NCBI GenBank assembly: GCA_021784595.1
Contig: JAJYHT010000072.1
Location: 1-64,000, forward strand
Direction of reading: 5' to 3'
DNA length: 64,000 nt
Origin: Bacillota bacterium
GTDB lineage: Bacteria > Bacillota > Sulfobacillia > Sulfobacillales > Sulfobacillaceae
Shown here: piece after piece, positions 1 to 64,000 of the stretch
Position numbering within the stretch: position 1 is the first letter of the stretch
Layout of the letters: every line of letters begins with the position of its first letter
Program-made: the position numbers and the translations under genes
The notes under the pieces: generated by a model
Databases searched by the model: none
Told to the model about the DNA's origin: nothing
What the model saw: the letters and a program-made list of their open reading frames with translations, nothing else

Positions 1-128
1 GGTGCGCTGCGCCGCGCGAGTTGACCCGTTCCCATGCCGCACACGGTCGTCCCCCGCGCGTACGCTGTGACTACTGGGGCCGTAGGGCTCCGGGATTCCA
101 CAGGCCGTGCCGACAGTTTCTTTTCTTT

Positions 129-159
129 CCCCCCTGTGTTCTCGGGGGGAACTTTTTTT
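129..159 (+). terminator. Intrinsic terminator of a gene outside the window
   Basis: Six C, a 9-nt loop and six G are followed by AAC and seven T. This is a classic intrinsic terminator on the plus strand. It should end a transcript entering from the left, because no convincing gene lies in 1-128. From here to 380 I see no gene. Confidence 0.75.
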
Positions 160-380
160 ATGGAGAACTAGCTGCTCCAGAGAGCTCAATGAAAATATCA
201 CAGCGAAATAATGGCGGGGGGACTCTGAATAGTGTCAACCACACCGCCTAGCACGGTAAGCGTCAAATAGGTCACACCTAGTATCGCCTGCGATAACCCC
301 TTCGGAGAAGACTGATACTCTATGGGAACGATTTAGACTATCCCATTTTCCATCGGCAGTGGAGGCGACAATCCGGGATA

Positions 381-1598
381 TTAATGCTCTGCACTTTGGG
401 ACCGGATAAAGAGTTGCTGCCAACGATGGCCTCCGTCATGCGTATAAAGCACATCGGTGGAGCCGGTTTTGGTGAGGATTAAATATCCGTGCCGCGAGCT
501 ACTCATGCTAATGCTAAGGCCTTGTAATCCCGTGGTTTGCGCCGGCTGAGTGGATGTCCAGTGCGTTCCGCCATCCACGGAATGCCACACCAAAATGGGC
601 TCTTTAGGTTGCGTTCGCGGGGCGGTTGGCCGAATGGTCGGTTGTGGCACTGGCTGAATTATCGTGTTCACGGTCGCTACCCAGACGCTTTGGGTAGACA
701 CAAAGTCCCAAGCGGACAAAATGGGGGTCTGAGATAGGGGAATGAGGCTCGAGTACTGCCAGCCGCGCACCGGGGATCGCGTGTACAGCACGGTGGCTAA
801 GCCGTTTCCTTGATCCGTAAAGAGGAGTGCGGGGATTAGTATCTGATGACACACACCCTTTGAACTGAGTAGGCTCGAAAAGCCTCGCGTGTGTGGCGGA
901 AGAGGCAATGGTTCTGGTACCCAACGATGCCCTTTGTCGGTGGTATGGAATAACCATGCGGTACCTATGGCCAAGCTTGATCCCGTCATCCACCCAGACA
1001 TTGGCGACGCAAAGGCGACGCCCGTAGGGTACCCCCCGCGGCCGGTTACGGAGATGGAGACAGGAGTCGGCTTCCATGATACTCCCCCCGTAGTGGTTTC
1101 CCATAACGTCGCGTGATAGCTCGTGTACATTCCGTTGGTTGTAAGAAGAAACCCCGTAGAGCGTGTCGGCCAGGACAGACCCACGGGAACACCGGCCAAT
1201 GGTGGCGTTTTTTGCCATTGGCTACCGCCATCCCCCGTGTGATACAGAACGAAAGAGTTGTCTTTGGCTTGGATTGCAAACCACGCCTGCTGTCCCACAA
1301 TCCATCCATCATCAATTGGTTGAGTGGAGGGGGCAATCGAACGCCACGATGCGGTGGCGGTTGGGCGATACCAAATAGCTGACGGACCCCACAGCCACGT
1401 GGCCCCTGTTGGACTTGAGGATACGTGCGTGAGTTGCTGGGAAATACTAGACCGGGAAAGCATAAGGGGCTGGGCAGCCTGATGGTGCGGACGAGGCTGG
1501 GAATGAGACGATGCATGGGGAGCCAGCGGCTGTGTTCCACACCCGATCATCAATCCGCTTAGAATGCCGCCAGCCATCAGCTGTATCAACTTGTTCAC
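381..1598 (-). CDS. Lipoprotein with Asp-box (BNR/YCF48-like) beta-propeller repeats
   Basis: 405 aa. A lipoprotein signal peptide ends at the lipobox LMIGC, with the lipidated Cys near residue 20, followed by a Ser/His/Pro-rich linker. The body carries at least five Asp-box-like motifs of the form x-D-x-G-x-x-W (TGDGGSQW, TTDKGHRW, SVDGGTHW, THDGGHRW and the variant TTTGGVSW), the hallmark of sialidase or YCF48-type beta-propellers. It should be anchored outside the membrane. The ligand is unknown; such folds serve as glycan-binding or scaffold domains. It stands alone, transcribed leftwards. A remnant of a similar protein is seen near 40.5 kb. Confidence 0.8.
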   Translation of the reverse strand: MNKLIQLMAGGILSGLMIGCGTQPLAPHASSHSQPRPHHQAAQPLMLSRSSISQQLTHVSSSPTGATWLWGPSAIWYRPTATASWRSIAPSTQPIDDGWIVGQQAWFAIQAKDNSFVLYHTGDGGSQWQKTPPLAGVPVGLSWPTRSTGFLLTTNGMYTSYHATLWETTTGGVSWKPTPVSISVTGRGGYPTGVAFASPMSGWMTGSSLAIGTAWLFHTTDKGHRWVPEPLPLPPHTRGFSSLLSSKGVCHQILIPALLFTDQGNGLATVLYTRSPVRGWQYSSLIPLSQTPILSAWDFVSTQSVWVATVNTIIQPVPQPTIRPTAPRTQPKEPILVWHSVDGGTHWTSTQPAQTTGLQGLSISMSSSRHGYLILTKTGSTDVLYTHDGGHRWQQLFIRSQSAEH

Positions 1599-2168
1599 AG
1601 ATTGTTCCTTCTTTTTTTGATAGGAAGACCCGTCGATGAATACCGGACTGTTAGGTCTTACGTGGAGTTCACTGAAATAACGGCAGGACGAGAGATCAGG
1701 TTACCACCAAAGGGATCATGCTCCATCTGAGGTAATAATCCCCATCGAGAGGGTACTATGACGCATGTTTGACGATATGGAACTTGTCGATGCGGATGGG
1801 CGGACGTAGTTTTGGTGGACCTTTTTAGGAGAATTACAGGTCCATGGCCACAATCTGCATCCGATTTCGGCCGACCAAACAAGATGGGCACCACAACAGG
1901 GCGGCCTGGTCCCCCATAATGGTTGCCTGTTCGGAGAGAGACACGCGCAATCATCCCACGCGATTTTGTGATGCAATGACAGGTTTGAACGTAAGTAGGA
2001 AATCAATCAAAGATTACGGACACCGGATTTTTAGCTAAGGTCCCTCATGATTTTCGAAGCGTCGCAGCAGGAGAGCCAACTATGGCACGTGGTTGAATGT
2101 CCATGAATGAGGCCGTCGTTGCCACGACGCTAGTGTTTACGGGACTGCCGATGGGCAGGCAAGAGCCG
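1599..2168. other. 570-bp intergenic region, no supported gene
   Basis: The stretch lies between two leftward genes. Short ORFs on both strands have atypical composition, no ribosome binding site and no recognisable motif. I see no tRNA, strong repeat or terminator. It presumably carries the promoter of the lipoprotein gene ending at 381. Confidence 0.4.
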
Positions 2169-2501
2169 CTAGAAGATCATAGGGACGTAGCCGTCTTTAA
2201 TATAGTTGGAGACAAGTTCTCCTACGTATTCCACCTTAATACCCAACTGCCCAAGTTTTTCAGATACACCGTGACTATCTGAAATAAACTTGCAGGCTAC
2301 GGGAATTTGGAGTTCGGTGAGTTGGGCCACCCAGTGTTGTACCTCTTCGTCCTCGGCCAATAAGGTTTCAAAATGCCCGAAGAAGCATAACTTCACGTCA
2401 TTTAACCACACGTGTTTCAACACATTGCTTGCATATAACAGTCCGGTGATTGCCTTCTCTTTTTCTGCTGTTGAGAGGATAATCAAAAGTTTTTGGTCCA
2501 A
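2169..2501 (-). CDS. DsrE/DsrF-like small protein
   Basis: About 110 aa if started at TTG 2501, which has an AAGGGAGTG ribosome binding site about 5 nt upstream. The frame stays open further upstream, but that part reads like noncoding DNA. The sequence begins with a hydrophobic strand (KLLIILSTAEKEKA) and contains CFFGHFETLL and GIKVEYVGELVSNYIKDGY. This pattern fits DsrE-like alpha/beta proteins, which are often tied to sulfur-transfer chemistry. No catalytic Cys equivalent to DsrE or TusD is obvious, so the role is open. Confidence 0.6.
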   Translation of the reverse strand: MDQKLLIILSTAEKEKAITGLLYASNVLKHVWLNDVKLCFFGHFETLLAEDEEVQHWVAQLTELQIPVACKFISDSHGVSEKLGQLGIKVEYVGELVSNYIKDGYVPMIF

Positions 2502-2821
2502 CGTATCCACTCCCTTTAGTGTATATCCTTTGACTCCATCCCGTTCTTGTAGCGGGCTAACAGGCTGGAGTCCAAGACAGGATAGGATGGCGCGACTCCT
2601 GAACCCGGCTCTTTGCCACAGAGGTTCTGCAATGGAAGGGTGACTGACATGCCGAGACATTTTGAGTTCTCGCCTGTGATACCTGCTACCCATCCAATTC
2701 TAATATAAGGAACAACCCAGTAATAGGGAATGGTGGGTTACGCTAAAAAATAAGGTCAATGCGGGATTGCCGTCGGGGGCTCAAAATCTTTTCAAAAAGG
2801 ACCATCCCCACCCGCTTTATT

Positions 2822-3039
2822 TTACGTCACGGCTTGGTTGGCCATCGCGCAAAGAACCTCGGCAATACGATAAAACTGTCCAATTTGAAAGCTAAAACAT
2901 CCTTGTCCGGGCGCCTGCCAGATGACAGCCATTTTAGGACTCTCGGGAACAAAGACCACTAGCCCGGGGAGCAAAACATGGGTGTTCAGCCCATGCATGG
3001 CGGTAGGGCGTCCAATAAATCAGTCAATCGGCCCATCAT
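2822..3039 (-). pseudogene. Possible frameshifted remnant of a small gene
   Basis: On the minus strand, ATG 3039 opens MMGRLTDLLDALPPCMG and then meets a stop. The adjacent frame continues with protein-like sequence (VFVPESPKMAVIWQAPGQG, then FYRIAEVLCAMANQAVT) to a TAA at 2822. A single frameshift would join them into about 70 aa. The family is not recognised and no strong ribosome binding site is seen. Confidence 0.3.
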
Positions 3040-3138
3040 GGCTCAAAGGCTCGGGCAAAACTTCCTTGTCACAATTTCCTCCGCCTATCGTTTTAGTCTA
3101 TAGCGTGCACGCTGATACCTTCTGAGGAGTTGATTCGT

Positions 3139-3868
3139 ATGACAGCAGCAATGCGCCATCCGGTGATCTGGATGGGGGTGACCGGATTATTGGGAGTAGG
3201 AGTGGTCGGTTGCGGGGTGACGGGACACTTTGCTGGCATCCGCACCTATCACGTCAGGGGAAAAGTAAAGACCCCAGAGTCGGGGACGGCGGGCATCCCC
3301 ACGCCTTCTTCTAATGGCATTCCGGATGTTTCATCCACCACATCCTCATCGACGGGCCCTAGTAGTACCACGTCCCCAGCTTCGACATCGATCTAAAGTT
3401 CCCCGGCCACGTCACGGCGAAAGCGGCACCGGGCTGTACCATTTTCTTGACTGGCAGTACTTAGGTACAGAACAGGCCGATCACTTTTGGAACACCGTTG
3501 AATCGCTGACGAATCCAACGTACAACATTAAGGGAAGTATTTTGGTCGTTGACGTCGAAGAACCTAATGGCACGAGCTCCACTGGCACTCCATCCAAAAC
3601 TGTGGTGAACGATTTTATCAACGAACTATCCAACAAGCTAGGAGGATTCCAAGTAAATTTGGTGATTTATACCAACAAGGACACCTGGGTTAAATTGTTG
3701 GGGAATCCCACCAATTGGTCGTACATCGCCTTGTGGCTATCTGCGATGGATGGCGAGTCCTATTGTCCCCCGCACACGTTTGGTGGTTGGGTAAACTGGT
3801 CCTATATGCAATATGGCATCGCCACCTTAGATGGGGTCTCCACCGATTTGGACGAGTTGAATGTCTAA
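3139..3868 (+). pseudogene. Broken lipoprotein with a GH25-type (lysozyme-like) C-terminal half
   Basis: ATG 3139 follows GAGGAG at 9 nt and encodes a lipoprotein leader ending GVVGCGVTG, then a Ser/Thr-rich linker that stops at 3396. A different frame then encodes the distal part of a glycoside hydrolase family 25 domain, with GTGLYHFLDWQY, SILVVDVEEPNG, VNLVIYTNKDTW and the closing WSYMQYG...GVSTDLDELNV, ending at 3868. The N-terminal part of the catalytic barrel is missing and the frame is broken, so this is a deletion-bearing pseudogene. The leader is nearly the same as that of the lipoprotein at 7869-8801. Confidence 0.7.
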
Positions 3869-3988
3869 GAAGTGTCGGACAAGCCAAAGAGCAACGCTCT
3901 TTGGCTTCATTATCGGCACCTCTGCTTTTCCATGAGCGTAACCGAACAAGTCATGGCCGCGTTTGTTGTGTAGTGGAGGTCCACTCAC

Positions 3989-4489
3989 ATGAATTTCGAT
4001 AAGAAGCGAGTCGGAATTGCATTCATCCTGTTGGGAGTTCTTACAGGCTGTGGCACCAGCCATGGAATTGGGGAAAACGCTCTGCAACCTAAGAGCACAG
4101 TGGTATTCCCATCGGCTGTGCAACAGGTCATGATGAGCGTGAAAGGACATACCACCATCCCACTCCTAGCACCAACCTTTATGCCCACGGCAAGCGGGTA
4201 TCTCACAGCCACTACTCAGCCTGGGGGAGTGTCTCCAAAAAGTTACCACGTCAATGTGTTTGCGACGAAATCTCCGGTTGCCGTGAATACGTCATCTCTA
4301 GCCAATAGTACTTACCCCGAGGTAGCCTCGTTTGGCGCTTCGCGATTTGCATCTTCCTCACAAGCAATAAGCGCGATCTATGCGTGGAATGTCTTGCCCC
4401 ATGATTTTCTGAAGGTTTTCTTGTTGGTCTATGGGCAGCAGCGGAAAGGGGGCTGTCGTTTCTTCGGAATCCCACTCTGGAAACCATAA
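3989..4489 (+). CDS. Lipoprotein, truncated relative of the anti-sigma sensor domain
   Basis: 166 aa. The signal peptide ends at the lipobox VLTGCG. The region around residues 40-110 (SAVQQVMM, PLLAPTFMPTASGYLTATT, YHVNVFATKSPVAVN) resembles the start of the extracytoplasmic domain found in the genes at 6267-7244 and 7869-8801. Past about residue 130 the similarity is lost and the tail (QQRKGGCRFFGIPLWKP) reads like antisense of another fragment. The gene is therefore probably cut at its 3' end and may be nonfunctional. Confidence 0.5.
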   Translation: MNFDKKRVGIAFILLGVLTGCGTSHGIGENALQPKSTVVFPSAVQQVMMSVKGHTTIPLLAPTFMPTASGYLTATTQPGGVSPKSYHVNVFATKSPVAVNTSSLANSTYPEVASFGASRFASSSQAISAIYAWNVLPHDFLKVFLLVYGQQRKGGCRFFGIPLWKP

Positions 4490-4615
4490 TTGAATGAGGG
4501 TGTAAAGAAAATCTTGCATCATAAAGTCGTTGGTGGTGTTTCCCCAATCCCACTGAAAAGACGGAATCAGGATCTGGTGATCAGAAGACCATTTGTAGGC
4601 GCATAAGGCGTCCAT
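4358..4615 (-). pseudogene. Possible protein fragment of unknown family
   Basis: An 85-aa minus-strand frame with protein-like composition (DFLYTLIQLWFPEWDSE, PLLPIDQQENLQKIM). It overlaps the 3' end of the truncated lipoprotein above, which suggests a recombination joint near 4390. No family is recognised and no clear ribosome binding site is seen. It may be a remnant or chance. Confidence 0.25.
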
Positions 4616-4750
4616 TTGGATCAGGAGCGTGGATTGGTCTTCGCTAGAAGACTAAGTGGTCAGCATGGGTTCAATCTCTTTGCGGTTAATAGAAGGGGAC
4701 CGGATAGGGGGGAGAAGCCATGGGCAATTGTTGCCACACATCGACGAAGT

Positions 4751-5068
4751 TCAGCGCATTGAGCACAATGTGCCAAGGATTGTCGTCGTTAATATTTGGA
4801 GACTCCGGAACCCGATATGCTCTGTGTGCAGTTGCTGAACGACTTGGATCAGATGCGCCAAGGACCGCCCCAACCGATCCAGTTTCCAGACGACTAGGAC
4901 ATCCCCCGATCGCGCATAGGCCAGCGCCTCAGAGAGACCCGGGCGCTCGGTAGTACTGCCGGACATCACATCCCGGAAGATTTTTTCACAACCCACCTGC
5001 TGCAGCGCGTCTTCTTGCAAGGCCAGCGTTTGCTCAGCGGTCGACACGCGGGCGTACCCAATGAACAT
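4751..5068 (-). pseudogene. Truncated serine recombinase (resolvase/invertase N-terminal domain)
   Basis: Starts at ATG 5068 behind a GGGGGAGGG ribosome binding site. It opens MFIGYARVSTAEQTLALQ, with the catalytic Ser in YARVS, and continues with GDVLVVWKLDRLGRS, the conserved resolvase core. After HIGFRSLQ the frame runs out of homology and stops, so the rest of the catalytic domain and the DNA-binding helix-turn-helix are missing. It diverges from a second resolvase fragment at 5886, with a toxin-antitoxin pair between them. Confidence 0.8.
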
Positions 5069-5252
5069 GAGGATCCCTCCCCCTCTAGTGTTGCAAAAAC
5101 GGTCGTTTATGCACCACTCCACGACGCCTCTTCTCGCGCACGGGCAGTTACGGGTTTCGGTGTCGCAAAAACTGATTCCATGACCCAACATTACAAATAG
5201 ACAGAAAAGACGAGTTTTGAGAGAATATAACCTAAAGAGGGGGGGAGTTTGT

Positions 5253-5507
5253 GTGGCCATCGACAAATCATGGAACGTCTCACTGCCCCAAGACCTCGCC
5301 GACGCCATCCACCGCGTCGCCGGAGACCAACCCGAGGTGTTTGTGATTGAAGCGGTCCGCCAGGAAATTCAGCGGCGTGATCAATTGGCGGCGATCCGGG
5401 AAGGCGCCGGAGCCTGGAAAGACCATGACGAGATTCCCGACACGGTGGAAGAACTCGTCGACTTCATGCGCCGCTTACGGGCGGGTGAGGAACGGTTCCC
5501 CCAGTGA
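5253..5507 (+). CDS. Antitoxin-like protein of a PIN-domain toxin-antitoxin pair
   Basis: 84 aa from GTG 5253, preceded by AGAGGGGGGGAG. The N-terminus (SWNVSLPQDLADAIHR) fits a ribbon-helix-helix or VapB-like DNA-binding strand and helix. The acidic C-terminus (DTVEELVDFMRRLRAGEE) is a likely toxin-binding segment. The stop overlaps the toxin start by 4 nt (GTGA), implying translational coupling. Such antitoxins neutralise the toxin and repress their own promoter. Confidence 0.7.
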   Translation: MAIDKSWNVSLPQDLADAIHRVAGDQPEVFVIEAVRQEIQRRDQLAAIREGAGAWKDHDEIPDTVEELVDFMRRLRAGEERFPQ

Positions 5508-5881
5508 ACCCGATTATGGTAGATACCGATGTCTTGGTGTGGGTGTTGCGGGGACATACCGCAGCGATCACGTGGTTGGAACAAGCCGCGTCCCAAGGAC
5601 GGCTTTGTTGCTCATCGTTGACCGTCTCCGAGATTCTTCGAATGGTACGGCAGGATGAGATCCGAAAGACAGATGCCCTCATCGCGGGGCTGGACGCCGT
5701 GCCTGTTTACTAGGATGATGCGCGCAAGGCCGCCGATCTCATGCGGGCCCGTGGGCTGGGTTACGTCGATTGTCACATCGCGGCCCAAGCCTTCCGATTA
5801 AAGGCCCCTATCATGACCTACAATCGACAGGATTTCATACGGACTGGGATTCCTTTGATGGACCCGCCAGACAAGGTGTGA
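5504..5881 (+). pseudogene. PIN-domain (VapC-like) toxin interrupted by an in-frame TAG
   Basis: Starts at GTG 5504 inside the antitoxin stop. It encodes a PIN-domain ribonuclease: MVDTDVLVWVLRG supplies the first catalytic Asp and SSLTVSEILR the Glu. After DAVPVY the frame meets TAG at 5711-5713. The same frame then continues with DDARKAADLMRARGLGYVD, CHIAAQAF and the final strand to a TGA at 5881. The intact gene would be 125 aa, the usual VapC size. One base change explains the defect, so the toxin is probably dead unless the stop is read through. Confidence 0.75.
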
Positions 5882-5885
5882 CGCG

Positions 5886-6074
5886 GTGTTCATTGGCTAT
5901 GCGCGGGTGTCCAGCGCCGATCGGACTTTAGCCCTGCAGGATGCCCTCTGCGAGGCAAAGTGCAATCGCATCTTGGGGTCCCGCCAACAAAACGCGGATT
6001 TCCCTCGGCAGAATTGGGTTAATCTGGTATTTAATTCGAGCCATCTATTCTATTCTGTATACGGCACGCAGTAA
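5886..6074 (+). pseudogene. Second truncated resolvase N-terminus
   Basis: GTG 5886 opens MFIGYARVSSADRTLALQDA, again a serine recombinase N-terminus with the catalytic Ser. Homology is lost after about 30 residues and the frame ends at 6074. It lies 4 nt after the toxin stop and points away from the resolvase fragment at 5068. The two 5' ends thus form an inverted pair flanking the toxin-antitoxin module. Confidence 0.65.
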
Positions 6075-6266
6075 ATGTAATTCATTTCCCTGATGGGGTC
6101 CACCATTCGTCAATGCCACACCGTAGTCCATCTTAATCATGTTCTGTGCGGTTCATAATACGAAAATCAGAGAAAGGGGTTTAAAACTAGCATCTCCGTC
6201 TTGTGAAATCTTTCTGGGACAACGGGTTCGAGTTAATTCCGGCTTCCTCCCCCGACCCCGCGCTCG
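6075..6266. other. Intergenic, no supported gene
   Basis: AT-richer DNA between the resolvase remnant and the end of the anti-sigma gene. I find no convincing gene, strong repeat or terminator. Confidence 0.3.
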
Positions 6267-7244
6267 TTAATGCCCGTGCACGGGTCGCCATGACGACGCA
6301 ATCCGAAAAACGGAGGCGATCGGCAGCGTCGCACCGTTGAGGGTGGTCAGGTCCGCGCCCTGCAACCAATCAATGGCGACCTGATTCCCGGAGAACTGTG
6401 TTTGATAGTGGTCCCCGGCAATGGTGGCGAGAGCTGTGTATGGTGGCAACGTCACGTGATGTAACGTCTGCACCACGGATCGCGCCATCGCCAAATCCTG
6501 GGTCCCCTGGCTCCCGATGACCATGAAGGTCCAGGAGCCCTGGTGCCAGAGCACCACGTGCGTGTGATATAAGGTGCCGGTGATGCCCATTCCTAACGCG
6601 ACGGTCTGAAACCGTGACGACGTCGTTTGGAGGCCATTGATCCCCACATTCCCATTGAAGCCTTCCAACGTTTGGAAACGCCCGGACGGCGTGGCATCTG
6701 TGGCCGTCTGCATCGCACTCAACTGCACGTGACTCCACTGTAGCCACGGATGCCTGTGCTGCAGGGAGATCGCAGGGTTGTTGACCATGTAAGTTCGGCG
6801 AGTCGGATAGAGCGTGACGCTCCAGCCGAAGGCATGCGAGACTTTCGCCGTGGCTGAAAGGTCCGGTCCGCCGACGGATGCAGAAGGGGCTGGCACCCAC
6901 GTGGGTGCCGATAAAGGTTGGGGAGTATGCTGGCCAAGCCATGCCATCGCCTGCGCCACCACGGGATTCGTTTGCGCTCCAGATTGAGCCACTAACGACG
7001 GCGAGCGGACGGCGAGCCATGCTCCCCCCGCTATGAAACTCCCCATAAGACCCACAAGGGCCACCGACCACCCCAAGGAGCGTGGCCAGTGACGGGATCG
7101 CAACCGTTTCGGGACCGTCTCGTTCTGCCAGCGTGCCATGTTAAATCGGACCGTGTCGTCCAACGGAGGAGGTCCAAATTGATCGAACCAGATCCGTAAC
7201 TGTACATCACTCGTGGCGACTGACGGGTTGTCCTTAGAATCCAT
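6267..7244 (-). CDS. Membrane anti-sigma factor with extracytoplasmic sensor-like domain
   Basis: 325 aa from ATG 7244, behind GGAAAGGAG. An N-terminal cytosolic part of about 60 residues is followed by one membrane helix (VALVGLMGSFIAGGAWLAV). The 230-aa outer domain contains PLSAPTWVP, MVNNPAISL, GMGITGTLYHTHVVLWHQG and AIDWLQGADL. Its start overlaps the stop of the upstream ECF sigma gene by 11 nt, the classic sigma/anti-sigma arrangement, so it most likely holds the sigma factor at the membrane. The outer domain is clearly homologous to the lipoprotein at 7869-8801. No zinc-type HxxxCxxC motif is seen in the cytosolic part, so the assignment rests on context and topology. Confidence 0.7.
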   Translation of the reverse strand: MDSKDNPSVATSDVQLRIWFDQFGPPPLDDTVRFNMARWQNETVPKRLRSRHWPRSLGWSVALVGLMGSFIAGGAWLAVRSPSLVAQSGAQTNPVVAQAMAWLGQHTPQPLSAPTWVPAPSASVGGPDLSATAKVSHAFGWSVTLYPTRRTYMVNNPAISLQHRHPWLQWSHVQLSAMQTATDATPSGRFQTLEGFNGNVGINGLQTTSSRFQTVALGMGITGTLYHTHVVLWHQGSWTFMVIGSQGTQDLAMARSVVQTLHHVTLPPYTALATIAGDHYQTQFSGNQVAIDWLQGADLTTLNGATLPIASVFRIASSWRPVHGH

Positions 7245-7743
7245 CGTCTGTTTCTCCTTTCCATAGGTGGGCAAAATGCTTTCGCGCTCGATGCAGACGG
7301 GTCCGCACGTTAGCCTCGGATAGATGCAATTGGGTGGCCATTTCCGGCACAGACCACCCTTGATAATAAAAAAGCCAGAGACATTCCCGATCGCGAAGGG
7401 GGAGGTGGTCGACAGCCTGTTGTACCGCTAACCGGGTGGTAACAGCCTGCTCAAACCCACCATCCCGAAACCACCGGGATTCGTGTTCTCCATTCTCCCA
7501 TTGTTCGGGATGACGTCGAGCCTGGCGATGCGCATCGATGACCAGGTGGCGTGCGGTCGTGTATAGCCAACCGCCATGGATGGCACGGTGCGGGTGTAAT
7601 GAATGAAACCGATACAGCCGCACAAAGACCTCTTGGGACAGATCCTCGGCTGATCCCTGGTCCCGCGTATAGGTATAGAGAAATTGGGTGATCTTATCCC
7701 CAAATTCCATGATCCATGGAGTAATCCACTCGTTCTCGTTCAC
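7234..7743 (-). CDS. ECF-type RNA polymerase sigma factor
   Basis: 169 aa from GTG 7743, preceded by GGAGGTCTT. Region 2 contains DQGSAEDLSQEVFVRLYRF, the polymerase-binding helix. Region 4 contains LPLRDRECLWLFYYQGWS and then the helix-turn-helix MATQLHLSEANVRTRLHRAR. Size and layout are those of an extracytoplasmic function sigma factor. It overlaps the downstream anti-sigma gene. The related lipoprotein just upstream, in the same orientation, may be part of its signal chain or regulon. Confidence 0.88.
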   Translation of the reverse strand: MNENEWITPWIMEFGDKITQFLYTYTRDQGSAEDLSQEVFVRLYRFHSLHPHRAIHGGWLYTTARHLVIDAHRQARRHPEQWENGEHESRWFRDGGFEQAVTTRLAVQQAVDHLPLRDRECLWLFYYQGWSVPEMATQLHLSEANVRTRLHRARKHFAHLWKGETDDGF

Positions 7744-7868
7744 AAGACCTCCTGATCGCATCGGAGTCCCAACGTCCCAGCACGTGGCGACGCCTGAGGT
7801 GCCGCACAAAAATCACTGGATTAACTGGAGATGCGGATCCAAGTGTTTATGGCTTTTGGTTCAGGTCA

Positions 7869-8801
7869 TTAATGTGCGCGGCCTGAGGATAACGGACGCC
7901 ATGACACGGCCATATGCAAGACATCCAACGCCGGCTCCTGTCCCCCCATCATGCTGAACAAAGACGATCCCTGGAGCCAATCGACGGAGGCGGTATTTTG
8001 CAAGACATCGACGAGGCCGGAATATGGGGGCAGATAGGCGGTATGCAAATAGGCCACTAGCGTCTTGGCCCCGGCCACATCCGACGTTGCGTTTGTGCCT
8101 GTGCCTTGCACGATCAGCGTCCAGTCCCCTTCGTGCCAGACTACAGTCCCATTGCCATAAAGAGACCCGTTAATCCCCGTTCCTAACGATACGGGTTGGG
8201 GTGTGCCCTGGGTAACAGGTGGATGACTCGGCCCCATTTGACTGTAGGCCTCTAGCAGTCCCAGCCGATTTGTCGCCAATTGACCGATGGTCATGACATT
8301 TAGACCCCAACTCACCCAGTTTTGCGTGTCAGGCGATTGATTGATGGCCGGATTGTTCACCCCATAGGGATGGTGCGTCAGGTGCAGCAAAATGGCCCAT
8401 CCTTGCGCAGACAAATTCGTCGTGGGGGAGATGTATTGTCCGCTTGCCATGGAGGCGCTGGGAATCCAAGTGGGCGCACCCAACGGCTGATGCGTTCGGA
8501 CTTCAAGCCACTGTAGCGCTTGGGTGACCACTGCGGTGTAAGAGGACGACGCCGCTGGGGACATCGATGTCGAAGCCGAGGCTGTTGTCACATTGCTCGC
8601 TGACGGGGGCGGAGAATTTATCGAGGAGGGCGCGCTCGAGGTGGTACTCGATGACGGCCTCGTGCCGCCTGACGTCCCGGCTGTGCTCGAACCCGCCGGT
8701 GTAGCGGCCAGATGTCCGGTCACTCCGCATCCAGCTACTCCGAGTCCCAACAGTCCTATAACGCCTATCCACACGATGCGATGGCGTAATGTGGTGTTCA
8801 T
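7869..8801 (-). CDS. Lipoprotein sharing the anti-sigma sensor domain
   Basis: 310 aa. The lipoprotein leader ends GVAGCGVTG and is followed by a long Ser/Thr/Pro linker (residues ~35-85). The outer domain aligns along its length with that of the anti-sigma protein downstream: PLGAPTWIPSAS, GVNNPAIN, GTGINGSLYGNGTVVWHEG, AYLPPYSGL, SVDWLQGSSL. It lies 125 nt upstream of the sigma gene on the same strand. A soluble copy of the sensor domain at the membrane surface could compete for, or present, the same signal. That role is inference. Confidence 0.75.
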   Translation of the reverse strand: MNTTLRHRIVWIGVIGLLGLGVAGCGVTGHLAATPAGSSTAGTSGGTRPSSSTTSSAPSSINSPPPSASNVTTASASTSMSPAASSSYTAVVTQALQWLEVRTHQPLGAPTWIPSASMASGQYISPTTNLSAQGWAILLHLTHHPYGVNNPAINQSPDTQNWVSWGLNVMTIGQLATNRLGLLEAYSQMGPSHPPVTQGTPQPVSLGTGINGSLYGNGTVVWHEGDWTLIVQGTGTNATSDVAGAKTLVAYLHTAYLPPYSGLVDVLQNTASVDWLQGSSLFSMMGGQEPALDVLHMAVSWRPLSSGRAH

Positions 8802-8960
8802 GCTGCATCATCTCCTAAAAAGTGTCCTCATGCTATGGATTAAAACGACAGGCCACCAAAGTTGTGACAACAATGGGGTTGAAAAATTTTTTAAATTTTT
8901 GTCACGGATGTCTCGCAATGATCGTTTATCCGAGTATATCCATCCCAGCGAGGTGACCGC

Positions 8961-10157
8961 ATGGCCATGCCATCCCATGACGCCCAGGTCCCCTCCCCGG
9001 ACCGCCCGATTCCGTGGGGGTGGATCAGCGGAATATTTGCGGGCTCACGCGCTCTCTACCTGCTGATTGTCTGGAGCATTCCCGCCCTCACTGTGGGACA
9101 CGACGTTTATGGCGGAGGTAAGGGATTTCAGCAGCCGTGGGGGCAGTGGTTGCTGCAAGCGCTCTATAACGCGGATTCTGGGTTCTATTGGACCATCGCC
9201 GCGCACGGTTATGACCATGCACGGTTTAATACCCATACGTTGTACAACTGGGCCTTTTTTCCGTTGTATCCGTGGCTCACGAAATGGTGTGCCGCGCCGT
9301 GGGGGCCGAGCGCCATCATTCCCGTCGGCATTATTCTTTCCAATGGGGCATTTTTTGCCGCGCTGATTCTGCTCTATCGTTGGTTGAGCCGCTATACGAG
9401 CTCTGAGAATGCCCGGTTCGGTGTGCTATTAGCTGCCTTTAACCCGATGACCCCGTATTTTGCCGCCTACCGGGCCACCGCCCTCTTTTTCCTTTTGGTG
9501 GTCGGCGCGCTGGATGCGATGGACCGACGCGCGTGGGGGTGGGCACTGATCTTCGGCGCGTTAGCCAGCCTCACCAAAACCACGGGGATTCTGTTGGCCA
9601 TTCCCTATGCCCTGGCCTTATGGACTCGGCCCTGGGACCGCCCGTGGTGGCAGCGCTGGGCGTGGTTCTTTGGCGGGGGCACCCTCGGCTTCGGCTATGG
9701 CGTGGTCGGGATCATTGATAATCGTGTGGCCGGCACCCCGCTGGCTTTTATGAAAATCCAAGCCGCGTGGGGACGCCAGAGTGAATTCCCATTTCTCGCC
9801 ACCTTGCATTGGCTGCACCATCCGATGAATGCCTTGACCGCCTCGGGCGGCTGGTCGCTGCCGCTTTTCGCGATCATTTTGAGTGCGCTGACCGGGCTCT
9901 TAGCGCTCTGGATGCTGCGTAAGCGGGATTGGTGGCCGGCAGCCTGGTATATGGGACTCACCGTCATCTTATCGAATAGTTACAATATGTTTGACGGCAT
10001 TCCGCGATTTTTCGCCGAACTTCCGCCGTGGTACCTTGGATGGACGTTGTGGCAACACCAAGCAAACAAGCGCCATCTGGTGCTCATGGTGACGATGGCT
10101 TCCTTGGTGCTGTATTGTGCACTCTGGGTTCTCGGAGTCCACGCGGTCCAAAATTAA
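8961..10157 (+). CDS. PIG-V-like polytopic mannosyltransferase
   Basis: 398 aa with about ten hydrophobic segments. The pattern is that of GT-C glycosyltransferases of the bacterial PIG-V-like family: an early loop with ALYNADSGFYWTIAAHGYD, then YNWAFFPLYPWLTK, FNPMTPYFAAYRATALFFL, and FDGIPRFFAELPPWY near the end. Such enzymes transfer mannose from a polyprenyl-phosphate donor on the outer face of the membrane. The acceptor is not indicated here. ATG 8961 has AGGTGA upstream. Confidence 0.75.
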   Translation: MAMPSHDAQVPSPDRPIPWGWISGIFAGSRALYLLIVWSIPALTVGHDVYGGGKGFQQPWGQWLLQALYNADSGFYWTIAAHGYDHARFNTHTLYNWAFFPLYPWLTKWCAAPWGPSAIIPVGIILSNGAFFAALILLYRWLSRYTSSENARFGVLLAAFNPMTPYFAAYRATALFFLLVVGALDAMDRRAWGWALIFGALASLTKTTGILLAIPYALALWTRPWDRPWWQRWAWFFGGGTLGFGYGVVGIIDNRVAGTPLAFMKIQAAWGRQSEFPFLATLHWLHHPMNALTASGGWSLPLFAIILSALTGLLALWMLRKRDWWPAAWYMGLTVILSNSYNMFDGIPRFFAELPPWYLGWTLWQHQANKRHLVLMVTMASLVLYCALWVLGVHAVQN

Positions 10158-10213
10158 CAGATCAAGAGGCCGGCCCCATGGGTGTGGTCGTCTCTTGAGC
10201 CCTTACTCGCTGA

Positions 10214-10669
10214 TTAACCCTTCTGCCTGCCGACCGTATATCCCCCTAACGCATCATGCTCATAAGTATCTTCATCCACCGGAGAGAACCCGCAAAAGGA
10301 GGTACTACAGGCGGTCTGAAAGACCTGGCAGCCCCGTACGTCGACCGCGACACGGCAATCGGTCGAGCACGTTTCCCAATAATGGTTCACATTCGGAAGA
10401 CCGTAATAGAGTTGAGAACTGTCCAAGGGCTGAACGCAACCGACATAAATCCGCGTTTCATATCCGGCATCCACCACTTGAGCGGCCCAGTTATTGATCC
10501 AATCAATCACCGTGGTGGCCGACACGGAATCGGTTTGCTCCACATCCAGGTAAATCGTGCAACCGCCTGGATAGTCCACGTTTTGCGCCGCACTCACCTT
10601 TTCTTGGCCGCGGCTTGTTCCCGTCGACGGATCAGCCCAGTGAAAGAAACTATCAAGATTCGCTGCCAT
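10214..10669 (-). pseudogene. N-truncated DUF1906 (Rv2525c-like glycoside-hydrolase-like) protein
   Basis: 151 aa. It contains GTSRGQEKVSAAQNV, GCTIYLDVEQTDS, AGYETRIYVG and NHYWETCSTDCRVAVD, matching the middle and end of DUF1906 domains, which fold like GH25 barrels and are often secreted. The usual first 50-70 residues and any signal peptide are absent. Its start abuts and overlaps the end of the EamA gene, so a recombination joint probably removed the 5' end. It could still be translated. Confidence 0.55.
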
Positions 10670-11546
10670 ACCTTTTTCTCGCAGTTAACGGGAACTTTGA
10701 AGCTCTTTGCGCCATTATCAGACCTGCAATCACCAAAGCGCTAGCTATGCCGTCCGTTACCGTAAGGGGTTCGTGTAAAAAAATCGCGGCTAAGACGTAC
10801 CCAATTGGGGGAGTCAATAGAAGCCAAAAGCTTGCTCGTGCGGCTCCCGTCCTTAATAGTCTGAACCACAGCAGCATGGCGCCGATGGATACGGCACCAA
10901 TCAGCCAGGTTAGTGATCCCCACCAGGCGACGGTCCATCGAATGGGTTGCGAACCGTTCGCCACAAGTGTTGCCGGCAACAAAAACATTGCCCCAAACAG
11001 CAGTTGCCAGATGTTGACCAGTGGTCCAGGCAACGCGAGCTGGAGGCGCTGAAAATATAGACTGCCTACGGCCATGGCACTCATCCCCGACAAAATTAAG
11101 GCGATGCCCCAAAGCGGGGCATGTTGGTGCACTATGGACTGCCATGACCCCACACTAAGACCTGCCGCGGCAACACTAAGACCGCCCCATTGCCGCCATA
11201 CCAAAGCGGTTTTCAACCAAAGCCGCGATAACAATAAAACTAAGAAGGGATTGGTAGCCACAAATAAATTAAACAGTCCCGCAGGAATGACCTTGAGTGC
11301 CATAAATGAGGCACCCAGATAAAGTGTGGTGTTTAAAAAACCCAGAACCATTAAGGGACCCCACAATCCCCGGGGAAGGCGTACGCTTCTTCCCGACAGC
11401 CGCCAGCCCAACGCCAGCAAAATTCCCGCCACGGCAAACCGTGTCCAAGCTAAGGTAAGCGGGGCGGCGGCGCGAAGTCCCCACTTGGTCGCCACCGATG
11501 CCGAGGCCCAGAGAATAGTAAAGACAAGCGGAATCAAGGCACCCAA
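10653..11546 (-). CDS. EamA/DMT-family transporter
   Basis: 297 aa with ten predicted membrane helices in two EamA repeats: IPLVFTILWASASVATKWGL opens the first, and HAPLWGIALILSGMSAMAVG the second. It ends with the typical PPIGYVLAAIFLHEPLTVTDG motif. The best start is TTG 11546 with GAGGAG 7 nt upstream. It probably exports a metabolite. It diverges from a CGNR-type regulator gene, which may control it. Confidence 0.85.
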   Translation of the reverse strand: MGALIPLVFTILWASASVATKWGLRAAAPLTLAWTRFAVAGILLALGWRLSGRSVRLPRGLWGPLMVLGFLNTTLYLGASFMALKVIPAGLFNLFVATNPFLVLLLSRLWLKTALVWRQWGGLSVAAAGLSVGSWQSIVHQHAPLWGIALILSGMSAMAVGSLYFQRLQLALPGPLVNIWQLLFGAMFLLPATLVANGSQPIRWTVAWWGSLTWLIGAVSIGAMLLWFRLLRTGAARASFWLLLTPPIGYVLAAIFLHEPLTVTDGIASALVIAGLIMAQRASKFPLTARKRYGSES

Positions 11547-11655
11547 ATGATTACTCCTCTCATTTCTTCATTATAACCCATAATTTATAAGATACAGGTT
11601 AGAATTATACCAAACCGACCCGCGGTGCTAATATGGGAATAAGAGGGGAATGCAG

Positions 11656-12225
11656 ATGGGCGATGCACGGTTTACAACTCTGGGCGGCACATTGATGCTT
11701 GATTTTCTTAATACTTTTCAAATGCATCAGGGACAACCGGTGGATCTTTTAATGACCGCTTGCGATGTGATTGGCTGGCTAGAACGCATGGGGGAGATTC
11801 ACCGCCTGTCCCCGATACAAATTGAACGACTTGTCGCGGCGCCCACGTTCTCCCTGGGCCCACTGCGCGAGTTTCGGCTTTCCTGCCGAACTTTGTTGGA
11901 CGAGCAGCGTTCTTTTGCCGAGATCGCGTCTTGGCTTACCGCATTCATTGACCCAAGCCCGATGACGTTTTTAGTGGATGCGCAAGGGAGTGTTTTTGCA
12001 GTGCCGGTCAAGGGTGGAACGGCCGGACTATTGTCACTGGTTGCCTACGATGGTGTGAAGTTGGCAAAAGCACGCAGCACTAGCATCAAACGATGTGAAA
12101 ACCCGCAATGCATGGCGTACTTCATCACTCAAAGCGGGCGGCGAAAATGGTGCGCCATGGAGACTTGCGGCAATCGTCAAAAAAGTTATCGGCATTACCG
12201 CAAGCTCAAGGGAAACATTATGTAA
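11656..12225 (+). CDS. ABATE/CGNR zinc-finger transcriptional regulator
   Basis: 189 aa from ATG 11656, with AGAGGGGA upstream. An N-terminal ABATE-like ligand-binding domain (FTTLGGTLMLDFLNTF) is followed by the zinc finger: RCENPQCMAYFIT, then RRKWCAMETCGNRQKSYRHY, giving four Cys and the CGNR signature. This is a predicted DNA-binding regulator. The divergent EamA gene is a likely target. Confidence 0.85.
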   Translation: MGDARFTTLGGTLMLDFLNTFQMHQGQPVDLLMTACDVIGWLERMGEIHRLSPIQIERLVAAPTFSLGPLREFRLSCRTLLDEQRSFAEIASWLTAFIDPSPMTFLVDAQGSVFAVPVKGGTAGLLSLVAYDGVKLAKARSTSIKRCENPQCMAYFITQSGRRKWCAMETCGNRQKSYRHYRKLKGNIM

Positions 12226-12269
12226 CGGCATAAGTCCGGGCCGATTAGATCGTGCGGGTCGCGAAAGAT

Positions 12270-12300
12270 TTGACACATAGGAGTAGCAATGTAGTACAAT
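12270..12300 (+). promoter_or_regulatory. Likely promoter of the ctsR operon
   Basis: TTGACA at 12270-12275 and TACAAT at 12295-12300 with a 19-nt spacer, 34 nt before the ctsR start. TTTGACA overlapping the -35 box and AGTCAAA at 12313 look like CtsR heptad half-sites in opposite orientations, but the canonical tandem heptad is not present. Confidence 0.5.
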
Positions 12301-12333
12301 AAAAACAAAAACAGTCAAAGTCAGGAGGCAATA

Positions 12334-12795
12334 ATGGCCAGAATCATCGATGAAATTGAGCTTTACATCCGTAGATTGCTTGAGCAATCGGCTAACGGCA
12401 TTATTGATTTGCAACGGGCCGACCTGGCAGACCGATTCGATTGTGTTCCGTCTCAGGTTACGTATGTGTTAATGACTCGTTTTACGCCGGATCGCGGATT
12501 TCTTGTAGAAGGACGCCGTGGTGGCGGAGGCGGCATCCGTGTGCATCAGTTGGCTACCGCGCCTAAGGAACTGTTGGATGCCATCAACTATGTGGAGAGC
12601 ATCGATCAAGCCCGAGCTTTGGATATAGTTTTTCGCCTGTTTCAAGCGAATCTAATTTCGGAAAGAGAATCCTCTTTGATGCGCGCGGTATTGCATAGAG
12701 ATACTATTCAACTCGAGTTGCCACAACGCGACCGGATGCGGGCACGGCTATTAAAGGCGATGGTTACCGCCATTTTAAAACCCGAAGGAGCATAA
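12334..12795 (+). CDS. ctsR: CtsR, transcriptional repressor of class III heat-shock genes
   Basis: 153 aa. The winged-helix domain has NGIIDLQRADLADRFDCVPS and the wing GRRGGGGGIRV, the Gly-rich thermosensing loop typical of CtsR. The start follows CAGGAGG. It heads ctsR-mcsA-mcsB-clpC, with 3 nt before mcsA. In Bacillota, CtsR represses this operon until heat or thiol stress inactivates it. Confidence 0.95.
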   Translation: MARIIDEIELYIRRLLEQSANGIIDLQRADLADRFDCVPSQVTYVLMTRFTPDRGFLVEGRRGGGGGIRVHQLATAPKELLDAINYVESIDQARALDIVFRLFQANLISERESSLMRAVLHRDTIQLELPQRDRMRARLLKAMVTAILKPEGA

Positions 12796-12798
12796 TCT

Positions 12799-13371
12799 AT
12801 GTCTGACACTAAGGACGAGCAGGAAAAACACCTGATCTGTCAACGATGCAATCAAAACCCTGCATCGGTGCATTTTACTAAAGTAGTCAACGGTGAGAAA
12901 ACGGACCGCTATCTATGCGAAGAGTGCGCTCAAGAAGAAGGGGCCTATCATTTCATGCTGGGGCCCCAATTTACTGTGCAGCATGTATTAGGTGGAATGA
13001 TCGGGCAAGAGCCTTTAGGTGCCGCTCGAACGGAAACTTCGACCAAGCGCTGTCCCCATTGCGGATATACTTATCAACGATTTGCTGAAACTGGGCGGCT
13101 AGGCTGCGATCGCTGTTATCAAACGTTTGCTGCTGAGTTAGACCCTTTGGTGCGTCGATTGCATGGGAGCGTGGAGCATCACGGGAAGGTGCCGGTTCGT
13201 GGTGGACGACAGTGGCTGCAGCAGCAACAATTGACGAACTTGCGCGTTCGCATGAAACAGGCGGTCGAACGCGAGGCATTTGAAGAGGCGGCAAATTTGC
13301 GGGATGAGATTCGCCAATTGGAGGCCGGCCTGGAAGCAGACAGGGGGCGAGCAGATGAGCATCAAGTATAG
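12799..13371 (+). CDS. mcsA: McsA, zinc-binding activator of the McsB arginine kinase
   Basis: 190 aa. Four CxxC motifs (CQRCNQNP, CEECAQEEG, CPHCGYTY, CDRCYQTF) form two zinc sites. The C-terminus carries a UVR motif (RVRMKQAVEREAFEEAANLR). McsA binds McsB, stimulates its kinase activity and senses thiol stress. The 3' end overlaps mcsB by 17 nt. Confidence 0.93.
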   Translation: MSDTKDEQEKHLICQRCNQNPASVHFTKVVNGEKTDRYLCEECAQEEGAYHFMLGPQFTVQHVLGGMIGQEPLGAARTETSTKRCPHCGYTYQRFAETGRLGCDRCYQTFAAELDPLVRRLHGSVEHHGKVPVRGGRQWLQQQQLTNLRVRMKQAVEREAFEEAANLRDEIRQLEAGLEADRGRADEHQV

Positions 13372-14404
13372 TCAATGGATGGATGGGACGGGACCTGACG
13401 CGGATATTGTCTTGTCATGCCGGGTGCGTTTGGCGCGTAATCTGCTGGCTACCCCGTTTCCTCACCGTATGGATGATGGACAGGCGCAGACCATGTTGGC
13501 TCGAGTGGAAGAGGCTGTTCATCGATTGGAGAGCGGATGGCATTTAACCTTCTCCCGACTGTCTAACTTGACGCCCATTTCGCGCCAAGTTTTGGTGGAA
13601 AAACACCTCGTGAGCCCCATGCTGGTGCAAGAGCCGATTCGGTATGAGGCCGTAGCGATCGATGATCGCGAAAGTATTAGCGTTATGATCAACGAAGAAG
13701 ATCATCTGCGCATTCAAGTGGTGCTGCCAGGACTGCAATTGAATGAATGCTGGAAAGCGGCTAATCAGTTGGACGATGCCTTGGAACAACACGTGGATTA
13801 TGCCTTTGACCCTAAATCGGGATATATTACGGCGTGCCCTACCAATATCGGCACGGCTATGCGGGCATCGGTGATGATCCATTTGCCGGCATTGGTGCTT
13901 ACCCACCAGGCCTCCCAGGTGTTTACCACTTTGGCTCAATTGGGCATGGTGGTGCGCGGCCTTTACGGAGAGGGCTCGGAGGCTCTAGGAAATATATTTC
14001 AGATATCGAACCAAGTGTCCCTGGGTCTAAGTGAGGAAGAGTTTATCCATAACTTGACGGTGGTGACCCAACAGATTGTCGGTCGTGAACGCCATGCCCG
14101 GCAACACTTATTGCAAAATGCTGGAACAGCCTTGGCCGATCGCGTGGGACGCGCGTGGGGACTGCTCACTCACGCTCGCATCATGTCTTCGGAGGAGGCG
14201 TTGCGCTTACTGTCAGAAGTCAAGCTGGGCTCTGATTTGGAATTGATTGAGGCCACGGGGGCTGCCACTTACGCACAATTAACTGTGGCGACTCGACCCG
14301 GATTTCTGCAGATGGAAGCAGGACGTGAGCTAAACCCGTTAGAACGCGATCAGTTGCGCGCCGATAATCTAAGGCGGTTACTAGGCGAGCAAAACAGGGT
14401 ATAA
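13355..14404 (+). CDS. mcsB: McsB, protein arginine kinase
   Basis: 349 aa from ATG 13355. This phosphagen-kinase fold has LSCRVRLARNL at the start, the acidic NEEDHLRIQV motif, and the nucleotide-binding region ending GRAWGLLTHARIMSSEEALR. McsB phosphorylates arginines on CtsR and misfolded proteins, tagging them for ClpCP. Its ATG lies within mcsA, so translation is coupled. Confidence 0.95.
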   Translation: MSIKYSQWMDGTGPDADIVLSCRVRLARNLLATPFPHRMDDGQAQTMLARVEEAVHRLESGWHLTFSRLSNLTPISRQVLVEKHLVSPMLVQEPIRYEAVAIDDRESISVMINEEDHLRIQVVLPGLQLNECWKAANQLDDALEQHVDYAFDPKSGYITACPTNIGTAMRASVMIHLPALVLTHQASQVFTTLAQLGMVVRGLYGEGSEALGNIFQISNQVSLGLSEEEFIHNLTVVTQQIVGRERHARQHLLQNAGTALADRVGRAWGLLTHARIMSSEEALRLLSEVKLGSDLELIEATGAATYAQLTVATRPGFLQMEAGRELNPLERDQLRADNLRRLLGEQNRV

Positions 14405-14425
14405 CAGGATAAGGGGGGATTGCGG

Positions 14426-16882
14426 GTGTTCGGACAATTTACGGAAAAGGCTCGACGTGTTGTGATCCACGCACAGGATGAGGCCCGGCGCATGGGACAT
14501 AATTTTGTGGGCACGGAACATTTGCTGTTAGGTTTGATTCGCGAGAGCAATTCTTTGCCAGCCAAGGTTTTACAATCAATCGGACTGGACTTGGATACGG
14601 TAAGGGCGGAAGTCCTAAAGGCTACCGGTCGCGGACCGGCTATAGGACCCAACGATGAAGTCACGTTTACACCGCGGGCTAAAAAAGTGGTGCTAGAGCT
14701 TGCTGGACAGGAAGCTAGGGCTTTAAACCAGAACTATATTGGACCCGAGCACTTATTGCTGGGTTTGATTAGGGAAGGCGAAGGCGTGGCAGCCCAGGTG
14801 CTGCTGTCAGCGGGTGCAGATCTGAATAAAGTGCGGCATCAGTTGGTGCATAGCAATACGGGTCAAGCAGGCTCTCAAGGGCCAGCTTCCGAGTCTGCGG
14901 CACCGGTCAACACACCGACCTTGGATTTGTACGGCCGTGATTTGACTCAAATGGCGCGTGACGGGAAGTTGGACCCCGTGATTGGGCGCGATAAGGAAGC
15001 GGAGCGCGTTATTCAAATTTTGAGTCGGCGTACGAAAAACAATCCGGTCTTGATCGGCGAGCCTGGTGTGGGAAAAACCGCCGTGGTCGAAGGATTGGCC
15101 GAGCGCGTGGTAGAGAACAAAGTGCCGGAAACATTAAAGGATCGGCGAGTGGTCGCGTTAGACCTAGGGGCTATGCTGGCAGGCTCAAAATATCGTGGTG
15201 AGTTTGAAGACCGCTTGAAGCGCGCGATGAACGAAATTCGGGAAGCCAAGAACGTTATTCTGTTTATTGATGAAATGCACACTATCGTCGGTGCCGGAGC
15301 TGCCGAGGGGGCAATTGACGCGGCTAACATATTGAAGCCCGCGCTGGCCCGCGGCGAACTGCAGGCCATTGGTGCGACGACTTTGGATGAATACCGCAAG
15401 TATATTGAGCGAGATCCGGCCCTGGAGCGAAGATTTCAACCTATTATGGTGGAAGAGCCGTCAGCCGATGAAGCGGTGCAAATTCTTGAAGGATTGCGCG
15501 ATCGCTATGAAGCCCACCATCGCGTGAATATTACCCAGGAAGCCATCGAGGCGGCGGTGCGCCTTTCCGATCGTTACGTCTCTGACCGGTTTTTGCCTGA
15601 TAAAGCAATCGACTTGATTGACGAGGCTGCATCGCGCGTGCGATTAAAGAGCTATGTGGCTCCGCCCGATCTGAAGGATTTAGCGGGCAAGCTGGAAGAA
15701 TTGCGCAAGGAGAAGGAAGCTGCGGTGCAATCTCAAGAGTTTGAGAAGGCGGCTCAAATGCGGGACGAAGAACAAAAATTGCGGGAAGAACTCGACCAGC
15801 AGACCCAGCAATGGCATGCGCGTCAGGGGAAAGAAGCCATTAATGTGACCCCTGAGGACATCGCCCATATTGTGTCATCTTGGACGGGGATTCCAGTCGA
15901 AAAGTTGGCCAGTGAAGAATCGGAGCGGCTGCTTAAGCTCGAATCCGAACTGCACCAACGCGTGGTCGGACAGCACGAGGCCGTCCAAGCGGTAAGTCGC
16001 GCCATTCGCCGTGCACGGGCCGGTCTTAAGAATCCCCGGCGTCCGATTGGATCATTTTTATTCTTGGGACCGACCGGCGTGGGCAAGTCTGAGTTGGCTA
16101 AGGCCTTGGCGTCGTCGTTGTTTGGCGATGAGGATGCCATGATTACGATTGACATGTCCGAGTATATGGAACGTCATGCGGTGTCCCGTCTGATGGGAGC
16201 GCCTCCGGGATATGTTGGCTACGAGGAAGGCGGTCAATTGACCGAAGCGGTGCGGCGCCATCCTTATTCAGTGGTGCTTCTCGACGAAATCGAAAAAGCT
16301 CACCCTGAGGTCTTCAATATTTTACTGCAGGTGCTAGAGGAAGGACGGCTCACGGAGTCGAAAGGGAGAACGGTGGATTTTCGCAACACCGTGATAATCA
16401 TGACATCCAACGTTGGCGCCGATGTAATTAAGCGTCAGGCGACCATTGGATTTCGCCGGGACAGTGAAGACGGCCAATATCGGGAGATGAAGGATCGTTT
16501 GATGGACGAAGTGAAACGGACCTTCCGACCAGAATTTCTAAACCGGGTCGATGATATCATTGTGTTCCACGAACTAACCCAACAACAGTTGGCGCATATC
16601 GTTGGGATTATGTTGAAAGAAGTCGAGGAGCGGATTGCGCAAAACGGCTATCATTTGGAAGTGACGGAAGGCGCAAGGCACCTAATTGCCCAAGAGGGCT
16701 TTGATCCGGTCTTTGGTGCTCGTCCGCTTCGCCGTGCCATCCAGCGCCTGGTGGAGGATCAACTGGCGGAGGAAATCCTAGCAGGGACTTTCGCACAGGG
16801 GGTGCGGATTTTAGTAGATGAACATGATGGAAAGATGGTCTTTACCCGCAGGGATGATTCTGTCATCGAACAAGAGAGGTGA
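14426..16882 (+). CDS. clpC: ClpC, AAA+ unfoldase of the ClpCP protease
   Basis: 818 aa from GTG 14426, which has AAGGGGGG 7 nt upstream; TTG 14420 is too close to it. Two N-domain repeats ([15 protein letters not shown] and [15 protein letters not shown]) precede the first AAA module ([28 protein letters not shown]). A middle coiled domain with a UVR-type segment ([20 protein letters not shown]) follows, then the second AAA module ([13 protein letters not shown]). It unfolds substrates, including those arginine-phosphorylated by McsB, for ClpP. Confidence 0.96.
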
Positions 16883-16888
16883 GTAGCT

Positions 16889-17543
16889 ATCCGCGAGCAT
16901 AAGCGTTTTGTGTGTCAAGTATGTGCGACCACCAGCGTCCGATGGATCGGACGCTGCCCTGGGTGCGGTGGATATAGCACGATGCAGGAAGAAACCATTG
17001 TGGAATCTCCCGCCATCGGCACGCAGAAAAATACGACTCGTGAACCGGTGGCCTTAAGCCACATTCAATCCGAGGTGGTGACACGCTTTGAATCGGGCTT
17101 GCCCGAAGTTGACCGGGTCTTGGGTGGAGGGATTGTTCCGGGAAGCTTTGTGCTGCTCGGTGGAGATCCCGGCATCGGCAAATCGACACTTTTGCTGCAA
17201 ATTGCGGCATTTGCCAGCCAGACCGGACCCGTGCTGTATGTCACCGCGGAGGAGTCCGCCTCTCAGACCCGTCTGCGTGCCAAACGGCTACAAACTGCAG
17301 GAGACAATTTGTTCGTGCTGGCGGAGGGAGACATCCACCAAATCGTGCGGACAATTATATCAAGAAAGTGGCGACTGGCGGTAGTTGACTCCCTTCAAAC
17401 CGTCTACAATCCCGACTTGGAATCGGCTCCGGGAAGCGTGGGACAGGTGAGAGATGTCGCATCTCGCTTGATGAGGGTAGCCAAAGGAGAGGAAGGCCAA
17501 GCGTGTCCCGTCTTTTTAGTGGGACATGTGACGAAAGAAGGGT
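16889..17543 (+). CDS. radA: RadA DNA repair ATPase, 5' exon
   Basis: The zinc finger CQVCATTSVRW...CPGC and the ATPase (GGDPGIGKSTLLLQIA, LYVTAEES) lead to GHVTKEGS, where the reading frame is cut. Spliced to 18349, the joint reads GHVTKEGS-LAGPRVVEH, exactly the RadA pattern. The start is uncertain. The first standard codon is GTG 16910, which begins at the zinc finger and lacks a ribosome binding site. An in-frame ATC at 16889 lies 6 nt after AGAGGTGA and would restore the usual N-terminal lead (REHKRF). RadA is a RecA-like branch migration factor. It follows clpC as in other Bacillota. Confidence 0.85.
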
Positions 17544-18348
17544 CATTGCGGCCCGTAGCTTAGGGTAACTTAGGCTAAGGCACTGGGCTATATGCATGAA
17601 TGGCTGGGGATGCGATGCGCGAGAGCCCATCGTTGCAGCCGAATGTGCAGGAAACGAGGGAAAACTGCTTGGATCCTCAGAGACAACACGCCCAGCTCCT
17701 GACCGTGTGGGCGCAGGGGAATAAAATGTTTCGCCGATGGCAGCATTACCGGGCACAAGGTTTTGAGCAATGGAGAGAGTTCGAGCAATGGTGGAATTTA
17801 GCACGGAAAATTACGGAACGAGGGTTGCTGGCACAACTGTTTCCTGGGCCGTCTCCCGTAATTTTGGCCGGTGGATTGGGAAAAAACCAAGACGGCTGGG
17901 TGGCGTTGGCGGCTCCAGAGGCTTATTGGCCAGAAGTTTTTAAACGCCTGGTCATTATCCACCAAGGACAGCCAGCGATGGAGTGGACCGACCATTTTAG
18001 TGTTTCGATGGAATGCGCCGCTCTCCTTGGTTTGCGACAATGGAACATGTTGGCTCGTTTGACAGAGCTAGCCTTGTCTGAGAAGTCCACATTATGGACT
18101 TCCCCCCATACGGTCTTGGACGTGCTGTCCATGCTAGACCATGAACTTGGGCGATTAAAGCCATTGTGCCTTGAGGATCTAGAGCCTTTGTCCCGATTGT
18201 GGCGTCATCGGGATCAGGCGCAATATCTAGGGCCGTGGCATCCGTCGGCAGGACGTTACAACTGGTTGATTAGGGCCAGCACCTCTAAAGGGCCAGGCTA
18301 TGTGTGGTCCACTGCGCTTTCGTCAGGATGAAGACATTGTCCACGGTG
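17544..18348 (+). other. Group I intron candidate in radA (805 nt)
   Basis: The insertion splits radA between GHVTKEGS and LAGPRV. Splicing after U17543 and after G18348 gives TCG CTG GCA and restores the frame. The 5' exon GGGU pairs with GCCC at 17551-17554, with the required U-G wobble at the splice site. GCG at 17548-17550 can pair with the 3' exon CGC as P10, and the intron ends in G. A Q-like segment (TTGCAGCC, ~17633) and an R-like segment (CTCAGAGACAACACG, 17676-17690) are present. An S-like AAGACATTGTCC at 18331-18342 gives GACAA/TTGTC as P7. P3 may be GCTGGG 17603-17608 with CCCAGC 17691-17696. P9 is not clear if this S is right; a second TTGTC at ~18190, with a CCCGAT/ATCGGG hairpin, is an alternative. 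Confidence 0.7.
17726..18331 (+). CDS. ORF inside the radA intron, unknown family
   Basis: 201 aa from ATG 17726, with AGGGG 6 nt upstream; the same frame is open from 17600. It would sit in the P8 loop between the R and S elements, the usual place for an intron-encoded homing endonuclease or maturase. I cannot find LAGLIDADG, GIY-YIG, HNH or His-Cys signatures. The protein is rich in Trp (for example FEQWREFEQWWNLARKI, GRYNWLIR). Its stop lies just before the S-like element. It could be an unrecognised homing enzyme, a splicing helper or a passenger. Confidence 0.55.
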   Translation: MFRRWQHYRAQGFEQWREFEQWWNLARKITERGLLAQLFPGPSPVILAGGLGKNQDGWVALAAPEAYWPEVFKRLVIIHQGQPAMEWTDHFSVSMECAALLGLRQWNMLARLTELALSEKSTLWTSPHTVLDVLSMLDHELGRLKPLCLEDLEPLSRLWRHRDQAQYLGPWHPSAGRYNWLIRASTSKGPGYVWSTALSSG

Positions 18349-19064
18349 CGCTGGCAGGTCCACGAGTGGTAGAACACTTGGTGGACGTGGTTCTGATGTT
18401 TGAAGGAGATAGGCAACATCCATTTCGTACCCTTAGAGGGATTAAAAACCGATTCGGGGCTACAAATGAGTTGGGGCTGTTTGCCATGGAAGGTGAAGGA
18501 CTGGTGGCGGTAGAAGATCCGTCGCGCAGCCTTTTGGCTGAACGGCCTATCGATGCGCCGGGATCTGCGGTAGTGGCGGCGGTTGAAGGCAGTCGGCCCA
18601 TTTTAGTAGAGGTTCAGGCGCTCTTAGTGCGGTCGTATGGCAATCCGCGCAGAGTGGTGTCTGGATTGGATCCCCATCGTGCGGCTTTGGTTTTGGCCGT
18701 TATGGAACGCCATCTGGGTCTGCGAATATCTGAGATGGATGCGTATTTTAAGTTGATTGGCGGCGTATCCTTAGACGATCCAGGATTAGACCTGGGAATT
18801 TTGTGTGCGGCGCTGTCCAGTATCCGAGGAGTCCCGGTAGCTTCCGAATGGGTGGTGGCGGGGGAGGTTGGATTGACCGGAGAACTGCGGCGAGTGTCTC
18901 GTATCGGGGATCGCCTTAAGGAAGCGGCTAGCTTGGGGTTTAAACGGGGATTGGTTCCTGGACGGGTGGCAGAAATTTATCCGGGTATCGCTGCCAGTGG
19001 AGTCAGCACGGTGGCTGAGGCAGCTGTTCGGCTGGGCCTCATGCCTGCTCAAACGCTTGATTGA
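18349..19064 (+). CDS. radA: RadA DNA repair ATPase, 3' exon
   Basis: Continues RadA from LAGPRVVEHLVDVVL and FEGDR, through KNRFGATNELGLFAM (the KNRFG motif of RadA), and on to the Lon-protease-like C-terminal domain (VSLDDPGLDLGILCAALSS, GEVGLTGELRRVSRI). The exon by itself has no plausible start or ribosome binding site, so the protein depends on splicing of the upstream insertion. The joined product is about 457 aa, the normal RadA length. disA follows 28 nt downstream. Confidence 0.85.
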
Positions 19065-19092
19065 TGGTAACCCCAGGGAGAACACAACAGTT

Positions 19093-20106
19093 ATGGACCA
19101 AATGCTGGATATTTTGGCTAAGGTATCGCCAGGCACGCTATTGCGCGAAGCCATTGACAACATTATCAAGGCCCGTACGGGAGGGCTATTGGTGATTGGC
19201 GGAGAACCCGACATTGATGCCGACTGCGACGGGGGATTTATGCTCGATGTACCATTCAATGCGGCTGCGGTTTATGAATTGGCAAAAATGGACGGAGCCA
19301 TTCTTTTAGACCGCGATCTAACGCGCATACGCCGGGCAAATGTGGAATTGATTCCAAAAATTGCAGCACCATCCACGGAGACGGGAATGCGGCACCGAAC
19401 GGCGGAACGCATTGCCCGGACCCGTGATGCATTGGTTGTGACGGTTTCGCAACGCCGCAGCGTTGTGACCCTGTACGTCAAGCAAACGCGCTATGTGTTG
19501 CAGGACTTAAGCTTCATCTTGACTAAGGCAACGGGAGCTCTCGCCTCTCTGTCGCGCTATGACCGCCTTTGCCGCAGTGCTGCGCGCCGCCTTACGGAAG
19601 CGGAAATGAGGGGCGATGTGGTGCTTGAGGATGTGGTGGAACTTTTACGCAGAATGTTCATTGCGATGCAAATCCGGCGCGAAATTCGGCGATATGTGGT
19701 GGAGTTGGGCAGCGACGGGCACTTGGTCGATTTGCAATTGGAAGAGTATCCAGACTTACGGCGTGAATGGCACTGGCTGTGGATGGATTATCAAGTAAGC
19801 CCGGGAGTTGGCGTGATAGAACCTGAGACCATTGATGCCACTCTCTGGAGTTATGACCAATGGGTGCGCGCATTGGGGCACTGCCCAGAGACCGGGCGCG
19901 TTGAACCTCGCGGATATCGCGTTCTGCATGCCATCCCCCGCCTCTCTGAGAATATTATTGGGGAAGTGGTGCACGAATTCGGCTCACTGGCCCAGATTCG
20001 ACGTGCTACCACGGCAGATTTAGACCGCGTGCGCGATGTGGGGCCGCAGCGGGCTCGCGCTATATGGAAAGTCTTTCACGATGTCGGCGATACCGGGACT
20101 AGCTAA
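19093..20106 (+). CDS. disA: DisA, DNA-integrity scanning diadenylate cyclase
   Basis: 337 aa from ATG 19093. The DAC domain carries MDGAILLDRDL (DGA motif) and GMRHRTAERIA (RHR motif), the ATP and metal site that makes c-di-AMP. A helical linker is followed by a C-terminal HhH DNA-binding domain (RDVGPQRARAIWKVF). It patrols DNA and lowers c-di-AMP synthesis at damage. The radA-disA pairing is conserved in spore-formers. Its end overlaps the convergent MazG-like gene by 8 nt. Confidence 0.94.
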   Translation: MDQMLDILAKVSPGTLLREAIDNIIKARTGGLLVIGGEPDIDADCDGGFMLDVPFNAAAVYELAKMDGAILLDRDLTRIRRANVELIPKIAAPSTETGMRHRTAERIARTRDALVVTVSQRRSVVTLYVKQTRYVLQDLSFILTKATGALASLSRYDRLCRSAARRLTEAEMRGDVVLEDVVELLRRMFIAMQIRREIRRYVVELGSDGHLVDLQLEEYPDLRREWHWLWMDYQVSPGVGVIEPETIDATLWSYDQWVRALGHCPETGRVEPRGYRVLHAIPRLSENIIGEVVHEFGSLAQIRRATTADLDRVRDVGPQRARAIWKVFHDVGDTGTS

Positions 20107-20515
20107 GATAATATCGCCCGAGGGTATTCGCTTCATTGTATTTTCTAACCAGGGTGTCATATAGGCTAATATCGAGCAGATTGGCCAGCGCAGTAAGATA
20201 AAACAGCAATTGGCCCATTTCCTCCTCGATCGTTTCCCGGTCTTTGTGGCACAATTGCCCTAATATGTGGGAGGAAACCGTTTGATGCAGAACGTCATAG
20301 GGCACATCGTCAAAAAATTGCTGTCGCGAGGCTTGAATCTGGATACATCCGCACCCCGTAACCGACTTGGTTACCGCTCGGTTGATGCGGCTCTCGGACT
20401 CGGTTAGTTTGCTCAAAACGTCGAGCACGCTATGGTGCCGCACCAGGAGTTCATCCACCAGCGTTTGAAAACGGTCCACCAGCGATTCTTTTACAACATC
20501 CCGTTCGTCGGACAT
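20099..20515 (-). CDS. MazG-like/DUF1573-type conserved protein
   Basis: 138 aa from ATG 20515, with GAGGGGGG upstream. The sequence runs LLVRHHSVLDVLSKLTESES, then SRINRAVTKSVTGCGCIQI, and ends with EEEMGQLLFYLTALANLLDI, an all-helical pattern with Glu clusters like MazG-type NTP pyrophosphatases. I recall related clostridial proteins filed under DUF1573, but could not check. The GCGC motif is conserved in such proteins. The function is not established. It is convergent with disA. Confidence 0.65.
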   Translation of the reverse strand: MSDERDVVKESLVDRFQTLVDELLVRHHSVLDVLSKLTESESRINRAVTKSVTGCGCIQIQASRQQFFDDVPYDVLHQTVSSHILGQLCHKDRETIEEEMGQLLFYLTALANLLDISLYDTLVRKYNEANTLGRYYLS

Positions 20516-20797
20516 AATAATTGCCCCCCTCTGCCCCTTATTGTAGAAGTGGGACAAGATATGTGTCAAACCGCGATGAATGGGTGATTTTCAACGGATG
20601 CAAGCATTGCAAGGCTTGCCCTGCCACGGATTTTCTATTGCCTGGGAATCTGGCAGGTATGTTATGATCACCATGAGGCGTAAAAATGTTTTAGCACTCG
20701 TAAATCTTAAGTATTGTTCATTACGCCTCCGGGAAGACTAAATTATGGGACGTTTGGAAACACCTTGCGTCTTTAATAAGAAGAGGGAGGTGTAGGT

Positions 20798-21910
20798 ATG
20801 GGCCGAATCATGCGACAGATATTAACCGTGGTAGGTGCCCTGCTGGGTCTAGGAATCGTTTTTCAGAATCTGGCAACCGTAAACGCCTGGCCATATCTTC
20901 ATACGCTTGGCACGATTCGCACAGAAATATTCTTGGCTCTGGGCCTCATCGGTGGGGGGTTAATCGGATATCTATTGGGACCTATTCTCATCCAATGGGC
21001 AAGCCGGGGAATTTCATGGGGTGAAGGGCGGTTGCAACGAACCCCAACCCAGGACCTGCTGACAGGTGCGGTGGGCTTGATTCTGGGGTTGCTGATTGCA
21101 TTTCTTTTAACTGTGGAGCTAAGCGGCCTAGGGTGGGCAGGCGATTTGTTCCGCATAGCAATTACCGTGGGGTTTGGCTACGTCGGCTTAAGGGTATCAT
21201 TGCGCAAAAAGGACGAAATTATGCGTCCGCAAAATTGGTTGCCGCGCGTGAAGCACCGGGCGTCCCAAGCAAGCCTGGGAGAAGTATCCAAACCCAAAAT
21301 CTTAGACACATCTGTCATTATCGATGGAAGAATAGCCGACATTTGTCAGAGTGGATTTCTTGAAGGGCCGTTGATTATTCCAGGCTTTGTACTCGAGGAG
21401 TTACGTCATATTGCAGATTCGGCTGATGTGTTAAAGAGAAATCGAGGACGCCGTGGTCTAGACATATTGAACCATATTCAAAAAGAGCTGAAGACCTCCG
21501 TGCAGATTTATGAAAAGGAAGTGGATCCGACACTAGAGGTGGACTCCAAGCTCCTAAAACTAGCTAAAATTATGGATGGCAAAGTCATCACCAATGACTT
21601 CAACTTGAATAAAGTTGCAGAGTTGCAAGGTGTGCCGGTTCTCAACATCAATGAATTGGCCAATGCCGTCAAACCCGTGGTATTACCGGGCGAGGAAATG
21701 GTAGTTCACGTCATCAAAGATGGAAAGGAGTCGGGCCAAGGCATAGGCTATCTGGACGACGGAACGATGATTGTGGTCGATGGGGGACGCAAGTTCATCG
21801 GACAAACAGTGTCGGTTATTGTTACCTCGGTCTTGCAAACGGCGGCCGGGAGGATGATCTTTGCCAAGCTCAAAGCCCATATGTCGGGGGTCGAGGCCAG
21901 CGAAGCGTAA
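20798..21910 (+). CDS. YacL-like membrane protein with PIN and TRAM domains
   Basis: 370 aa. Four N-terminal membrane helices ([13 protein letters not shown] through GLRVSL) are followed by a PIN nuclease domain ([48 protein letters not shown]) and a C-terminal TRAM domain ([19 protein letters not shown]). The PIN Asp residues are present, so RNase activity is plausible; the TRAM domain suggests RNA binding. It follows disA as in Bacillus yacL. A terminator lies 44 nt after the stop. Confidence 0.9.
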
Positions 21911-21953
21911 TGTGAATTGAAGTCGGTTTGTGCCAAGAATGCGGTCACTGAAG

Positions 21954-21986
21954 GACGTCGCCTAGAGTAAGGCGGCGTCTTTGTAT
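21954..21986 (+). terminator. Intrinsic terminator after yacL
   Basis: GACGTCGCCT and AGGCGGCGTC form a 10-bp stem with one wobble pair and a 6-nt loop, followed by TTTGTATT. It closes the ctsR-to-yacL transcript. Confidence 0.75.
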
Positions 21987-22138
21987 TCCCCTGGCCTCCC
22001 TGGGGCAACATTCTAAACCTTAATATGTTCTTAACCCAATTCCAAGAAAAACATTAATCCATTATTCGTATGCTACGTGATGAAAACCGCTATGATATCA
22101 AGCTTTTCACTTGTGACAGGGAGGATGAGCATACCACA

Positions 22139-23518
22139 ATGGACGGTTCGAATTCAGTTCTCACTACATTTGACGAAACCGGGGTCCAGAAATTTCACTG
22201 GCGAACAGTCATCACCACAGGAATGGGGTTTTTCACTGACGCTTATGACTTATTCATTATTGGCACTGTTACCGCCATTTTGACCCCATTATGGCACTTA
22301 AGCACGGGGCAATTGGCCATATTGAACAGTACGTCGTTAGCCGCGGCTGCCGTTGGCGCCCTAGTTTTCGGGCGTCTTATGGACCGGTTGGGGCGCAAAA
22401 CGATGTATGGAATTGAAGTCATTCTGTTGGCCATAGGCGCCCTCTTGTCGGCTTTTGCACCGAGCTTTGGCTGGTTGGTGTTATTCCGGGTTATGGTGGG
22501 TCTGGGGGTTGGAGGCGATTATCCTACCAGCTCAGTGATTATGAGTGAATACGCCAATCGAAAAAATCGCGGCATGTTGGTAACCATGGTGTTCTCCATG
22601 CAGGGTTTAGGGTTGTTGGTAGGACCGCTGGTCGCGGCAGGCTTGTTGTCTACCGGCATGTCGCATGAGATTGTATGGCGGCTCATGTTGGGCTTAGGAG
22701 CAATTCCCGCCGCGTCTGTAATTTACCTGCGGCGGAAAATGGATGAGACGCCCCGGTATTTAGCCACGGTGAAGAAAGACTCCACCGCGGCGGCCCAGGT
22801 GGTAAGCCGGTTGACTGGGGTTAGCGTCAACAGCGCCAATGCGGCGGTGGCCGTTAAGGCACAAAACTTTTGGAATCGCAAATATCTGACGCGACTTTTG
22901 GGGACTGCGGGTAGTTGGTTCCTGATTGATGTGGCTTTCTATGGCAATGGTGTTTCCTCGCAACTTATTTTAAAGGCGTTGCTGCCGCACGCCGCATTAG
23001 TCACGACGGTATTGGTGGCTGCAGCAATTTTTGCCGTGGCAGCGGTGCCGGGATATTACGTTGCGGCAGCCCAAATGGACAAATTGGGACGCAAGACCAT
23101 TCAGGTGTTAGGCTTCCTGATCATGGCACTGGCTTACGCGGGCATCTGGTTGGTTCCTTCGGTCGTCAAGATCCCCCTGCTGTTTTTAATCATCTACGCC
23201 GTAAGCTACTTCTTTATTGAGTTTGGGCCCAACACAACCACGTTCTTAGTGCCGTCGGAGGTCTTCCCGACCAACTTGCGCGGATCAGGCCATGGCATAT
23301 CGGCAGCTGGGGGAAAAACCGGAGCATTCTTGGGTGCGTTTGTGCTGCCTTTAATTTTAAAACAAATCGGACTTTCTTCGACAATGGGTCTTTTGGCAGG
23401 AGTTTCCATTTTAGGAGTGGCCCTGACCCTATTAACCTTACCGGAAATGAAGCAGCAGTCTTTGGAAACCAATGAGATTTCCGAAATTGCGCCGGAATTG
23501 CAGCGGCGGCCGTCATAG
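22139..23518 (+). CDS. MFS sugar/organic-acid permease
   Basis: 459 aa if started at ATG 22139; ATG 22070 is also in frame but has no ribosome binding site. Twelve membrane helices carry sugar-porter type motifs: GRLMDRLGRKTMYG between helices 2 and 3, DKLGRKTIQVLG between 8 and 9, and FLVPSEVFPTNLRGSGHGIS, the PESPR-like region. FFTDAYDLFIIG near the start is typical of the phosphate or aromatic-acid branch. The substrate is not determinable. It lies between yacL and ispD, where other Bacillota have no transporter. Confidence 0.8.
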   Translation: MDGSNSVLTTFDETGVQKFHWRTVITTGMGFFTDAYDLFIIGTVTAILTPLWHLSTGQLAILNSTSLAAAAVGALVFGRLMDRLGRKTMYGIEVILLAIGALLSAFAPSFGWLVLFRVMVGLGVGGDYPTSSVIMSEYANRKNRGMLVTMVFSMQGLGLLVGPLVAAGLLSTGMSHEIVWRLMLGLGAIPAASVIYLRRKMDETPRYLATVKKDSTAAAQVVSRLTGVSVNSANAAVAVKAQNFWNRKYLTRLLGTAGSWFLIDVAFYGNGVSSQLILKALLPHAALVTTVLVAAAIFAVAAVPGYYVAAAQMDKLGRKTIQVLGFLIMALAYAGIWLVPSVVKIPLLFLIIYAVSYFFIEFGPNTTTFLVPSEVFPTNLRGSGHGISAAGGKTGAFLGAFVLPLILKQIGLSSTMGLLAGVSILGVALTLLTLPEMKQQSLETNEISEIAPELQRRPS

Positions 23519-23589
23519 TTTTATCTGCCTTTTTTGGTCGTCGTGCCATAACCTGGCCGGCGACCCCAGAATACTAAGGAGGACAGAAC

Positions 23590-24792
23590 ATGGCAGATCA
23601 AATCCCGACCGATAAACTGAATCCCCCCATCTCGCGCCGTCGCGTCTTGCAGTATGGCATGGGCTCCACCGTCGGACTTTTGGGTGCTGGCACCTTAGGC
23701 TCCTTGTTAGCAGCCTGTGGGGTGACGTCCACGCCCGCGTCCCCGGGCAAAAGTGCTATTCCCAGCAATGGCAACGCCATTGCTCTGTCGCAATTGGCGA
23801 GCGACGCGAAAAAAGAAGGACATCTGACCGTGATTGCGTTGCCCCCCGACTGGGCCAATTACGGACAAATCATCAGCACCTTCCAACAGAAGTATGGCCT
23901 GCCCATTAACAGCCAAGCACCGGACGACTCCTCTTCCCAAGAGTTGCAGGCGATCACCACCTACAAGAACAGTCAGAGTCTGGAGCCCGATGTGGTCGAT
24001 GTCGGCCCGTCCTTCGCCGCCCAAGGCAAAACCCAAGGGTTGTGGGCCCCGTACAAGAATGCCCATTGGGATACCATTCCCAGCAACCTCAAAGACCCCG
24101 ACGGCTACTGGACGGGAGACTATTACGGGGTGGTGGCGTTTGGCGCCAACCGCTCCATTGTCAAGAACATGCCCCAGGACTGGTCCGACTTATTAAAGCC
24201 GGAATATCGCAACATGGTATCGATTGACGGCGACCCCCGGACCGCCCAAGACGCCTTTATGGCGGTGTGGGGCGCGGCCTTGGCCAATGGCGGCTCCTTG
24301 GATGACATCACCCCCGGCGTCCAATTTTTTGCCGAATTAAAAAAACGCGGCAACTTCATTCCCGTCGACAACTATCCGGCCAACATTTCCAAAGGCACCA
24401 CACCGATTGCCTTGAAGTGGGACTATTTGCTGCTAGGATACAAAGAAGAGTGGAATGGCAATCCGCCGATTACGGTCACCATTCCGGCCTCCGGCGTGAT
24501 TGGCGGATTTTACTGTCAGGCGGTGAGCCGCTATTCCTACCATCCGTACGCGGCCAGGCTGTGGGAGGAGTTCTTGTATTCCGACGAGGGCCAACTGTTA
24601 TACCTGCAAGGCTTTGCCCATCCGGTGCGGTACAACGACTTGGCTCAACGTGGCAAGATTCCGGCCGCTTTGGCGGCCAAACTGCCGCCCGCCTCATCCT
24701 ATGCGAAGGCGCAGTTCCCCACGGTGGCGCAGACCAGCAAGGCGGCAGCCATTGTGCAGGCGCAGTGGGGACCCCAAGTAATAGGTTCTTAG
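23590..24792 (+). CDS. Tat-exported lipoprotein, ABC-type extracellular solute-binding protein
   Basis: 400 aa. The N-terminus has a twin-arginine signal (SRRRVLQYGMGSTVGLLGAG) and a lipobox LLAACG, so it is probably a Tat-exported lipoprotein. The mature part resembles family 1 or AfuA/PotD-type binding proteins: DAKKEGHLTVIALPPDW, WSDLLKPEYRNMVSIDGDP, GSLDDITPGVQFFAELKKRG and FLYSDEGQLLYLQGFAHPV. It probably binds an anion, iron chelate or polyamine. No ABC permease or ATPase gene is adjacent. A strong terminator follows. Confidence 0.8.
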   Translation: MADQIPTDKLNPPISRRRVLQYGMGSTVGLLGAGTLGSLLAACGVTSTPASPGKSAIPSNGNAIALSQLASDAKKEGHLTVIALPPDWANYGQIISTFQQKYGLPINSQAPDDSSSQELQAITTYKNSQSLEPDVVDVGPSFAAQGKTQGLWAPYKNAHWDTIPSNLKDPDGYWTGDYYGVVAFGANRSIVKNMPQDWSDLLKPEYRNMVSIDGDPRTAQDAFMAVWGAALANGGSLDDITPGVQFFAELKKRGNFIPVDNYPANISKGTTPIALKWDYLLLGYKEEWNGNPPITVTIPASGVIGGFYCQAVSRYSYHPYAARLWEEFLYSDEGQLLYLQGFAHPVRYNDLAQRGKIPAALAAKLPPASSYAKAQFPTVAQTSKAAAIVQAQWGPQVIGS

Positions 24793-24812
24793 CTTACACC
24801 ACGATAACATCA

Positions 24813-24856
24813 ACACCGTCAGGCCGCGCTTTCGCGTAGGGCCTGACGGTGTTTTT
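24813..24856 (+). terminator. Strong intrinsic terminator
   Basis: ACACCGTCAGGC and GCCTGACGGTGT form a perfect 12-bp stem with an inner CGCG/CGCG hairpin, followed by five T. It ends the binding-protein transcript. Confidence 0.85.
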
Positions 24857-24974
24857 AAGCCTGGCAAGTGCTCCACGAGGCATCCCGCTCATGGGCGTGT
24901 GGTACTGGCAGTAATGGAACGCTTTAGGCTTGCGCCACACGAGACCATGAAGGTGACAGGATGTGCTAGGATCG

Positions 24975-25673
24975 TTAAATGCGGGGACGGTGTTCTAGTT
25001 TCAACATCTGTTGGACTGTAACAAACTGATAACCTTGACGCTTTAAGGCGGGGATGAGCATTTTCACTGCACCGACGGTCGCCTCGGAGCCATTGGGACC
25101 ATCATGGAAGATGACGATGGCACCGGGGCTAGCCTGTTGCTCGACCATTTTAGCCATAGTGTCAGCGGTATTGCGATGCCGCCAATCGCGGGTGTCAATA
25201 CTCCACCCGATGACGGTGTATCCCATCTGTCCTAAGGTCTTCAATGCGGTGGAATCGGCGATACCCCCAGGCATGCGGTACAGGGTCGGTTTGGGAGATC
25301 CCAAGCTCTCTAAAATTTGCGCATTGGTTTGGACTTCTTGACGTATGACATCGGCTGACTTGTTGCGAAGAAGTAGGTGCTCGGTCCCGTGGCTCCCAAT
25401 GTTCATCCCATCTTTTAGCTCTGCTCGAATTAAATCAGGCCGTTTGGTGGCATGGGAGCCGACAATAAAAAAGGTAGCTTTGACGTGATCGTGATTTAAT
25501 GCGGCAAGCACTTTTGGCGTCCAGGTGCGGCTTGGACCATCATCGAAGGTTAGCGCCAGCACTTTTTTCGTGGTGATGACTTGGCGAATGACAGGGGCTG
25601 GCTTGGCAGGACTCGGTTGAGATAGAAACCACCCAACGATGAGTCCAGAGAATAGGGGCAGTGTTCGAACCAT
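24975..25673 (-). CDS. Polysaccharide deacetylase (NodB domain)
   Basis: 232 aa with an N-terminal signal or anchor helix (LFSGLIVGWFLSQPS). All five NodB motifs are present: TFDDGP (metal Asp and catalytic base), GSHGTEH (the two metal His), YRMPGG, DTRDW and VIFHDGP. It probably N-deacetylates peptidoglycan or another N-acetylhexosamine polymer outside the cell. The family includes sporulation enzymes such as PdaA and PdaB, but the substrate cannot be read from the sequence. It is convergent with the upstream binding protein. Confidence 0.88.
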   Translation of the reverse strand: MVRTLPLFSGLIVGWFLSQPSPAKPAPVIRQVITTKKVLALTFDDGPSRTWTPKVLAALNHDHVKATFFIVGSHATKRPDLIRAELKDGMNIGSHGTEHLLLRNKSADVIRQEVQTNAQILESLGSPKPTLYRMPGGIADSTALKTLGQMGYTVIGWSIDTRDWRHRNTADTMAKMVEQQASPGAIVIFHDGPNGSEATVGAVKMLIPALKRQGYQFVTVQQMLKLEHRPRI

Positions 25674-25909
25674 GAATATGCATTCCTCCTGGAATCAAGT
25701 GTCGATCTTAGCATGGACTAAGGGGCCAGTGTCTATGTATTTTCGAGCAAATTCCCCTGTCGAGAGAGTGCCGTTGTTGACCCCCTGCGCAAATCCGGGT
25801 ATTGTCGTAAACGACCAGAAAGTGACAGCAGTGCCGGACAAGGACAGTGACATGTGCCGCATTCGGCTCTTGCCGGGAGCAAAAATTTATTTTTAAGGGA
25901 GACCTTATC

Positions 25910-26608
25910 GTGAAGCGATGGGGGATGCTGGTGGCAGCAGGACAAAGTCGCCGCATGGGACCGTTGGGTTCCAAGTTGTGGTTGCAGTTGCATGGTCAAT
26001 CAGCCCTAAGTTGGGGTTTTGAACATTTCATTGGGTCGGGCGGTTGGGATGGTGGCGTAGTGGTGTGCCGGCCGGAGGAGGGGCAAGAAGTCTCCCGACT
26101 ATTGGCGGCATACGGGTACCGTGATTGGGGAATTACCAATGGGGGCCCATGGCGGCACGCATCAGTGAAGAATGGGTTGCGATGGCTAGCCGACCACGGC
26201 ATGGGTCCGGATGACCTGGTGTTGATTCATGATGCAGCACGCATTTTAGTCGATCAGGCTCTCATTATGCGAGTCTATACGGCTGCCGCTGAATATCATG
26301 CGGCCATTCCTGTGATACCTCTGGTCGACACTGTGAAGCGCGTAGCGGATGGCACCAAGTATATAGAGCGGACGGAGGACCGCACGAAGCTAGTACTGGC
26401 CCAAACTCCTCAAGGATTTCGCAGTGCCCTAATTCAAGAAGCTTATATGGCATGGGGAGATGGTGTTCCTACGGATGAAGCCCAAGTCGTGGAGCAATTC
26501 GGGCACCCGGTGGTCTTGGTGGGAGGCGATCTGGACAACCGAAAGTTGACCACCGCGGAAGATGTGGCATGGTTTGAGTGGAGGTTAAAGCAAGATGATG
26601 AGTCGTGA
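25910..26608 (+). CDS. ispD: IspD, 2-C-methyl-D-erythritol 4-phosphate cytidylyltransferase
   Basis: 232 aa from GTG 25910, with AAGGGAGA 8 nt upstream. The nucleotide-binding loop is MLVAAGQSRRMG. LVLIHDAARILVD, PLVDTVKRV, LAQTPQGFRSALI and PTDEAQVVEQFGHPVVLVGG match the IspD signature positions. It makes CDP-ME in the MEP isoprenoid pathway. Its end overlaps ispF by 14 nt, so the two are co-translated. Confidence 0.92.
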   Translation: MKRWGMLVAAGQSRRMGPLGSKLWLQLHGQSALSWGFEHFIGSGGWDGGVVVCRPEEGQEVSRLLAAYGYRDWGITNGGPWRHASVKNGLRWLADHGMGPDDLVLIHDAARILVDQALIMRVYTAAAEYHAAIPVIPLVDTVKRVADGTKYIERTEDRTKLVLAQTPQGFRSALIQEAYMAWGDGVPTDEAQVVEQFGHPVVLVGGDLDNRKLTTAEDVAWFEWRLKQDDES

Positions 26609-27101
26609 TCGTATAGGACAAGGCATCGATGTTCATCCGCTGGTGGAAAATCGTCCCTTGGTATTGGGCGGTGTGGAGATTGTCTTTCATCTGGGACTCG
26701 ATGGCGACACCGACGGAGATGTGTTGAGCCACGCCGTAATGGATGCGTTGCTGGGAGCGGTGGCGTTGGGTGATTTAGGGACACATTTTCATCAAGGACA
26801 GCCAGATGTAGACGGTGCGCGTTCCGTCCGCTTGCTGGAGCGGGTGTCTGGGTGGATTGCCCAAGAGGGGTATGCCATCGGGAACCTGGATGTTACGGTG
26901 GTAGCCCAAGCTCCGAGATTGTCACCATATACCGAAGCTATGAGACAAACGCTGGCTGAGGCGATGGCAATCCAAAAAAGCCAGATATCAATCAAGGCCA
27001 CGACAACCGACCATTTAGGGATGCTGGGACGCAGCGAGGGAATCATGGCGCTCGCCACTGTCTTACTTCATCCCTTGGTTGAGATATTGCAGGATTCCTG
27101 A
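26595..27101 (+). CDS. ispF: IspF, 2-C-methyl-D-erythritol 2,4-cyclodiphosphate synthase
   Basis: 168 aa. GIDVHPLVENRPLVLGG carries the zinc Asp and His. DGDVLSHAVMDALLGAVALG, GDLGTHF and IKATTTDHLGMLGRSEGI complete the family pattern. It cyclises CDP-ME 2-phosphate in the MEP pathway. It is coupled to ispD and its 3' end overlaps the convergent amidase gene by 39 nt. Confidence 0.94.
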   Translation: MMSRDRIGQGIDVHPLVENRPLVLGGVEIVFHLGLDGDTDGDVLSHAVMDALLGAVALGDLGTHFHQGQPDVDGARSVRLLERVSGWIAQEGYAIGNLDVTVVAQAPRLSPYTEAMRQTLAEAMAIQKSQISIKATTTDHLGMLGRSEGIMALATVLLHPLVEILQDS

Positions 27102-27755
27102 TGCGATGGCTTTAGCCAAGGTCTCCTGATACTGGGGTGAGGTTAGCATCGCACTATCCCCACGGTGGCTTACAAAGCCTACTTCGACGTTGATGGCGGG
27201 CACTCCGGCTTCTTCCAACACTAGTTGTTGGATAGGACGAGGCGGTCGGGCATATCCCAGGGCAGCATTGAGCGCATGTGCCACCCTGTCAGCCAAACGA
27301 ACCGATGACAAAGAGTCCCTATCGTAATATACGATGGGTCCACGCATGGTATGGGTGGGTTCCGCATTGCTATGAATCGTAATAAAAATGGCGGCATGAT
27401 ATTTTCGGACCAATCGGCTTCGAGCCAGCAAGTCGTTCCTTACCGAATAGGGGGCCACACGGTTAACACTGTAATCTGCAGTGCGAGTTAGGTAAACTAC
27501 AATACCTTGGCTAGCCAAGGCATGTTGCAGGGCGTGAGCCACTGACAGGTTGATGTGCTTTTCGAACATGCCGTTAACGCCCACAGCTCCGGGATCCTGG
27601 CCCCCGTGGCCTGGATCCACAATCACGACGACAGCCGCGGCGACGTGGACTGGGGCCACATAACCTGAATGAGGAATCCACCATAAGGCCCCAACCAAAA
27701 ACATGGCAGCGACGCCCTCATAGAAATGAGTGGCCTTTAGGCGACGAAGCGACAT
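27063..27755 (-). CDS. N-acetylmuramoyl-L-alanine amidase (Amidase_3, CwlD-like)
   Basis: 230 aa with an N-terminal membrane anchor (AAMFLVGALWWIPHSGYV). VVIVDPGHGGQDPGAVG gives the first zinc His and FEKHINLSVAHAL the zinc Glu region. IFITIHSNAEPTHTMRG supplies another zinc His, and VPAINVEVGFVSHRGDS the catalytic Glu. It cleaves the bond between stem peptide and glycan. CwlD, which prepares muramic lactam in spore cortex, is the closest well-known member in size and topology. Confidence 0.85.
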   Translation of the reverse strand: MSLRRLKATHFYEGVAAMFLVGALWWIPHSGYVAPVHVAAAVVVIVDPGHGGQDPGAVGVNGMFEKHINLSVAHALQHALASQGIVVYLTRTADYSVNRVAPYSVRNDLLARSRLVRKYHAAIFITIHSNAEPTHTMRGPIVYYDRDSLSSVRLADRVAHALNAALGYARPPRPIQQLVLEEAGVPAINVEVGFVSHRGDSAMLTSPQYQETLAKAIASGILQYLNQGMK

Positions 27756-27891
27756 CAGGGGACCTCCTTGTCTGTTATCACCCTATGCGCTACAGGGGCT
27801 GACAAGACCTAGAGGGCTATGAACTCTCCCGCCAGCTTCTGGTGGGGTGTCGCAGCTGCACCCAAAGCTCTACAGTTTACCGATTCTCGGG

Positions 27892-28161
27892 CTAGGAAGG
27901 GGAAGGCGCGGGTATTATGTTCAAAATCCAGGTTCGGACCATATGGAACTCGTCTTCGGCGTCGACTAACCCATCATAATCTCCGTGGGTCATCATATTG
28001 CCCAGGACAATACGCTCCACCTGATCCACAAATTCTAAAATTGCCGGGCGATTGGGTTGGCCGAGGCTGCCCTCTAGAATTTGCTGAAGATAGGCACGCA
28101 GTGAAGTGCCTTCCGAGGCGCTCTCATAATATTGTTCCAGGAGAAGTTCGGGGGTCATCAT
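27892..28161 (-). CDS. Small acidic protein of unknown function
   Basis: 89 aa. Its start codon overlaps the end of the lipoprotein gene by 4 nt (ATGA), so translation is coupled. It is largely helical and acidic (TPELLLEQYYESASEGTS, FVDQVERIVLG), with no signal peptide or membrane helix. No family is recognised. Operon position suggests a function linked to the lipoprotein and the 39-aa membrane peptide. Confidence 0.6.
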   Translation of the reverse strand: MMTPELLLEQYYESASEGTSLRAYLQQILEGSLGQPNRPAILEFVDQVERIVLGNMMTHGDYDGLVDAEDEFHMVRTWILNIIPAPSPS

Positions 28162-29327
28162 GATGCTTTTCCTCCATCAGTGTACACTTTTTTCATGATT
28201 AGGACCGTGTGTAACTGTGCTTGACCTATCCAGGTGCCATATCCGATGTCTAGGGAGCCGTCCGGTCCAGCTGCCAGATGGGGCAGGGGGGGCCAATCTG
28301 GCGGAGCGTTGAGGGTTTGGGTGGGCCAGTGAGACGCGGGAGAGGGATAGACAGACTTAGGCCAATTCCATTCTTGGACCGCAAGACCGGGGCGCCAAAG
28401 AGTCAGATGGTGACGACTGGCAATCCATAGACCGTTGTCGGGCCCCGCGATGGTGACCAGAGGACTGACCGTCAAGTTGGCAATCCAGCGGATGCCGCCT
28501 TGGAGATCAATGAGGCCAATGTTGCCATTGGCATCCACCACCCAAGTACCCATTGTAGAATGTCCCATGCCTACAAAGAAGTCTCCAGACGATAAAGTGG
28601 CCCGGGGCAACCACGTGCCTCTCTTGACCGAGAACTGCCACAGTTCGGATGAGGTAGCCAACCACAGAATCTTGGCGTTGTCTCCAAACGCAATGTCAAT
28701 GGGGGGTTGGTTGGATGGCAAGGGGAAAATGGAAATTGATTTAGTTGCAACGTCCATAATGCGTAGGGATTGAGCGCCACTGAATGTGGACCGAACCGAG
28801 GCGGTCCACGGTCCATCGGTAATGGTCGGCCCTGGGATCCCATAGACTCCCGGTACGAATGCTTGCGCTGTGGTCCATCCACCAATGTATCCCCAGTGGC
28901 GATACCATACGGTGTGGGCGCCGCTGACAACCAAATCTACTTGAGACCAAAATGCCGACTGTGTTTGTGACAGTGTTGCGGGCTCGGTGCCTAAAGGGAA
29001 TTCCGGATTTACTTGTGGGACTGAGGCCCAGGTGTTTTGTCCATTAACCGGATTGAGCCATCCGATAACATCGGCGTCAGCCAACGGATTTCCAGTGCCG
29101 TAATAGATGCGTCCATCGGGGCCGGAAAGAATGGACGAAATGGAAGTACCTTCGTTGAGGAGCACTTCTGGTCCTACGGTAATGGGGTGCCAATGCAATG
29201 CGATCTGGTCTTCCCGTACTAATCGCAAGGCGACGGGCCCAGACCCTTTAATGGGAGTGCCATTCCACCCGCATCCAGCGACAACCAACACTAACACCAC
29301 CAAAATCAGCCGCGGAATCCTTCGCAT
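28158..29327 (-). CDS. Lipoprotein with predicted beta-propeller
   Basis: 389 aa. The signal peptide ends at the lipobox LVVAGC. The mature part has repeated blades of the type SGPDGRIYYGTGN, FGDNAKILWLATSSELWQF, DANGNIGLIDLQGGIRWIA and AGPDNGLWIASRHHLTLW, as in streptogramin-lyase or two-component-sensor propellers. No enzyme signature is seen. It begins 2 nt after the stop of a 39-aa membrane peptide and overlaps the next small gene. Confidence 0.75.
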   Translation of the reverse strand: MRRIPRLILVVLVLVVAGCGWNGTPIKGSGPVALRLVREDQIALHWHPITVGPEVLLNEGTSISSILSGPDGRIYYGTGNPLADADVIGWLNPVNGQNTWASVPQVNPEFPLGTEPATLSQTQSAFWSQVDLVVSGAHTVWYRHWGYIGGWTTAQAFVPGVYGIPGPTITDGPWTASVRSTFSGAQSLRIMDVATKSISIFPLPSNQPPIDIAFGDNAKILWLATSSELWQFSVKRGTWLPRATLSSGDFFVGMGHSTMGTWVVDANGNIGLIDLQGGIRWIANLTVSPLVTIAGPDNGLWIASRHHLTLWRPGLAVQEWNWPKSVYPSPASHWPTQTLNAPPDWPPLPHLAAGPDGSLDIGYGTWIGQAQLHTVLIMKKVYTDGGKAS

Positions 29328-29329
29328 TG

Positions 29330-29449
29330 TTACATTAGAACCGCGTGCAGCAAAGAAGGAAGCACCGTGATCATCACAAACGCTAATCCTATAGTGGCTA
29401 ATATTCCGGAGACAATCGCATGAGTAAGATCTTTATCTTCTGAGTTCAT
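29330..29449 (-). CDS. 39-aa single-pass membrane peptide
   Basis: A short ORF from ATG 29449 with GGGAGG 10 nt upstream. A charged head (MNSEDKDLTHAIVSG) is followed by one hydrophobic helix (ILATIGLAFVMITVLPSLL). It ends at TAA 29330, only 2 nt before the lipoprotein ATG, so it is the first gene of a three-gene operon. The spacing and ribosome binding site make it likely to be real. The function is unknown. Confidence 0.6.
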   Translation of the reverse strand: MNSEDKDLTHAIVSGILATIGLAFVMITVLPSLLHAVLM

Positions 29450-29660
29450 CTCATATCCGCCTCCCAACTATAACATTATACCACTTCCCACCCCAAGAAC
29501 CCTACTGGGTTGTTGAGGTAGGGGCTAGATAAGTAAAGTATCGGCCGCGTGTTCTGCCGGCAGCGGTGTCTTGCGGGACGTCAGTCTTCACCGGATGCTT
29601 CGCTATGTATGCAAACAACCGGCGGCGCCGATACTACGCTCAAAAAGGCGGTGGAGGCCA

Positions 29661-30545
29661 ATGACGCATCATGGGACTCGGGCTATATGGCTCGCTATGG
29701 GACTGGCATTTTTGGGCAATGCAGGAGCTATGGCGGCGGCTGGGGGTGTGGTCACACTAGGACAGAACTTGTCCTTAGGCCAGCGTCAACAAATGCTCAA
29801 TTATTTCGGAACATCCTCTTCGGCGGTGACCATCCTCCTAGTCAATAACACGGAAGAACATCAGTTGTTGGATGGAATTGCTCCGGCTAGAGAAATTGGG
29901 ACCCGTTCCATCTCCTCGGCATATGTGGTACCGGAAAGCTCTGGGTACGGAATCCGGGTGGCTACCCACAACATTACCTGGGTGACACCGGCCATGTATG
30001 CCAATGCCCTGGCCACGGCGGGCCTGAAAAATGCCAAAGTGGTGGCGGCAGCACCCTTTGGAGTATCGGGCACGGCCGCCTTAGCGGGCATATTGCTGGC
30101 CTATCAAAAGGCGGTGGGAGTTCATTTGTCTTCACAACAAACGCGCACTGCAGCACAGGAAATGGTGGTGACCGGAAATTTGGGCGATGCCATCCATAAT
30201 AAGCAGCAGGCCACGCAATTGGTGCTGTTAGTGAAACAGGAGGTGGTTAGACAACATTTGAAAACACCACAGCAAATTCGTCCGGTGGTGATTCAGATAT
30301 CCAATCAATTGAACCTTCACCTGACCAGCCAACAAATCACTGAGGTGACCAATTTAATGGTGAGGATCGGCGCATTGTCCCTGTCTTATCAAAGTTTTAG
30401 CCGTCAACTATCGGGTATCGAGAGAGAAATCCGATCAGGACAATCCATTTGGACTCAAATTGTTGTTTGGCTTGAGGCTCTGTGGCATCAAATTATGGGA
30501 TTCATCCATGTGTCCTGGATTGACCTGCATCATATTTTTGCCTAG
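29661..30545 (+). CDS. Secreted DUF1002 (YpuA-like) protein
   Basis: 294 aa from ATG 29661, with GTGGAGG 5 nt upstream. A Sec signal peptide (IWLAMGLAFLGNAGAMAAAG) is followed by TLGQNLSLGQRQQMLNYFGT, SISSAYVVPESSGYGIRVAT and NITWVTPAMYANALATAG, the pattern of DUF1002 proteins such as YpuA. These are extracellular proteins of Bacillota with no settled role. It lies 62 nt upstream of cysS in the same direction. Confidence 0.8.
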   Translation: MTHHGTRAIWLAMGLAFLGNAGAMAAAGGVVTLGQNLSLGQRQQMLNYFGTSSSAVTILLVNNTEEHQLLDGIAPAREIGTRSISSAYVVPESSGYGIRVATHNITWVTPAMYANALATAGLKNAKVVAAAPFGVSGTAALAGILLAYQKAVGVHLSSQQTRTAAQEMVVTGNLGDAIHNKQQATQLVLLVKQEVVRQHLKTPQQIRPVVIQISNQLNLHLTSQQITEVTNLMVRIGALSLSYQSFSRQLSGIEREIRSGQSIWTQIVVWLEALWHQIMGFIHVSWIDLHHIFA

Positions 30546-30607
30546 AATCCAACGTGTATCCAAAGCTGGGGAATGTTGGGTCAAGTCCAAAGGAGCCGCT
30601 CCGCACG

Positions 30608-32029
30608 ATGATGATTTATGATTCGTTTACTCGAGAAAAACGACCATTTGTGCCCATTCGGCCCGGACACGTGTCTATCTATGTGTGTGGGGTTACCCCC
30701 TATGCGGAGAGCCATTTAGGCCATGCCCGGCCGTCGGTGGTGTGGGATGTCATCAAACGGTACTTCATCCGCCGAGGCTACTATGTGCATCATGTGCAAA
30801 ATTTTACCGATATTGATGACAAAATCGTGTTGCGGGCGCAAGAACTAGGGACAACCGTGGGTGACTTAGCCACGCGTTATATGATGGAGTATACGGAAGT
30901 TATGAATCGGCTGGGTGTAGCGCCGCCGGACTTTGCTCCACGGGTAACCGAAAATATTGAGTCGATCAATGCATTTATCGAAGAATTAATTACAAAAGGC
31001 ATGGCCTATGCGACATCTTTGGGCGATGTCTACTTTCGGGTTAATAAGGCTCCTCACTATGGCCAGTTGTCAGGGCGGCAGGTGGACGAACAGCGGGTGG
31101 GGGTGCGCGTCGAATCCTCAGAGGATAAAGAACACCCTGCCGACTTTGCCCTATGGAAGGCGGCGGAGCCGTTGGAGCCGGGTTTTGACAGTCCTTGGGG
31201 ACACGGTCGGCCCGGTTGGCATATTGAATGTTCGGTGATGGCTTCCCGCTACTTGGGACCAGAGTTTGATCTTCATGGTGGGGGAATTGACCTTATTTTT
31301 CCCCATCATGAAAACGAACTGGCGCAGTCCCAATCTTATTACGGAGTGCCTCCAGCACGCTGCTGGGTTCACAATGGGCTGATCACCCGGGGCAACGTCA
31401 AGATGTCCAAGTCTCTTGGGAATGGCATTGGGCTTAATGAACTGTTGGATCGATTTCCCGCAATGGCTTTACGGACATATTTATTGAGTGTGCATTACCG
31501 CAATCCCCTAGATTTCTCCGAAGAAGCGCTGGCGGACTGGAATCGTGGTATGGAGAGAATTTGGGAGTTGTTTGACCGAGTTAAGAATCATCCCGCCCCC
31601 TCAGAGCGATTGCATGCTGATTGGGCCGATCGGTTGGAAAATTTTGAGGAGCGTTTGCTGGGCTGGCTGGACGATGACTTCAATACAGCGCGGGCATTGG
31701 CGGAAGTTTTCGAAATGGTGCGCGATGTGCGGGCCGGTGAAGCTTGCGGTCACGTTGATACAGCTCGGGGGTGGGCCCGCATCAACCTGCTTAAAGCCCA
31801 CCAAATATTAGGAATTTTACCGGAGGACAAGTCGAGTGTTCCTCCCCAGTCGGAATCCATATTGCTTGATTCCCTCTTGGAGTGGAGACAAAATGCCCGC
31901 GACCGTAAAGACTTTGCTGAAGCCGACCGCATCCGGCAAACTTTGGCACAGGCGGGATGGACAATTGAAGACACATCCCAAGGGCCGCGGGTAACAACCG
32001 CCAAAGTACCGGGCAAGGAGAAGCCATGA
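30608..32029 (+). CDS. cysS: Cysteinyl-tRNA synthetase
   Basis: About 473 aa from ATG 30608 (MMIYDSFTREK); the frame is open upstream but that part is not family-like. ICGV-type YVCGVTPYAESHLGHARP holds the zinc Cys and the HIGH motif as HLGH. DLHGGGIDLIFPHHENE carries zinc ligands and VKMSKSLGNG is the KMSKS loop. It charges tRNA-Cys. The stop overlaps rlmB by 4 nt (ATGA). Confidence 0.95.
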   Translation: MMIYDSFTREKRPFVPIRPGHVSIYVCGVTPYAESHLGHARPSVVWDVIKRYFIRRGYYVHHVQNFTDIDDKIVLRAQELGTTVGDLATRYMMEYTEVMNRLGVAPPDFAPRVTENIESINAFIEELITKGMAYATSLGDVYFRVNKAPHYGQLSGRQVDEQRVGVRVESSEDKEHPADFALWKAAEPLEPGFDSPWGHGRPGWHIECSVMASRYLGPEFDLHGGGIDLIFPHHENELAQSQSYYGVPPARCWVHNGLITRGNVKMSKSLGNGIGLNELLDRFPAMALRTYLLSVHYRNPLDFSEEALADWNRGMERIWELFDRVKNHPAPSERLHADWADRLENFEERLLGWLDDDFNTARALAEVFEMVRDVRAGEACGHVDTARGWARINLLKAHQILGILPEDKSSVPPQSESILLDSLLEWRQNARDRKDFAEADRIRQTLAQAGWTIEDTSQGPRVTTAKVPGKEKP

Positions 32030-32835
32030 GAGAGCGTTATGATGCGAGGCGATCAGGCCGATTTCGGCCTGATCAAGATCGGGAACCCAATGTGCCTTTG
32101 GGAAGCGATGTGTTGGTAGGCCGTCATCCGGTCCGCGAGGCGTTGCGGGCCGAACGGCCTATTAGTCGAATTTGGATTATGGACGGTGCATCCCAAGGCA
32201 GTCTTGGTGAAATCACCGGCCTGGCCCGGGAACGGGGGGTACCAGTTCATAAAGTGCCTCGGGCTAAACTTGACGAAGTGGCGGGCAGGTTGCCCCATCA
32301 AGGCATCATCGCTTTTGTATCAGTGCGTCCGCTGTTGGACTCCGGGGATGTTGATGCATTAATTAAGGCGGCCCAGGATCCGTTGGTTTTCATTTTGGAC
32401 GGAATTCAGGACCCACATAATCTAGGAGCCATATTGCGCGTAGCCAATGCGGTGGCGGCCACTGCAGTGATAATTCCCACGCGGGGCGCAGCGGGCTTGA
32501 CGCCTACTGTGGCCAAGGCGTCCGCAGGTGCGGTGGAATATGTGTCTGTGGCAGCAGTCACTAATGTGGCTCACGAGATAGAACATTTGAAGGAATTGGG
32601 TCTTTTTGTTTATGCTGCGGATCCCACAGCTCCTCAACTTTATCATCAAGTAGATTGGCACGGGCCGATTGGCTTGGTCATTGGTGCGGAAGGAACTGGG
32701 GTGCGGCCGCTGGTGAGACAGCGGTGCGACGGGCTGGTCAGTCTTCCGATGTTGGGTCAGGTGGCTTCGTTAAACGCGGCAACCGCAACGGCGGTTTTAG
32801 CTTTTGAGGTGATTCGTCAACGCCAACTTCCCTAA
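32026..32835 (+). CDS. rlmB: RlmB-like 23S rRNA 2'-O-ribose methyltransferase (SPOUT)
   Basis: 269 aa. The substrate-binding N-domain opens VLVGRHPVREALRAERPISR. The SPOUT knot has ILDGIQDPHNLGAILRVANA, LVIGAEGTGVRPLVRQRCD and LPMLGQVASLNAATATAV, the three TrmH-family motifs. It methylates a G in 23S rRNA. It is translationally coupled to cysS, as in Bacillus yacO. No mrnC or yacP homolog is present between cysS and sigH. Confidence 0.93.
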   Translation: MRERYDARRSGRFRPDQDREPNVPLGSDVLVGRHPVREALRAERPISRIWIMDGASQGSLGEITGLARERGVPVHKVPRAKLDEVAGRLPHQGIIAFVSVRPLLDSGDVDALIKAAQDPLVFILDGIQDPHNLGAILRVANAVAATAVIIPTRGAAGLTPTVAKASAGAVEYVSVAAVTNVAHEIEHLKELGLFVYAADPTAPQLYHQVDWHGPIGLVIGAEGTGVRPLVRQRCDGLVSLPMLGQVASLNAATATAVLAFEVIRQRQLP

Positions 32836-32864
32836 AAAAGGTTTCCTATGTTAAATTTTCACGA

Positions 32865-32912
32865 TTTTCGGCGTTTTAGGGATTGACGCCGAAAAACTGG
32901 CCTGGCTATAAT
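32865..32912 (+). promoter_or_regulatory. sigH promoter overlapped by an inverted repeat
   Basis: TTGACG at 32883-32888 and a perfect TATAAT at 32907-32912 are separated by 18 nt, a strong vegetative promoter. TTTTCGGCG at 32865-32873 and CGCCGAAAA at 32887-32895 form a perfect 9-bp inverted repeat. Its right arm overlaps the -35 box. It may be the rlmB terminator, a repressor site or both. Confidence 0.7.
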
Positions 32913-33022
32913 AGGCCATGGATTATGTAACGTAAGGTAAAAGGCATAGTCTTCATATAGTAAAAGGTTTGAATGTTCTGTTAATAGATGGGATGGTATC
33001 TTGATATTGGAGGCTGATGCGG

Positions 33023-33691
33023 GTGAATATTGGCCCCTCTTGTGAGGCAATCCGCAATTACGATGAAATGGCGGATGAGGACATCGTATTTGATGCCCGC
33101 GAAGGACAAAGTGAAGCACTGGAGTATCTGATTCATAAGTATCGCAACTTTGTGCGTGCTAAAGCGCGGTCTTACTTTCTGATCGGGGCGGATCGGGAAG
33201 ATATTGTTCAAGAAGGAATGATTGGCTTATATAAGGCGATTCGGGACTTTCGCAGCGATAAATTAGCATCGTTTCGCGCGTTTGCCGAACTTTGCATCAC
33301 TCGTCAGATTATTACCGCCATAAAGACCGCCACCCGGCAGAAGCATATTCCACTCAATTCCTATATATCGCTAAACAAACCTATTTACGAAGAAGATTCG
33401 GATCGAACGCTAATGGATGTAATTTCTACAGTGCGCGTGTCGGATCCGGAAGAAATGATTATCAATCGAGAAGAATTTGGGGATATTGAAGAAAAAATGG
33501 GGGAGATCCTTAGCGATCTAGAGTGGAAAGTGCTTATGGCCTATTTGGATGGCCGGTCCTATCAAGAAATTGCCGTTGATTTACGACGCCACGTAAAATC
33601 GATTGACAACGCGTTGCAGCGTGTAAAACGCAAACTTGAACGATATCTAGATGGCCGCATTATGATGTCTTTACCACCGGGCAGCGATTGA
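33023..33691 (+). CDS. sigH: SigH, stationary-phase/sporulation sigma factor
   Basis: 222 aa from GTG 33023, 9 nt after GGAGG; ATG 33017 is only 3 nt away from it. Region 2 has FLIGADREDIVQEGMIGLYKAIRDF and AELCITRQIITAIKTATR. Region 4 has SYQEIAVDLRRHVKSIDNAL. The match is to Spo0H/SigH, which starts sporulation and competence genes. In Bacillus it is followed by rpmG-secE-nusG, but here those genes lie 24 kb away. Confidence 0.93.
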   Translation: MNIGPSCEAIRNYDEMADEDIVFDAREGQSEALEYLIHKYRNFVRAKARSYFLIGADREDIVQEGMIGLYKAIRDFRSDKLASFRAFAELCITRQIITAIKTATRQKHIPLNSYISLNKPIYEEDSDRTLMDVISTVRVSDPEEMIINREEFGDIEEKMGEILSDLEWKVLMAYLDGRSYQEIAVDLRRHVKSIDNALQRVKRKLERYLDGRIMMSLPPGSD

Positions 33692-33800
33692 AGTGGCTGT
33701 AGTCCCATAAGGCGTCGACTGCAGATGTGTTTTGAGTTGCCTTAGGTTCGTTTTGAATATTACTGCGCAACTTTCGGCTCATCCCGCTACACTTGCCCCC

Positions 33801-35897
33801 TTACGCTGAATGCGAAGATGAATGTTGATGATACGAACGATGGCGGCGAGCCATCTGCCAAAGGCTTTTCCACTCAAGGACTTCCGCGGGCAAAAGTCCG
33901 TCGCGGCTGTAAAGTCCTTTTTCTGCTAACCGTACAAGTTTTCGCACGGGTTCTGCCTCACCATCGTAAAGACGGATCCAGACTTGAAAAAAGTCTCGAG
34001 GAGTTGCCATCATTTGTGGTGGTATGCGGTGATGGACTCGCATCCAAAATTGCATCTGGTGCCATAATTTATGGGCTGTCACCTTGGAAACGCTTAAGCG
34101 GCGGACAAAGGCTACGATAGCTACACCCAAAATGGCCAAAAAGGCCATTACCATCGCGGTGCGATTTGTCTTAGGCACTCCGTGCGACGAAGTTCCTACA
34201 CGAGACAGTTTGGGATAGCTCGTGTTGTTGGGACCTTTTAGGTGAAGTTTAGGTTGGGAGACTAGAGGATTTTTGGGTTGAGTGGGTACGCTTACCTGCT
34301 CCGGCACCGAACTGTTGCTGCCCGTGTTGATCTGTGGGATTGACCATCCGGGGGTGGGATCGAAAGGGATCCAACCATAAGGCGCCACATAGACTTCAGC
34401 CCATGAATGGGCGTCCACGGACCGGATGACATAAGCGTTCTTGCTGCTGCTGTAGGTTCCTGGCCCGTAGCCCACCACCCACCGGGCGGGTATTCCCAAA
34501 GTGCGCAGCATCATAATTAAACTCGTGGAGAACTGGTCGCAGTAGCCTTGGGGATCCTTGAACAAGAAGTGATTGACCACATTGGTTCGCGTCGGTGTCA
34601 CATGATAAGAATACCGGTAATGGGCGTCTAAATAATGGGTGATGTCTAACACAGCCTGCCATGGAGTTGTAGCGTCGTGAGTGATTTGTTTTGCTAAGAT
34701 TTTGACTTTAGGGGACAGATTGGCCGGAGTCGCCAAGTCTTCTTGCATCCCGAATAGGGGCGTATAGGGCGTTTGTGCAATCTTTTGAAAGTTGTAGGAC
34801 GGGACCAATGCGGTGACCGTATACGCTCGGATATGGCTTCCTACCAACTTTTCGTGCGAGGGAAATACGGTCACGGGGCCAGGACTCGATAGCATGATAG
34901 GAACTCCCGTGTAGAACAAAGTGCTTAATCCCCCAGGCTGCAGACTAGTAATTCGAAAACGTTGCGTGACGACCGGAAAATTGCTCGAAAAAGGCATCGG
35001 GAACAGAGGTAAATTGGAATTGTCGCTGGTAATCGTGTAAGGAGCCTGACTGACTGGGTTGCTCCATACCGTGCCGTTGAAGTTGTTATAAATTTCTGCT
35101 TGCCAATAATGAGGAGAGGGAGAGTGGATTAATAAAACCGGTTGATAATTGGGAACCAACGAATGACCGATGTGGTTGATGCCGTCGGCAAAACCTGTTT
35201 GCGCAGTACCACTGCCAAAATCTCCCGATAACGAAGGCCGGCCAAAACCCATGCTGAGATAACCATGCCCTGGTTGGGGCGGAGTCATCCAACCAATGAC
35301 GAGGGGAACCAGAACAGAGACGCCAGCTAGTCCATACCACAGGCGGTGAGGATGAAATGTCATGATGCCATGGTCCGGCCGTAAAACCTGGAACCATAGT
35401 AGAAGTAGCAATCCAAGTCCTAAGTATGCGAACAGCGGCCCCTCTGCGGCAAGGCCCCACAGCACGTGATTTAGTGCCAGAGTAATGATGCCTACAGCAA
35501 ACAATGTCAGTGCACGGGTTTTACTGGTAGTCTGGCGATACACCGCCCATCCTAGACATGCTCCAGCCAATATTAACGGGGTAGCTAGATGTGCGCTCAT
35601 TTGGTTCCATTCACTGGGCGCAATTCGATGCAGGGCTATGATGGATTTTATTAGGCTATGAAAAAATTGTTGAGGCCCAGGAAGCGTCGCCCACTGAATG
35701 TACAATTCTCCAAGCACCACGAATGCCCACGTGGCCCATTTAAAAGGCCAGACTGCCCAGAGGTCGCCCACCGCCAAAAAGAGGGGAGTCAAAGCCAATA
35801 AGCCTGGCGCCAGATAACCGCCGGCATGCGCGTAAGGCCAAAACAGCGCTGTCATCCACAAACCGGCGACTATAATACGAAATCGCGAATCAGCCAT
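33801..35897 (-). CDS. Membrane transglutaminase-like protein (TgpA family)
   Basis: 698 aa. Five to six N-terminal membrane helices precede an outer domain with a papain/transglutaminase triad: GYCDQFSTSLIMMLRTLG (Cys), VRSVDAHSWAEVYVAPYG (His) and WIPFDPTPGW (Asp). A further helix (MVMAFLAILGVAIVAFV) leads to a cytosolic tail with a DUF4129-like pattern. Genes of this type follow MoxR and DUF58 genes, as here, 11 nt after the DUF58 stop. The substrate is unknown. Confidence 0.88.
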   Translation of the reverse strand: MADSRFRIIVAGLWMTALFWPYAHAGGYLAPGLLALTPLFLAVGDLWAVWPFKWATWAFVVLGELYIQWATLPGPQQFFHSLIKSIIALHRIAPSEWNQMSAHLATPLILAGACLGWAVYRQTTSKTRALTLFAVGIITLALNHVLWGLAAEGPLFAYLGLGLLLLLWFQVLRPDHGIMTFHPHRLWYGLAGVSVLVPLVIGWMTPPQPGHGYLSMGFGRPSLSGDFGSGTAQTGFADGINHIGHSLVPNYQPVLLIHSPSPHYWQAEIYNNFNGTVWSNPVSQAPYTITSDNSNLPLFPMPFSSNFPVVTQRFRITSLQPGGLSTLFYTGVPIMLSSPGPVTVFPSHEKLVGSHIRAYTVTALVPSYNFQKIAQTPYTPLFGMQEDLATPANLSPKVKILAKQITHDATTPWQAVLDITHYLDAHYRYSYHVTPTRTNVVNHFLFKDPQGYCDQFSTSLIMMLRTLGIPARWVVGYGPGTYSSSKNAYVIRSVDAHSWAEVYVAPYGWIPFDPTPGWSIPQINTGSNSSVPEQVSVPTQPKNPLVSQPKLHLKGPNNTSYPKLSRVGTSSHGVPKTNRTAMVMAFLAILGVAIVAFVRRLSVSKVTAHKLWHQMQFWMRVHHRIPPQMMATPRDFFQVWIRLYDGEAEPVRKLVRLAEKGLYSRDGLLPAEVLEWKSLWQMARRHRSYHQHSSSHSA

Positions 35898-35908
35898 CGA
35901 AGTCCTCC

Positions 35909-37012
35909 TTAAACGGTTTGACGGGACAAGTAATCGGGCAGTTCACTTAACGCATTGATCTGGTTCCCAGTATCTCGGGCTCCAATGGTAATCACCCCGA
36001 TGGCAAAAATGCCGCGCAGTTCTTCAGGATTGCGCGAGGTAATCCATAACGCAGGCAATTCCCTCACTACAGGCGGAATCCGTGTGGTGACGCCTTCTGG
36101 TTTGGGAAGCGCTGCCAGGTAATCCAAAACTTTTACTAAATGGTCATGGCCTAGCCCTGGAGTGATGTGGTCGTCAGGGCTGTCAAGCACCATGAGCCCA
36201 ATAGCCTGACCTCGAAAGTGCGCAAATTCTACCAGCGAAGTGGCCGAACTTACCGCAAGTTCCCAATGGGCGGGGTCAAATATTTGGGCATAATCAAGAT
36301 TCACATGCAGTTGCGGTTGTGTAAACGGCTCAAATTGTTTGACCTTGAAGGCACCGGTGCGAGCCGAAGTACGCCAATGAATTTGCGACAGTCGATCGCC
36401 CGGCGCATAGTCGCGGATACCTCGCAAATTACTGGACTCTTCGGTCGTTCCTCGATGGCGTTCTGCCTCGCCTTGCCAATTGTAGTGATTGAGACCCAAG
36501 GTATGCAGCTTGATTGACTGAGGCCACACGGTAATGGTTGCAGGAATCTCTATTTGTCGTTCATGGGTGATGAAACCAAAAATATCCCCGGTTCGAATTG
36601 TCACTATCGATAGATGGTATATTCCGCGCGGAGCAGCCTGGATTTTATATTCCAGGGTAAGGCGCGCATGGAGCCAAGGTGAAACTGTGAATGTTGTCGA
36701 GGCGTGCGCGGCTAATTCGGACGGCAATATATCCTCAACCGTAATCCAATTCCAGGGCCACCACCGGGGATATTCCAAGCGAATCCGCACAGTGACCGTA
36801 TCACCGCTTCGAAATGGCCCTGGATCCAATATCCGGGTGGCCTGAACGCGGTTTAAAGGCGAAAGCAACCCTAGTGCCACGATGGCCAGAATGGCCAGAG
36901 TGAAGCCAAATAGATGCCATGCTAAATAACCACCTTGAACGTGCGCATAGGTCCATATGCTCAGTACGATAAGGATTCCCAAAATGATTCGTTGCCACGC
37001 AGCCTTGGTCAT
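35909..37012 (-). CDS. DUF58 protein (vWA-like), MoxR partner
   Basis: 367 aa. Two N-terminal membrane helices are followed by a beta-rich region and the DUF58 signature NLRGIRDYAPGDRLSQIHWR. A vWA-like fold with LHVNLDYAQIF and IGLMVLDSPDDHITPG follows. The family is thought to act with MoxR AAA ATPases in assembling outer or membrane complexes. Its start overlaps the MoxR stop by ATGA. Confidence 0.88.
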   Translation of the reverse strand: MTKAAWQRIILGILIVLSIWTYAHVQGGYLAWHLFGFTLAILAIVALGLLSPLNRVQATRILDPGPFRSGDTVTVRIRLEYPRWWPWNWITVEDILPSELAAHASTTFTVSPWLHARLTLEYKIQAAPRGIYHLSIVTIRTGDIFGFITHERQIEIPATITVWPQSIKLHTLGLNHYNWQGEAERHRGTTEESSNLRGIRDYAPGDRLSQIHWRTSARTGAFKVKQFEPFTQPQLHVNLDYAQIFDPAHWELAVSSATSLVEFAHFRGQAIGLMVLDSPDDHITPGLGHDHLVKVLDYLAALPKPEGVTTRIPPVVRELPALWITSRNPEELRGIFAIGVITIGARDTGNQINALSELPDYLSRQTV

Positions 37013-38004
37013 GGATTTTTTCCTGTGACCTCATGAATTTGCAAGTGATTGACGATATCCTCGATGACCTCGCGCACGATGGCTCGCGTGTCGTGCCGGG
37101 AACCTCCACGAGGAATCAGGCGATGAGTAAGAACTAACGGGGCTAGCAGCCGTACGTCCTCAGGAATGACAAAAGTGCGTCCATGCAAATAAGCCCAGGC
37201 TTGGGCACTTCTTTGCAATGCAATCGCCGCACGCGGGCTCATACCCAAATATATTCGATTATGTTCGCGGGTTCGCTCAGCCAATTGTGCAATATAATGA
37301 CGAATAGCTGGGGAAACAAAGATTGTGGAGACTTGATCAATCAGGTGTAAGAGTTCGGCGTGGTCTAACACCGCCTGCAGTCCGCGCAACGGATGGGTGG
37401 ATTCCAAACGGCTCAGCATCTCAGTCTCTTCTGCCACGGTAGGATAGCCTAACTGAATTCGAAATAAAAATCGATCCAACTGACTTTCCGGCAATGGAAA
37501 AGTGCCTTCGTATTCAATAGGGTTTTCCGTGGCGATGACCACGAATGGTCTGGCCAGTTGATGTTGGTGTCCGTCAACGGTTACTTGCCCTTCTTCCATC
37601 ACTTCTAACAAAGCGCTTTGAGTGCGGGGCGAAGTGCGGTTAATTTCATCCGCCAGCACCAAATGTGCGAATACGGGTCCGGCTTGAAACACGAACTGAT
37701 TTTGCGCGGGGTTGTATATACCGACCCCGGTAATGTCAGAGGGCAATAAATCGGGTGTAAATTGAATGCGGCTGTAGGACAAATTGAGGCTTGCAGCCAA
37801 CGCTTTGGCTAACGTGGTTTTGCCTACGCCAGGCACATCATCTAGGAGTACGTGGCCTTCAGCTAGGACTGCGGTGATTAAAAGTTCAATAGTTCTGCGT
37901 TTTCCCACAATGACTTTTTCAATATTGTCGACCACCGTCTTTAGTTCCGGAATGATCGCATCAAATGAATTATTTTGAGCATGTATCTGATCCGAATGAA
38001 GCAT
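37009..38004 (-). CDS. MoxR-family AAA+ ATPase
   Basis: 331 aa from ATG 38004, with AGAGGAG 10 nt upstream; the longer frame has no family support. Walker A is DDVPGVGKTTLAKALA and Walker B is LVLADEINRTSPRTQSALLE. VDGHQHQLARPFVVIATENP and MSPRAAIALQRSAQAWA are typical of MoxR. It is the first gene of the MoxR-DUF58-transglutaminase operon, a chaperone-like module. Known relatives help insert cofactors or mature membrane and periplasmic complexes. Confidence 0.93.
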   Translation of the reverse strand: MLHSDQIHAQNNSFDAIIPELKTVVDNIEKVIVGKRRTIELLITAVLAEGHVLLDDVPGVGKTTLAKALAASLNLSYSRIQFTPDLLPSDITGVGIYNPAQNQFVFQAGPVFAHLVLADEINRTSPRTQSALLEVMEEGQVTVDGHQHQLARPFVVIATENPIEYEGTFPLPESQLDRFLFRIQLGYPTVAEETEMLSRLESTHPLRGLQAVLDHAELLHLIDQVSTIFVSPAIRHYIAQLAERTREHNRIYLGMSPRAAIALQRSAQAWAYLHGRTFVIPEDVRLLAPLVLTHRLIPRGGSRHDTRAIVREVIEDIVNHLQIHEVTGKNP

Positions 38005-38183
38005 CGCGTTGTGTCTCCTCTCAGGCCGCGGGTTCCGTGGATAAAACGTTAAATCGGGGAAGAAAGTTACACGAGGTGTCGATGCATGATTTAACGGGTC
38101 CAAAGGCCTGGCAACTCTTGAACTCCCATGTTCATTCATGGTAATATACTTCAGCCATCAGAACAACATTTTTCAGCGCGTGC

Positions 38184-38259
38184 GCTGGCGTAGCTCAATC
38201 GGTAGAGCAACTGATTTGTAATCAGTAGGTTGCGGGTTCGAGTCCCATCGCCAGCTCCA
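38184..38259 (+). tRNA. tRNA-Thr(TGT)
   Basis: A full cloverleaf with acceptor GCTGGCG/CGCCAGC, D arm GCTC-AATCGGTA-GAGC, anticodon stem CTGAT/ATCAG with loop TTGTA (anticodon TGT), T arm GCGGGTTCGAGTCCCAT, and an encoded CCA. Its 3' half is the left attachment site of the element ending at 43294. Confidence 0.95.
38213..38259 (+). repeat. attL, 3' half of tRNA-Thr
   Basis: 47 bp running from the anticodon stem of tRNA-Thr to its CCA. The copy at 43249-43294 differs by one missing A (GTAATCAG versus GTATCAG) and one C-to-T change (CCAGCTCC versus CCAGTTCC). Confidence 0.85.
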
Positions 38260-38302
38260 CTTTAAACCATTACACCGTCTCGCTTTCCGGAGACGGCTTT
38301 TT

Positions 38303-38348
38303 TGTGGCCGCGCAGGCGTGACACTCAAAATGTGGCCATTTTGTGGCC
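38303..38348 (+). repeat. TGTGGCC repeats, candidate integrase arm sites (left)
   Basis: TGTGGCC occurs at 38303, 38331 and 38342. The last two form TGTGGCCATTTTGTGGCC, which recurs exactly at 43115-43132 near the other end. Their place between att site and integrase, and at both ends, fits arm-type binding sites. Confidence 0.55.
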
Positions 38349-38351
38349 GCG

Positions 38352-38915
38352 CTATGCTTTTCGTGGGCCCATGATTTTTTGCCCGAGAGCTTCGGCGGCA
38401 GAGCGTTGCCGTTCCGTGCGGGCATGGACGTAAACCTGCATCGTAAAACTGATCTGGCTATGGCCCATGCGATCTGCCACGACGCGGGCATCTGCGCCCC
38501 CCTCGACCAGTAGCGACCCGTGCGTGTGACGCAGATCATGAAACGGCATCGGAGGGAGAGCAGCAGCCGTGAGTGCGCGTTTAAAAGCCCGATCGAGATT
38601 TCGAGCGGACACTGGTAGACCCGAGTGGGTGGCAATGACGAGCCCCGCATGCTCATCGTCGCGTCCTTTTGTACGGTCATCCCGTTGACGCTCTCTGTGC
38701 ACTTGTAAGGCCGTCAGAACGCCCTCATCTAACGCGATGACCCGTTTTACCCCTGTCAGACTTTGGCGTGCCATACCGGCGCCCCTGGGTGTGCCAGGCG
38801 CGTTGCACGGTCAGTGTGCCGGCTGTGAAATTCACGTCGCTCCACCGCAGGCCGAGGATTTCGCCTTGCCGGAGGCCTGTTAGAATCGCGAGCTCCGTTT
38901 GCCCATGGGGATGGG
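38352..38915 (-). pseudogene. Tyrosine recombinase (integrase), frameshifted and N-truncated
   Basis: One frame encodes TELAILTGLRQGEILGLRW and DVNFTAGTLTVQRAWHTQG, with the first catalytic Arg in TGLRQGE. Near 38750 the frame shifts, and the rest (FHDLRHTHGSLLVEGGAD with the HxxR motif, then RMGHSQISFTMQVYVH with the H/W position and the Tyr nucleophile) ends at 38352. The arm-binding N-terminus is missing, replaced by another gene's end near 38915. It is a phage-type integrase, adjacent to attL as expected. Confidence 0.8.
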
Positions 38916-39128
38916 AACTGGAGACTCATCCGACGTCCCTTCGAGAACCCACCTCCTTTTGTCAATCTTTTGCCAGTCTGATTCTTTTACCGCAGCCATA
39001 ACAGCCAACAGAGCGCACCGTTCAGTGCCCTTTTTGACAAACAAACGGTCGAGCACTCCTACGACCACTGGCCTGCCGAATTGGTCTAGGCTAATATAAT
39101 CCGCCGCGAGAATGTATTGTGGCTGCAT
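38880..39128 (-). CDS. DUF6941-like protein, 3' end fused to integrase remnant
   Basis: 82 aa from ATG 39128, behind AGGAGGACAACCC. The N-terminus (QYILAADYISLDQFGRPVVV, then GVLDRLFVKKG) resembles the opening of DUF6941-type proteins of unknown role, often found on mobile elements. After about residue 70 the frame runs into integrase DNA, so the C-terminus is probably lost to a deletion. The family name is from memory and uncertain. Confidence 0.45.
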   Translation of the reverse strand: MQPQYILAADYISLDQFGRPVVVGVLDRLFVKKGTERCALLAVMAAVKESDWQKIDKRRWVLEGTSDESPVPIPMGKRSSRF

Positions 39129-39171
39129 GGGTTGTCCTCCTGTAATTTTTTAGGTAACGGCTTCCCTCTTG

Positions 39172-39540
39172 TCAATAAGCCGCCCATCCTCCGTCTTGCA
39201 ACCCCACCATTTCGCCACTCGCCGCATCGAGCTGAAACTCAAAACGACGACGACCACCCGACGCAAAGAGCGCCGGCTTTTTGGACAGCTCGACCACCAC
39301 ACGGTAAATCGGCACCGAAACCGTGCCCATCGCCATCGGCACCAACTCTATCGTGGGGCAGACCCATGCCCCGTAGGCGGTGTCGGGACGCGATTGCGTT
39401 GCGATCGCATATGCTTCATCAATGGCCCGCTTGCGTGCGCCTTCCCATTCGTGGCTTAAACGCTGCGGCATAGAACGGCGTCGGGTACGGTATGAGTTCC
39501 CAGACGTGGTCATTAGTTTCACAATGCATCCGGAGATCAA
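39172..39540 (-). CDS. Hypothetical element-borne protein
   Basis: Up to 122 aa; MTTSGNSYR at 39513 is another possible start. Protein-like segments include HEWEGARKRAIDEAYAIATQ and TVSVPIYRVVVELSKKPALF, and the end is FEFQLDAASGEMVGLQDGG. No known family, signal peptide or membrane helix is seen. It lies head to head with the XRE gene, with overlapping 5' regions. Confidence 0.45.
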   Translation of the reverse strand: MISGCIVKLMTTSGNSYRTRRRSMPQRLSHEWEGARKRAIDEAYAIATQSRPDTAYGAWVCPTIELVPMAMGTVSVPIYRVVVELSKKPALFASGGRRRFEFQLDAASGEMVGLQDGGWAAY

Positions 39541-39877
39541 TAAACCCTATTTTGAGATTGCTCTCAAGGACCCGTGTGGTCCCAATATTACCGAAACGAG
39601 GTGTACAGGATGCAACACACAGGAATTGTCATTTGGTTCCGCGGTCCGCCAAGCACGGGAAAAGCAAGGATGGACACAAGAACGCCTAGCCGAGGCGATG
39701 GGCTGCGCCGATCGCACGGTGCGCCGGATTGAGGGAGGGGACCAAGGCGTCGAGTTGCGGGAGGTCCAACTGTTTGCCCGTGTGCTCGGCGATCCCCGCA
39801 TCTTGAAAGTGGCCATTGCGGCCATCCGGCAACATACCCAAGAAGACCCAGGGGCCATGGCGGGAGGGTGGCAGTGA
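39524..39877 (+). CDS. XRE-family helix-turn-helix regulator
   Basis: About 117 aa from ATG 39524; the start is uncertain because no good ribosome binding site is seen. The C-terminal two thirds are a Cro/CI-type domain: SAVRQAREKQGWTQERLAEA, then MGCADRTVRRIEGGDQG. It probably controls element genes. Its stop overlaps the next regulator gene by 4 nt (GTGA). Confidence 0.6.
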   Translation: MHPEINKPYFEIALKDPCGPNITETRCTGCNTQELSFGSAVRQAREKQGWTQERLAEAMGCADRTVRRIEGGDQGVELREVQLFARVLGDPRILKVAIAAIRQHTQEDPGAMAGGWQ

Positions 39878-40272
39878 ATCCCATGCGCAAGAAAGACGAC
39901 AGCCTCGTCCGCCCGGCTTACCCGGCAACCATCCGGGTGCTCTCAATTAAAGACGCCGCCCAGGTGCTAGGTGTCTCGACGAGCACGCTCTGGGAATGGG
40001 CTCGAATCTATCCGGACTTCCCGGTTGCTGCACTGAGTGGCAAGACTTTTCGCATCCGCGAGGATCTCTTGTTAGATTGGGTCGGAAGCCGGGTCGGAAA
40101 AGAGCCGCTACAGCTGAGTGAGGGTGTGACCACCCGTGAGCGCCGCCATCGCCGGGAGCGTTCTACTGAGCATCCCGGCGAATATGCCGAAACCCGGGCT
40201 CGGCAAATGCAGGCCGCAGCCAATCAACCATTAAACCGCGATCGACTGAAAGGGGAGATGCCCAATGCTTAA
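39874..40272 (+). CDS. Excisionase-like/MerR-type helix-turn-helix protein
   Basis: 132 aa from GTG 39874, with GGGAGG 6 nt upstream. A winged helix-turn-helix (SIKDAAQVLGVSTSTLWEWA, then GKTFRIREDLLLDWVG) is typical of excisionases and element control proteins. A basic tail follows (RERRHRRERSTEH). It is coupled to the XRE gene. Xis or copy-control function is inference from domain and place. Confidence 0.6.
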   Translation: MNPMRKKDDSLVRPAYPATIRVLSIKDAAQVLGVSTSTLWEWARIYPDFPVAALSGKTFRIREDLLLDWVGSRVGKEPLQLSEGVTTRERRHRRERSTEHPGEYAETRARQMQAAANQPLNRDRLKGEMPNA

Positions 40273-40384
40273 TCCCGCATATCAGGACACTAACCCGGCT
40301 TGGGTTGTAACTGGTTTTGTCCGGTTACGGGACTGCCTCGACGCGCCGCTCGGGGGGAATGAGATAGCACACCACAGGCCACGA

Positions 40385-40689
40385 GAAATAATGCACCCAA
40401 TGAAACTCTACGACTCGCCGCTGATGGTCACGATATCTGGCTCTTATCAACAGGTAGCCCTGGTGCGGGTTTAATGCCAAAGTTGCTCTGGATGAGTCAA
40501 AATAATGGGCAGACATGGCGTCTTGTTGCTTCCGGCGATTTGCCTACAATTAAGGCTCCCTTTACTATACCCCAAGGCTATCCTACTGGGGTAGTCGCCT
40601 TAGCTTCGGGACAATTGATCCTATCGCTGCTCGAGGCAATAACCCAACGGTGGCAATCAAATATACGGCGCAACCATTGGGTCAACTGA
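40385..40689 (+). pseudogene. Remnant of an Asp-box repeat protein
   Basis: Two frames encode protein-like pieces: YDSPLMVTISGSYQQVALV, then, after a shift, LLWMSQNNGQTWRLVASGDL and GYPTGVVALASGQLILS. SQNNGQTW is an Asp-box of the same type as in the lipoprotein at 381-1598. Start, signal peptide and other repeats are missing. Confidence 0.45.
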
Positions 40690-40964
40690 TCAAATTGTCG
40701 TGTTTTGGCAGCGCTTTCCACGCTCTTTGGTGCCGATACGCTTGTATGTCAGTCTACAGGATGCTTAGCAGCTGCCGAACTCGGGGGAGCTAGTCATGGC
40801 CACACGCAAGATCCGAGCCCACGAGCCCCGCCACAAAAACCACACCCCCAAATAGAGTTTCTACCTCGCCTTAACATAACGATAGAGCGCTTCATTCGGT
40901 TACCCATTCACAACCCGGCAGGAGAAAGCGCCGGAGGCCCCAAGGAGGGCCTCCGTTCACAGAA
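40690..40964. other. Intergenic, no supported gene
   Basis: DNA between two protein remnants. I see no intact gene. A GGAGGCCCCAAGGAGGGCCTCC hairpin at about 40934-40955 may be a terminator of the leftward DUF1906 remnant. Confidence 0.3.
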
Positions 40965-41426
40965 TCACACCGTAAATCCTCCAAACGCCCCACTACTCTG
41001 GTCTAAATCGACTCCGACTCCACATATGGTCGTTGATCCTCCTTGTTTGAGGTTCCAACTCGTATACGTGTCACTCCCGGGCCACGAGGTCGCACCAGCG
41101 AGCCATGTAAATTGTGCAAGTCCGGCCGACTTGATTGCAGAGCATATGGCACCATCGCCATATACACCTACTGCATAATCAGGAGCTCCGAAGTTCGCCA
41201 TCATATACGCGATCTCATGGTTGACCGCTTGGAAATAGGTCTTGATAGCATCTGAGGCCTCCGAGGCCGTAGCGCCAAAATCCACTTCAAAGTAGATCGC
41301 GCTATCCCCTGGTTGTCCAACATCCATCGCCTGAAACACAGCGGATCTGGCGTCCGATTGCCCTTGCGCTGACGTGAAATACCCGATGTAGGTTGGGTCA
41401 GTTTCAAAGACCACACCAATACGCAA
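40965..41426 (-). pseudogene. N-truncated DUF1906 protein
   Basis: About 153 aa of a glycoside-hydrolase-like DUF1906 domain: RIGVVFETDPTYIGYFTSAQ, QGQSDARSAVFQAMDVG, DSAIYFEVDF and DYAVGVYGDGAICSAIKSAG. The frame is closed by a TAA a few codons upstream of TTG 41426 (after ICHIANAG), and the usual first 60 residues are absent. Secretion is unlikely. It resembles the remnant at 10214-10669. Confidence 0.6.
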
Positions 41427-41598
41427 CCCCGCATTGGCGATATGGCATATTTATTTTTTGGCGGGGCGGTGACGCTACGTTTTAACGACTCCGCTCAGAG
41501 TCACTCAACACGAAGTCGGATCGAGCGGTCATATCCTCACGTTGACGGGTAGATAGCCCTCGTTCTACAATGGCAGCATAGGAAGGATGCGATTGGTC

Positions 41599-41814
41599 AT
41601 GCCGAATCAATATAAACCGGGGACCACCAGCCTCTTGGTCCGCCTCCCCCAAACACTCAAGGACCGGCTCTACGCTGCCGCCGACCGGATGACGGACGCC
41701 TACGGTGTAAAGGCCTCGGCCCAGGACATCGTCCGCCGCGCGATCGAAGAGGCTTGCGAGCGCATCGAACAGGAAACCGCCCGGTTTACCCAGGAAATAA
41801 AACATAAATATTGA
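41599..41814 (+). CDS. Ribbon-helix-helix-like small protein
   Basis: 71 aa from ATG 41599 (other starts are possible), with AGGAAGG upstream. TSLLVRLPQTLKDRLYAAAD is a ribbon-helix-helix type strand and helix, followed by a helical, charged tail. Such proteins are antitoxins, plasmid regulators or autorepressors. It ends just before a strong promoter with a palindrome, so it may regulate the protease downstream. Confidence 0.6.
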   Translation: MPNQYKPGTTSLLVRLPQTLKDRLYAAADRMTDAYGVKASAQDIVRRAIEEACERIEQETARFTQEIKHKY

Positions 41815-41839
41815 CAGGTAGATATATACCTAGTACACT
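41811..41839 (+). promoter_or_regulatory. Promoter with operator-like palindrome for the protease gene
   Basis: TTGACA at 41811-41816 and TACACT at 41834-41839 have the ideal 17-nt spacer. The spacer carries AGGTAGATATATACCT (41816-41831), palindromic at 14 of 16 positions. A dimeric repressor bound there would block polymerase. Confidence 0.75.
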
Positions 41840-41904
41840 AGAGGCGACGGTGAGGATGCAGCGCATGCCAAAAGGTTAACGTAAGGTCAAAAGGAGGAAT
41901 TCCT

Positions 41905-43038
41905 GTGCAAGTGTGTCCAAATTGCCATCACAAGAATCCACATGGTGCCACCGTGTGTGAGCGATGCCAGTACCTTCTCACGGGTCCTCCTCCGTTCAAA
42001 TCCGGGAGCGCGGCCCCTTCGGCACGGCAGCGTGCGGGACCCGATTCCCCTACCCGGCGCACCCGCCCCCCGGGGCCCACAAGGCCAAGGCACCGGGCGC
42101 TCAAGGCGGCCATTATCGGCGGCGCTGCGCTGGCTATCCTCGTGCCGGCGGCCTATGGCATTGGGTATTTGGGGGCTTATAGCCAATTAGGCCATGCGTT
42201 GCATCAGATCGATCCCAATGCTCTCATTACGCATAACGGAGTGCAACCAGTCACCGTCACCAAAACCCGGACGATCATCAAAAAAGTGGTGGTTTCCACG
42301 CCGTCTAAAACACGTAGCCCGTCAGCTGACCCGACGCCGTCTGCGTTGCCGTCGCCATCTCCTACCTCGCCGTCATCCCCGTCGCTTCCCTCGTCATCCT
42401 CGCCCAGCCCGTCCAGAGAAGTCTTCTCTGCCGCCCAATGGCAGGCCTTGATCGGGCTTGCGGAAGACAGTGTGGTGCGCATTACTACGTATACGAACGT
42501 TCTGGCAACGGCCGAAGTGGCGGGATCGGGATTCTTCGCGGACGGGTATCTGATCACTTGTAATCACGTCATCGATAACGCTCATTATGTGATTGATGTA
42601 TGGCTCCATGGCGGATCGGGCCCTTACCATGCGCATGTCGTTGTGACGGATCCTGCAGCTGACCTTGCCGTTCTGCAACTCGACAACGCGTATGATCCTG
42701 GAAACCTCCCATTGGGCAATATGAGCAACCAGCTAGACGGTGAGCCAGTAGCAGTATTAGGGCACCCGGGCGGTGCAAGCCTCTATCTCACCCCTGGCAC
42801 ACTCACCCACCGCAGCGCCACGATTACCGTCGAGAACTATGGAACCCTATCGCCGATGCTGACAATGAACCTCGCGGCCATTGGCGGTGATTCAGGAGGT
42901 CCGGTATTTGACACGCAGGGGCATGTGATCGGCGTGTTGGAAGATGGGACCGTGGGGGTGGCCGCCAATGGCGGTGCGGTGCCGGTCTCTACTCTTCAAC
43001 AGTTCTTACAAATGGCTGGCCTCGCCTCCGCCAACTAG
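41905..43038 (+). CDS. Zinc-ribbon membrane-anchored trypsin-like serine protease (HtrA-like, no PDZ)
   Basis: 377 aa from GTG 41905, behind AAAGGAGG. An N-terminal zinc ribbon (CPNCHHKNPH...CERC) is followed by a membrane helix (IIGGAALAILVPAAYGIGYL), a Pro/Ser linker (~residues 135-172) and an S1C protease domain. The triad is His in YLITCNHVID, Asp in ADLAVLQLD and Ser in AIGGDSGGPVF. No PDZ domain follows. It sits outside the membrane with the zinc ribbon inside. It is the only apparently intact enzyme on the element. Confidence 0.88.
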   Translation: MQVCPNCHHKNPHGATVCERCQYLLTGPPPFKSGSAAPSARQRAGPDSPTRRTRPPGPTRPRHRALKAAIIGGAALAILVPAAYGIGYLGAYSQLGHALHQIDPNALITHNGVQPVTVTKTRTIIKKVVVSTPSKTRSPSADPTPSALPSPSPTSPSSPSLPSSSSPSPSREVFSAAQWQALIGLAEDSVVRITTYTNVLATAEVAGSGFFADGYLITCNHVIDNAHYVIDVWLHGGSGPYHAHVVVTDPAADLAVLQLDNAYDPGNLPLGNMSNQLDGEPVAVLGHPGGASLYLTPGTLTHRSATITVENYGTLSPMLTMNLAAIGGDSGGPVFDTQGHVIGVLEDGTVGVAANGGAVPVSTLQQFLQMAGLASAN

Positions 43039-43114
43039 CCAACTGATCTAATGACCTGCTGCCGGATTTCATGTTGGAGTGACACGCAGCGCGTCAATAC
43101 ATAGTGACCGCTAA

Positions 43115-43132
43115 TGTGGCCATTTTGTGGCC
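43115..43132 (+). repeat. TGTGGCC repeats, candidate arm sites (right)
   Basis: TGTGGCCATTTTGTGGCC, identical over 18 nt to 38331-38348, 117 nt inside the right attachment site. I see no gene between 43039 and 43248. Confidence 0.55.
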
Positions 43133-43248
43133 GTATTGTTCCGGAATATAGCCGATTGTCGCCGGATTTGCACGGACCATAAAATAAAACACCGCCTAAT
43201 CACGCCATTTTTTGACCGTCACATAAGGCTTTCCAGACCTAACACACG

Positions 43249-43294
43249 GATTTGTATCAGTAGGTTGCGGGTTCGAGTCCCATCGCCAGTTCCA
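43249..43294 (+). repeat. attR, imperfect copy of tRNA-Thr 3' half
   Basis: 46 bp matching the tRNA-Thr at 38184 from anticodon stem to CCA, with one deletion and one substitution. No 5' half is present, so it is not a tRNA gene. It marks the right end of the element. Confidence 0.85.
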
Positions 43295-43458
43295 TAAAAT
43301 TTCAAGCCCCGCAGGCGATTGCTGGTGCTTTTTGCACCGTTCTTGCAGTGTCTTATCAACCCATGGATGACCCACATTTTTTATGGACGCGTACGCTTGG
43401 AGCGTGCGACTCCAAGATTGGACTGTCCACTCGCAATTAACTGTAAATATTGGTTTGT

Positions 43459-43938
43459 CTAACTGCCTGGGGTTAGTTGGAAGACTTGATTGGCAAACGT
43501 GTCGAGCAAATCGCCCTTGACGGTTTGATCAACATGGATAGTAGTGCGATTAATGTCGTCAATAGTCACCTGCATCGGGTACGAGGTATTAGAAAATAAT
43601 CCTGGTTCACTAATAGCACCAGAAAACTGTATGGTATGGAGACTTTGGCGGTTCATCATTTTTAGTTTCCCGGTCAATAGGGATCCACTTTGGCTAATAT
43701 AAATGGTGGCGTAGACAGGGCTCATGTCGGTATTTCCGATTTCAATAGTTTCCCGTGGAACAATAAGGTTATTGGCGACAGGTTGCCAAACTTCGCCGCT
43801 TTTCAAGGGAATGGGAGCTCCAACCGAGGCGGCCGGTTGAGGGGCGGAGTTGGCCACGGGCGTGTTAGAATTCATACCGCAACCCGTTGCAGTGAGGATG
43901 CCAATCACAGCAATCCAGGAAAACTGGCGAAATTTCAT
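43459..43938 (-). CDS. Small lipoprotein of unknown function
   Basis: 159 aa. The signal peptide ends at the lipobox LTATGCG. The mature protein is beta-rich (VPRETIEIGNTDMSPVYATI, LHTIQFSGAISEPG) with no enzyme motif. It may be a surface protein with a DUF-type immunoglobulin-like fold; I do not recognise the family. Confidence 0.65.
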   Translation of the reverse strand: MKFRQFSWIAVIGILTATGCGMNSNTPVANSAPQPAASVGAPIPLKSGEVWQPVANNLIVPRETIEIGNTDMSPVYATIYISQSGSLLTGKLKMMNRQSLHTIQFSGAISEPGLFSNTSYPMQVTIDDINRTTIHVDQTVKGDLLDTFANQVFQLTPGS

Positions 43939-44231
43939 CGGACTAACACCCCCCCTTTGGTAAAAAGTCCACTAAGCATTATCCCGCTCCCATTATTGAA
44001 GATCAAGACACTGAAGAACCACCTCTTAGAGGCTACTCCCGGTTCACGGATTCAAAACCATAATTGGTAGAAATGCCCAGCCATGTATCCTCATATGACA
44101 AATTTTCTCTCATGTACAATAAATGTCTCTAAGACAGATGTTTTGAGTGAGACCAGGTGAACCATCGCAAAGTCAAGAGGATTTAACCCGCAAAACTTGT
44201 TAAAGCCAGGATCACGGGCAGTTTTGATGGG
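43939..44231. other. Intergenic, no supported gene
   Basis: Between the lipoprotein start and the tRNA promoter. No gene or notable repeat is seen; it should contain the promoter of the leftward lipoprotein. Confidence 0.3.
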
Positions 44232-44259
44232 TTGACAGCGGACCCTGACAGCATATAAA
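44232..44259 (+). promoter_or_regulatory. Promoter of the Tyr-fMet-Thr tRNA operon
   Basis: TTGACA at 44232-44237 and TATAAA at 44254-44259 with a 16-nt spacer, about 68 nt before the first tRNA. Confidence 0.65.
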
Positions 44260-44327
44260 ATAGCAAGGCGATGAATCGCATACGGCGCTGTTGCGAAATT
44301 GAAGACAACGCAGTAGACATCGTGTAC

Positions 44328-44413
44328 GGATGGGTGCCCGAGTGGCTAAAGGGGGCGGTCTGTAAAACCGCTGGCTAGCGCCTACGTTGGTTCGAATCCA
44401 ACCCCATCCACCA
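44328..44413 (+). tRNA. tRNA-Tyr(GTA)
   Basis: Acceptor GGATGGG/CCCATCC, anticodon loop CTGTAAA (GTA), a long variable arm as in bacterial tRNA-Tyr, T arm with TTCGAATCC, and an encoded CCA at 44411-44413. Confidence 0.95.
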
Positions 44414-44420
44414 TCCACAT

Positions 44421-44497
<77 letters not shown>

Positions 44498-44501
44498 ATT
44501 T

Positions 44502-44577
<76 letters not shown>

Positions 44578-44592
44578 TTTTTTTGTAAACTT

Positions 44593-44940
44593 TTATGGAG
44601 CACGAACTAAATAGATGAACACCAATACACCTACGGTCACCAATGCTAGACCCATCACTATAGGTAGCTTGGAACGGGACAAGGGCTGCTGACGTTCTAG
44701 TCGGTGGAGATTTCGATGGTAGTGGAGCGATGCAAACGCGATGACCATGACGCCGCCGGCCACTAAAAACAGTCCTAAAAGACCTTCGTGATAAGGCTGG
44801 TGGGTTGCAATATGCAAGAACAAATCGAATTTGGAAACAACAAATCCGAAAGCCATCAAAGCAATGCCGGTTCGGAGCCACGACAGGAAGGTTCGCTCGT
44901 TGGCCAACACCGTGCGGGGGTCGGGCGTGTATTGTCCGAT
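44593..44940 (-). CDS. DUF202 membrane protein
   Basis: About 115 aa. The family signature DPRTVLANERTFLSWLRTG opens the protein, followed by three membrane helices (IALMAFGFVVSKF, GLFLVAGGVMVIAFASL, LPIVMGLALVTVGVLVFIYL). The natural start in family terms is an in-frame ATC at 44940, 7 nt after GGGAGGAGG; the nearest ATG codons lie further upstream, inside the divergent gene's region. DUF202 proteins are small membrane proteins of unknown role, related to YidH. Confidence 0.75.
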   Translation of the reverse strand: MGQYTPDPRTVLANERTFLSWLRTGIALMAFGFVVSKFDLFLHIATHQPYHEGLLGLFLVAGGVMVIAFASLHYHRNLHRLERQQPLSRSKLPIVMGLALVTVGVLVFIYLVRAP

Positions 44941-45855
44941 GTTGATTCCTCCTCCCAAATCGTTTCCCTTTCGCCGGATGGCACCCACATTGCAAAGATC
45001 TATCATGGATCTGCCCATGAGCAGTGTGACCATTTAGAGTCTCATTATGCTCCTCAACAAATTAGTCTCATTTACTGGGATCCTCCATTCTTTACAGGCC
45101 GTCAACACGAAGCGGAGCAAGGAGCGTTTTCTGATGCGTGGCCGGATTTGTCCACCTACCTGGACTGGATCCGAAACCACATCGAGCGTTGGCGTTCCCT
45201 TTTGACCGATGACGGATTTCTGGTGGTGCACTGCGACTGGCACGCGGGGCATTATATAAAGGTGATTGGGGATATGGTGATGGGTTGGGACAATTTTCGC
45301 AACGAAATTGTCTGGCACTATACTGGCCGTCGGCAACCAGCCCGCCTGAGAGTAAATGCCAAGCACGACACCTTGTTTGTTTGGGCTAAAACTGATGCAG
45401 CCACGTTTTTTCCAATATTTGATCCATATGACCGTGACGGCTATGTGAATATGAAAAAACAACCGGTGCACATAGACGAAGACGGCCGCGAATGGATCTG
45501 GGGACATCGCGGCAAAGGACAGTCGCATGCTTATCGCATTTATATAGATGAGGCCGTATCACGGGGCAAAGCCATTGACACGGTATGGGATATTCCGATT
45601 ATTAATACCACAGCCAAGGAACGGGTAGGATATCCTACGCAAAAGCCAGTGCAGTTATTATCTAGACTCATAAATCTCTGCACGGAGCCCAACGATTGGA
45701 TATGGGATCCCATGGCAGGTTCGGGTACTACGTTGGTCGCCGCAATAACTGAGGGCCGGAACGTGTTTGGTGGCGACAACAACCCTCAAGCACTGAGCCT
45801 CATGCAGCAACGCTTGAATGATCTGAGTGCGAGCCATCGCCAATTGACCTTTTAA
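44932..45855 (+). CDS. DNA adenine/cytosine-N4 methyltransferase, solitary
   Basis: About 307 aa. Motif IV is SLIYWDPPFFTG near the N-terminus and motif I is IWDPMAGSGTTLVAAI near the end, so the order is the permuted beta class, as in type III Mod and CcrM-like enzymes. RVGYPTQKPVQLLSRLI lies just before motif I, as in this class. The start is uncertain; TTG 44932 is used here to avoid overlapping the divergent gene, and no ribosome binding site is clear. No endonuclease gene is adjacent, so it is an orphan, perhaps regulatory. Confidence 0.8.
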   Translation: MSDVDSSSQIVSLSPDGTHIAKIYHGSAHEQCDHLESHYAPQQISLIYWDPPFFTGRQHEAEQGAFSDAWPDLSTYLDWIRNHIERWRSLLTDDGFLVVHCDWHAGHYIKVIGDMVMGWDNFRNEIVWHYTGRRQPARLRVNAKHDTLFVWAKTDAATFFPIFDPYDRDGYVNMKKQPVHIDEDGREWIWGHRGKGQSHAYRIYIDEAVSRGKAIDTVWDIPIINTTAKERVGYPTQKPVQLLSRLINLCTEPNDWIWDPMAGSGTTLVAAITEGRNVFGGDNNPQALSLMQQRLNDLSASHRQLTF

Positions 45856-45917
45856 TTTAAAAACTTCGGTTCACCGTATAGGATGGCTGTCCTTTAGGCA
45901 AGCTGTCTTGTGCTCAA

Positions 45918-45944
45918 AGTCTCCTATTTTTGGAGGCTTTTTTT
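45918..45944 (+). terminator. Intrinsic terminator after the methyltransferase
   Basis: AGTCTCC and GGAGGCT pair around a 7-nt loop, followed by seven T. Confidence 0.75.
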
Positions 45945-46149
45945 GGTTTGCCCCGGTTAAATTTTAGGTGATTGTGAGGCGATTGCATGGTGGCGTGATG
46001 GGACCAATGTGTCCGCTTTCGGAGAAGAATCTGCAATGACCTGATGATTGACATTTTGAAGTGAACGGCACCTGTATAAGTCCGCCTGATTCGGTAAATA
46101 CCAGTAATCGCGAGCGTTATGGATGAACGCATGATACGGAGGCTACATT

Positions 46150-46503
46150 ATGCAACGAGCAGCTTTAAGCCTAATCATGGGAGCCATGATGGCGGCCTCC
46201 ATGCCTGTGATGGCAGCATCCCCGGGCACCAAGACGGCCACATCCATGCCAATCGGAAGTGAGAGATCCCTACAGGCTTCGCAAGATCTCAAGTGGTCTG
46301 TACGGTCCCAATCTGAAGTTATGGGAACGGCGATTGCCAAAGCACTTTTAGTGGTTCCTTCGGGAAAAGTGCTGAGTATCAAAAGTGGGTGCTTAAATCG
46401 GTTAGCGGTTTGGAACATTGATGTGCGCACGCCCGCGGGTGTTTTTCTGGTGGCGGTGGACAAGAGCACGGAAAGAGTCGTGGCAACGACAAAAATTCGA
46501 TAA
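46150..46503 (+). CDS. Secreted PepSY-like small protein
   Basis: 117 aa. A signal peptide (ALSLIMGAMMAASMPVMAAS) is followed by one domain with GTAIAKALLVVPSGKVLSIK and NIDVRTPAGVFLVAVDKSTE, the pattern of a PepSY domain. These often inhibit peptidases or bind metals. It lies 25 nt upstream of the cupredoxin gene and may be cotranscribed with the oxidase operon. Confidence 0.6.
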   Translation: MQRAALSLIMGAMMAASMPVMAASPGTKTATSMPIGSERSLQASQDLKWSVRSQSEVMGTAIAKALLVVPSGKVLSIKSGCLNRLAVWNIDVRTPAGVFLVAVDKSTERVVATTKIR

Positions 46504-46528
46504 CGGGTTCTAGCCAGGAGGTGGATTC

Positions 46529-47158
46529 ATGGAACAAGAGCGAGCAGAAGGCGTTGTGGGTCCCAAATGGAGTCGGCGTCAATTTCTGGCAGGAACCGGA
46601 GGGCTGACAGTAGCGGGCCTAGTTGCGCTGTTTGGACGCCAAGCCTCGGTGCAGACAGCTCGAGCAATTTTTGGCTCTCCGATTAGTGCGGGAAAAATTA
46701 ATCTCTATCAATTTGACTACTACTACATTCCGAATTACATGACCTGGCGGGTTGGGGACCAACTTGAAGTATGGTTGCAAAACCAGAGCCATACGCACTG
46801 GCATGAGTGGACAATTGGGCGCCATGTCAACATGCTGCCATTCCAGGGATTTGGCGAACTTAACGCCGACGCGTTTGCGGTTGATTTTTGGCAGGGGGTT
46901 GACGTAACCCTGAGTGATCCGGTGAAAATCGACAACTTTGTGCCTAATATGGCCCATGTGACATACGTGGGACCCAAAGGCCCCTATCAGATAGCGAGCG
47001 GGGGAGACTTCAGTCCGACCTTGCAGCCGGGCGGCAGTATCAAGTTATCGTTCACAGTGCCGGATAAACCGGGATTGTGGCAATTCGGATGTTTTGTCCA
47101 GGAATATATCCATTACCGAACGGGGATGCGGGGCACCATCAATATACTGCCTGCCTAG
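46529..47158 (+). CDS. Tat-exported cupredoxin-like blue copper protein
   Basis: 209 aa. A twin-arginine signal (WSRRQFLAGTGGLTVAGLVA) precedes a cupredoxin fold. SHTHWHEWTIG could supply a copper His, and FGCFVQEYIHYRTGM gives the C-x6-H-x4-M cluster of type 1 copper sites. FTVPDKPGLWQFGC is typical of cupredoxins. Just upstream of the oxidase subunits, it is a good candidate electron donor in an acidophile, in place of cytochrome c, or an extra oxidase subunit. Confidence 0.75.
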   Translation: MEQERAEGVVGPKWSRRQFLAGTGGLTVAGLVALFGRQASVQTARAIFGSPISAGKINLYQFDYYYIPNYMTWRVGDQLEVWLQNQSHTHWHEWTIGRHVNMLPFQGFGELNADAFAVDFWQGVDVTLSDPVKIDNFVPNMAHVTYVGPKGPYQIASGGDFSPTLQPGGSIKLSFTVPDKPGLWQFGCFVQEYIHYRTGMRGTINILPA

Positions 47159-47227
47159 CGCAACGGCCAGATTTCATGCAGTGCGCAACAATCCAAAGAA
47201 TGTTTGACGGGAGGGTTAGAGCCGACT

Positions 47228-48043
47228 ATGGGTGATTTAGTGGTCTTCAGTATATTGTGGATATTGCTTAGCCTTGTGGGCGAATGGGCATTGGGATTGG
47301 CAAAACCCCACTCCCTATACTACATTATTGCGTCACAGGGATACATGGCAGAAAGGGCATTCAATTTTCTGGCGACCTGGCTAACTCCGGTTTTTGTCTT
47401 TGTGGCCTTGTTTTTGATATACACGCTCCTGCGCTTTAGAGCCCCCGATGGCAAGCCAGTGAAAAGTTCCCAACAGAAAATGCGCAACATGGGATTTACC
47501 GTATTTTGGGTAGGTGTGAGTTTTGTGCTGAATATCCTGTTCTTCCTCCATCCTACCAGTGCTGACCTTCAAGCCATGTTCGCCAGCGAGATTCCTAGTC
47601 GAAACCATAAGGATTTGGTAGTGGATGTCACCGCACGTCAATGGGAGTGGATCTACACGTACCCTCAGTACGGCGTAAAGCAAGCGGTCAATAATCTGGG
47701 TGAAGATGAATTGGAGTTGCCGGTCGGCCGAAAAGTAAAGTTTGTGCTTCGCAGTTACGACCCGTTTCATACCTATGACGTCTACGCGGGGGTAATCCAT
47801 GATTTTTGGATTCCCGCCTTTGGCATGAAGGAAGCGGTAGTGCCAGGCCTGACGCGCTATGAATACATCCGGCCGACCGTGGTGGCCTCTTATCAAACCA
47901 ATCCCATGGTCAGAGTCCAATGCGCCGAAGTGTGCGGCCCGGGGCATCCATGGATGGAATCCCCGGTTAGCATTGTGACAGCCGGGCAGTTCAGTCAATG
48001 GATTAAGCATCAACAGCAACTGCAGGCTGCGGCTGGCGGCTAA
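47228..48043 (+). CDS. coxB: Heme-copper oxidase subunit II with CuA site
   Basis: 271 aa from ATG 47228, with GGGAGGG upstream. Two membrane helices precede the cupredoxin domain. The CuA ligands are visible in GVIHDFWIPAFGMKEA (His) and VQCAEVCGPGHPWM (CxxxC, His, Met), so the binuclear centre is complete. It takes electrons from a donor and passes them to heme a in subunit I. It is followed by coxA after 107 nt. Confidence 0.93.
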   Translation: MGDLVVFSILWILLSLVGEWALGLAKPHSLYYIIASQGYMAERAFNFLATWLTPVFVFVALFLIYTLLRFRAPDGKPVKSSQQKMRNMGFTVFWVGVSFVLNILFFLHPTSADLQAMFASEIPSRNHKDLVVDVTARQWEWIYTYPQYGVKQAVNNLGEDELELPVGRKVKFVLRSYDPFHTYDVYAGVIHDFWIPAFGMKEAVVPGLTRYEYIRPTVVASYQTNPMVRVQCAEVCGPGHPWMESPVSIVTAGQFSQWIKHQQQLQAAAGG

Positions 48044-48150
48044 AACCCCAAAATTCGATGAACAGCTCGTTCCCTGTGCGGACATTCCGTAGGTTCAGTT
48101 TTACACCCACCGGGACGAAAAATCTATTTTTCAGAGGGAGATATAGGCTC

Positions 48151-50001
48151 ATGGCACAAAACATCATTACACAACCGGACACCTATCGCACTCGACCCAT
48201 GATGCCACCGGTGTTGCGCGGATTTTTATGGGCTGCCATTGGATTTCTCGTGTTTAACATGGCGACCATCGCTGTCGATCCCTTTCGCGGACATCCTTTT
48301 GTGACGGAAGTGTCCGCTGTCATAGGGTGGGCCGGAGGGGTCATTGGGTGGCTGCTGGGCGTGGGCGGTTGGGAAGGGATCGTGCTTCCATTGTTTGGAT
48401 CCCCCAGCGCTTGGGTCGAGCCACTGGACTGGCGCCGGTACTTCGAATTGAGTACGGATCATAAGGTGATCGGGATACAGTACCTAGTGTCGGCTAGCGG
48501 CACCTTTTTGATAGCGGGATTGATCGCTATGGGGATACGGTACGAGCTAATGCAGCCTTCGCTGCATTTCTTCACTTATGCCAATCAATATTTAACTGCA
48601 GTGGGGATTCACGGTACGCTTATGATGTTTGCCGTGGGAACCGTGGCCTTGATTGGAGGTCTGGGCAATTATTTTGTACCGCTCATGATTGGCGCCAAAA
48701 GCACGGTGTTTCCCAGATTGTCTGGAATTGGCCATTGGTTGGTTCCCGCTGGCGTCCTGACCGTCATATTCAGCCCTTTGCTGGGATATTGGGATACCGG
48801 GTGGCGTGGCTACGAGCCTTTGGCGATGCAGGATCCGGGCGGGATTGTCTATTACTATTTGGGAGTTGCGGCGTTGACGCTATCCTCCTCATTTGTTTCG
48901 GTAAACCTGGCTGCGACGATAATTTTTCAACGAGCGCGCGGCGTCACCTGGGCCCGGTTGCCGTTGTTCGTATGGGGAACCATTACCGTTTCGCTGCTAA
49001 ATCTGATTTGGCTTCCCGAAATCCAGATGACGTTTATCTTAGGTTTGTTGGACAAATTGGTGCCCTTCAATTTTTTCGACGCCATTGGCAGTCCCTTAAG
49101 TTATCTAAGCCTTTTTTGGCTGTTCGGACATCCCGAAGTGTACATTATCGTAGTTCCCGCCATATCACTATGGAATGAAATTATTCCGGTAATGGCTCAA
49201 AAATCTTTATTTGCCCGATCGTGGGCCGTTATTGGCCTCATCTTTGTCATGATGCTAAGCGGCCTCGTATGGGCGCACCATATGTTCACCAACATGCGCA
49301 ATAGCGAAATCTTCCCCTTTTCTTTTTTTACCGAGATGATTTCGATCCCGACTGGATTTTCCTTCATGGCCGCCATTGGGACCTTGTGGAAGTCCCGAAT
49401 GCGGCTCTATACTCCCGGGCTGTTAGTGATCATGTCGCTATTCAATTTTCTCATTGGGGGCCTGACGGGCGTATTCTTGGCCGATCCGCCAGTCAACTTT
49501 CAAGTGCACAATACGTTTTTTGTTGTAGCGCATTTTCACTACACCATTATCGGCGGCATGGTGTTTACCTGGATGGCCGCCATGTACTACTGGCTGCCTA
49601 AACTATCGGGTCGGATGTACAGCGAGTTTTGGGGGAAATTTCTCGCTATCGTAATTTTTATCGGATTTAACGGGGCATTCAGCCAAATGTTTCTTTTAGG
49701 CTTGCACGGGATGAACCGATGGGTTCCGGCTTATCCCCCGTACTTGCAGCCTATGAACTATGAGGTGTCATTGTTTGCATTTCTTTTGGGAGCGGGATTT
49801 GTGGGGCATGCCATCCACATTGCATGGGCATGGGCTAAAGGGCCGAAAGCTCAAGAAAATCCATGGAACTCCCGCACCTTGGAATGGATGACATCGTCAC
49901 CTCCCCCTCGGAACAACTTCGATGGCGAGGTTGAGGTCTCGGGCAGCTTTTATCGATATGACGTTGATAAATTGCCGGGTGTCATCCATCCGACGGAATA
50001 G
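48151..50001 (+). CDS. coxA: Heme-copper oxidase subunit I
   Basis: 616 aa from ATG 48151, with GAGGGAG upstream. The ligands are present: GIHGTLMMFAVGT (low-spin heme His), FGHPEVYIIVVP (CuB His and cross-linked Tyr), VWAHHMFTNM (two CuB His) and VVAHFHYTIIGG (the two heme His). HPEVY indicates a type A oxidase. An N-terminal extension of about 100 residues contains extra membrane helices. It is the terminal oxidase of aerobic respiration. Confidence 0.95.
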   Translation: MAQNIITQPDTYRTRPMMPPVLRGFLWAAIGFLVFNMATIAVDPFRGHPFVTEVSAVIGWAGGVIGWLLGVGGWEGIVLPLFGSPSAWVEPLDWRRYFELSTDHKVIGIQYLVSASGTFLIAGLIAMGIRYELMQPSLHFFTYANQYLTAVGIHGTLMMFAVGTVALIGGLGNYFVPLMIGAKSTVFPRLSGIGHWLVPAGVLTVIFSPLLGYWDTGWRGYEPLAMQDPGGIVYYYLGVAALTLSSSFVSVNLAATIIFQRARGVTWARLPLFVWGTITVSLLNLIWLPEIQMTFILGLLDKLVPFNFFDAIGSPLSYLSLFWLFGHPEVYIIVVPAISLWNEIIPVMAQKSLFARSWAVIGLIFVMMLSGLVWAHHMFTNMRNSEIFPFSFFTEMISIPTGFSFMAAIGTLWKSRMRLYTPGLLVIMSLFNFLIGGLTGVFLADPPVNFQVHNTFFVVAHFHYTIIGGMVFTWMAAMYYWLPKLSGRMYSEFWGKFLAIVIFIGFNGAFSQMFLLGLHGMNRWVPAYPPYLQPMNYEVSLFAFLLGAGFVGHAIHIAWAWAKGPKAQENPWNSRTLEWMTSSPPPRNNFDGEVEVSGSFYRYDVDKLPGVIHPTE

Positions 50002-50013
50002 GGGGCAGCAGAC

Positions 50014-50562
50014 ATGCAAATAGACACCATTGATAAATCTCGCGAACTTCGCGCCTACCGATTTGGAATGTTGATGTTTCTCGTAACCCAGGCAGTGCCG
50101 TTTACTGTCATCTATGCTGTCGAATATCTGTTCGATGAGTTTTACATCAGTCCCAAGGCTAACCAATGGTTAGGGACAGTAGAAGTGTTATTGGTCTTAG
50201 CGAGTTGGTGGTTGGGACGGCAAGGATTGGCGGCCATTAGGCAAAACCGGCTATTGGACTTGGTAACCAAATTTAGGCAATCGTTGCTCTTGGGAACGGC
50301 TAGTCTGGTGGTTTTAGGATATCAATGGGGAACCCGGTTTGTTCCCCCCAGCACGCGATACGGTGAAGTGTATTACACATTGACCGGCGTGACCGGCTTT
50401 TACACCTTGGTTAGTTTATTCGTGCTACTGGCCATCAGCATTCGCGCAGCAAAGGTAAAATTGTCGTCCGACAACTATTGGGACGCCGAAGCGACCATGT
50501 ACTTGTGGACTTTTGGCCTCTTGACCAATGTGATTAGCTACGTGCTTTTGTACTGGATCTAG
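50014..50562 (+). CDS. Heme-copper oxidase subunit III-like membrane protein
   Basis: 182 aa with five membrane helices (FGMLMFLVTQAVPFTVIYAV, LGTVEVLLVLASWWLG, and the last TFGLLTNVISYVLLYWI). Size, helix number and place after coxA fit a short subunit III. Sequence signals are weak, so the call rests on context. The start follows GGGGGCAG. Confidence 0.75.
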   Translation: MQIDTIDKSRELRAYRFGMLMFLVTQAVPFTVIYAVEYLFDEFYISPKANQWLGTVEVLLVLASWWLGRQGLAAIRQNRLLDLVTKFRQSLLLGTASLVVLGYQWGTRFVPPSTRYGEVYYTLTGVTGFYTLVSLFVLLAISIRAAKVKLSSDNYWDAEATMYLWTFGLLTNVISYVLLYWI

Positions 50563-50586
50563 TAAAAAACGGAGGTGTGATGTAAT

Positions 50587-50799
50587 ATGGGCGGTTTCTT
50601 TCCTCATTTGCCGATCCGCATTCCCTATAGTGCGGGACTGGCGCATTGGTGGGATCCATTTTGGTGGGCTTTTCAAATTATCGTCATGAGCGTTTTATTG
50701 ATGGCGTTTCGCAAGATCGCCATGAGTGTCGACAAAGATTACGACCGCCCGCCCTATACTAAAAACAAGGCACCAAATTCTAAGCAAAAACCTCACTGA
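50587..50799 (+). CDS. Small oxidase-associated membrane protein
   Basis: 70 aa. One membrane helix (WWAFQIIVMSVLLMAFRKIA) is followed by a basic tail. The start follows GGAGGTGTGATGTAAT. It closes the oxidase operon and may be a subunit IV. No family signature is seen. Confidence 0.65.
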   Translation: MGGFFPHLPIRIPYSAGLAHWWDPFWWAFQIIVMSVLLMAFRKIAMSVDKDYDRPPYTKNKAPNSKQKPH

Positions 50800-51019
50800 A
50801 AAACTCGAGCCTAATAGGGCGGAAAATTTTTGGGGGAAGCACCATGCTCTGGTGCGCTGCGACCCGACACCAACCCGAGAATTGGCTGGGTGTAATTGCG
50901 CACCGAACAGGCGGTGACGACACTCGCAGACCTGGATAGCGAACAGCGACCAAGTGCCCCGTTGATCGGTCGCAATGGCATGCAGTCTGGGTCGAAATAA
51001 CCAACGCGCCAGGTAGGGC

Positions 51020-51053
51020 AGTGATCAGACTCTCTTGGGAGAGTCTGATCACT
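51020..51053. repeat. Perfect 15-bp inverted repeat with 4-nt loop
   Basis: AGTGATCAGACTCTC and GAGAGTCTGATCACT flank TTGG. It lies 220 nt after the oxidase operon with no T run. It could form an RNA hairpin, a factor-dependent terminator, or be the end of a lost insertion. The rest of 50800-51266 shows no supported gene. Confidence 0.6.
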
Positions 51054-51266
51054 CTGGGTCCATGGCAATGGACGATAAAGGGTTAGAGGCGGCATAATGG
51101 AGTGGGTTTTCCTATGTCGTTATGGGATTAGAAGGGTGGGAGAACCCATGGCGTCTCGCGGCGACAGAGTCCGCCTTAAAGCGCCGCGCGAATCAGAGAG
51201 AGAATGGTCAGGCTATCGACTGATTCACACAATTAAATCCAATTGAGTTGAAAGGGGAGAAGCCAA

Positions 51267-51719
51267 ATGTTTGATAAACCTTTTGAAGATTACACTGTAG
51301 GTGAGGCGTGGTCGTCGCGCGGACGTACGATAACGGAAGCGGATCTTGTGATGTTTTCTGCTTTTAGCGGAGACTGGTATCCGCTTCATACGGATAAGGA
51401 ATGGGCCCACAAAGGACCCTTTGGTCAACGGATTGCGCACGGCATGCTTGTGCTGACGGTATCCACAGGGCTAATCACGATGAAACCGGGTGTTGTGTTG
51501 GCGTTTTATGGCATCGATCGCGTGCGTTTTGTGGCTCCTACATACATTGGAGATACGATCTCGGCCGAACTTCAGGTCAACGATCTTTCTGTTAAAGAAC
51601 ACGGTGGCGTAGTCGATACACAATTGACGATTAAAAAACAGACAGGAGATCCCGTGGTGCTGGCAACACTGAGGATCTTGGTCGCGAATAGAGAGGAAAT
51701 GCGACACTTGTCTTCTTGA
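51267..51719 (+). CDS. MaoC-like hydratase
   Basis: 150 aa with a hot-dog fold. DLVMFSAFSGDWYPLHTDKE, then KGPFGQRIAHGMLVLTVSTG, is the MaoC/R-hydratase signature with the catalytic Asp and His. FYGIDRVRFVAPTYIGDTIS is typical. It hydrates enoyl-CoA in fatty acid or related acyl-CoA metabolism. The start follows AAAGGGGAG. No other lipid gene is adjacent. Confidence 0.9.
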   Translation: MFDKPFEDYTVGEAWSSRGRTITEADLVMFSAFSGDWYPLHTDKEWAHKGPFGQRIAHGMLVLTVSTGLITMKPGVVLAFYGIDRVRFVAPTYIGDTISAELQVNDLSVKEHGGVVDTQLTIKKQTGDPVVLATLRILVANREEMRHLSS

Positions 51720-51930
51720 CGGCGACAACATGGCCCATCATCTTGGGTGCAAGCAAAATTCATTGGGAAGTAACGAGGCCGCCATAGGTGTAGCCCAAAT
51801 AGTAACTCCATTGGGTGCGCAACCGGATCTCGACGCCTTCCTACATTCCCAGCATGAGTCAGCGCCGGTCGAAATTCATAAAGGAGTTTACTACGGCATT
51901 CTCCTTAGGCCTTGACAACAATTAGCTGGT

Positions 51931-52383
51931 TTAAATTTCAGAAGCGATATCTTTGTAAAACAGAATACGGTCTTGACCTGGACCCGCATAGTCAACTCCT
52001 ATGGAAACGGAGAATCCCATCCGTTGATGAAACGCAATAGACACCTCGTTTACAGGAGACGTGATGCATGAAACCGTATGGCACCCCATGTTTCGAACAG
52101 TGGCAAAGAACTTTTCATAAAGCTGTTTAGCCAAACCATTCTTTCTAAGTGATGGATTTACACCAACGAAATGTATGTACGCTTCCATAGGATATGTTTG
52201 AGAAACAAAGCCTACAAGAAAACAAGATAATGAACCATTATCTTGGGCAATGAAGCTTGTTGTTTGAAAATGTTCAAAAAACAGTCTGGGTAACAGATGT
52301 GTCATCTGCCGACCGCCCCACCATTCATTCAACACATCAAACACCTTGTAATAATCGTCTACGACAACATTCCTTATCTCCAT
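51931..52383 (-). CDS. GNAT-family N-acetyltransferase
   Basis: 150 aa from ATG 52383, behind AGAGGAG. IHFVGVNPSLRKNGLAKQLY is the acetyl-CoA loop (motif A, R-x-x-G-x-A) and SIAFHQRMGFSV is the closing motif. The substrate is unknown. The gene has a lower GC content than its neighbours, which hints at recent transfer. Confidence 0.88.
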   Translation of the reverse strand: MEIRNVVVDDYYKVFDVLNEWWGGRQMTHLLPRLFFEHFQTTSFIAQDNGSLSCFLVGFVSQTYPMEAYIHFVGVNPSLRKNGLAKQLYEKFFATVRNMGCHTVSCITSPVNEVSIAFHQRMGFSVSIGVDYAGPGQDRILFYKDIASEI

Positions 52384-52834
52384 AAACGACTCTCCTCTAG
52401 GCCATGTCATATAATTCCATAAGACTAAGCACGAAATATACGACAGAGCCTTTACAAACGTTTCCCGACGGTTTCTACGTCACCGCACTTCATTGCTTCG
52501 CGGCGGTGCAGTACCACTTCCTGTGCCGTCGGTAACACTCCTTATCTTTGATGATGTAAAATACTGGCTCAACTCATTTGAGCGTTGGCTGTTTATGGAC
52601 AACCTCTATTCGGTTCCAAACAAATATAACAGAAAATAATGCTAGGTCGCTATCCGGCCCTTTAGCGCCTTAAGCGTTGCGGTTTCAGAGTACATCGATA
52701 CTCGTTTGTGCGGACTGACCGGACAAGGCAATCTCCTCACACCATCCCTCTGATCAATCACATAATCGGGTTTTGTCACCATATGACTGTCCGATTCGAC
52801 CCATCATAAGATCCGCACACCCACAGAATGCCAA
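52384..52834. other. Intergenic, no supported gene
   Basis: About 450 bp of mixed composition upstream of the GNAT gene. I see no gene in any frame and no strong repeat. Confidence 0.35.
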
Positions 52835-52876
52835 TAAAAAACACCCCAGATATTATTGCCGTGTTAACTGGGGTTT
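52835..52876 (-). terminator. Intrinsic terminator of the cytochrome c gene
   Basis: On the minus strand, ACCCCAG and CTGGGGT pair around an 18-nt loop, followed by a T-rich run (A run at 52835-52841 on the plus strand). Confidence 0.65.
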
Positions 52877-52884
52877 ATAGCACG

Positions 52885-53343
52885 TTACTTAGCTTCCGCA
52901 ATGTGCCACACATAGGCGGTTACGTCACGCGCCTGTTGGTGGGTGAGAGAACCTGGTGCATTGGCTGGCATCTGTTCCGATATAAAAGTCTTTAGGCTGG
53001 CTTCAGTTTGAAAACCACTAACCACGCCGGTTGGAGCGGCTAATCGCGGTGCGTTTTGGGTACCCACACCGTCCGGTCCGTGGCAGACGGCGCACTTTTG
53101 GCTAAACAGGGTCGATCCGCGGCGTATTGTGGCTGATGACGGCACGATTTGGGAAGCGCTGGTCACCTTTTTACTTTTGGCACGGTTGGCCTGTTTGCTC
53201 AACGCTTGATTTTTGGTGTTGTTTACCGTGACCATCTTTGCGGCTTGTTTGTGATGCGCCGGTTGTACCGCCATGGTGCCACAGCCGACACTTAATGCGA
53301 CCAGCCCGATAAGCCAGCTAGACGGTTTGATGGCATGCGCCAT
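52885..53343 (-). CDS. Lipoprotein-like monoheme cytochrome c
   Basis: 152 aa. A signal peptide with a probable lipobox (LVALSVGCG) is followed by a basic linker rich in Lys and Gln. The heme domain has RRGSTLFSQKCAVCHGPDG (CxxCH heme site), and FISEQMPANAPG gives the axial Met. It is a small class I cytochrome c anchored outside the cell, a possible electron donor to the oxidase. Confidence 0.88.
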   Translation of the reverse strand: MAHAIKPSSWLIGLVALSVGCGTMAVQPAHHKQAAKMVTVNNTKNQALSKQANRAKSKKVTSASQIVPSSATIRRGSTLFSQKCAVCHGPDGVGTQNAPRLAAPTGVVSGFQTEASLKTFISEQMPANAPGSLTHQQARDVTAYVWHIAEAK

Positions 53344-53559
53344 AAAAATACCTCCCTGCCAGTATATTGCCCGTTATCATGCCCTGGATGCGAAAACCTA
53401 TACTGTGGGGAGTTGCCGTGGGATGAGAGCGATGTCTGAAAGGCAGGATGAAAAGTGCAGTTTCGGTCGACACTAGGAGGGAGGCAACAGATTCGCCGAC
53501 CCATCTTGAGAGAACATTTAGGGGAGGCAAAAGAAGTTTTTTCAAGGAGTTGACTGTCG

Positions 53560-53943
53560 GTGAATTGGAGAGGCGCTATCACACGGACCCTAGTTTCGTT
53601 TGTCACGATCTGGATACTGAAAGAGGCATTGCGGGTATTCCCCCCAATAAGTTTGGGGGGAATGGTTGTCGCATCAATCCTAATTGGGCTTATAGGCTAT
53701 TTAGGAGACGAAGTCTTTGGCGGATATCTGTCGGCTTACGGTAGGGGATTAATTGGGTTCATTGCGGCTGGCGGAGTGACGAGTGTCTATTTTACGCGAT
53801 TTTATGCCCCTGCCATGCCCGTCTACCATTTCGGATACTTTTGGAGCGCAGCCAGCGCTGTGGCTGTAGGGGTTGTAGTCGGGATTGCCGACGGGGTATT
53901 GGCCTTCATTATCGACCCGCGCACCCATGTTCATAAAGACTAA
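53560..53943 (+). CDS. Four-helix membrane protein, DUF2512-like
   Basis: 127 aa from GTG 53560, with AAGGAG 10 nt upstream. Four membrane helices (LVSFVTIWILKEALRVF, GGMVVASILIGLIGYLG, GLIGFIAAGGVTSVYF, VAVGVVVGIADGVLAFII) match the layout of YndM-like DUF2512 proteins. The function is unknown. The family assignment is tentative. Confidence 0.6.
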   Translation: MNWRGAITRTLVSFVTIWILKEALRVFPPISLGGMVVASILIGLIGYLGDEVFGGYLSAYGRGLIGFIAAGGVTSVYFTRFYAPAMPVYHFGYFWSAASAVAVGVVVGIADGVLAFIIDPRTHVHKD

Positions 53944-54074
53944 AGCTCATGCAAGACAATTAGACCAGATTTGGCAGTCCTGCGAATGGAACTGCTTAAT
54001 GTCCTCTCCTTCAAGTGCCTGCCTTTCTCCGTTCGCTCCGGCGAGGGGAGGCGTATTGGCGAACCAAATCAAGA

Positions 54075-54104
54075 ATGTGGATTGGCATACGTGCCAATCC
54101 ACAT
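54075..54104. repeat. Perfect 13-bp inverted repeat
   Basis: ATGTGGATTGGCA and TGCCAATCCACAT around TACG. It lies 130 nt after the DUF2512-like gene. It may be a terminator without a T run or a protein-binding palindrome. The rest of 53944-54536 contains no gene I can support; the promoter of the phosphoribulokinase gene should be here. Confidence 0.6.
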
Positions 54105-54545
54105 GGGGTCAAACATGGGGTTTATATGATGGTCATGGATGGGCAGTCTCATATGTCTCCGGGGGAACATGCACTGGGGAGAATGCGTCATCTTTAATCG
54201 ACCCACCTACCTGTTGCGATCAAGTTCTTCCGATGAGAGCTTTTGCCGGGTGTGCAGCGAGTCATAGAAAAAAACACGCGATTCACCCTGAGATTTTGTC
54301 TATTCATCGAGAATTTAAACTTGTAGAACGCTTCCTCTCGTAAAATGCATCAATGGATTCCCAGAAAATTAGCTCTATTGGGTGATGCCAACGGAGCTTT
54401 GGTCGTGGATAATTAGCAGAATATTACACCAATCATCGTTTTTTCACAACCCCCGTAAGGTGACAATAGAGATTAGAGGTGCTGTCTGGGACAGTGGTTC
54501 GATAATTTGTGAATTCCGGATCAAGGGATAGAAAGGATGAGTGTG

Positions 54546-55490
54546 ATGGTTGCAAAACGTCGGGTGACAATGGTCGGGATTTCGGGGGACAGTGGAGCAG
54601 GGAAATCCACCTATGCGGCGGCATTGCGTGAAATATTGGGACCCGAGCGTGTAACCATAATTCCCTTGGATGATTATCATTCCCTAGATCGCAATGAACG
54701 CAATTTAATTGGGGTGACCGCGTTAAATCCCTGGAAGGCGAACAACTTGGGCCTGTTGGTAGACCACGTCTGGGCGTTGAGAAATGGCCACGCGATAGTG
54801 AAGCCGACCTATGACCACTCGACGGGCATGTTTGGGCCGCCCGAAGAGGTTATTCCTCGCGACTTCATTATTTTGGAAGGATTGCATGTTCTGTATTTGG
54901 CGCGCTTGCGAGAGGCTCTAGACTTGGGCATATATTTTGATACCCATGATGATCTCCGCGTGCAATGGAAAATTCGTCGGGATTCTGGGGCCCGCGGCTA
55001 TACCCCTGAGGAAGTGATGGCGGAAATTGAGCGTCGGCGCCCAGATGTGGAGAGATTTATTGAACCGCAAAAAGCTTTTGCTGATATTGTGGTCCACTAT
55101 ATGCCCGATGATGCCACGATTCCCACTCTTGATAACCCCGAGCCGGTCAGGGTGCTGTTTGCGGAACGATTGCGCCGCAATAAGCGCCGTCTGGTCAAAT
55201 GGCTAGCCCTAGGGGGGCAACTCGGGCTCATCAAGGCCGATCATCGCCATGGAACCATTGTGGGAGAAGAGATGGAGATTGCTACCCTATCGGGGTCGAC
55301 GCAACAGTCCGCCTTGCATTCTTTGGTCGAGATGGTGGCGGATCGTCATCTATTGGGCAAAGAGGTTAGCAGCCATTTGGACGCTCTGCATTATGATCCG
55401 GTGAGCGTATCACGTATACTGGTAGCAAGCATGATCGCCTATTTGGATCGCAGCTTTCGTCATGACGAGCTGATGATTGAACAGACCTGA
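54546..55490 (+). CDS. prkB: Phosphoribulokinase
   Basis: 314 aa from ATG 54546, 8 nt after AGAAAGGA; ATG 54537 is the other option. The P-loop is GISGDSGAGKSTYAAAL. IIPLDDYHSLDRNERN and VKPTYDHSTGMFGPPEEVIP are the substrate motifs, and FIILEGLHVLYL is Walker B. It phosphorylates ribulose 5-phosphate to RuBP in the Calvin cycle. Together with the downstream epimerase and CbbX it forms a carbon-fixation cluster. Uridine kinase is a less likely alternative because of the context and C-terminal extension. Confidence 0.88.
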   Translation: MVAKRRVTMVGISGDSGAGKSTYAAALREILGPERVTIIPLDDYHSLDRNERNLIGVTALNPWKANNLGLLVDHVWALRNGHAIVKPTYDHSTGMFGPPEEVIPRDFIILEGLHVLYLARLREALDLGIYFDTHDDLRVQWKIRRDSGARGYTPEEVMAEIERRRPDVERFIEPQKAFADIVVHYMPDDATIPTLDNPEPVRVLFAERLRRNKRRLVKWLALGGQLGLIKADHRHGTIVGEEMEIATLSGSTQQSALHSLVEMVADRHLLGKEVSSHLDALHYDPVSVSRILVASMIAYLDRSFRHDELMIEQT

Positions 55491-55526
55491 AGTCACTGCC
55501 CGTCAAATCATCAGGCACGCCTTAAG

Positions 55527-55555
55527 GCAACCGGAGGAGACTTCCTCCCGGTTGC
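55527..55555 (+). promoter_or_regulatory. Stable hairpin between prk and rpe
   Basis: GCAACCGGAGG and CCTCCCGGTTGC pair with one bulge, without a U run. It may stabilise or attenuate the transcript between the two genes. Confidence 0.5.
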
Positions 55556-55657
55556 AAATGATCACTCCGAATTCATCGGAAGGGAGCAAGTCTTGGCTGT
55601 GGGAGGACGGTTATCCCATTCATGGGTTCGTACACGAGACCAAGACAAGTTAACTTT

Positions 55658-56350
55658 ATGATACCTTCACGTTTGATTGCGCCATCAATTTTGTCAGCTA
55701 ATTTCTCTCGGCTGGGGCAAGAAGTGGCCGAGGTAGTTGCAGCAGGTGCAGACTGGATTCATGTGGATGTGATGGATGGCCAGTTTGTACCAAATATCAC
55801 CATGGGACCGATAGTGGTTGAATGGCTGCGGCCTGCAACCCAGGCTTCGCTTGATGTGCACTTGATGATTGTGTCGCCCGAAGTCTATATCCCCGAATTT
55901 ATTCGGGCCGGAGCTCACAGCATATCATTTCATGCTGAGGCTACTCCACATATTCACCGGACTCTCCAAGTCATACGGCAAGCAGACGTCAAAGCCGGGG
56001 TTGCCTTAAATCCGTCAACCCCGTTGAATGTTTTGGAGTATGTGTTGGATGACCTGGATTTTGTCCTCATTATGACCGTAAATCCGGGGTTTGGCGGACA
56101 AAAATTTATTCCCGCTACCGTGGCTAAAGTGCAAGAACTGAGGTCTTGGCTTGATCGGACGGGGCATGACGAAGTTCTCATTGAAGTGGATGGGGGCATT
56201 AACCCAGTGACCGCGGGTGAAATGAGTGAAGCCGGAGCTAATGTCTTTGTTGCAGGCAGCGCTATTTTTGGCGATTCAGATCGCGCGCGGCGCATTGCTG
56301 ATATTCGATCCGCGATTTTATCAGGACAAACCGCTGCCAGGCAGGGATAA
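55658..56350 (+). CDS. rpe: Ribulose-phosphate 3-epimerase
   Basis: 230 aa from ATG 55658, by family alignment ([15 protein letters not shown]). The ribosome binding site is weak; ATG 55622 is possible, with GGGAGG 15 nt upstream. [19 protein letters not shown] carries metal ligands, and [20 protein letters not shown] with IEVDGGINP are the phosphate loop motifs. It interconverts xylulose and ribulose 5-phosphate, feeding phosphoribulokinase. Confidence 0.93.
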
Positions 56351-56369
56351 AAGGAGTGGTCGACGGATA

Positions 56370-57260
56370 ATGGCTGATACAAGAGAAGTGACTCCGGCAG
56401 AAATGGTAGATTTTGATGAAGCTTTGCGTGAATCTCATGTGCTGGAAATCCTGGCTCAGCTAGATCGCGAGCTCATTGGTCTTTATCCGGTGAAAACGCG
56501 GATTCGAGAAATTGCCGCCCTTTTGTTGGTGGATCAATTACGCCGTCGGTTAGATTTATCGGCCGAGTCGCCATCGCTTCATATGTCGTTCACTGGGAAT
56601 CCAGGTACGGGCAAGACCACCGTCGCCATGCGGATGGCCGAGATACTCCACCGTTTAGGATATTCCCGAAAAGGGCATTTGGTGGCGGTGACACGCGACG
56701 ATTTGGTGGGACAATATATTGGCCATACGGCGCCCAAGACCAAAGAAGTGCTCAAAAGAGCCATGGGTGGCGTGCTTTTCATTGATGAAGCCTACTACCT
56801 CTATCGTCAAGAGAACGAACGGGATTATGGGCAAGAGACCATAGAAATCCTACTTCAGGTGATGGAGAACCAGCGTGACGACTTAGTCGTGATCTTGGCG
56901 GGTTATAAGGACCGGATGGAGCAATTCTTTAAATCGAATCCTGGCATTCGATCGCGGATTGCCCACCACGTGGAGTTTCCAGACTATGCAGCGGACGAAC
57001 TCTTAGGTATCGGGGATTTGATGCTGGCCCAGCAGCAGTATGGGTTTAGTCCTGAGGCGCGCATTGCGCTGCAACAGTATATAGTTCTTCGGATGCAACA
57101 GCCGGATTTTGCCAACGCCAGGAGCATTCGAAACGCATTGGACCGTGCTCGGCTGCGGCAGGCCAATCGTTTGTTCGCCAAAGGGGGAAAAGTTTCTCGG
57201 GACGAATTGATGACCATCGAGGCAGAAGATATTTTGTCTAGCCGCGTCTTTCAATCCTAG
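56370..57260 (+). CDS. cbbX: CbbX, red-type RuBisCO activase
   Basis: 296 aa from ATG 56370, behind AAAGGAG. The AAA+ module has [20 protein letters not shown] (Walker A), [14 protein letters not shown] (Walker B) and [20 protein letters not shown] (sensor and Arg finger). [20 protein letters not shown] is the pore-loop region typical of CbbX. It pulls on the RuBisCO large subunit to release sugar-phosphate inhibitors. The RuBisCO genes themselves are not in this window. Confidence 0.9.
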
Positions 57261-57339
57261 CCCATCCTAATCTTTTAGAAAATTTGCCCTTGGGATTTGG
57301 AGCTATTGATGATAAAATCGGCTAGTGCATTATCTTGTC

Positions 57340-57636
57340 TTACCAAAATCGAGCGTAAAGCCCCGGCGTTTACGCCTGGGATATAGGCTCGTGGGCCGTT
57401 ATGGCCACATATGCTAGAATGAGTCCAAGGATTGTTGGTGTGAAACGAAAACCAAGTTCCGTGCCACAATCGGTTGAATGTCTAGTGCAGGGCGGGACAC
57501 GCCCGGTGAGCCTGGGGAGCACCCTCTTGTGGACGGACGGCGCAAGCCCTAAGAAGCAATGGTGCAATGAAGCAGGAACCCGATGCCGCGAGGATCGGGA
57601 ATCTCCCGCCTTTAGGCGTGGGGAGGATGTCAAAGT
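57340..57636 (+). mobile_element. IS200/IS605-like mini-element with omega-RNA-like right end
   Basis: The left hairpin CCCCGGCG-TTTA-CGCCTGGG (57361-57380) and the right hairpin CTCCCGCC-TTTA-GGCGTGGGGAG (57603-57625), followed by GATGTCAA, look like IS605-family ends. Before the right hairpin are CCCGAT/ATCGGG and GGGCG/CGCCC stems, as in the 3' part of omega RNA. A plus-strand frame (SPKKQWCNEAGTRCREDRES) resembles the tail of TnpB. No transposase or full tnpB is present. Boundaries are approximate. Confidence 0.55.
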
Positions 57637-57661
57637 TTCAATCACGAAAGGTTGCTGTAGC

Positions 57662-58003
57662 ATGAAGAAATGGTGGATGCTCTCGATATGCATTCCTTTT
57701 GTGGCAGGATGCGGCTCGGCCTCGTCCAACGCATCCGCACCCACGGTCCACTATGAAGCGGCTGCCGTGTCTCGAGGGCAAAGCATATTTTACAGCACCT
57801 GCGCCGTGTGTCACGGAAAAGATGGCCAAGGCAACACAGGGCCTGCGTTATGGGGTCCCAACTCGGCAGTGCAAGGGTTTTCCCAGTTTAGTGATCTGGA
57901 ACAATTTATTCAAGGCAACATGCCTCAGAATAACCCAGGCACTCTTTCTTCGGCCCAAGCAGTGGCTGTGGCATCATATTTATGGCATCAGAATCATCAT
58001 TAA
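57662..58003 (+). CDS. Lipoprotein monoheme cytochrome c
   Basis: 113 aa from ATG 57662, with GAAAGG 10 nt upstream; the open frame further upstream is the mini-element. The lipobox is FVAGCG. AAVSRGQSIFYSTCAVCHGK has the CxxCH heme site, and FIQGNMPQNNPGTL the axial Met. It is similar in plan to the cytochrome at 52885-53343. It probably carries electrons on the outer membrane face. Confidence 0.9.
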   Translation: MKKWWMLSICIPFVAGCGSASSNASAPTVHYEAAAVSRGQSIFYSTCAVCHGKDGQGNTGPALWGPNSAVQGFSQFSDLEQFIQGNMPQNNPGTLSSAQAVAVASYLWHQNHH

Positions 58004-58064
58004 ATAGGTTTAATTGGCCAAGATTGTTCTGGTTAACAGCTCGGGCGTGGCTTATGCATTTCAA

Positions 58065-58093
58065 TTGACACGTCATTTCAGATGTGCTAGAAT
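58065..58093 (+). promoter_or_regulatory. Promoter of the rpmG-secE-nusG operon
   Basis: TTGACA and TAGAAT with a 17-nt spacer, 29 nt upstream of the rpmG start. Confidence 0.8.
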
Positions 58094-58122
58094 CCTTGCG
58101 CATGACGGGAGGTTAACGACAC

Positions 58123-58272
58123 ATGCGGACGATTATTACATTAGCCTGTGGTGAGTGCAAGCGTCGCAACTACACGACCACAAAAAACAAGAAGAACGAT
58201 CCCAATCGGTTGGAACGCAAGAAGTATTGTCGGTGGTGCCGGACCCATACGATGCATCGCGAAACGCGCTAA
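58123..58272 (+). CDS. rpmG: Ribosomal protein bL33
   Basis: 49 aa from ATG 58123, behind [24 protein letters not shown] and [20 protein letters not shown] are the L33 sequence with two zinc-binding CxxC motifs. It is a large-subunit protein and the first gene before secE and nusG. Confidence 0.95.
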
Positions 58273-58306
58273 CATTTTTTGAATGCAAGCGGAAGTGGGG
58301 ACAAGG

Positions 58307-58522
58307 ATGGAAGCCAAAGGTAGCACCACACTATCCGGTGGGGCAAAGTCCCGTAAATATTTGCGGGAAGTTCGTTCTGAGCTGAAGAAGGTGGTTTGGC
58401 CGACACCTAAGCAGACGCTGTCATATACAGGGTTTGTGGTGGGGTTCTCTTTACTGGTAGCTCTAATCATCGCCGGCCTCGACGCAATCTTCAACCTAGG
58501 GCTCAACCAGTTTATCCGCTGA
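58307..58522 (+). CDS. secE: SecE preprotein translocase subunit
   Basis: 71 aa from ATG 58307, with GTGGGG 6 nt upstream; ATG 58283 is also in frame but lacks a ribosome binding site. SRKYLREVRSELKKVVWPTP is the amphipathic SecE helix, followed by one membrane helix (GFVVGFSLLVALIIAGLDAI). It clamps SecY. Confidence 0.92.
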   Translation: MEAKGSTTLSGGAKSRKYLREVRSELKKVVWPTPKQTLSYTGFVVGFSLLVALIIAGLDAIFNLGLNQFIR

Positions 58523-58578
58523 TAGGAGCGCCTCGACGCCAGCATGGCGAATTTTTTTGTGGGAAGGCGGCTTGATGC

Positions 58579-59109
58579 GTGGAGAAGGGCTGGTTTGTTA
58601 TCCACACCTACTCCGGATATGAAAACAAGGTGAAGGCCAATCTGGAGCATCGGGTGGAATCCATGGGGATGGAAGACAAGATCTTCCGCATTATGGTTCC
58701 CATGGAAGAAGAAATTGAAGTCAAAGACGGGAAAAAGAAACTCGTCAAGAAAAAAGTCTTCCCGGGCTATGTCATGGTGGAAATGATCATGACCGATGAT
58801 TCCTGGTATGTGGTTAGGAATACTCCAGGTGTGACCGGCTTTGTGGGTTCGGGTACGCGTCCAATTCCTCTGCTGGACCATGAAGTCCGCATGATATTGG
58901 GGAGCGATTTATCGGGCGTGCCGGAACTTCCGCGAATCAACCTTGCGGTTGGCCAGGAAGTAACGGTGACCGAAGGACCTTTTGAGGGCTTTTCTGGTCA
59001 AATAGAGGAAATCCTTCACGATCGCGGCAAAGTGCGATTAACCGTTTCGATGTTTGGGCGCGACACACCCCTAGAGGTGGATTTTGCTCAAGTCACCGAG
59101 ATGGAGTAG
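58579..59109 (+). CDS. nusG: NusG transcription elongation factor
   Basis: 176 aa from GTG 58579. The NGN domain opens KGWFVIHTYSGYENKVKANL, with VFPGYVMVEMIMTDDSWYVV and RNTPGVTGFVGSG. The KOW domain is GQEVTVTEGPFEGFSGQIEE. It links RNA polymerase to ribosomes or Rho. Confidence 0.96.
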   Translation: MEKGWFVIHTYSGYENKVKANLEHRVESMGMEDKIFRIMVPMEEEIEVKDGKKKLVKKKVFPGYVMVEMIMTDDSWYVVRNTPGVTGFVGSGTRPIPLLDHEVRMILGSDLSGVPELPRINLAVGQEVTVTEGPFEGFSGQIEEILHDRGKVRLTVSMFGRDTPLEVDFAQVTEME

Positions 59110-59152
59110 GCATTGTGCAGCGTTGGGAAAGTGAAAGAAATGAGGGAAAACA

Positions 59153-59578
59153 GTGCCGAAGAAAGTCACCGGAGTAATTAAGCTCCAGATTCCGGCCGGT
59201 AAGGCGACTCCTGCACCGCCGGTAGGACCAGCCTTGGGGCAACACGGCGTCAACATCATGGCGTTTGTCAAGGACTATAATGAGCGTACCGCCAGCCAGG
59301 TGGGGCTTATCATCCCCGTGGAAATTACCGTGTTTGAGGATCGCTCATTCACGTTTGTGACCAAGACACCGCCAGCTGCGGTTTTGATAAAAAAGGCTCT
59401 TGGGCTGGACACTGCTTCATCCAATCCCAATACCAAAAAGGTAGGCAAGTTGCCGCGAGCTAAGGTTCGTGAAATTGCTGAGCTTAAAATGCCGGATCTG
59501 AACGCGACCACCATTGAGGCCGCGATGCAGATGATTGAAGGCACCGCACGCAGTATGGGAGTCGACATCGTCGACTAA
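59153..59578 (+). CDS. rplK: Ribosomal protein uL11
   Basis: 141 aa from GTG 59153. [34 protein letters not shown] and the C-terminal [12 protein letters not shown] are typical L11. It forms the GTPase-associated centre and activates RelA-type synthetases. Confidence 0.97.
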
Positions 59579-59625
59579 AGCTTGGTGGGAGGCTTTTGCC
59601 GTTATAACCACAAGGAGGGTTTAGT

Positions 59626-60330
59626 TTGTTTCGAGGCAAAAATTATAAGGACGTAGCTGCTAAAGTTGAGCCGGGTAAGTTGTACGATCCGCTCGAAGCG
59701 CTGACGTTGGCCAAAGAGCTAGCGCATGCGAAATTTGTTGAGACAGTGGAGGTGGCCATTCGGCTGGGTGTGGATCCACGTCACTCCGATCAAGTAGTGC
59801 GGGGTGCGGTGGTGTTGCCGCATGGCACTGGAAAGACGGCTCGGGTCGCGGTATTCGCTAAAGGGGAGAAAGCCAAGGAAGCGGAAGAGGCTGGGGCTGA
59901 TTTCGTGGGTGCTGACGAACTAGCGGAGCGAGTGCAAAAGGGCTGGACCGATTTTGACGTCGCTGTCGCAACGCCCGATATGATGGCATTGGTAGGACGG
60001 CTGGGAAAGATTTTGGGACCCCGCGGATTAATGCCGAACCCCAAGACCGGCACGGTGACATTTGATGTAAAAAATGCGTTGCAGGAAATCAAAGCGGGAA
60101 AGATAGAGTTCCGTACCGAAAAGGCAGGCATCATTCATGCCCCGATCGGGAAGGTCGACTTTACGACGGAATCGTTGGCGCAAAACCTGGCGGTGTTGCT
60201 CGATGCACTGGTCAAAGCCAAACCAGCAGCCCAAAAAGGCACCTATATTCAGTCTATCGCGGTGTCAAGCACGATGGGTCCAGGAATTCGCATCAATCCA
60301 AATACAGCTCAGCGCACTGTCGTCGCATAA
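59626..60330 (+). CDS. rplA: Ribosomal protein uL1
   Basis: 234 aa from TTG 59626, behind [48 protein letters not shown] and [20 protein letters not shown] are L1 signatures. It binds the L1 stalk and can repress its own operon. An intrinsic terminator follows at once, which separates it from rplJ. Confidence 0.97.
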
Positions 60331-60340
60331 ATTAGCCTGG

Positions 60341-60364
60341 CCCCGCTGCGGCGGGGTTTTTTTA
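60341..60364 (+). terminator. Intrinsic terminator after rplA
   Basis: CCCCGC and GCGGGG with a TGCG loop, then eight T. Confidence 0.9.
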
Positions 60365-60457
60365 TTTCAAAACGTTGGCATATCCTCTTCCTCTCGCGCA
60401 TACAATGCGTCAGAAACTGCGCGACTTATCTATAGGATGTCGAAAGGAAGATGGGAT

Positions 60458-60622
60458 ATGATATTGCGTATGGTCATTGCAGCGGCAGGAATGTCTACCT
60501 TAGTGGCGGCTGGATTGACCGAGCGGCACCATCATTTATGGCTCGGTGCATTGATGGCTGTGCTCGGCGTTTGCGCCACTGTTATTGCGGGCAAAGGCAG
60601 CGCATTGCATACAGAATCTTGA
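60458..60622 (+). CDS. Small two-helix membrane protein
   Basis: 54 aa from ATG 60458, with AAAGGAAG 7 nt upstream. Two hydrophobic helices (LRMVIAAAGMSTLVAAGL and LGALMAVLGVCATVIAG) are joined by ERHHHLW, a His-rich turn. No family is recognised. It lies between the rplA terminator and ddl. Confidence 0.55.
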   Translation: MILRMVIAAAGMSTLVAAGLTERHHHLWLGALMAVLGVCATVIAGKGSALHTES

Positions 60623-60661
60623 TTTCTTCCAATGATGATGGAATCGCACAGGAGGGTATTC

Positions 60662-61708
60662 ATGAAAATTCGGGTTGTGGTAATGATGGGGGGGCCGTCA
60701 ACGGAGCACGAGGTGTCTTTAGCGAGTGGACGCATGGTCTATGAAGCGTTATCCAGCAATCCGGAGTATGCAGTACAAGCCTTAGTCATTGACCGCTTCG
60801 GCCACTGGGCGATTGAAGCGAATCCTCAAAGCGTTTTGCCGTCCCCGGCAGACGGAGAGATGGTTTCAGTTCCGCGCGAGTATGCCATGGATGGCATACA
60901 GTTGCTGCGGACGGCCGACGTGGTGTTCTTGGCCTTTCACGGAGCATTTGGGGAAGATGGCACACTCCAAGGGATGTTGGATGCGCTGAATATTCCTTAT
61001 ACCGGCAGCGGTCCACTAGCTTCGGCGTTAGCGATGAACAAAGCCAAGGCCAAAGAACTTTTTCGTTACCACAAAATCCCCGTCGCCCGGGCATTGGAAT
61101 TTCCCAGCCATATTTTGGGCAGGGATCTTCATAATGCAATAGCTGCAGTGGAGAATCAGTTGGGGTATCCGGTGGTGGTCAAGCCCAATAGCGGCGGTTC
61201 CAGTGTGGGAGTGGCCATGGCCGACACAGCCCAAGAATTGGCCCAAGCATTGCAATTGGCCCGTCGATTTGGATTGGACGTTTTGGTAGAAGAGAAATTG
61301 CAAGGCCGCGAAGTCACCTGTGCGGTCCTGGAGGAATTGGACGGTAGCCTTCGCGCGTTGCCTGTCATTGAAATTGTGCCCAAGGCAGGGGTGTTTTTTG
61401 ACTTTCGCTCAAAGTACGCCGATGGCGGCGCAAGTGAAATTTGTCCAGCGTTGTTGGAGCCAGAGGCGGCCGAGGCGATTCAGAAAATGGCTATTGAAGC
61501 CCACACGGCATTAGGCTGTGAAGGATTTTCCCGAACAGACCTGTTCTTGACACCCAAAGGTCCTGTTGTGCTCGAAGTCAACACGATTCCGGGAATGACG
61601 CCTAATTCGCTGCTTCCTAAAGCGGCCAAAGCGGCAGGAGTGCCGTTTCAAGATCTCATGGATCATTTGGTTCAGCTGGCCATTGCACGCGATCAGCGGC
61701 GTGCCTAG
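60662..61708 (+). CDS. ddl: D-alanine--D-alanine ligase
   Basis: 348 aa from ATG 60662, behind AGGAGGG. MMGGPSTEHEVSLASG, FLAFHGAFGEDGTLQGMLD, GYPVVVKPNSGGSSVG and VLEVNTIPGMTPNSLLPKAA are the ATP-grasp and ligase motifs. It makes the D-Ala-D-Ala dipeptide for peptidoglycan. Its place between rplA and rplJ is unusual. Confidence 0.95.
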   Translation: MKIRVVVMMGGPSTEHEVSLASGRMVYEALSSNPEYAVQALVIDRFGHWAIEANPQSVLPSPADGEMVSVPREYAMDGIQLLRTADVVFLAFHGAFGEDGTLQGMLDALNIPYTGSGPLASALAMNKAKAKELFRYHKIPVARALEFPSHILGRDLHNAIAAVENQLGYPVVVKPNSGGSSVGVAMADTAQELAQALQLARRFGLDVLVEEKLQGREVTCAVLEELDGSLRALPVIEIVPKAGVFFDFRSKYADGGASEICPALLEPEAAEAIQKMAIEAHTALGCEGFSRTDLFLTPKGPVVLEVNTIPGMTPNSLLPKAAKAAGVPFQDLMDHLVQLAIARDQRRA

Positions 61709-61720
61709 AGCGCACTGCCC

Positions 61721-61750
61721 TTGACGGAATCCCCGTGATTATGGTATGGT
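61721..61750 (+). promoter_or_regulatory. Promoter of the rplJ-rplL operon
   Basis: TTGACG at 61721-61726 and TATGGT at 61745-61750 with an 18-nt spacer, right after ddl. Confidence 0.65.
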
Positions 61751-61756
61751 CCTCGG

Positions 61757-61990
61757 CGTAGCCCAAGACGATGGGTGCCACCACGGCTCAATATCCCATC
61801 TAGGTGGAAGTTTGAAATGGATTGTCTTTGTGCCATTTCCTCTCCCTGCCCTTGGGAGGAGGTTATTTTTTTGTGGCGGCCTCCCACACCCCTTTAGGGG
61901 CGAACTACAGCAAAGCATGAAGGCCCAGGGATAAACAAATTTTTCCCGATGCTTTACCAAACATGATGTAAAGTCATTGTCAAAGGAGGT
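61757..61990 (+). promoter_or_regulatory. L10 leader RNA with attenuator-like hairpin
   Basis: A 230-nt untranslated leader precedes rplJ. CCTCTCCC and GGGAGGAGG (61839-61862) form a stem followed by a T run at 61866-61872, an intrinsic-terminator-like attenuator. Place and shape fit the ribosomal protein L10 leader, which binds L10-L12 to shut off its own operon. Confidence 0.7.
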
Positions 61991-61996
61991 GGGTAG

Positions 61997-62527
61997 ATGC
62001 CTACAGCCCAAAAAGCGGCACTCATCGAGGAAACCCGAAAAAGTCTACAAGACGCTCAAGGCGTCGTGCTGGCGGATTATCGAGGACTTACCGTTCAGCA
62101 ATTCAGCAAATTGCGCTCTCAACTCCGCAAGGGCGGCGTCACGCTGCGAGTAATTAAAAACACCTTGATTCAGCGTGCGGCGGACCAGGTGGGAATTGAG
62201 GGGCTAGAGCCTTACTTAAAGGGCCCTACCGCGGTTGCGTTTTCCAACGACGACCCGGTCGCTGCGGCTAGATTGCTGTCGCAAGCAGCCAGGGAGTTGC
62301 GCAAGATTGAAATCAAAGCTGGGGTAATCGGCAAACAAACCATCGGTCCACGGGGAGTTCGAGAATTGGCCGAGTTGCCTGCGCGAGAAGTCTTGTTGGC
62401 TAAAGTGGTAGGCACCTTGAATGCTCCCATCCAACAACTGGTTTGGGTTTTGAACGCTCCCATGGAAAATTTGGCGCGAGTGCTGGATCAAATTCGTCAG
62501 CAAAGCGAACCAGTAAAAGAAGCCTAA
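61997..62527 (+). CDS. rplJ: Ribosomal protein uL10
   Basis: 176 aa. [32 protein letters not shown] and [20 protein letters not shown] are L10 motifs. The C-terminal helix binds L12 dimers. The start follows AAAGGAGGTGGG. Confidence 0.97.
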
Positions 62528-62555
62528 GTGTGAGGATTTTGAAGGAGGAGAATCG

Positions 62556-62939
62556 ATGGCAAAGGTCGAAGAGATTATTGAGTTAGTGAAGGGCATGAAT
62601 GTGCTGGAACTGTCACAATTGGTCAAGGCACTCGAAGAAGAATTTGGAGTCACGGCAGCAGCTCCTGTGGCAGTGGCGGCGGCTCCAGCAGCCGGCGGCG
62701 CAGCGGCCCCAGTGGAAGAAGTCGAGCAGACCGAATTTGATGTTATTCTCACGGCAGCTGGCGACAAGAAGGTTCAAGTCATCAAAGCGGTTCGCGAACT
62801 GACCGGGTTGTCGCTGACCGAAGCTAAGGCATTGGTTGATGGCGCACCAAAGCCAGTTAAAGAGAAAATTGCCAAGGTCGATGCAGAAGCTGCTAAGGCC
62901 AAGCTCGAAGAAGCTGGCGGAACAGCGCAAATTAAGTAG
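62556..62939 (+). CDS. rplL: Ribosomal protein bL12 (L7/L12)
   Basis: 127 aa. The N-terminal dimer domain, an Ala-rich hinge (~residues 35-50) and the C-terminal domain [20 protein letters not shown], with [20 protein letters not shown]. It recruits translation GTPases. The start follows AAGGAGG. Confidence 0.97.
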
Positions 62940-62960
62940 TCGGTGGAGTATTGATCGCGA

Positions 62961-63002
62961 GCCCTCCCCCAGGTAGGAATTGTCCTTGACCTGTGGGTGG
63001 GC
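62961..63002 (+). promoter_or_regulatory. Hairpin between rplL and rpoB
   Basis: GCCCTCCCCCAGGT and ACCTGTGGGTGGGC pair with two mismatches. No clear U run follows. An attenuator or RNase processing site between ribosomal and polymerase genes is likely. Confidence 0.55.
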
Positions 63003-63096
63003 TTGTGATACTATTTAAACTTGCCATATTTTATAAGCCAATTCATTCCATACCAAGCTGAGGAAAATCCGAAACCGAACAAGGAGCTGACAGTGG

Positions 63097-64000
63097 ATGG
63101 CGTATCCCCTGGAAAATGTGCGTCCTGAACGCTTGAGTTTTGCCAGCATCAATGAGGTGCTTACCATGCCAAACCTCATAGCGATTCAGCAAAACTCCTA
63201 TGAGTGGTTTTTGCGCGAAGGTCTCAGAGAAATGTTTCGCGACATTTCTCCAATTCAGGACTTCACCGGGAACCTGATTTTGGATTTTGTGGACTACAAT
63301 CTAAAGCCCGCTAAATATAGCGTGGAAGAGTGTAAGGCGCGTGATGTGACGTACTCCGCGCCATTGCATGTGCGTGTCCGCCTAATCAACAAGGAAACGG
63401 GAGAAGTAAAAGAGCAGGATGTGTTCATGGGAGACTTTCCGCTCATGACGGACAAGGGGACCTTCATCATTAATGGTGCCGAACGCGTCATTGTCAGTCA
63501 ACTGGTGCGTTCGCCCGGCGTGTATTTTGGAGAGCAGCTGGATCCATCGGGCAAGCCTCTGTTTTTTGCGACGATTATCCCGAATCGCGGTGCCTGGCTT
63601 GAATTTGAATCGGACAGCAACGACGTCTTGTCGGTGCGTATTGATCGGACTAGGAAGTTGCCGGCGACTATATTAATGCGGGCCTTGGGATTTGGAACCG
63701 ACGCCAAAATTTTGGAGGCGCTCGGGGATGACGCCCGGATTCGCACCACCCTGGACAAGGACACCACTAAAAACGAAGAAGAAGCGTTAATTGAAATCTA
63801 TCGCCGGTTGCGGCCAGGCGAGCCGCCAACGGTAGAAAGCTCGCGCAGCTTGTTGCAGTCGTTGTTTTTTGAACCCAAACGCTACGACTTGGCGGGAGTG
63901 GGACGATACAAAATCAACAAGAAACTGGCTCTTAGGCGCCGCGTGGTTGGCACTACGGCACTAGAAGCCGTAGTCCATCCGGAAACCGGGGAAATCATAG
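63097..64000 (+). CDS. rpoB: RNA polymerase beta subunit, 5' part
   Basis: About 301 codons are present from ATG 63097, behind AAGGAG; the gene runs past the window end. [56 protein letters not shown] and [11 protein letters not shown] are the RpoB protrusion and lobe motifs. Confidence 0.97.

What the first reader, a model, noticed from the sequence alone, without database searches (positions are those of the whole stretch)
17544..18348. Group I intron interrupting radA
radA is cut between GHVTKEGS and LAGPRVVEH by 805 nt. Of the frame-compatible joints, splicing after U17543 and G18348 is the only one that gives both a U at the end of the 5' exon and a G at the end of the intron. It restores TCG-CTG-GCA, pairs GGGU with GCCC through a U-G wobble, and allows a GCG/CGC P10. 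R-like and S-like segments show a compensatory P7 (GACAA/TTGTC instead of GACTA/TAGTC). Group I introns in bacterial protein genes are rare and mostly in recA, nrd and phage genes; I know of none described in radA. The absence of a clear P9 is a weakness.
Basis: partly seen in the sequence, partly recalled or inferred. Interest (0 to 1): 0.9.

Follow-up and report, generated by a model that had tools for sequence, protein, structure and literature searches.

The report
P9-less group I intron in radA
The DNA-repair gene radA of this acid-loving bacterium and of all its close relatives in which radA was found is interrupted by an 805-base RNA that should cut itself out; it lacks a structural part such introns usually have and carries a conserved gene for a nuclease-shaped protein without nuclease active-site residues, perhaps a splicing helper.

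Summary
radA is interrupted at 17544-18348 by a group I intron. The same intron sits at the same radA position in 32 of 42 genomes of the order (Sulfobacillus), in one further family of the class, and in a family of another class. No other radA copy was found in this genome. P2, P3, P4, P5, P7, P8 and P10 show compensatory changes. [quoted passage not shown] In 20 of 29, exon 2 has no in-frame start codon after the nearest upstream stop. Rfam's group I model misses it.

New beyond the finding: (1) P9 is truly absent, with only about 3-12 nt between P7 and the terminal G; (2) the P8 loop carries a conserved ORF (17669-18331) under purifying selection, whose likely start lies in P6a and whose first codons are the P7/P3/P8 strands; (3) its predicted fold resembles PD-(D/E)XK nucleases, but the catalytic ExK is not conserved, so a maturase is the likeliest function (inferred); (4) P9-less introns of 162 and 174 nt occur in cheY of the second lineage. 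No RNA evidence was available.

The parts
16910..17543 (+). radA exon 1 (up to ...GHVTKEG + T of the Ser codon; start codon uncertain, see noticed)
17544..18348 (+). group I intron, 805 nt
17540..17554 (+). P1: GGGUC 17540-17544 with GGCCC 17550-17554, U17543.G17551 at the splice site; invariant in 26 introns
17548..17550 (+). P10 strand GCG, pairs with 3' exon CGC 18349-18351
   Evidence: sequence
17557..17576 (+). P2 with GUAA tetraloop (GNRA in relatives); 6 of 8 pairs with compensatory change
17561..17563 (+). stop codon TAG in frame with exon 1, intron nt 18-20; a stop (TAG/TAA/TGA) at this codon in 27 of 29 introns, at nt 33 in the other two
17583..17588 (+). P3 5' strand CUGGGC (pairs 17690-17695)
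17593..17649 (+). P4 (17593-17598 / 17644-17649) and P5 (17602-17606 / 17636-17640) with a GAGA loop on P5a
17650..17676 (+). P6 (17650-17651 / 17675-17676) and P6a (17655-17658 / 17668-17671); holds Shine-Dalgarno-like GAGGG 17656-17660
17680..17686 (+). P7 5' strand with bulged A (R element, GAGACAA)
17690..17695 (+). P3 3' strand GCCCAG
17697..17703 (+). P8 5' strand UCCUGAC (pairs 18322-18328 GUCAGGA)
17669..18331 (+). intron ORF, 220 aa, proposed UUG start in P6a, stop UGA in J8/7; most of it in the P8 loop; nuclease-like fold without ExK
18322..18328 (+). P8 3' strand
18337..18342 (+). P7 3' strand UUGUCC (S element)
18343..18348 (+). 3' tail ACGGU + terminal G; no P9
   Evidence: sequence
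18349..19064 (+). radA exon 2

Best explanation
A group I intron interrupts radA and must be removed from the mRNA to make RadA. Guanosine attacks after U17543, and the exons are joined by attack at G18348. Ribosomes on exon 1 end at a conserved stop at intron nt 18-20, inside P2, which keeps most of the ribozyme clear of ribosomes (inferred). From a second start region in P6a the intron encodes its own 220-aa protein. Translating that protein reads through the P7, P3 and P8 strands, so one RNA molecule can be spliced or translated but hardly both at once (inferred). The protein has a predicted nuclease-like (PD-(D/E)XK-type) core without the catalytic residues, and is kept under purifying selection. 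The likeliest role is a maturase that binds the intron and helps it fold, possibly making up for the missing P9 (inferred, about 50%). In the Sulfobacillus order the intron is mainly inherited vertically. Its presence in two distant lineages at the same site points to older transfer, or to many losses. Shown by sequence: insertion, boundaries, conserved core, ORF conservation. Not shown: splicing, translation, maturase action.
For: Same-site insertion in 32/42 genomes of the order, in G057 and in G214/G252/G473. Covariation for P2, P3, P5, P6a and P8 and for P4 and P7; P10 re-pairs with the changed exon. Spliced frame gives intact RadA; no second radA. In-frame stop at one codon in 27/29 and no start for exon 2 in 20/29, so a split RadA cannot explain most members. 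ORF: dN/dS 0.09-0.35 in the 10 of 14 pairs with unsaturated sites, counted outside the core; homologous in all radA introns examined; start region conserved (TTG in nearly all, GTG in one, upstream ATG in one). Model pLDDT 92; a distant member's model matches Hjc Z 7.2 over 87 residues, McrC Z 7.0, HindIII Foldseek probability 0.87. No [DEQ]xK in the nuclease region of 28 of 32 ORFs and none conserved; invariant charged residues outside the core-encoded start are basic. ORF and RadA distances correlate, r 0.85. Hausner 2014 (PMC3984707) describes in-frame stops and endonucleases turned maturase for bacterial group I introns.
Against: No RNA data. Rfam gives no hit even at E 10. P9 is absent; one paper calls P9 an essential region (PMC3873408). 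P1 and the four inner P4 pairs never vary in the order, so they carry no covariation evidence there. The fold matches are moderate (Z about 7; unrelated response regulators score up to 5.8), and the window's own model matches nucleases more weakly (HindIII Z 5.4). The maturase role has no direct support; the ORF pI ranges 6.3-10.9, so it is not uniformly basic.
Confidence: 0.85

Rival explanations
1. Same intron, but the ORF protein is an active homing endonuclease of a new kind or with a migrated active site, and the intron is still mobile into intron-free radA.
For: Same-site introns in three lineages separated by intron-free RadA; an intron-free radA in the same genus as introned ones; nuclease-type fold; ORF kept in every copy.
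Against: No conserved acidic residue outside the ribozyme-encoded start and no conserved ExK; none of the six listed endonuclease families' motifs seen (families as named in PMC6083498); within family f1 no uninterrupted radA was found, so there is little to invade; ORF divergence follows RadA.
Confidence: 0.25
2. The intron no longer splices; RadA is split into two polypeptides or is lost.
For: No RNA evidence of splicing; in this window exon 2 has an in-frame ATG (18300) upstream.
Against: In 20 of 29 relatives exon 2 has no start codon after the nearest upstream stop; splice-site pairing and core are kept across the order; the RadA exons stay conserved.
Confidence: 0.05
3. The intron is a regulated switch: splicing, and so RadA level, responds to a signal, for example through competition between ORF translation and ribozyme folding.
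For: SD-like sequence and start lie in P6a; ORF codons overlap P7/P3/P8; fixed in the family, as might be expected of something useful; regulated introns and a regulated archaeal RadA intein are known (PMC8987985).
Against: No ligand-binding domain or stimulus identified; vertical retention is also expected for an intron that is simply hard to lose.
Confidence: 0.2

Closest known systems
Group I introns of bacterial protein genes (flagellin, recA, nrdE, nrdF; Hausner 2014, PMC3984707)
   Same: Ribozyme core, U.G and terminal G, stop in frame with the 5' exon, ORF inside the intron
   Different: New host gene; no P9; ORF of no known family; present in every radA found in a whole family rather than sporadic
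Related intron found here in a thermosome-like chaperonin gene of G319 (L199)
   Same: Core (66 bits with model R1), P8 ORF homologous at E 2.3e-4, SD-like sequence in P6
   Different: Other gene; has a P9 hairpin (CUCUCC GCGA GGAGAG), so the radA introns probably lost it
Intron-encoded maturases such as the LAGLIDADG protein of the Thermotoga neapolitana 23S intron (cited in PMC3984707)
   Same: Intron-encoded protein thought to help its own intron fold
   Different: Different predicted fold (PD-(D/E)XK-like); function here only inferred
PD-(D/E)XK nucleases (Hjc, HindIII, McrC, FokI)
   Same: Predicted core fold of the ORF
   Different: Catalytic ExK not conserved; the Asp before the second strand kept only in the distant family

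Membership tests
Group I intron | 5' exon ends in U paired with G of the internal guide (P1) | tested here: met
   U.G in 26/26 and in distant members
Group I intron | Intron ends in G | tested here: met
   all 29 introns (script check)
Group I intron | P3-P8 core with the P3/P7 pseudoknot | tested here: met
   P3 2-3, P7 2, P8 3, P4 2 pairs with compensatory change
Group I intron | P7 guanosine site: G-C pairs with a bulged A | tested here: met
   G-A-GACAA/UUGUCC layout kept in all members
Group I intron | P10 pairing of guide and 3' exon (usual, not universal) | tested here: met
   GCG/CGC; AUCG/CGAU in the distant family
Group I intron | P9 hairpin (usual 3' element; not part of the definition used here) | tested here: not met
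   about 3-12 nt between P7 and terminal G in all radA introns readable there
Group I intron | Guanosine-initiated splicing | not testable with these tools
   no RNA
PD-(D/E)XK superfamily | Restriction-endonuclease-like fold | tested here: inconclusive
   Hjc Z 7.2, rmsd 2.9, 87 aligned for L146 ORF; HindIII Z 5.4, rmsd 4.4, 129 aligned for the window ORF
PD-(D/E)XK superfamily | Catalytic D...(D/E)xK | tested here: not met
   absent or unconserved in 32 ORFs
[quoted passage not shown]
   no Pfam, PHROG, NCBIfam or PDB sequence match; no conserved acidic residue outside the core-encoded start
Group I intron maturase | Binds and stimulates its own intron | not testable with these tools
   inferred only

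The most novel reading that the evidence does not exclude
The radA introns, with the 162- and 174-nt cheY introns found here, form an undescribed P9-less class of group I ribozymes. In the radA members the 3' splice-site work of P9 is done by an intron-encoded protein with a dead nuclease fold, translated from inside the ribozyme core in competition with splicing.
Probability: 0.25. Interest if true: 0.85.

Novelty: new variant of a known kind. Interest (0 to 1): 0.68.

Why it matters
It adds a core DNA-repair gene to the short list of bacterial protein genes split by group I introns. In one bacterial family every radA found carries it, so the cell depends on splicing to make RadA. Natural introns without P9 allow a direct test of whether P9 is needed for choosing the 3' splice site. 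The ORF looks like a nuclease turned splicing helper, a step that theory expects, here kept across a whole order. Rfam's model misses these introns, so others of this type are probably overlooked.

Tried and rejected
Rfam search at gathering and E-value thresholds: no hit in the intron. Pfam, NCBIfam, PHROG and PDB sequence searches of the ORF: nothing credible; a GNAT match at E 0.05 and an integrase match at E 0.04 were dismissed as chance. Phage and viral collections: no relative of the ORF. The Foldseek top hit to a group II splicing factor for the window model (E 0.1, rmsd 13.7) was dismissed. The viral structure library gave nothing. An alignment with wrong coordinates for L004 and L005 was discarded and redone. 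Split-gene reading rejected. A paper search for group I introns with absent P9 found nothing, and another gave one statement that lack of P9 is very unusual.

Full report
The insert. radA reads normally to GHVTKEGS, is interrupted for 805 nt, and resumes at LAGPRVVEH. Joining after U17543 and G18348 restores a Ser codon (TCG) and an intact RadA. The window lies in a 3.79-Mb, 101-contig genome, and no other radA was found in it: the remaining matches are weak ones to the C-terminal part only.

Relatives. A DNA search of the order found the insert in 32 of 42 genomes, one match each; those examined are all in radA. In family f1 every radA that was found carries it. Two genomes of a neighbouring genus (G036, G037) and one of the class (G049) have an uninterrupted radA. 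Eight genomes of the order gave no radA at all, and these also gave no good match to the neighbouring disA. Named members include Sulfobacillus thermotolerans Kr1 and S. harzensis.

The ribozyme. I left out the ORF part of the P8 loop and aligned the rest of 26 introns. The hand-drawn core P1-P8 is formed in 94.4% of cells, against 87.8% (sd 0.4) after shuffling. 18 pairs show changes on both sides, against 12.4; 103 cells, against 32; sliding the partners by one to three columns leaves at most 47% paired. P2 (six pairs), P5 (five), P8 (three), P3 (two) and P6a (two) covary. P1 and P7 do not covary within the order: P1 never varies, and P7 departs only by a mismatch at its last pair. A covariance model of the 5' core then found the same intron, at the same radA site, in G057 of the class and in three genomes of another class. 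With these added, P7 and P4 covary too: P7 is GACAA/UUGUC in Sulfobacillus, GACCA/UGGUC in L146, and GGCCG/UGGCC in L143. P10 changes from GCG/CGC to AUCG/CGAU together with the 3' exon. Both P2 and P5a end in GNRA-type loops in most members.

Rfam. Rfam's Intron_gpI gives no hit in the intron or in eight loci of relatives. As a positive control it finds the T4 nrdD intron at 105 bits, but scores at most 46 bits, below its cut-off of 50, on an nrd-type intron that our model found, and misses the cheY and chaperonin-gene introns. The Rfam miss therefore says little.

P9. Between P7 and the terminal G there are about 3-7 nt in the order and up to about 12 in the distant family; L147 is masked by a run of N there and could not be read. 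P9 is therefore absent in every radA intron that could be checked, and its absence is not a flaw of this copy. A paper on a trans-spliced intron calls lack of P9 very unusual (PMC3873408). A related intron in a thermosome-like gene of G319 has a P9 with a GCGA loop, so loss in the radA line is the simpler reading. ORF-less introns of 162 and 174 nt in cheY of G252 and G214, found with a second model, also lack P9; for G252 the spliced reading is an intact CheY.

Translation. In 27 of 29 introns exon 1 runs into a stop at intron nt 18-20, written TAG, TAA or TGA; the other two stop at nt 33. In 20 of 29, exon 2 has no start codon between it and the nearest upstream stop. RadA thus needs splicing in most members. 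Stalling of ribosomes at such stops has been proposed to help bacterial introns fold (PMC3984707).

The ORF. Each intron examined carries an ORF that starts in or near P6a, with an SD-like purine run in the P6a 5' strand and, in nearly all members of the order, UUG in the 3' strand; one has GUG, one uses an upstream AUG, and the distant family has AUG. Its first ten or so codons are the P7, P3 and P8 strands, which explains the invariant DPQRQ; most of the rest lies in the P8 loop and diverges fast (mean protein distance 0.69 against 0.26 for RadA within f1). Outside the core its dN/dS is 0.09-0.35 in the 10 of 14 pairs that could be computed; four pairs were saturated. Protein distances track RadA (r 0.85, none of 2000 permutations as high), as expected of vertical descent within the order. 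No family library, PDB sequence or viral collection matched.

Fold. AlphaFold2 gives pLDDT 92 for the window ORF and 89 for the distant L146 ORF. The second is dominated by nuclease folds: Foldseek HindIII probability 0.87 and Hjc 0.99; VIA Hjc Z 7.2, rmsd 2.9, 87 residues, McrC Z 7.0, FokI Z 6.0. Response regulators also appear at up to Z 5.8, so this is a good lead, not proof. At the places of the catalytic residues (placed by eye from the strand order), the Asp is kept in the distant family only, and the ExK is not found; a [DEQ]xK occurs by itself in four of 32 ORFs at four different places. Among all members the invariant charged residues outside the RNA-constrained start are basic.

History. 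In a RadA exon tree, the introned lineages of G057 and of f103 sit among intron-free relatives, and the label needs four changes; in f2 the intron-free pair is sister to an introned pair. One f103 genome lacks the intron while two others of its genus have it. So the intron is old in the Sulfobacillus order, with at least one loss, and has either moved between lineages to the same site or been lost many times. The tree has long branches, and no formal clade test was run.

Judgement. Group I intron in radA: established by sequence beyond reasonable doubt, splicing untested. Maturase: the best guess, because the protein is kept everywhere without a recognisable active site and because an intron without P9 may need help. 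An endonuclease of a new type remains possible. The papers searched hold no earlier report of a radA group I intron; only openly licensed papers were searched.

Noticed in passing
L204:1506-1667 (G252) and L205:1506-1679 (G214): ORF-less group I introns of 162 and 174 nt inside cheY (after ...DAAFMR), without P9 and very compact; in G252 the spliced frame gives an intact CheY (for L205 the boundaries were set by the same motifs but the script's frame check started at a wrong place).
   Followed up: partly
L199 minus strand, about 1925-810 (G319 contig 48): Related group I intron with a homologous P8 ORF and a P9 hairpin, interrupting a thermosome-like chaperonin gene.
   Followed up: partly
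L144 minus strand, about 2165-1915 (G041 contig 44): Compact ORF-less group I intron (P7 GACUGU/ACAGUC, P9 hairpin) in what looks like a phage structural gene.
   Followed up: partly
L201:1495-2640 (G533): Group I intron in a ribonucleotide-reductase-like gene at ATNPCGE with an HNH-like ORF; Rfam scores it 46 bits, below its cut-off.
   Followed up: no
L203 around 1181-1650 (G186): A group I intron-like match overlapping a tmRNA gene next to smpB.
   Followed up: no
genomes G013, G021, G019, G030, G031, G041 (86-98% complete): No radA found, and no good match to neighbouring disA either, although relatives carry both; loss or assembly gap not settled.
   Followed up: partly
window 16880-16912: radA has no ATG, GTG or TTG in frame between the upstream stop (16880-16882) and GTG 16910, which lies inside the zinc-finger region; AUC at 16889, after an AGAGAGG stretch, is a possible unusual start codon.
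   Followed up: no
L147:1174-1320: A run of N between P7 and the 3' splice site of the G473 intron; its 3' end could not be read.
   Followed up: no
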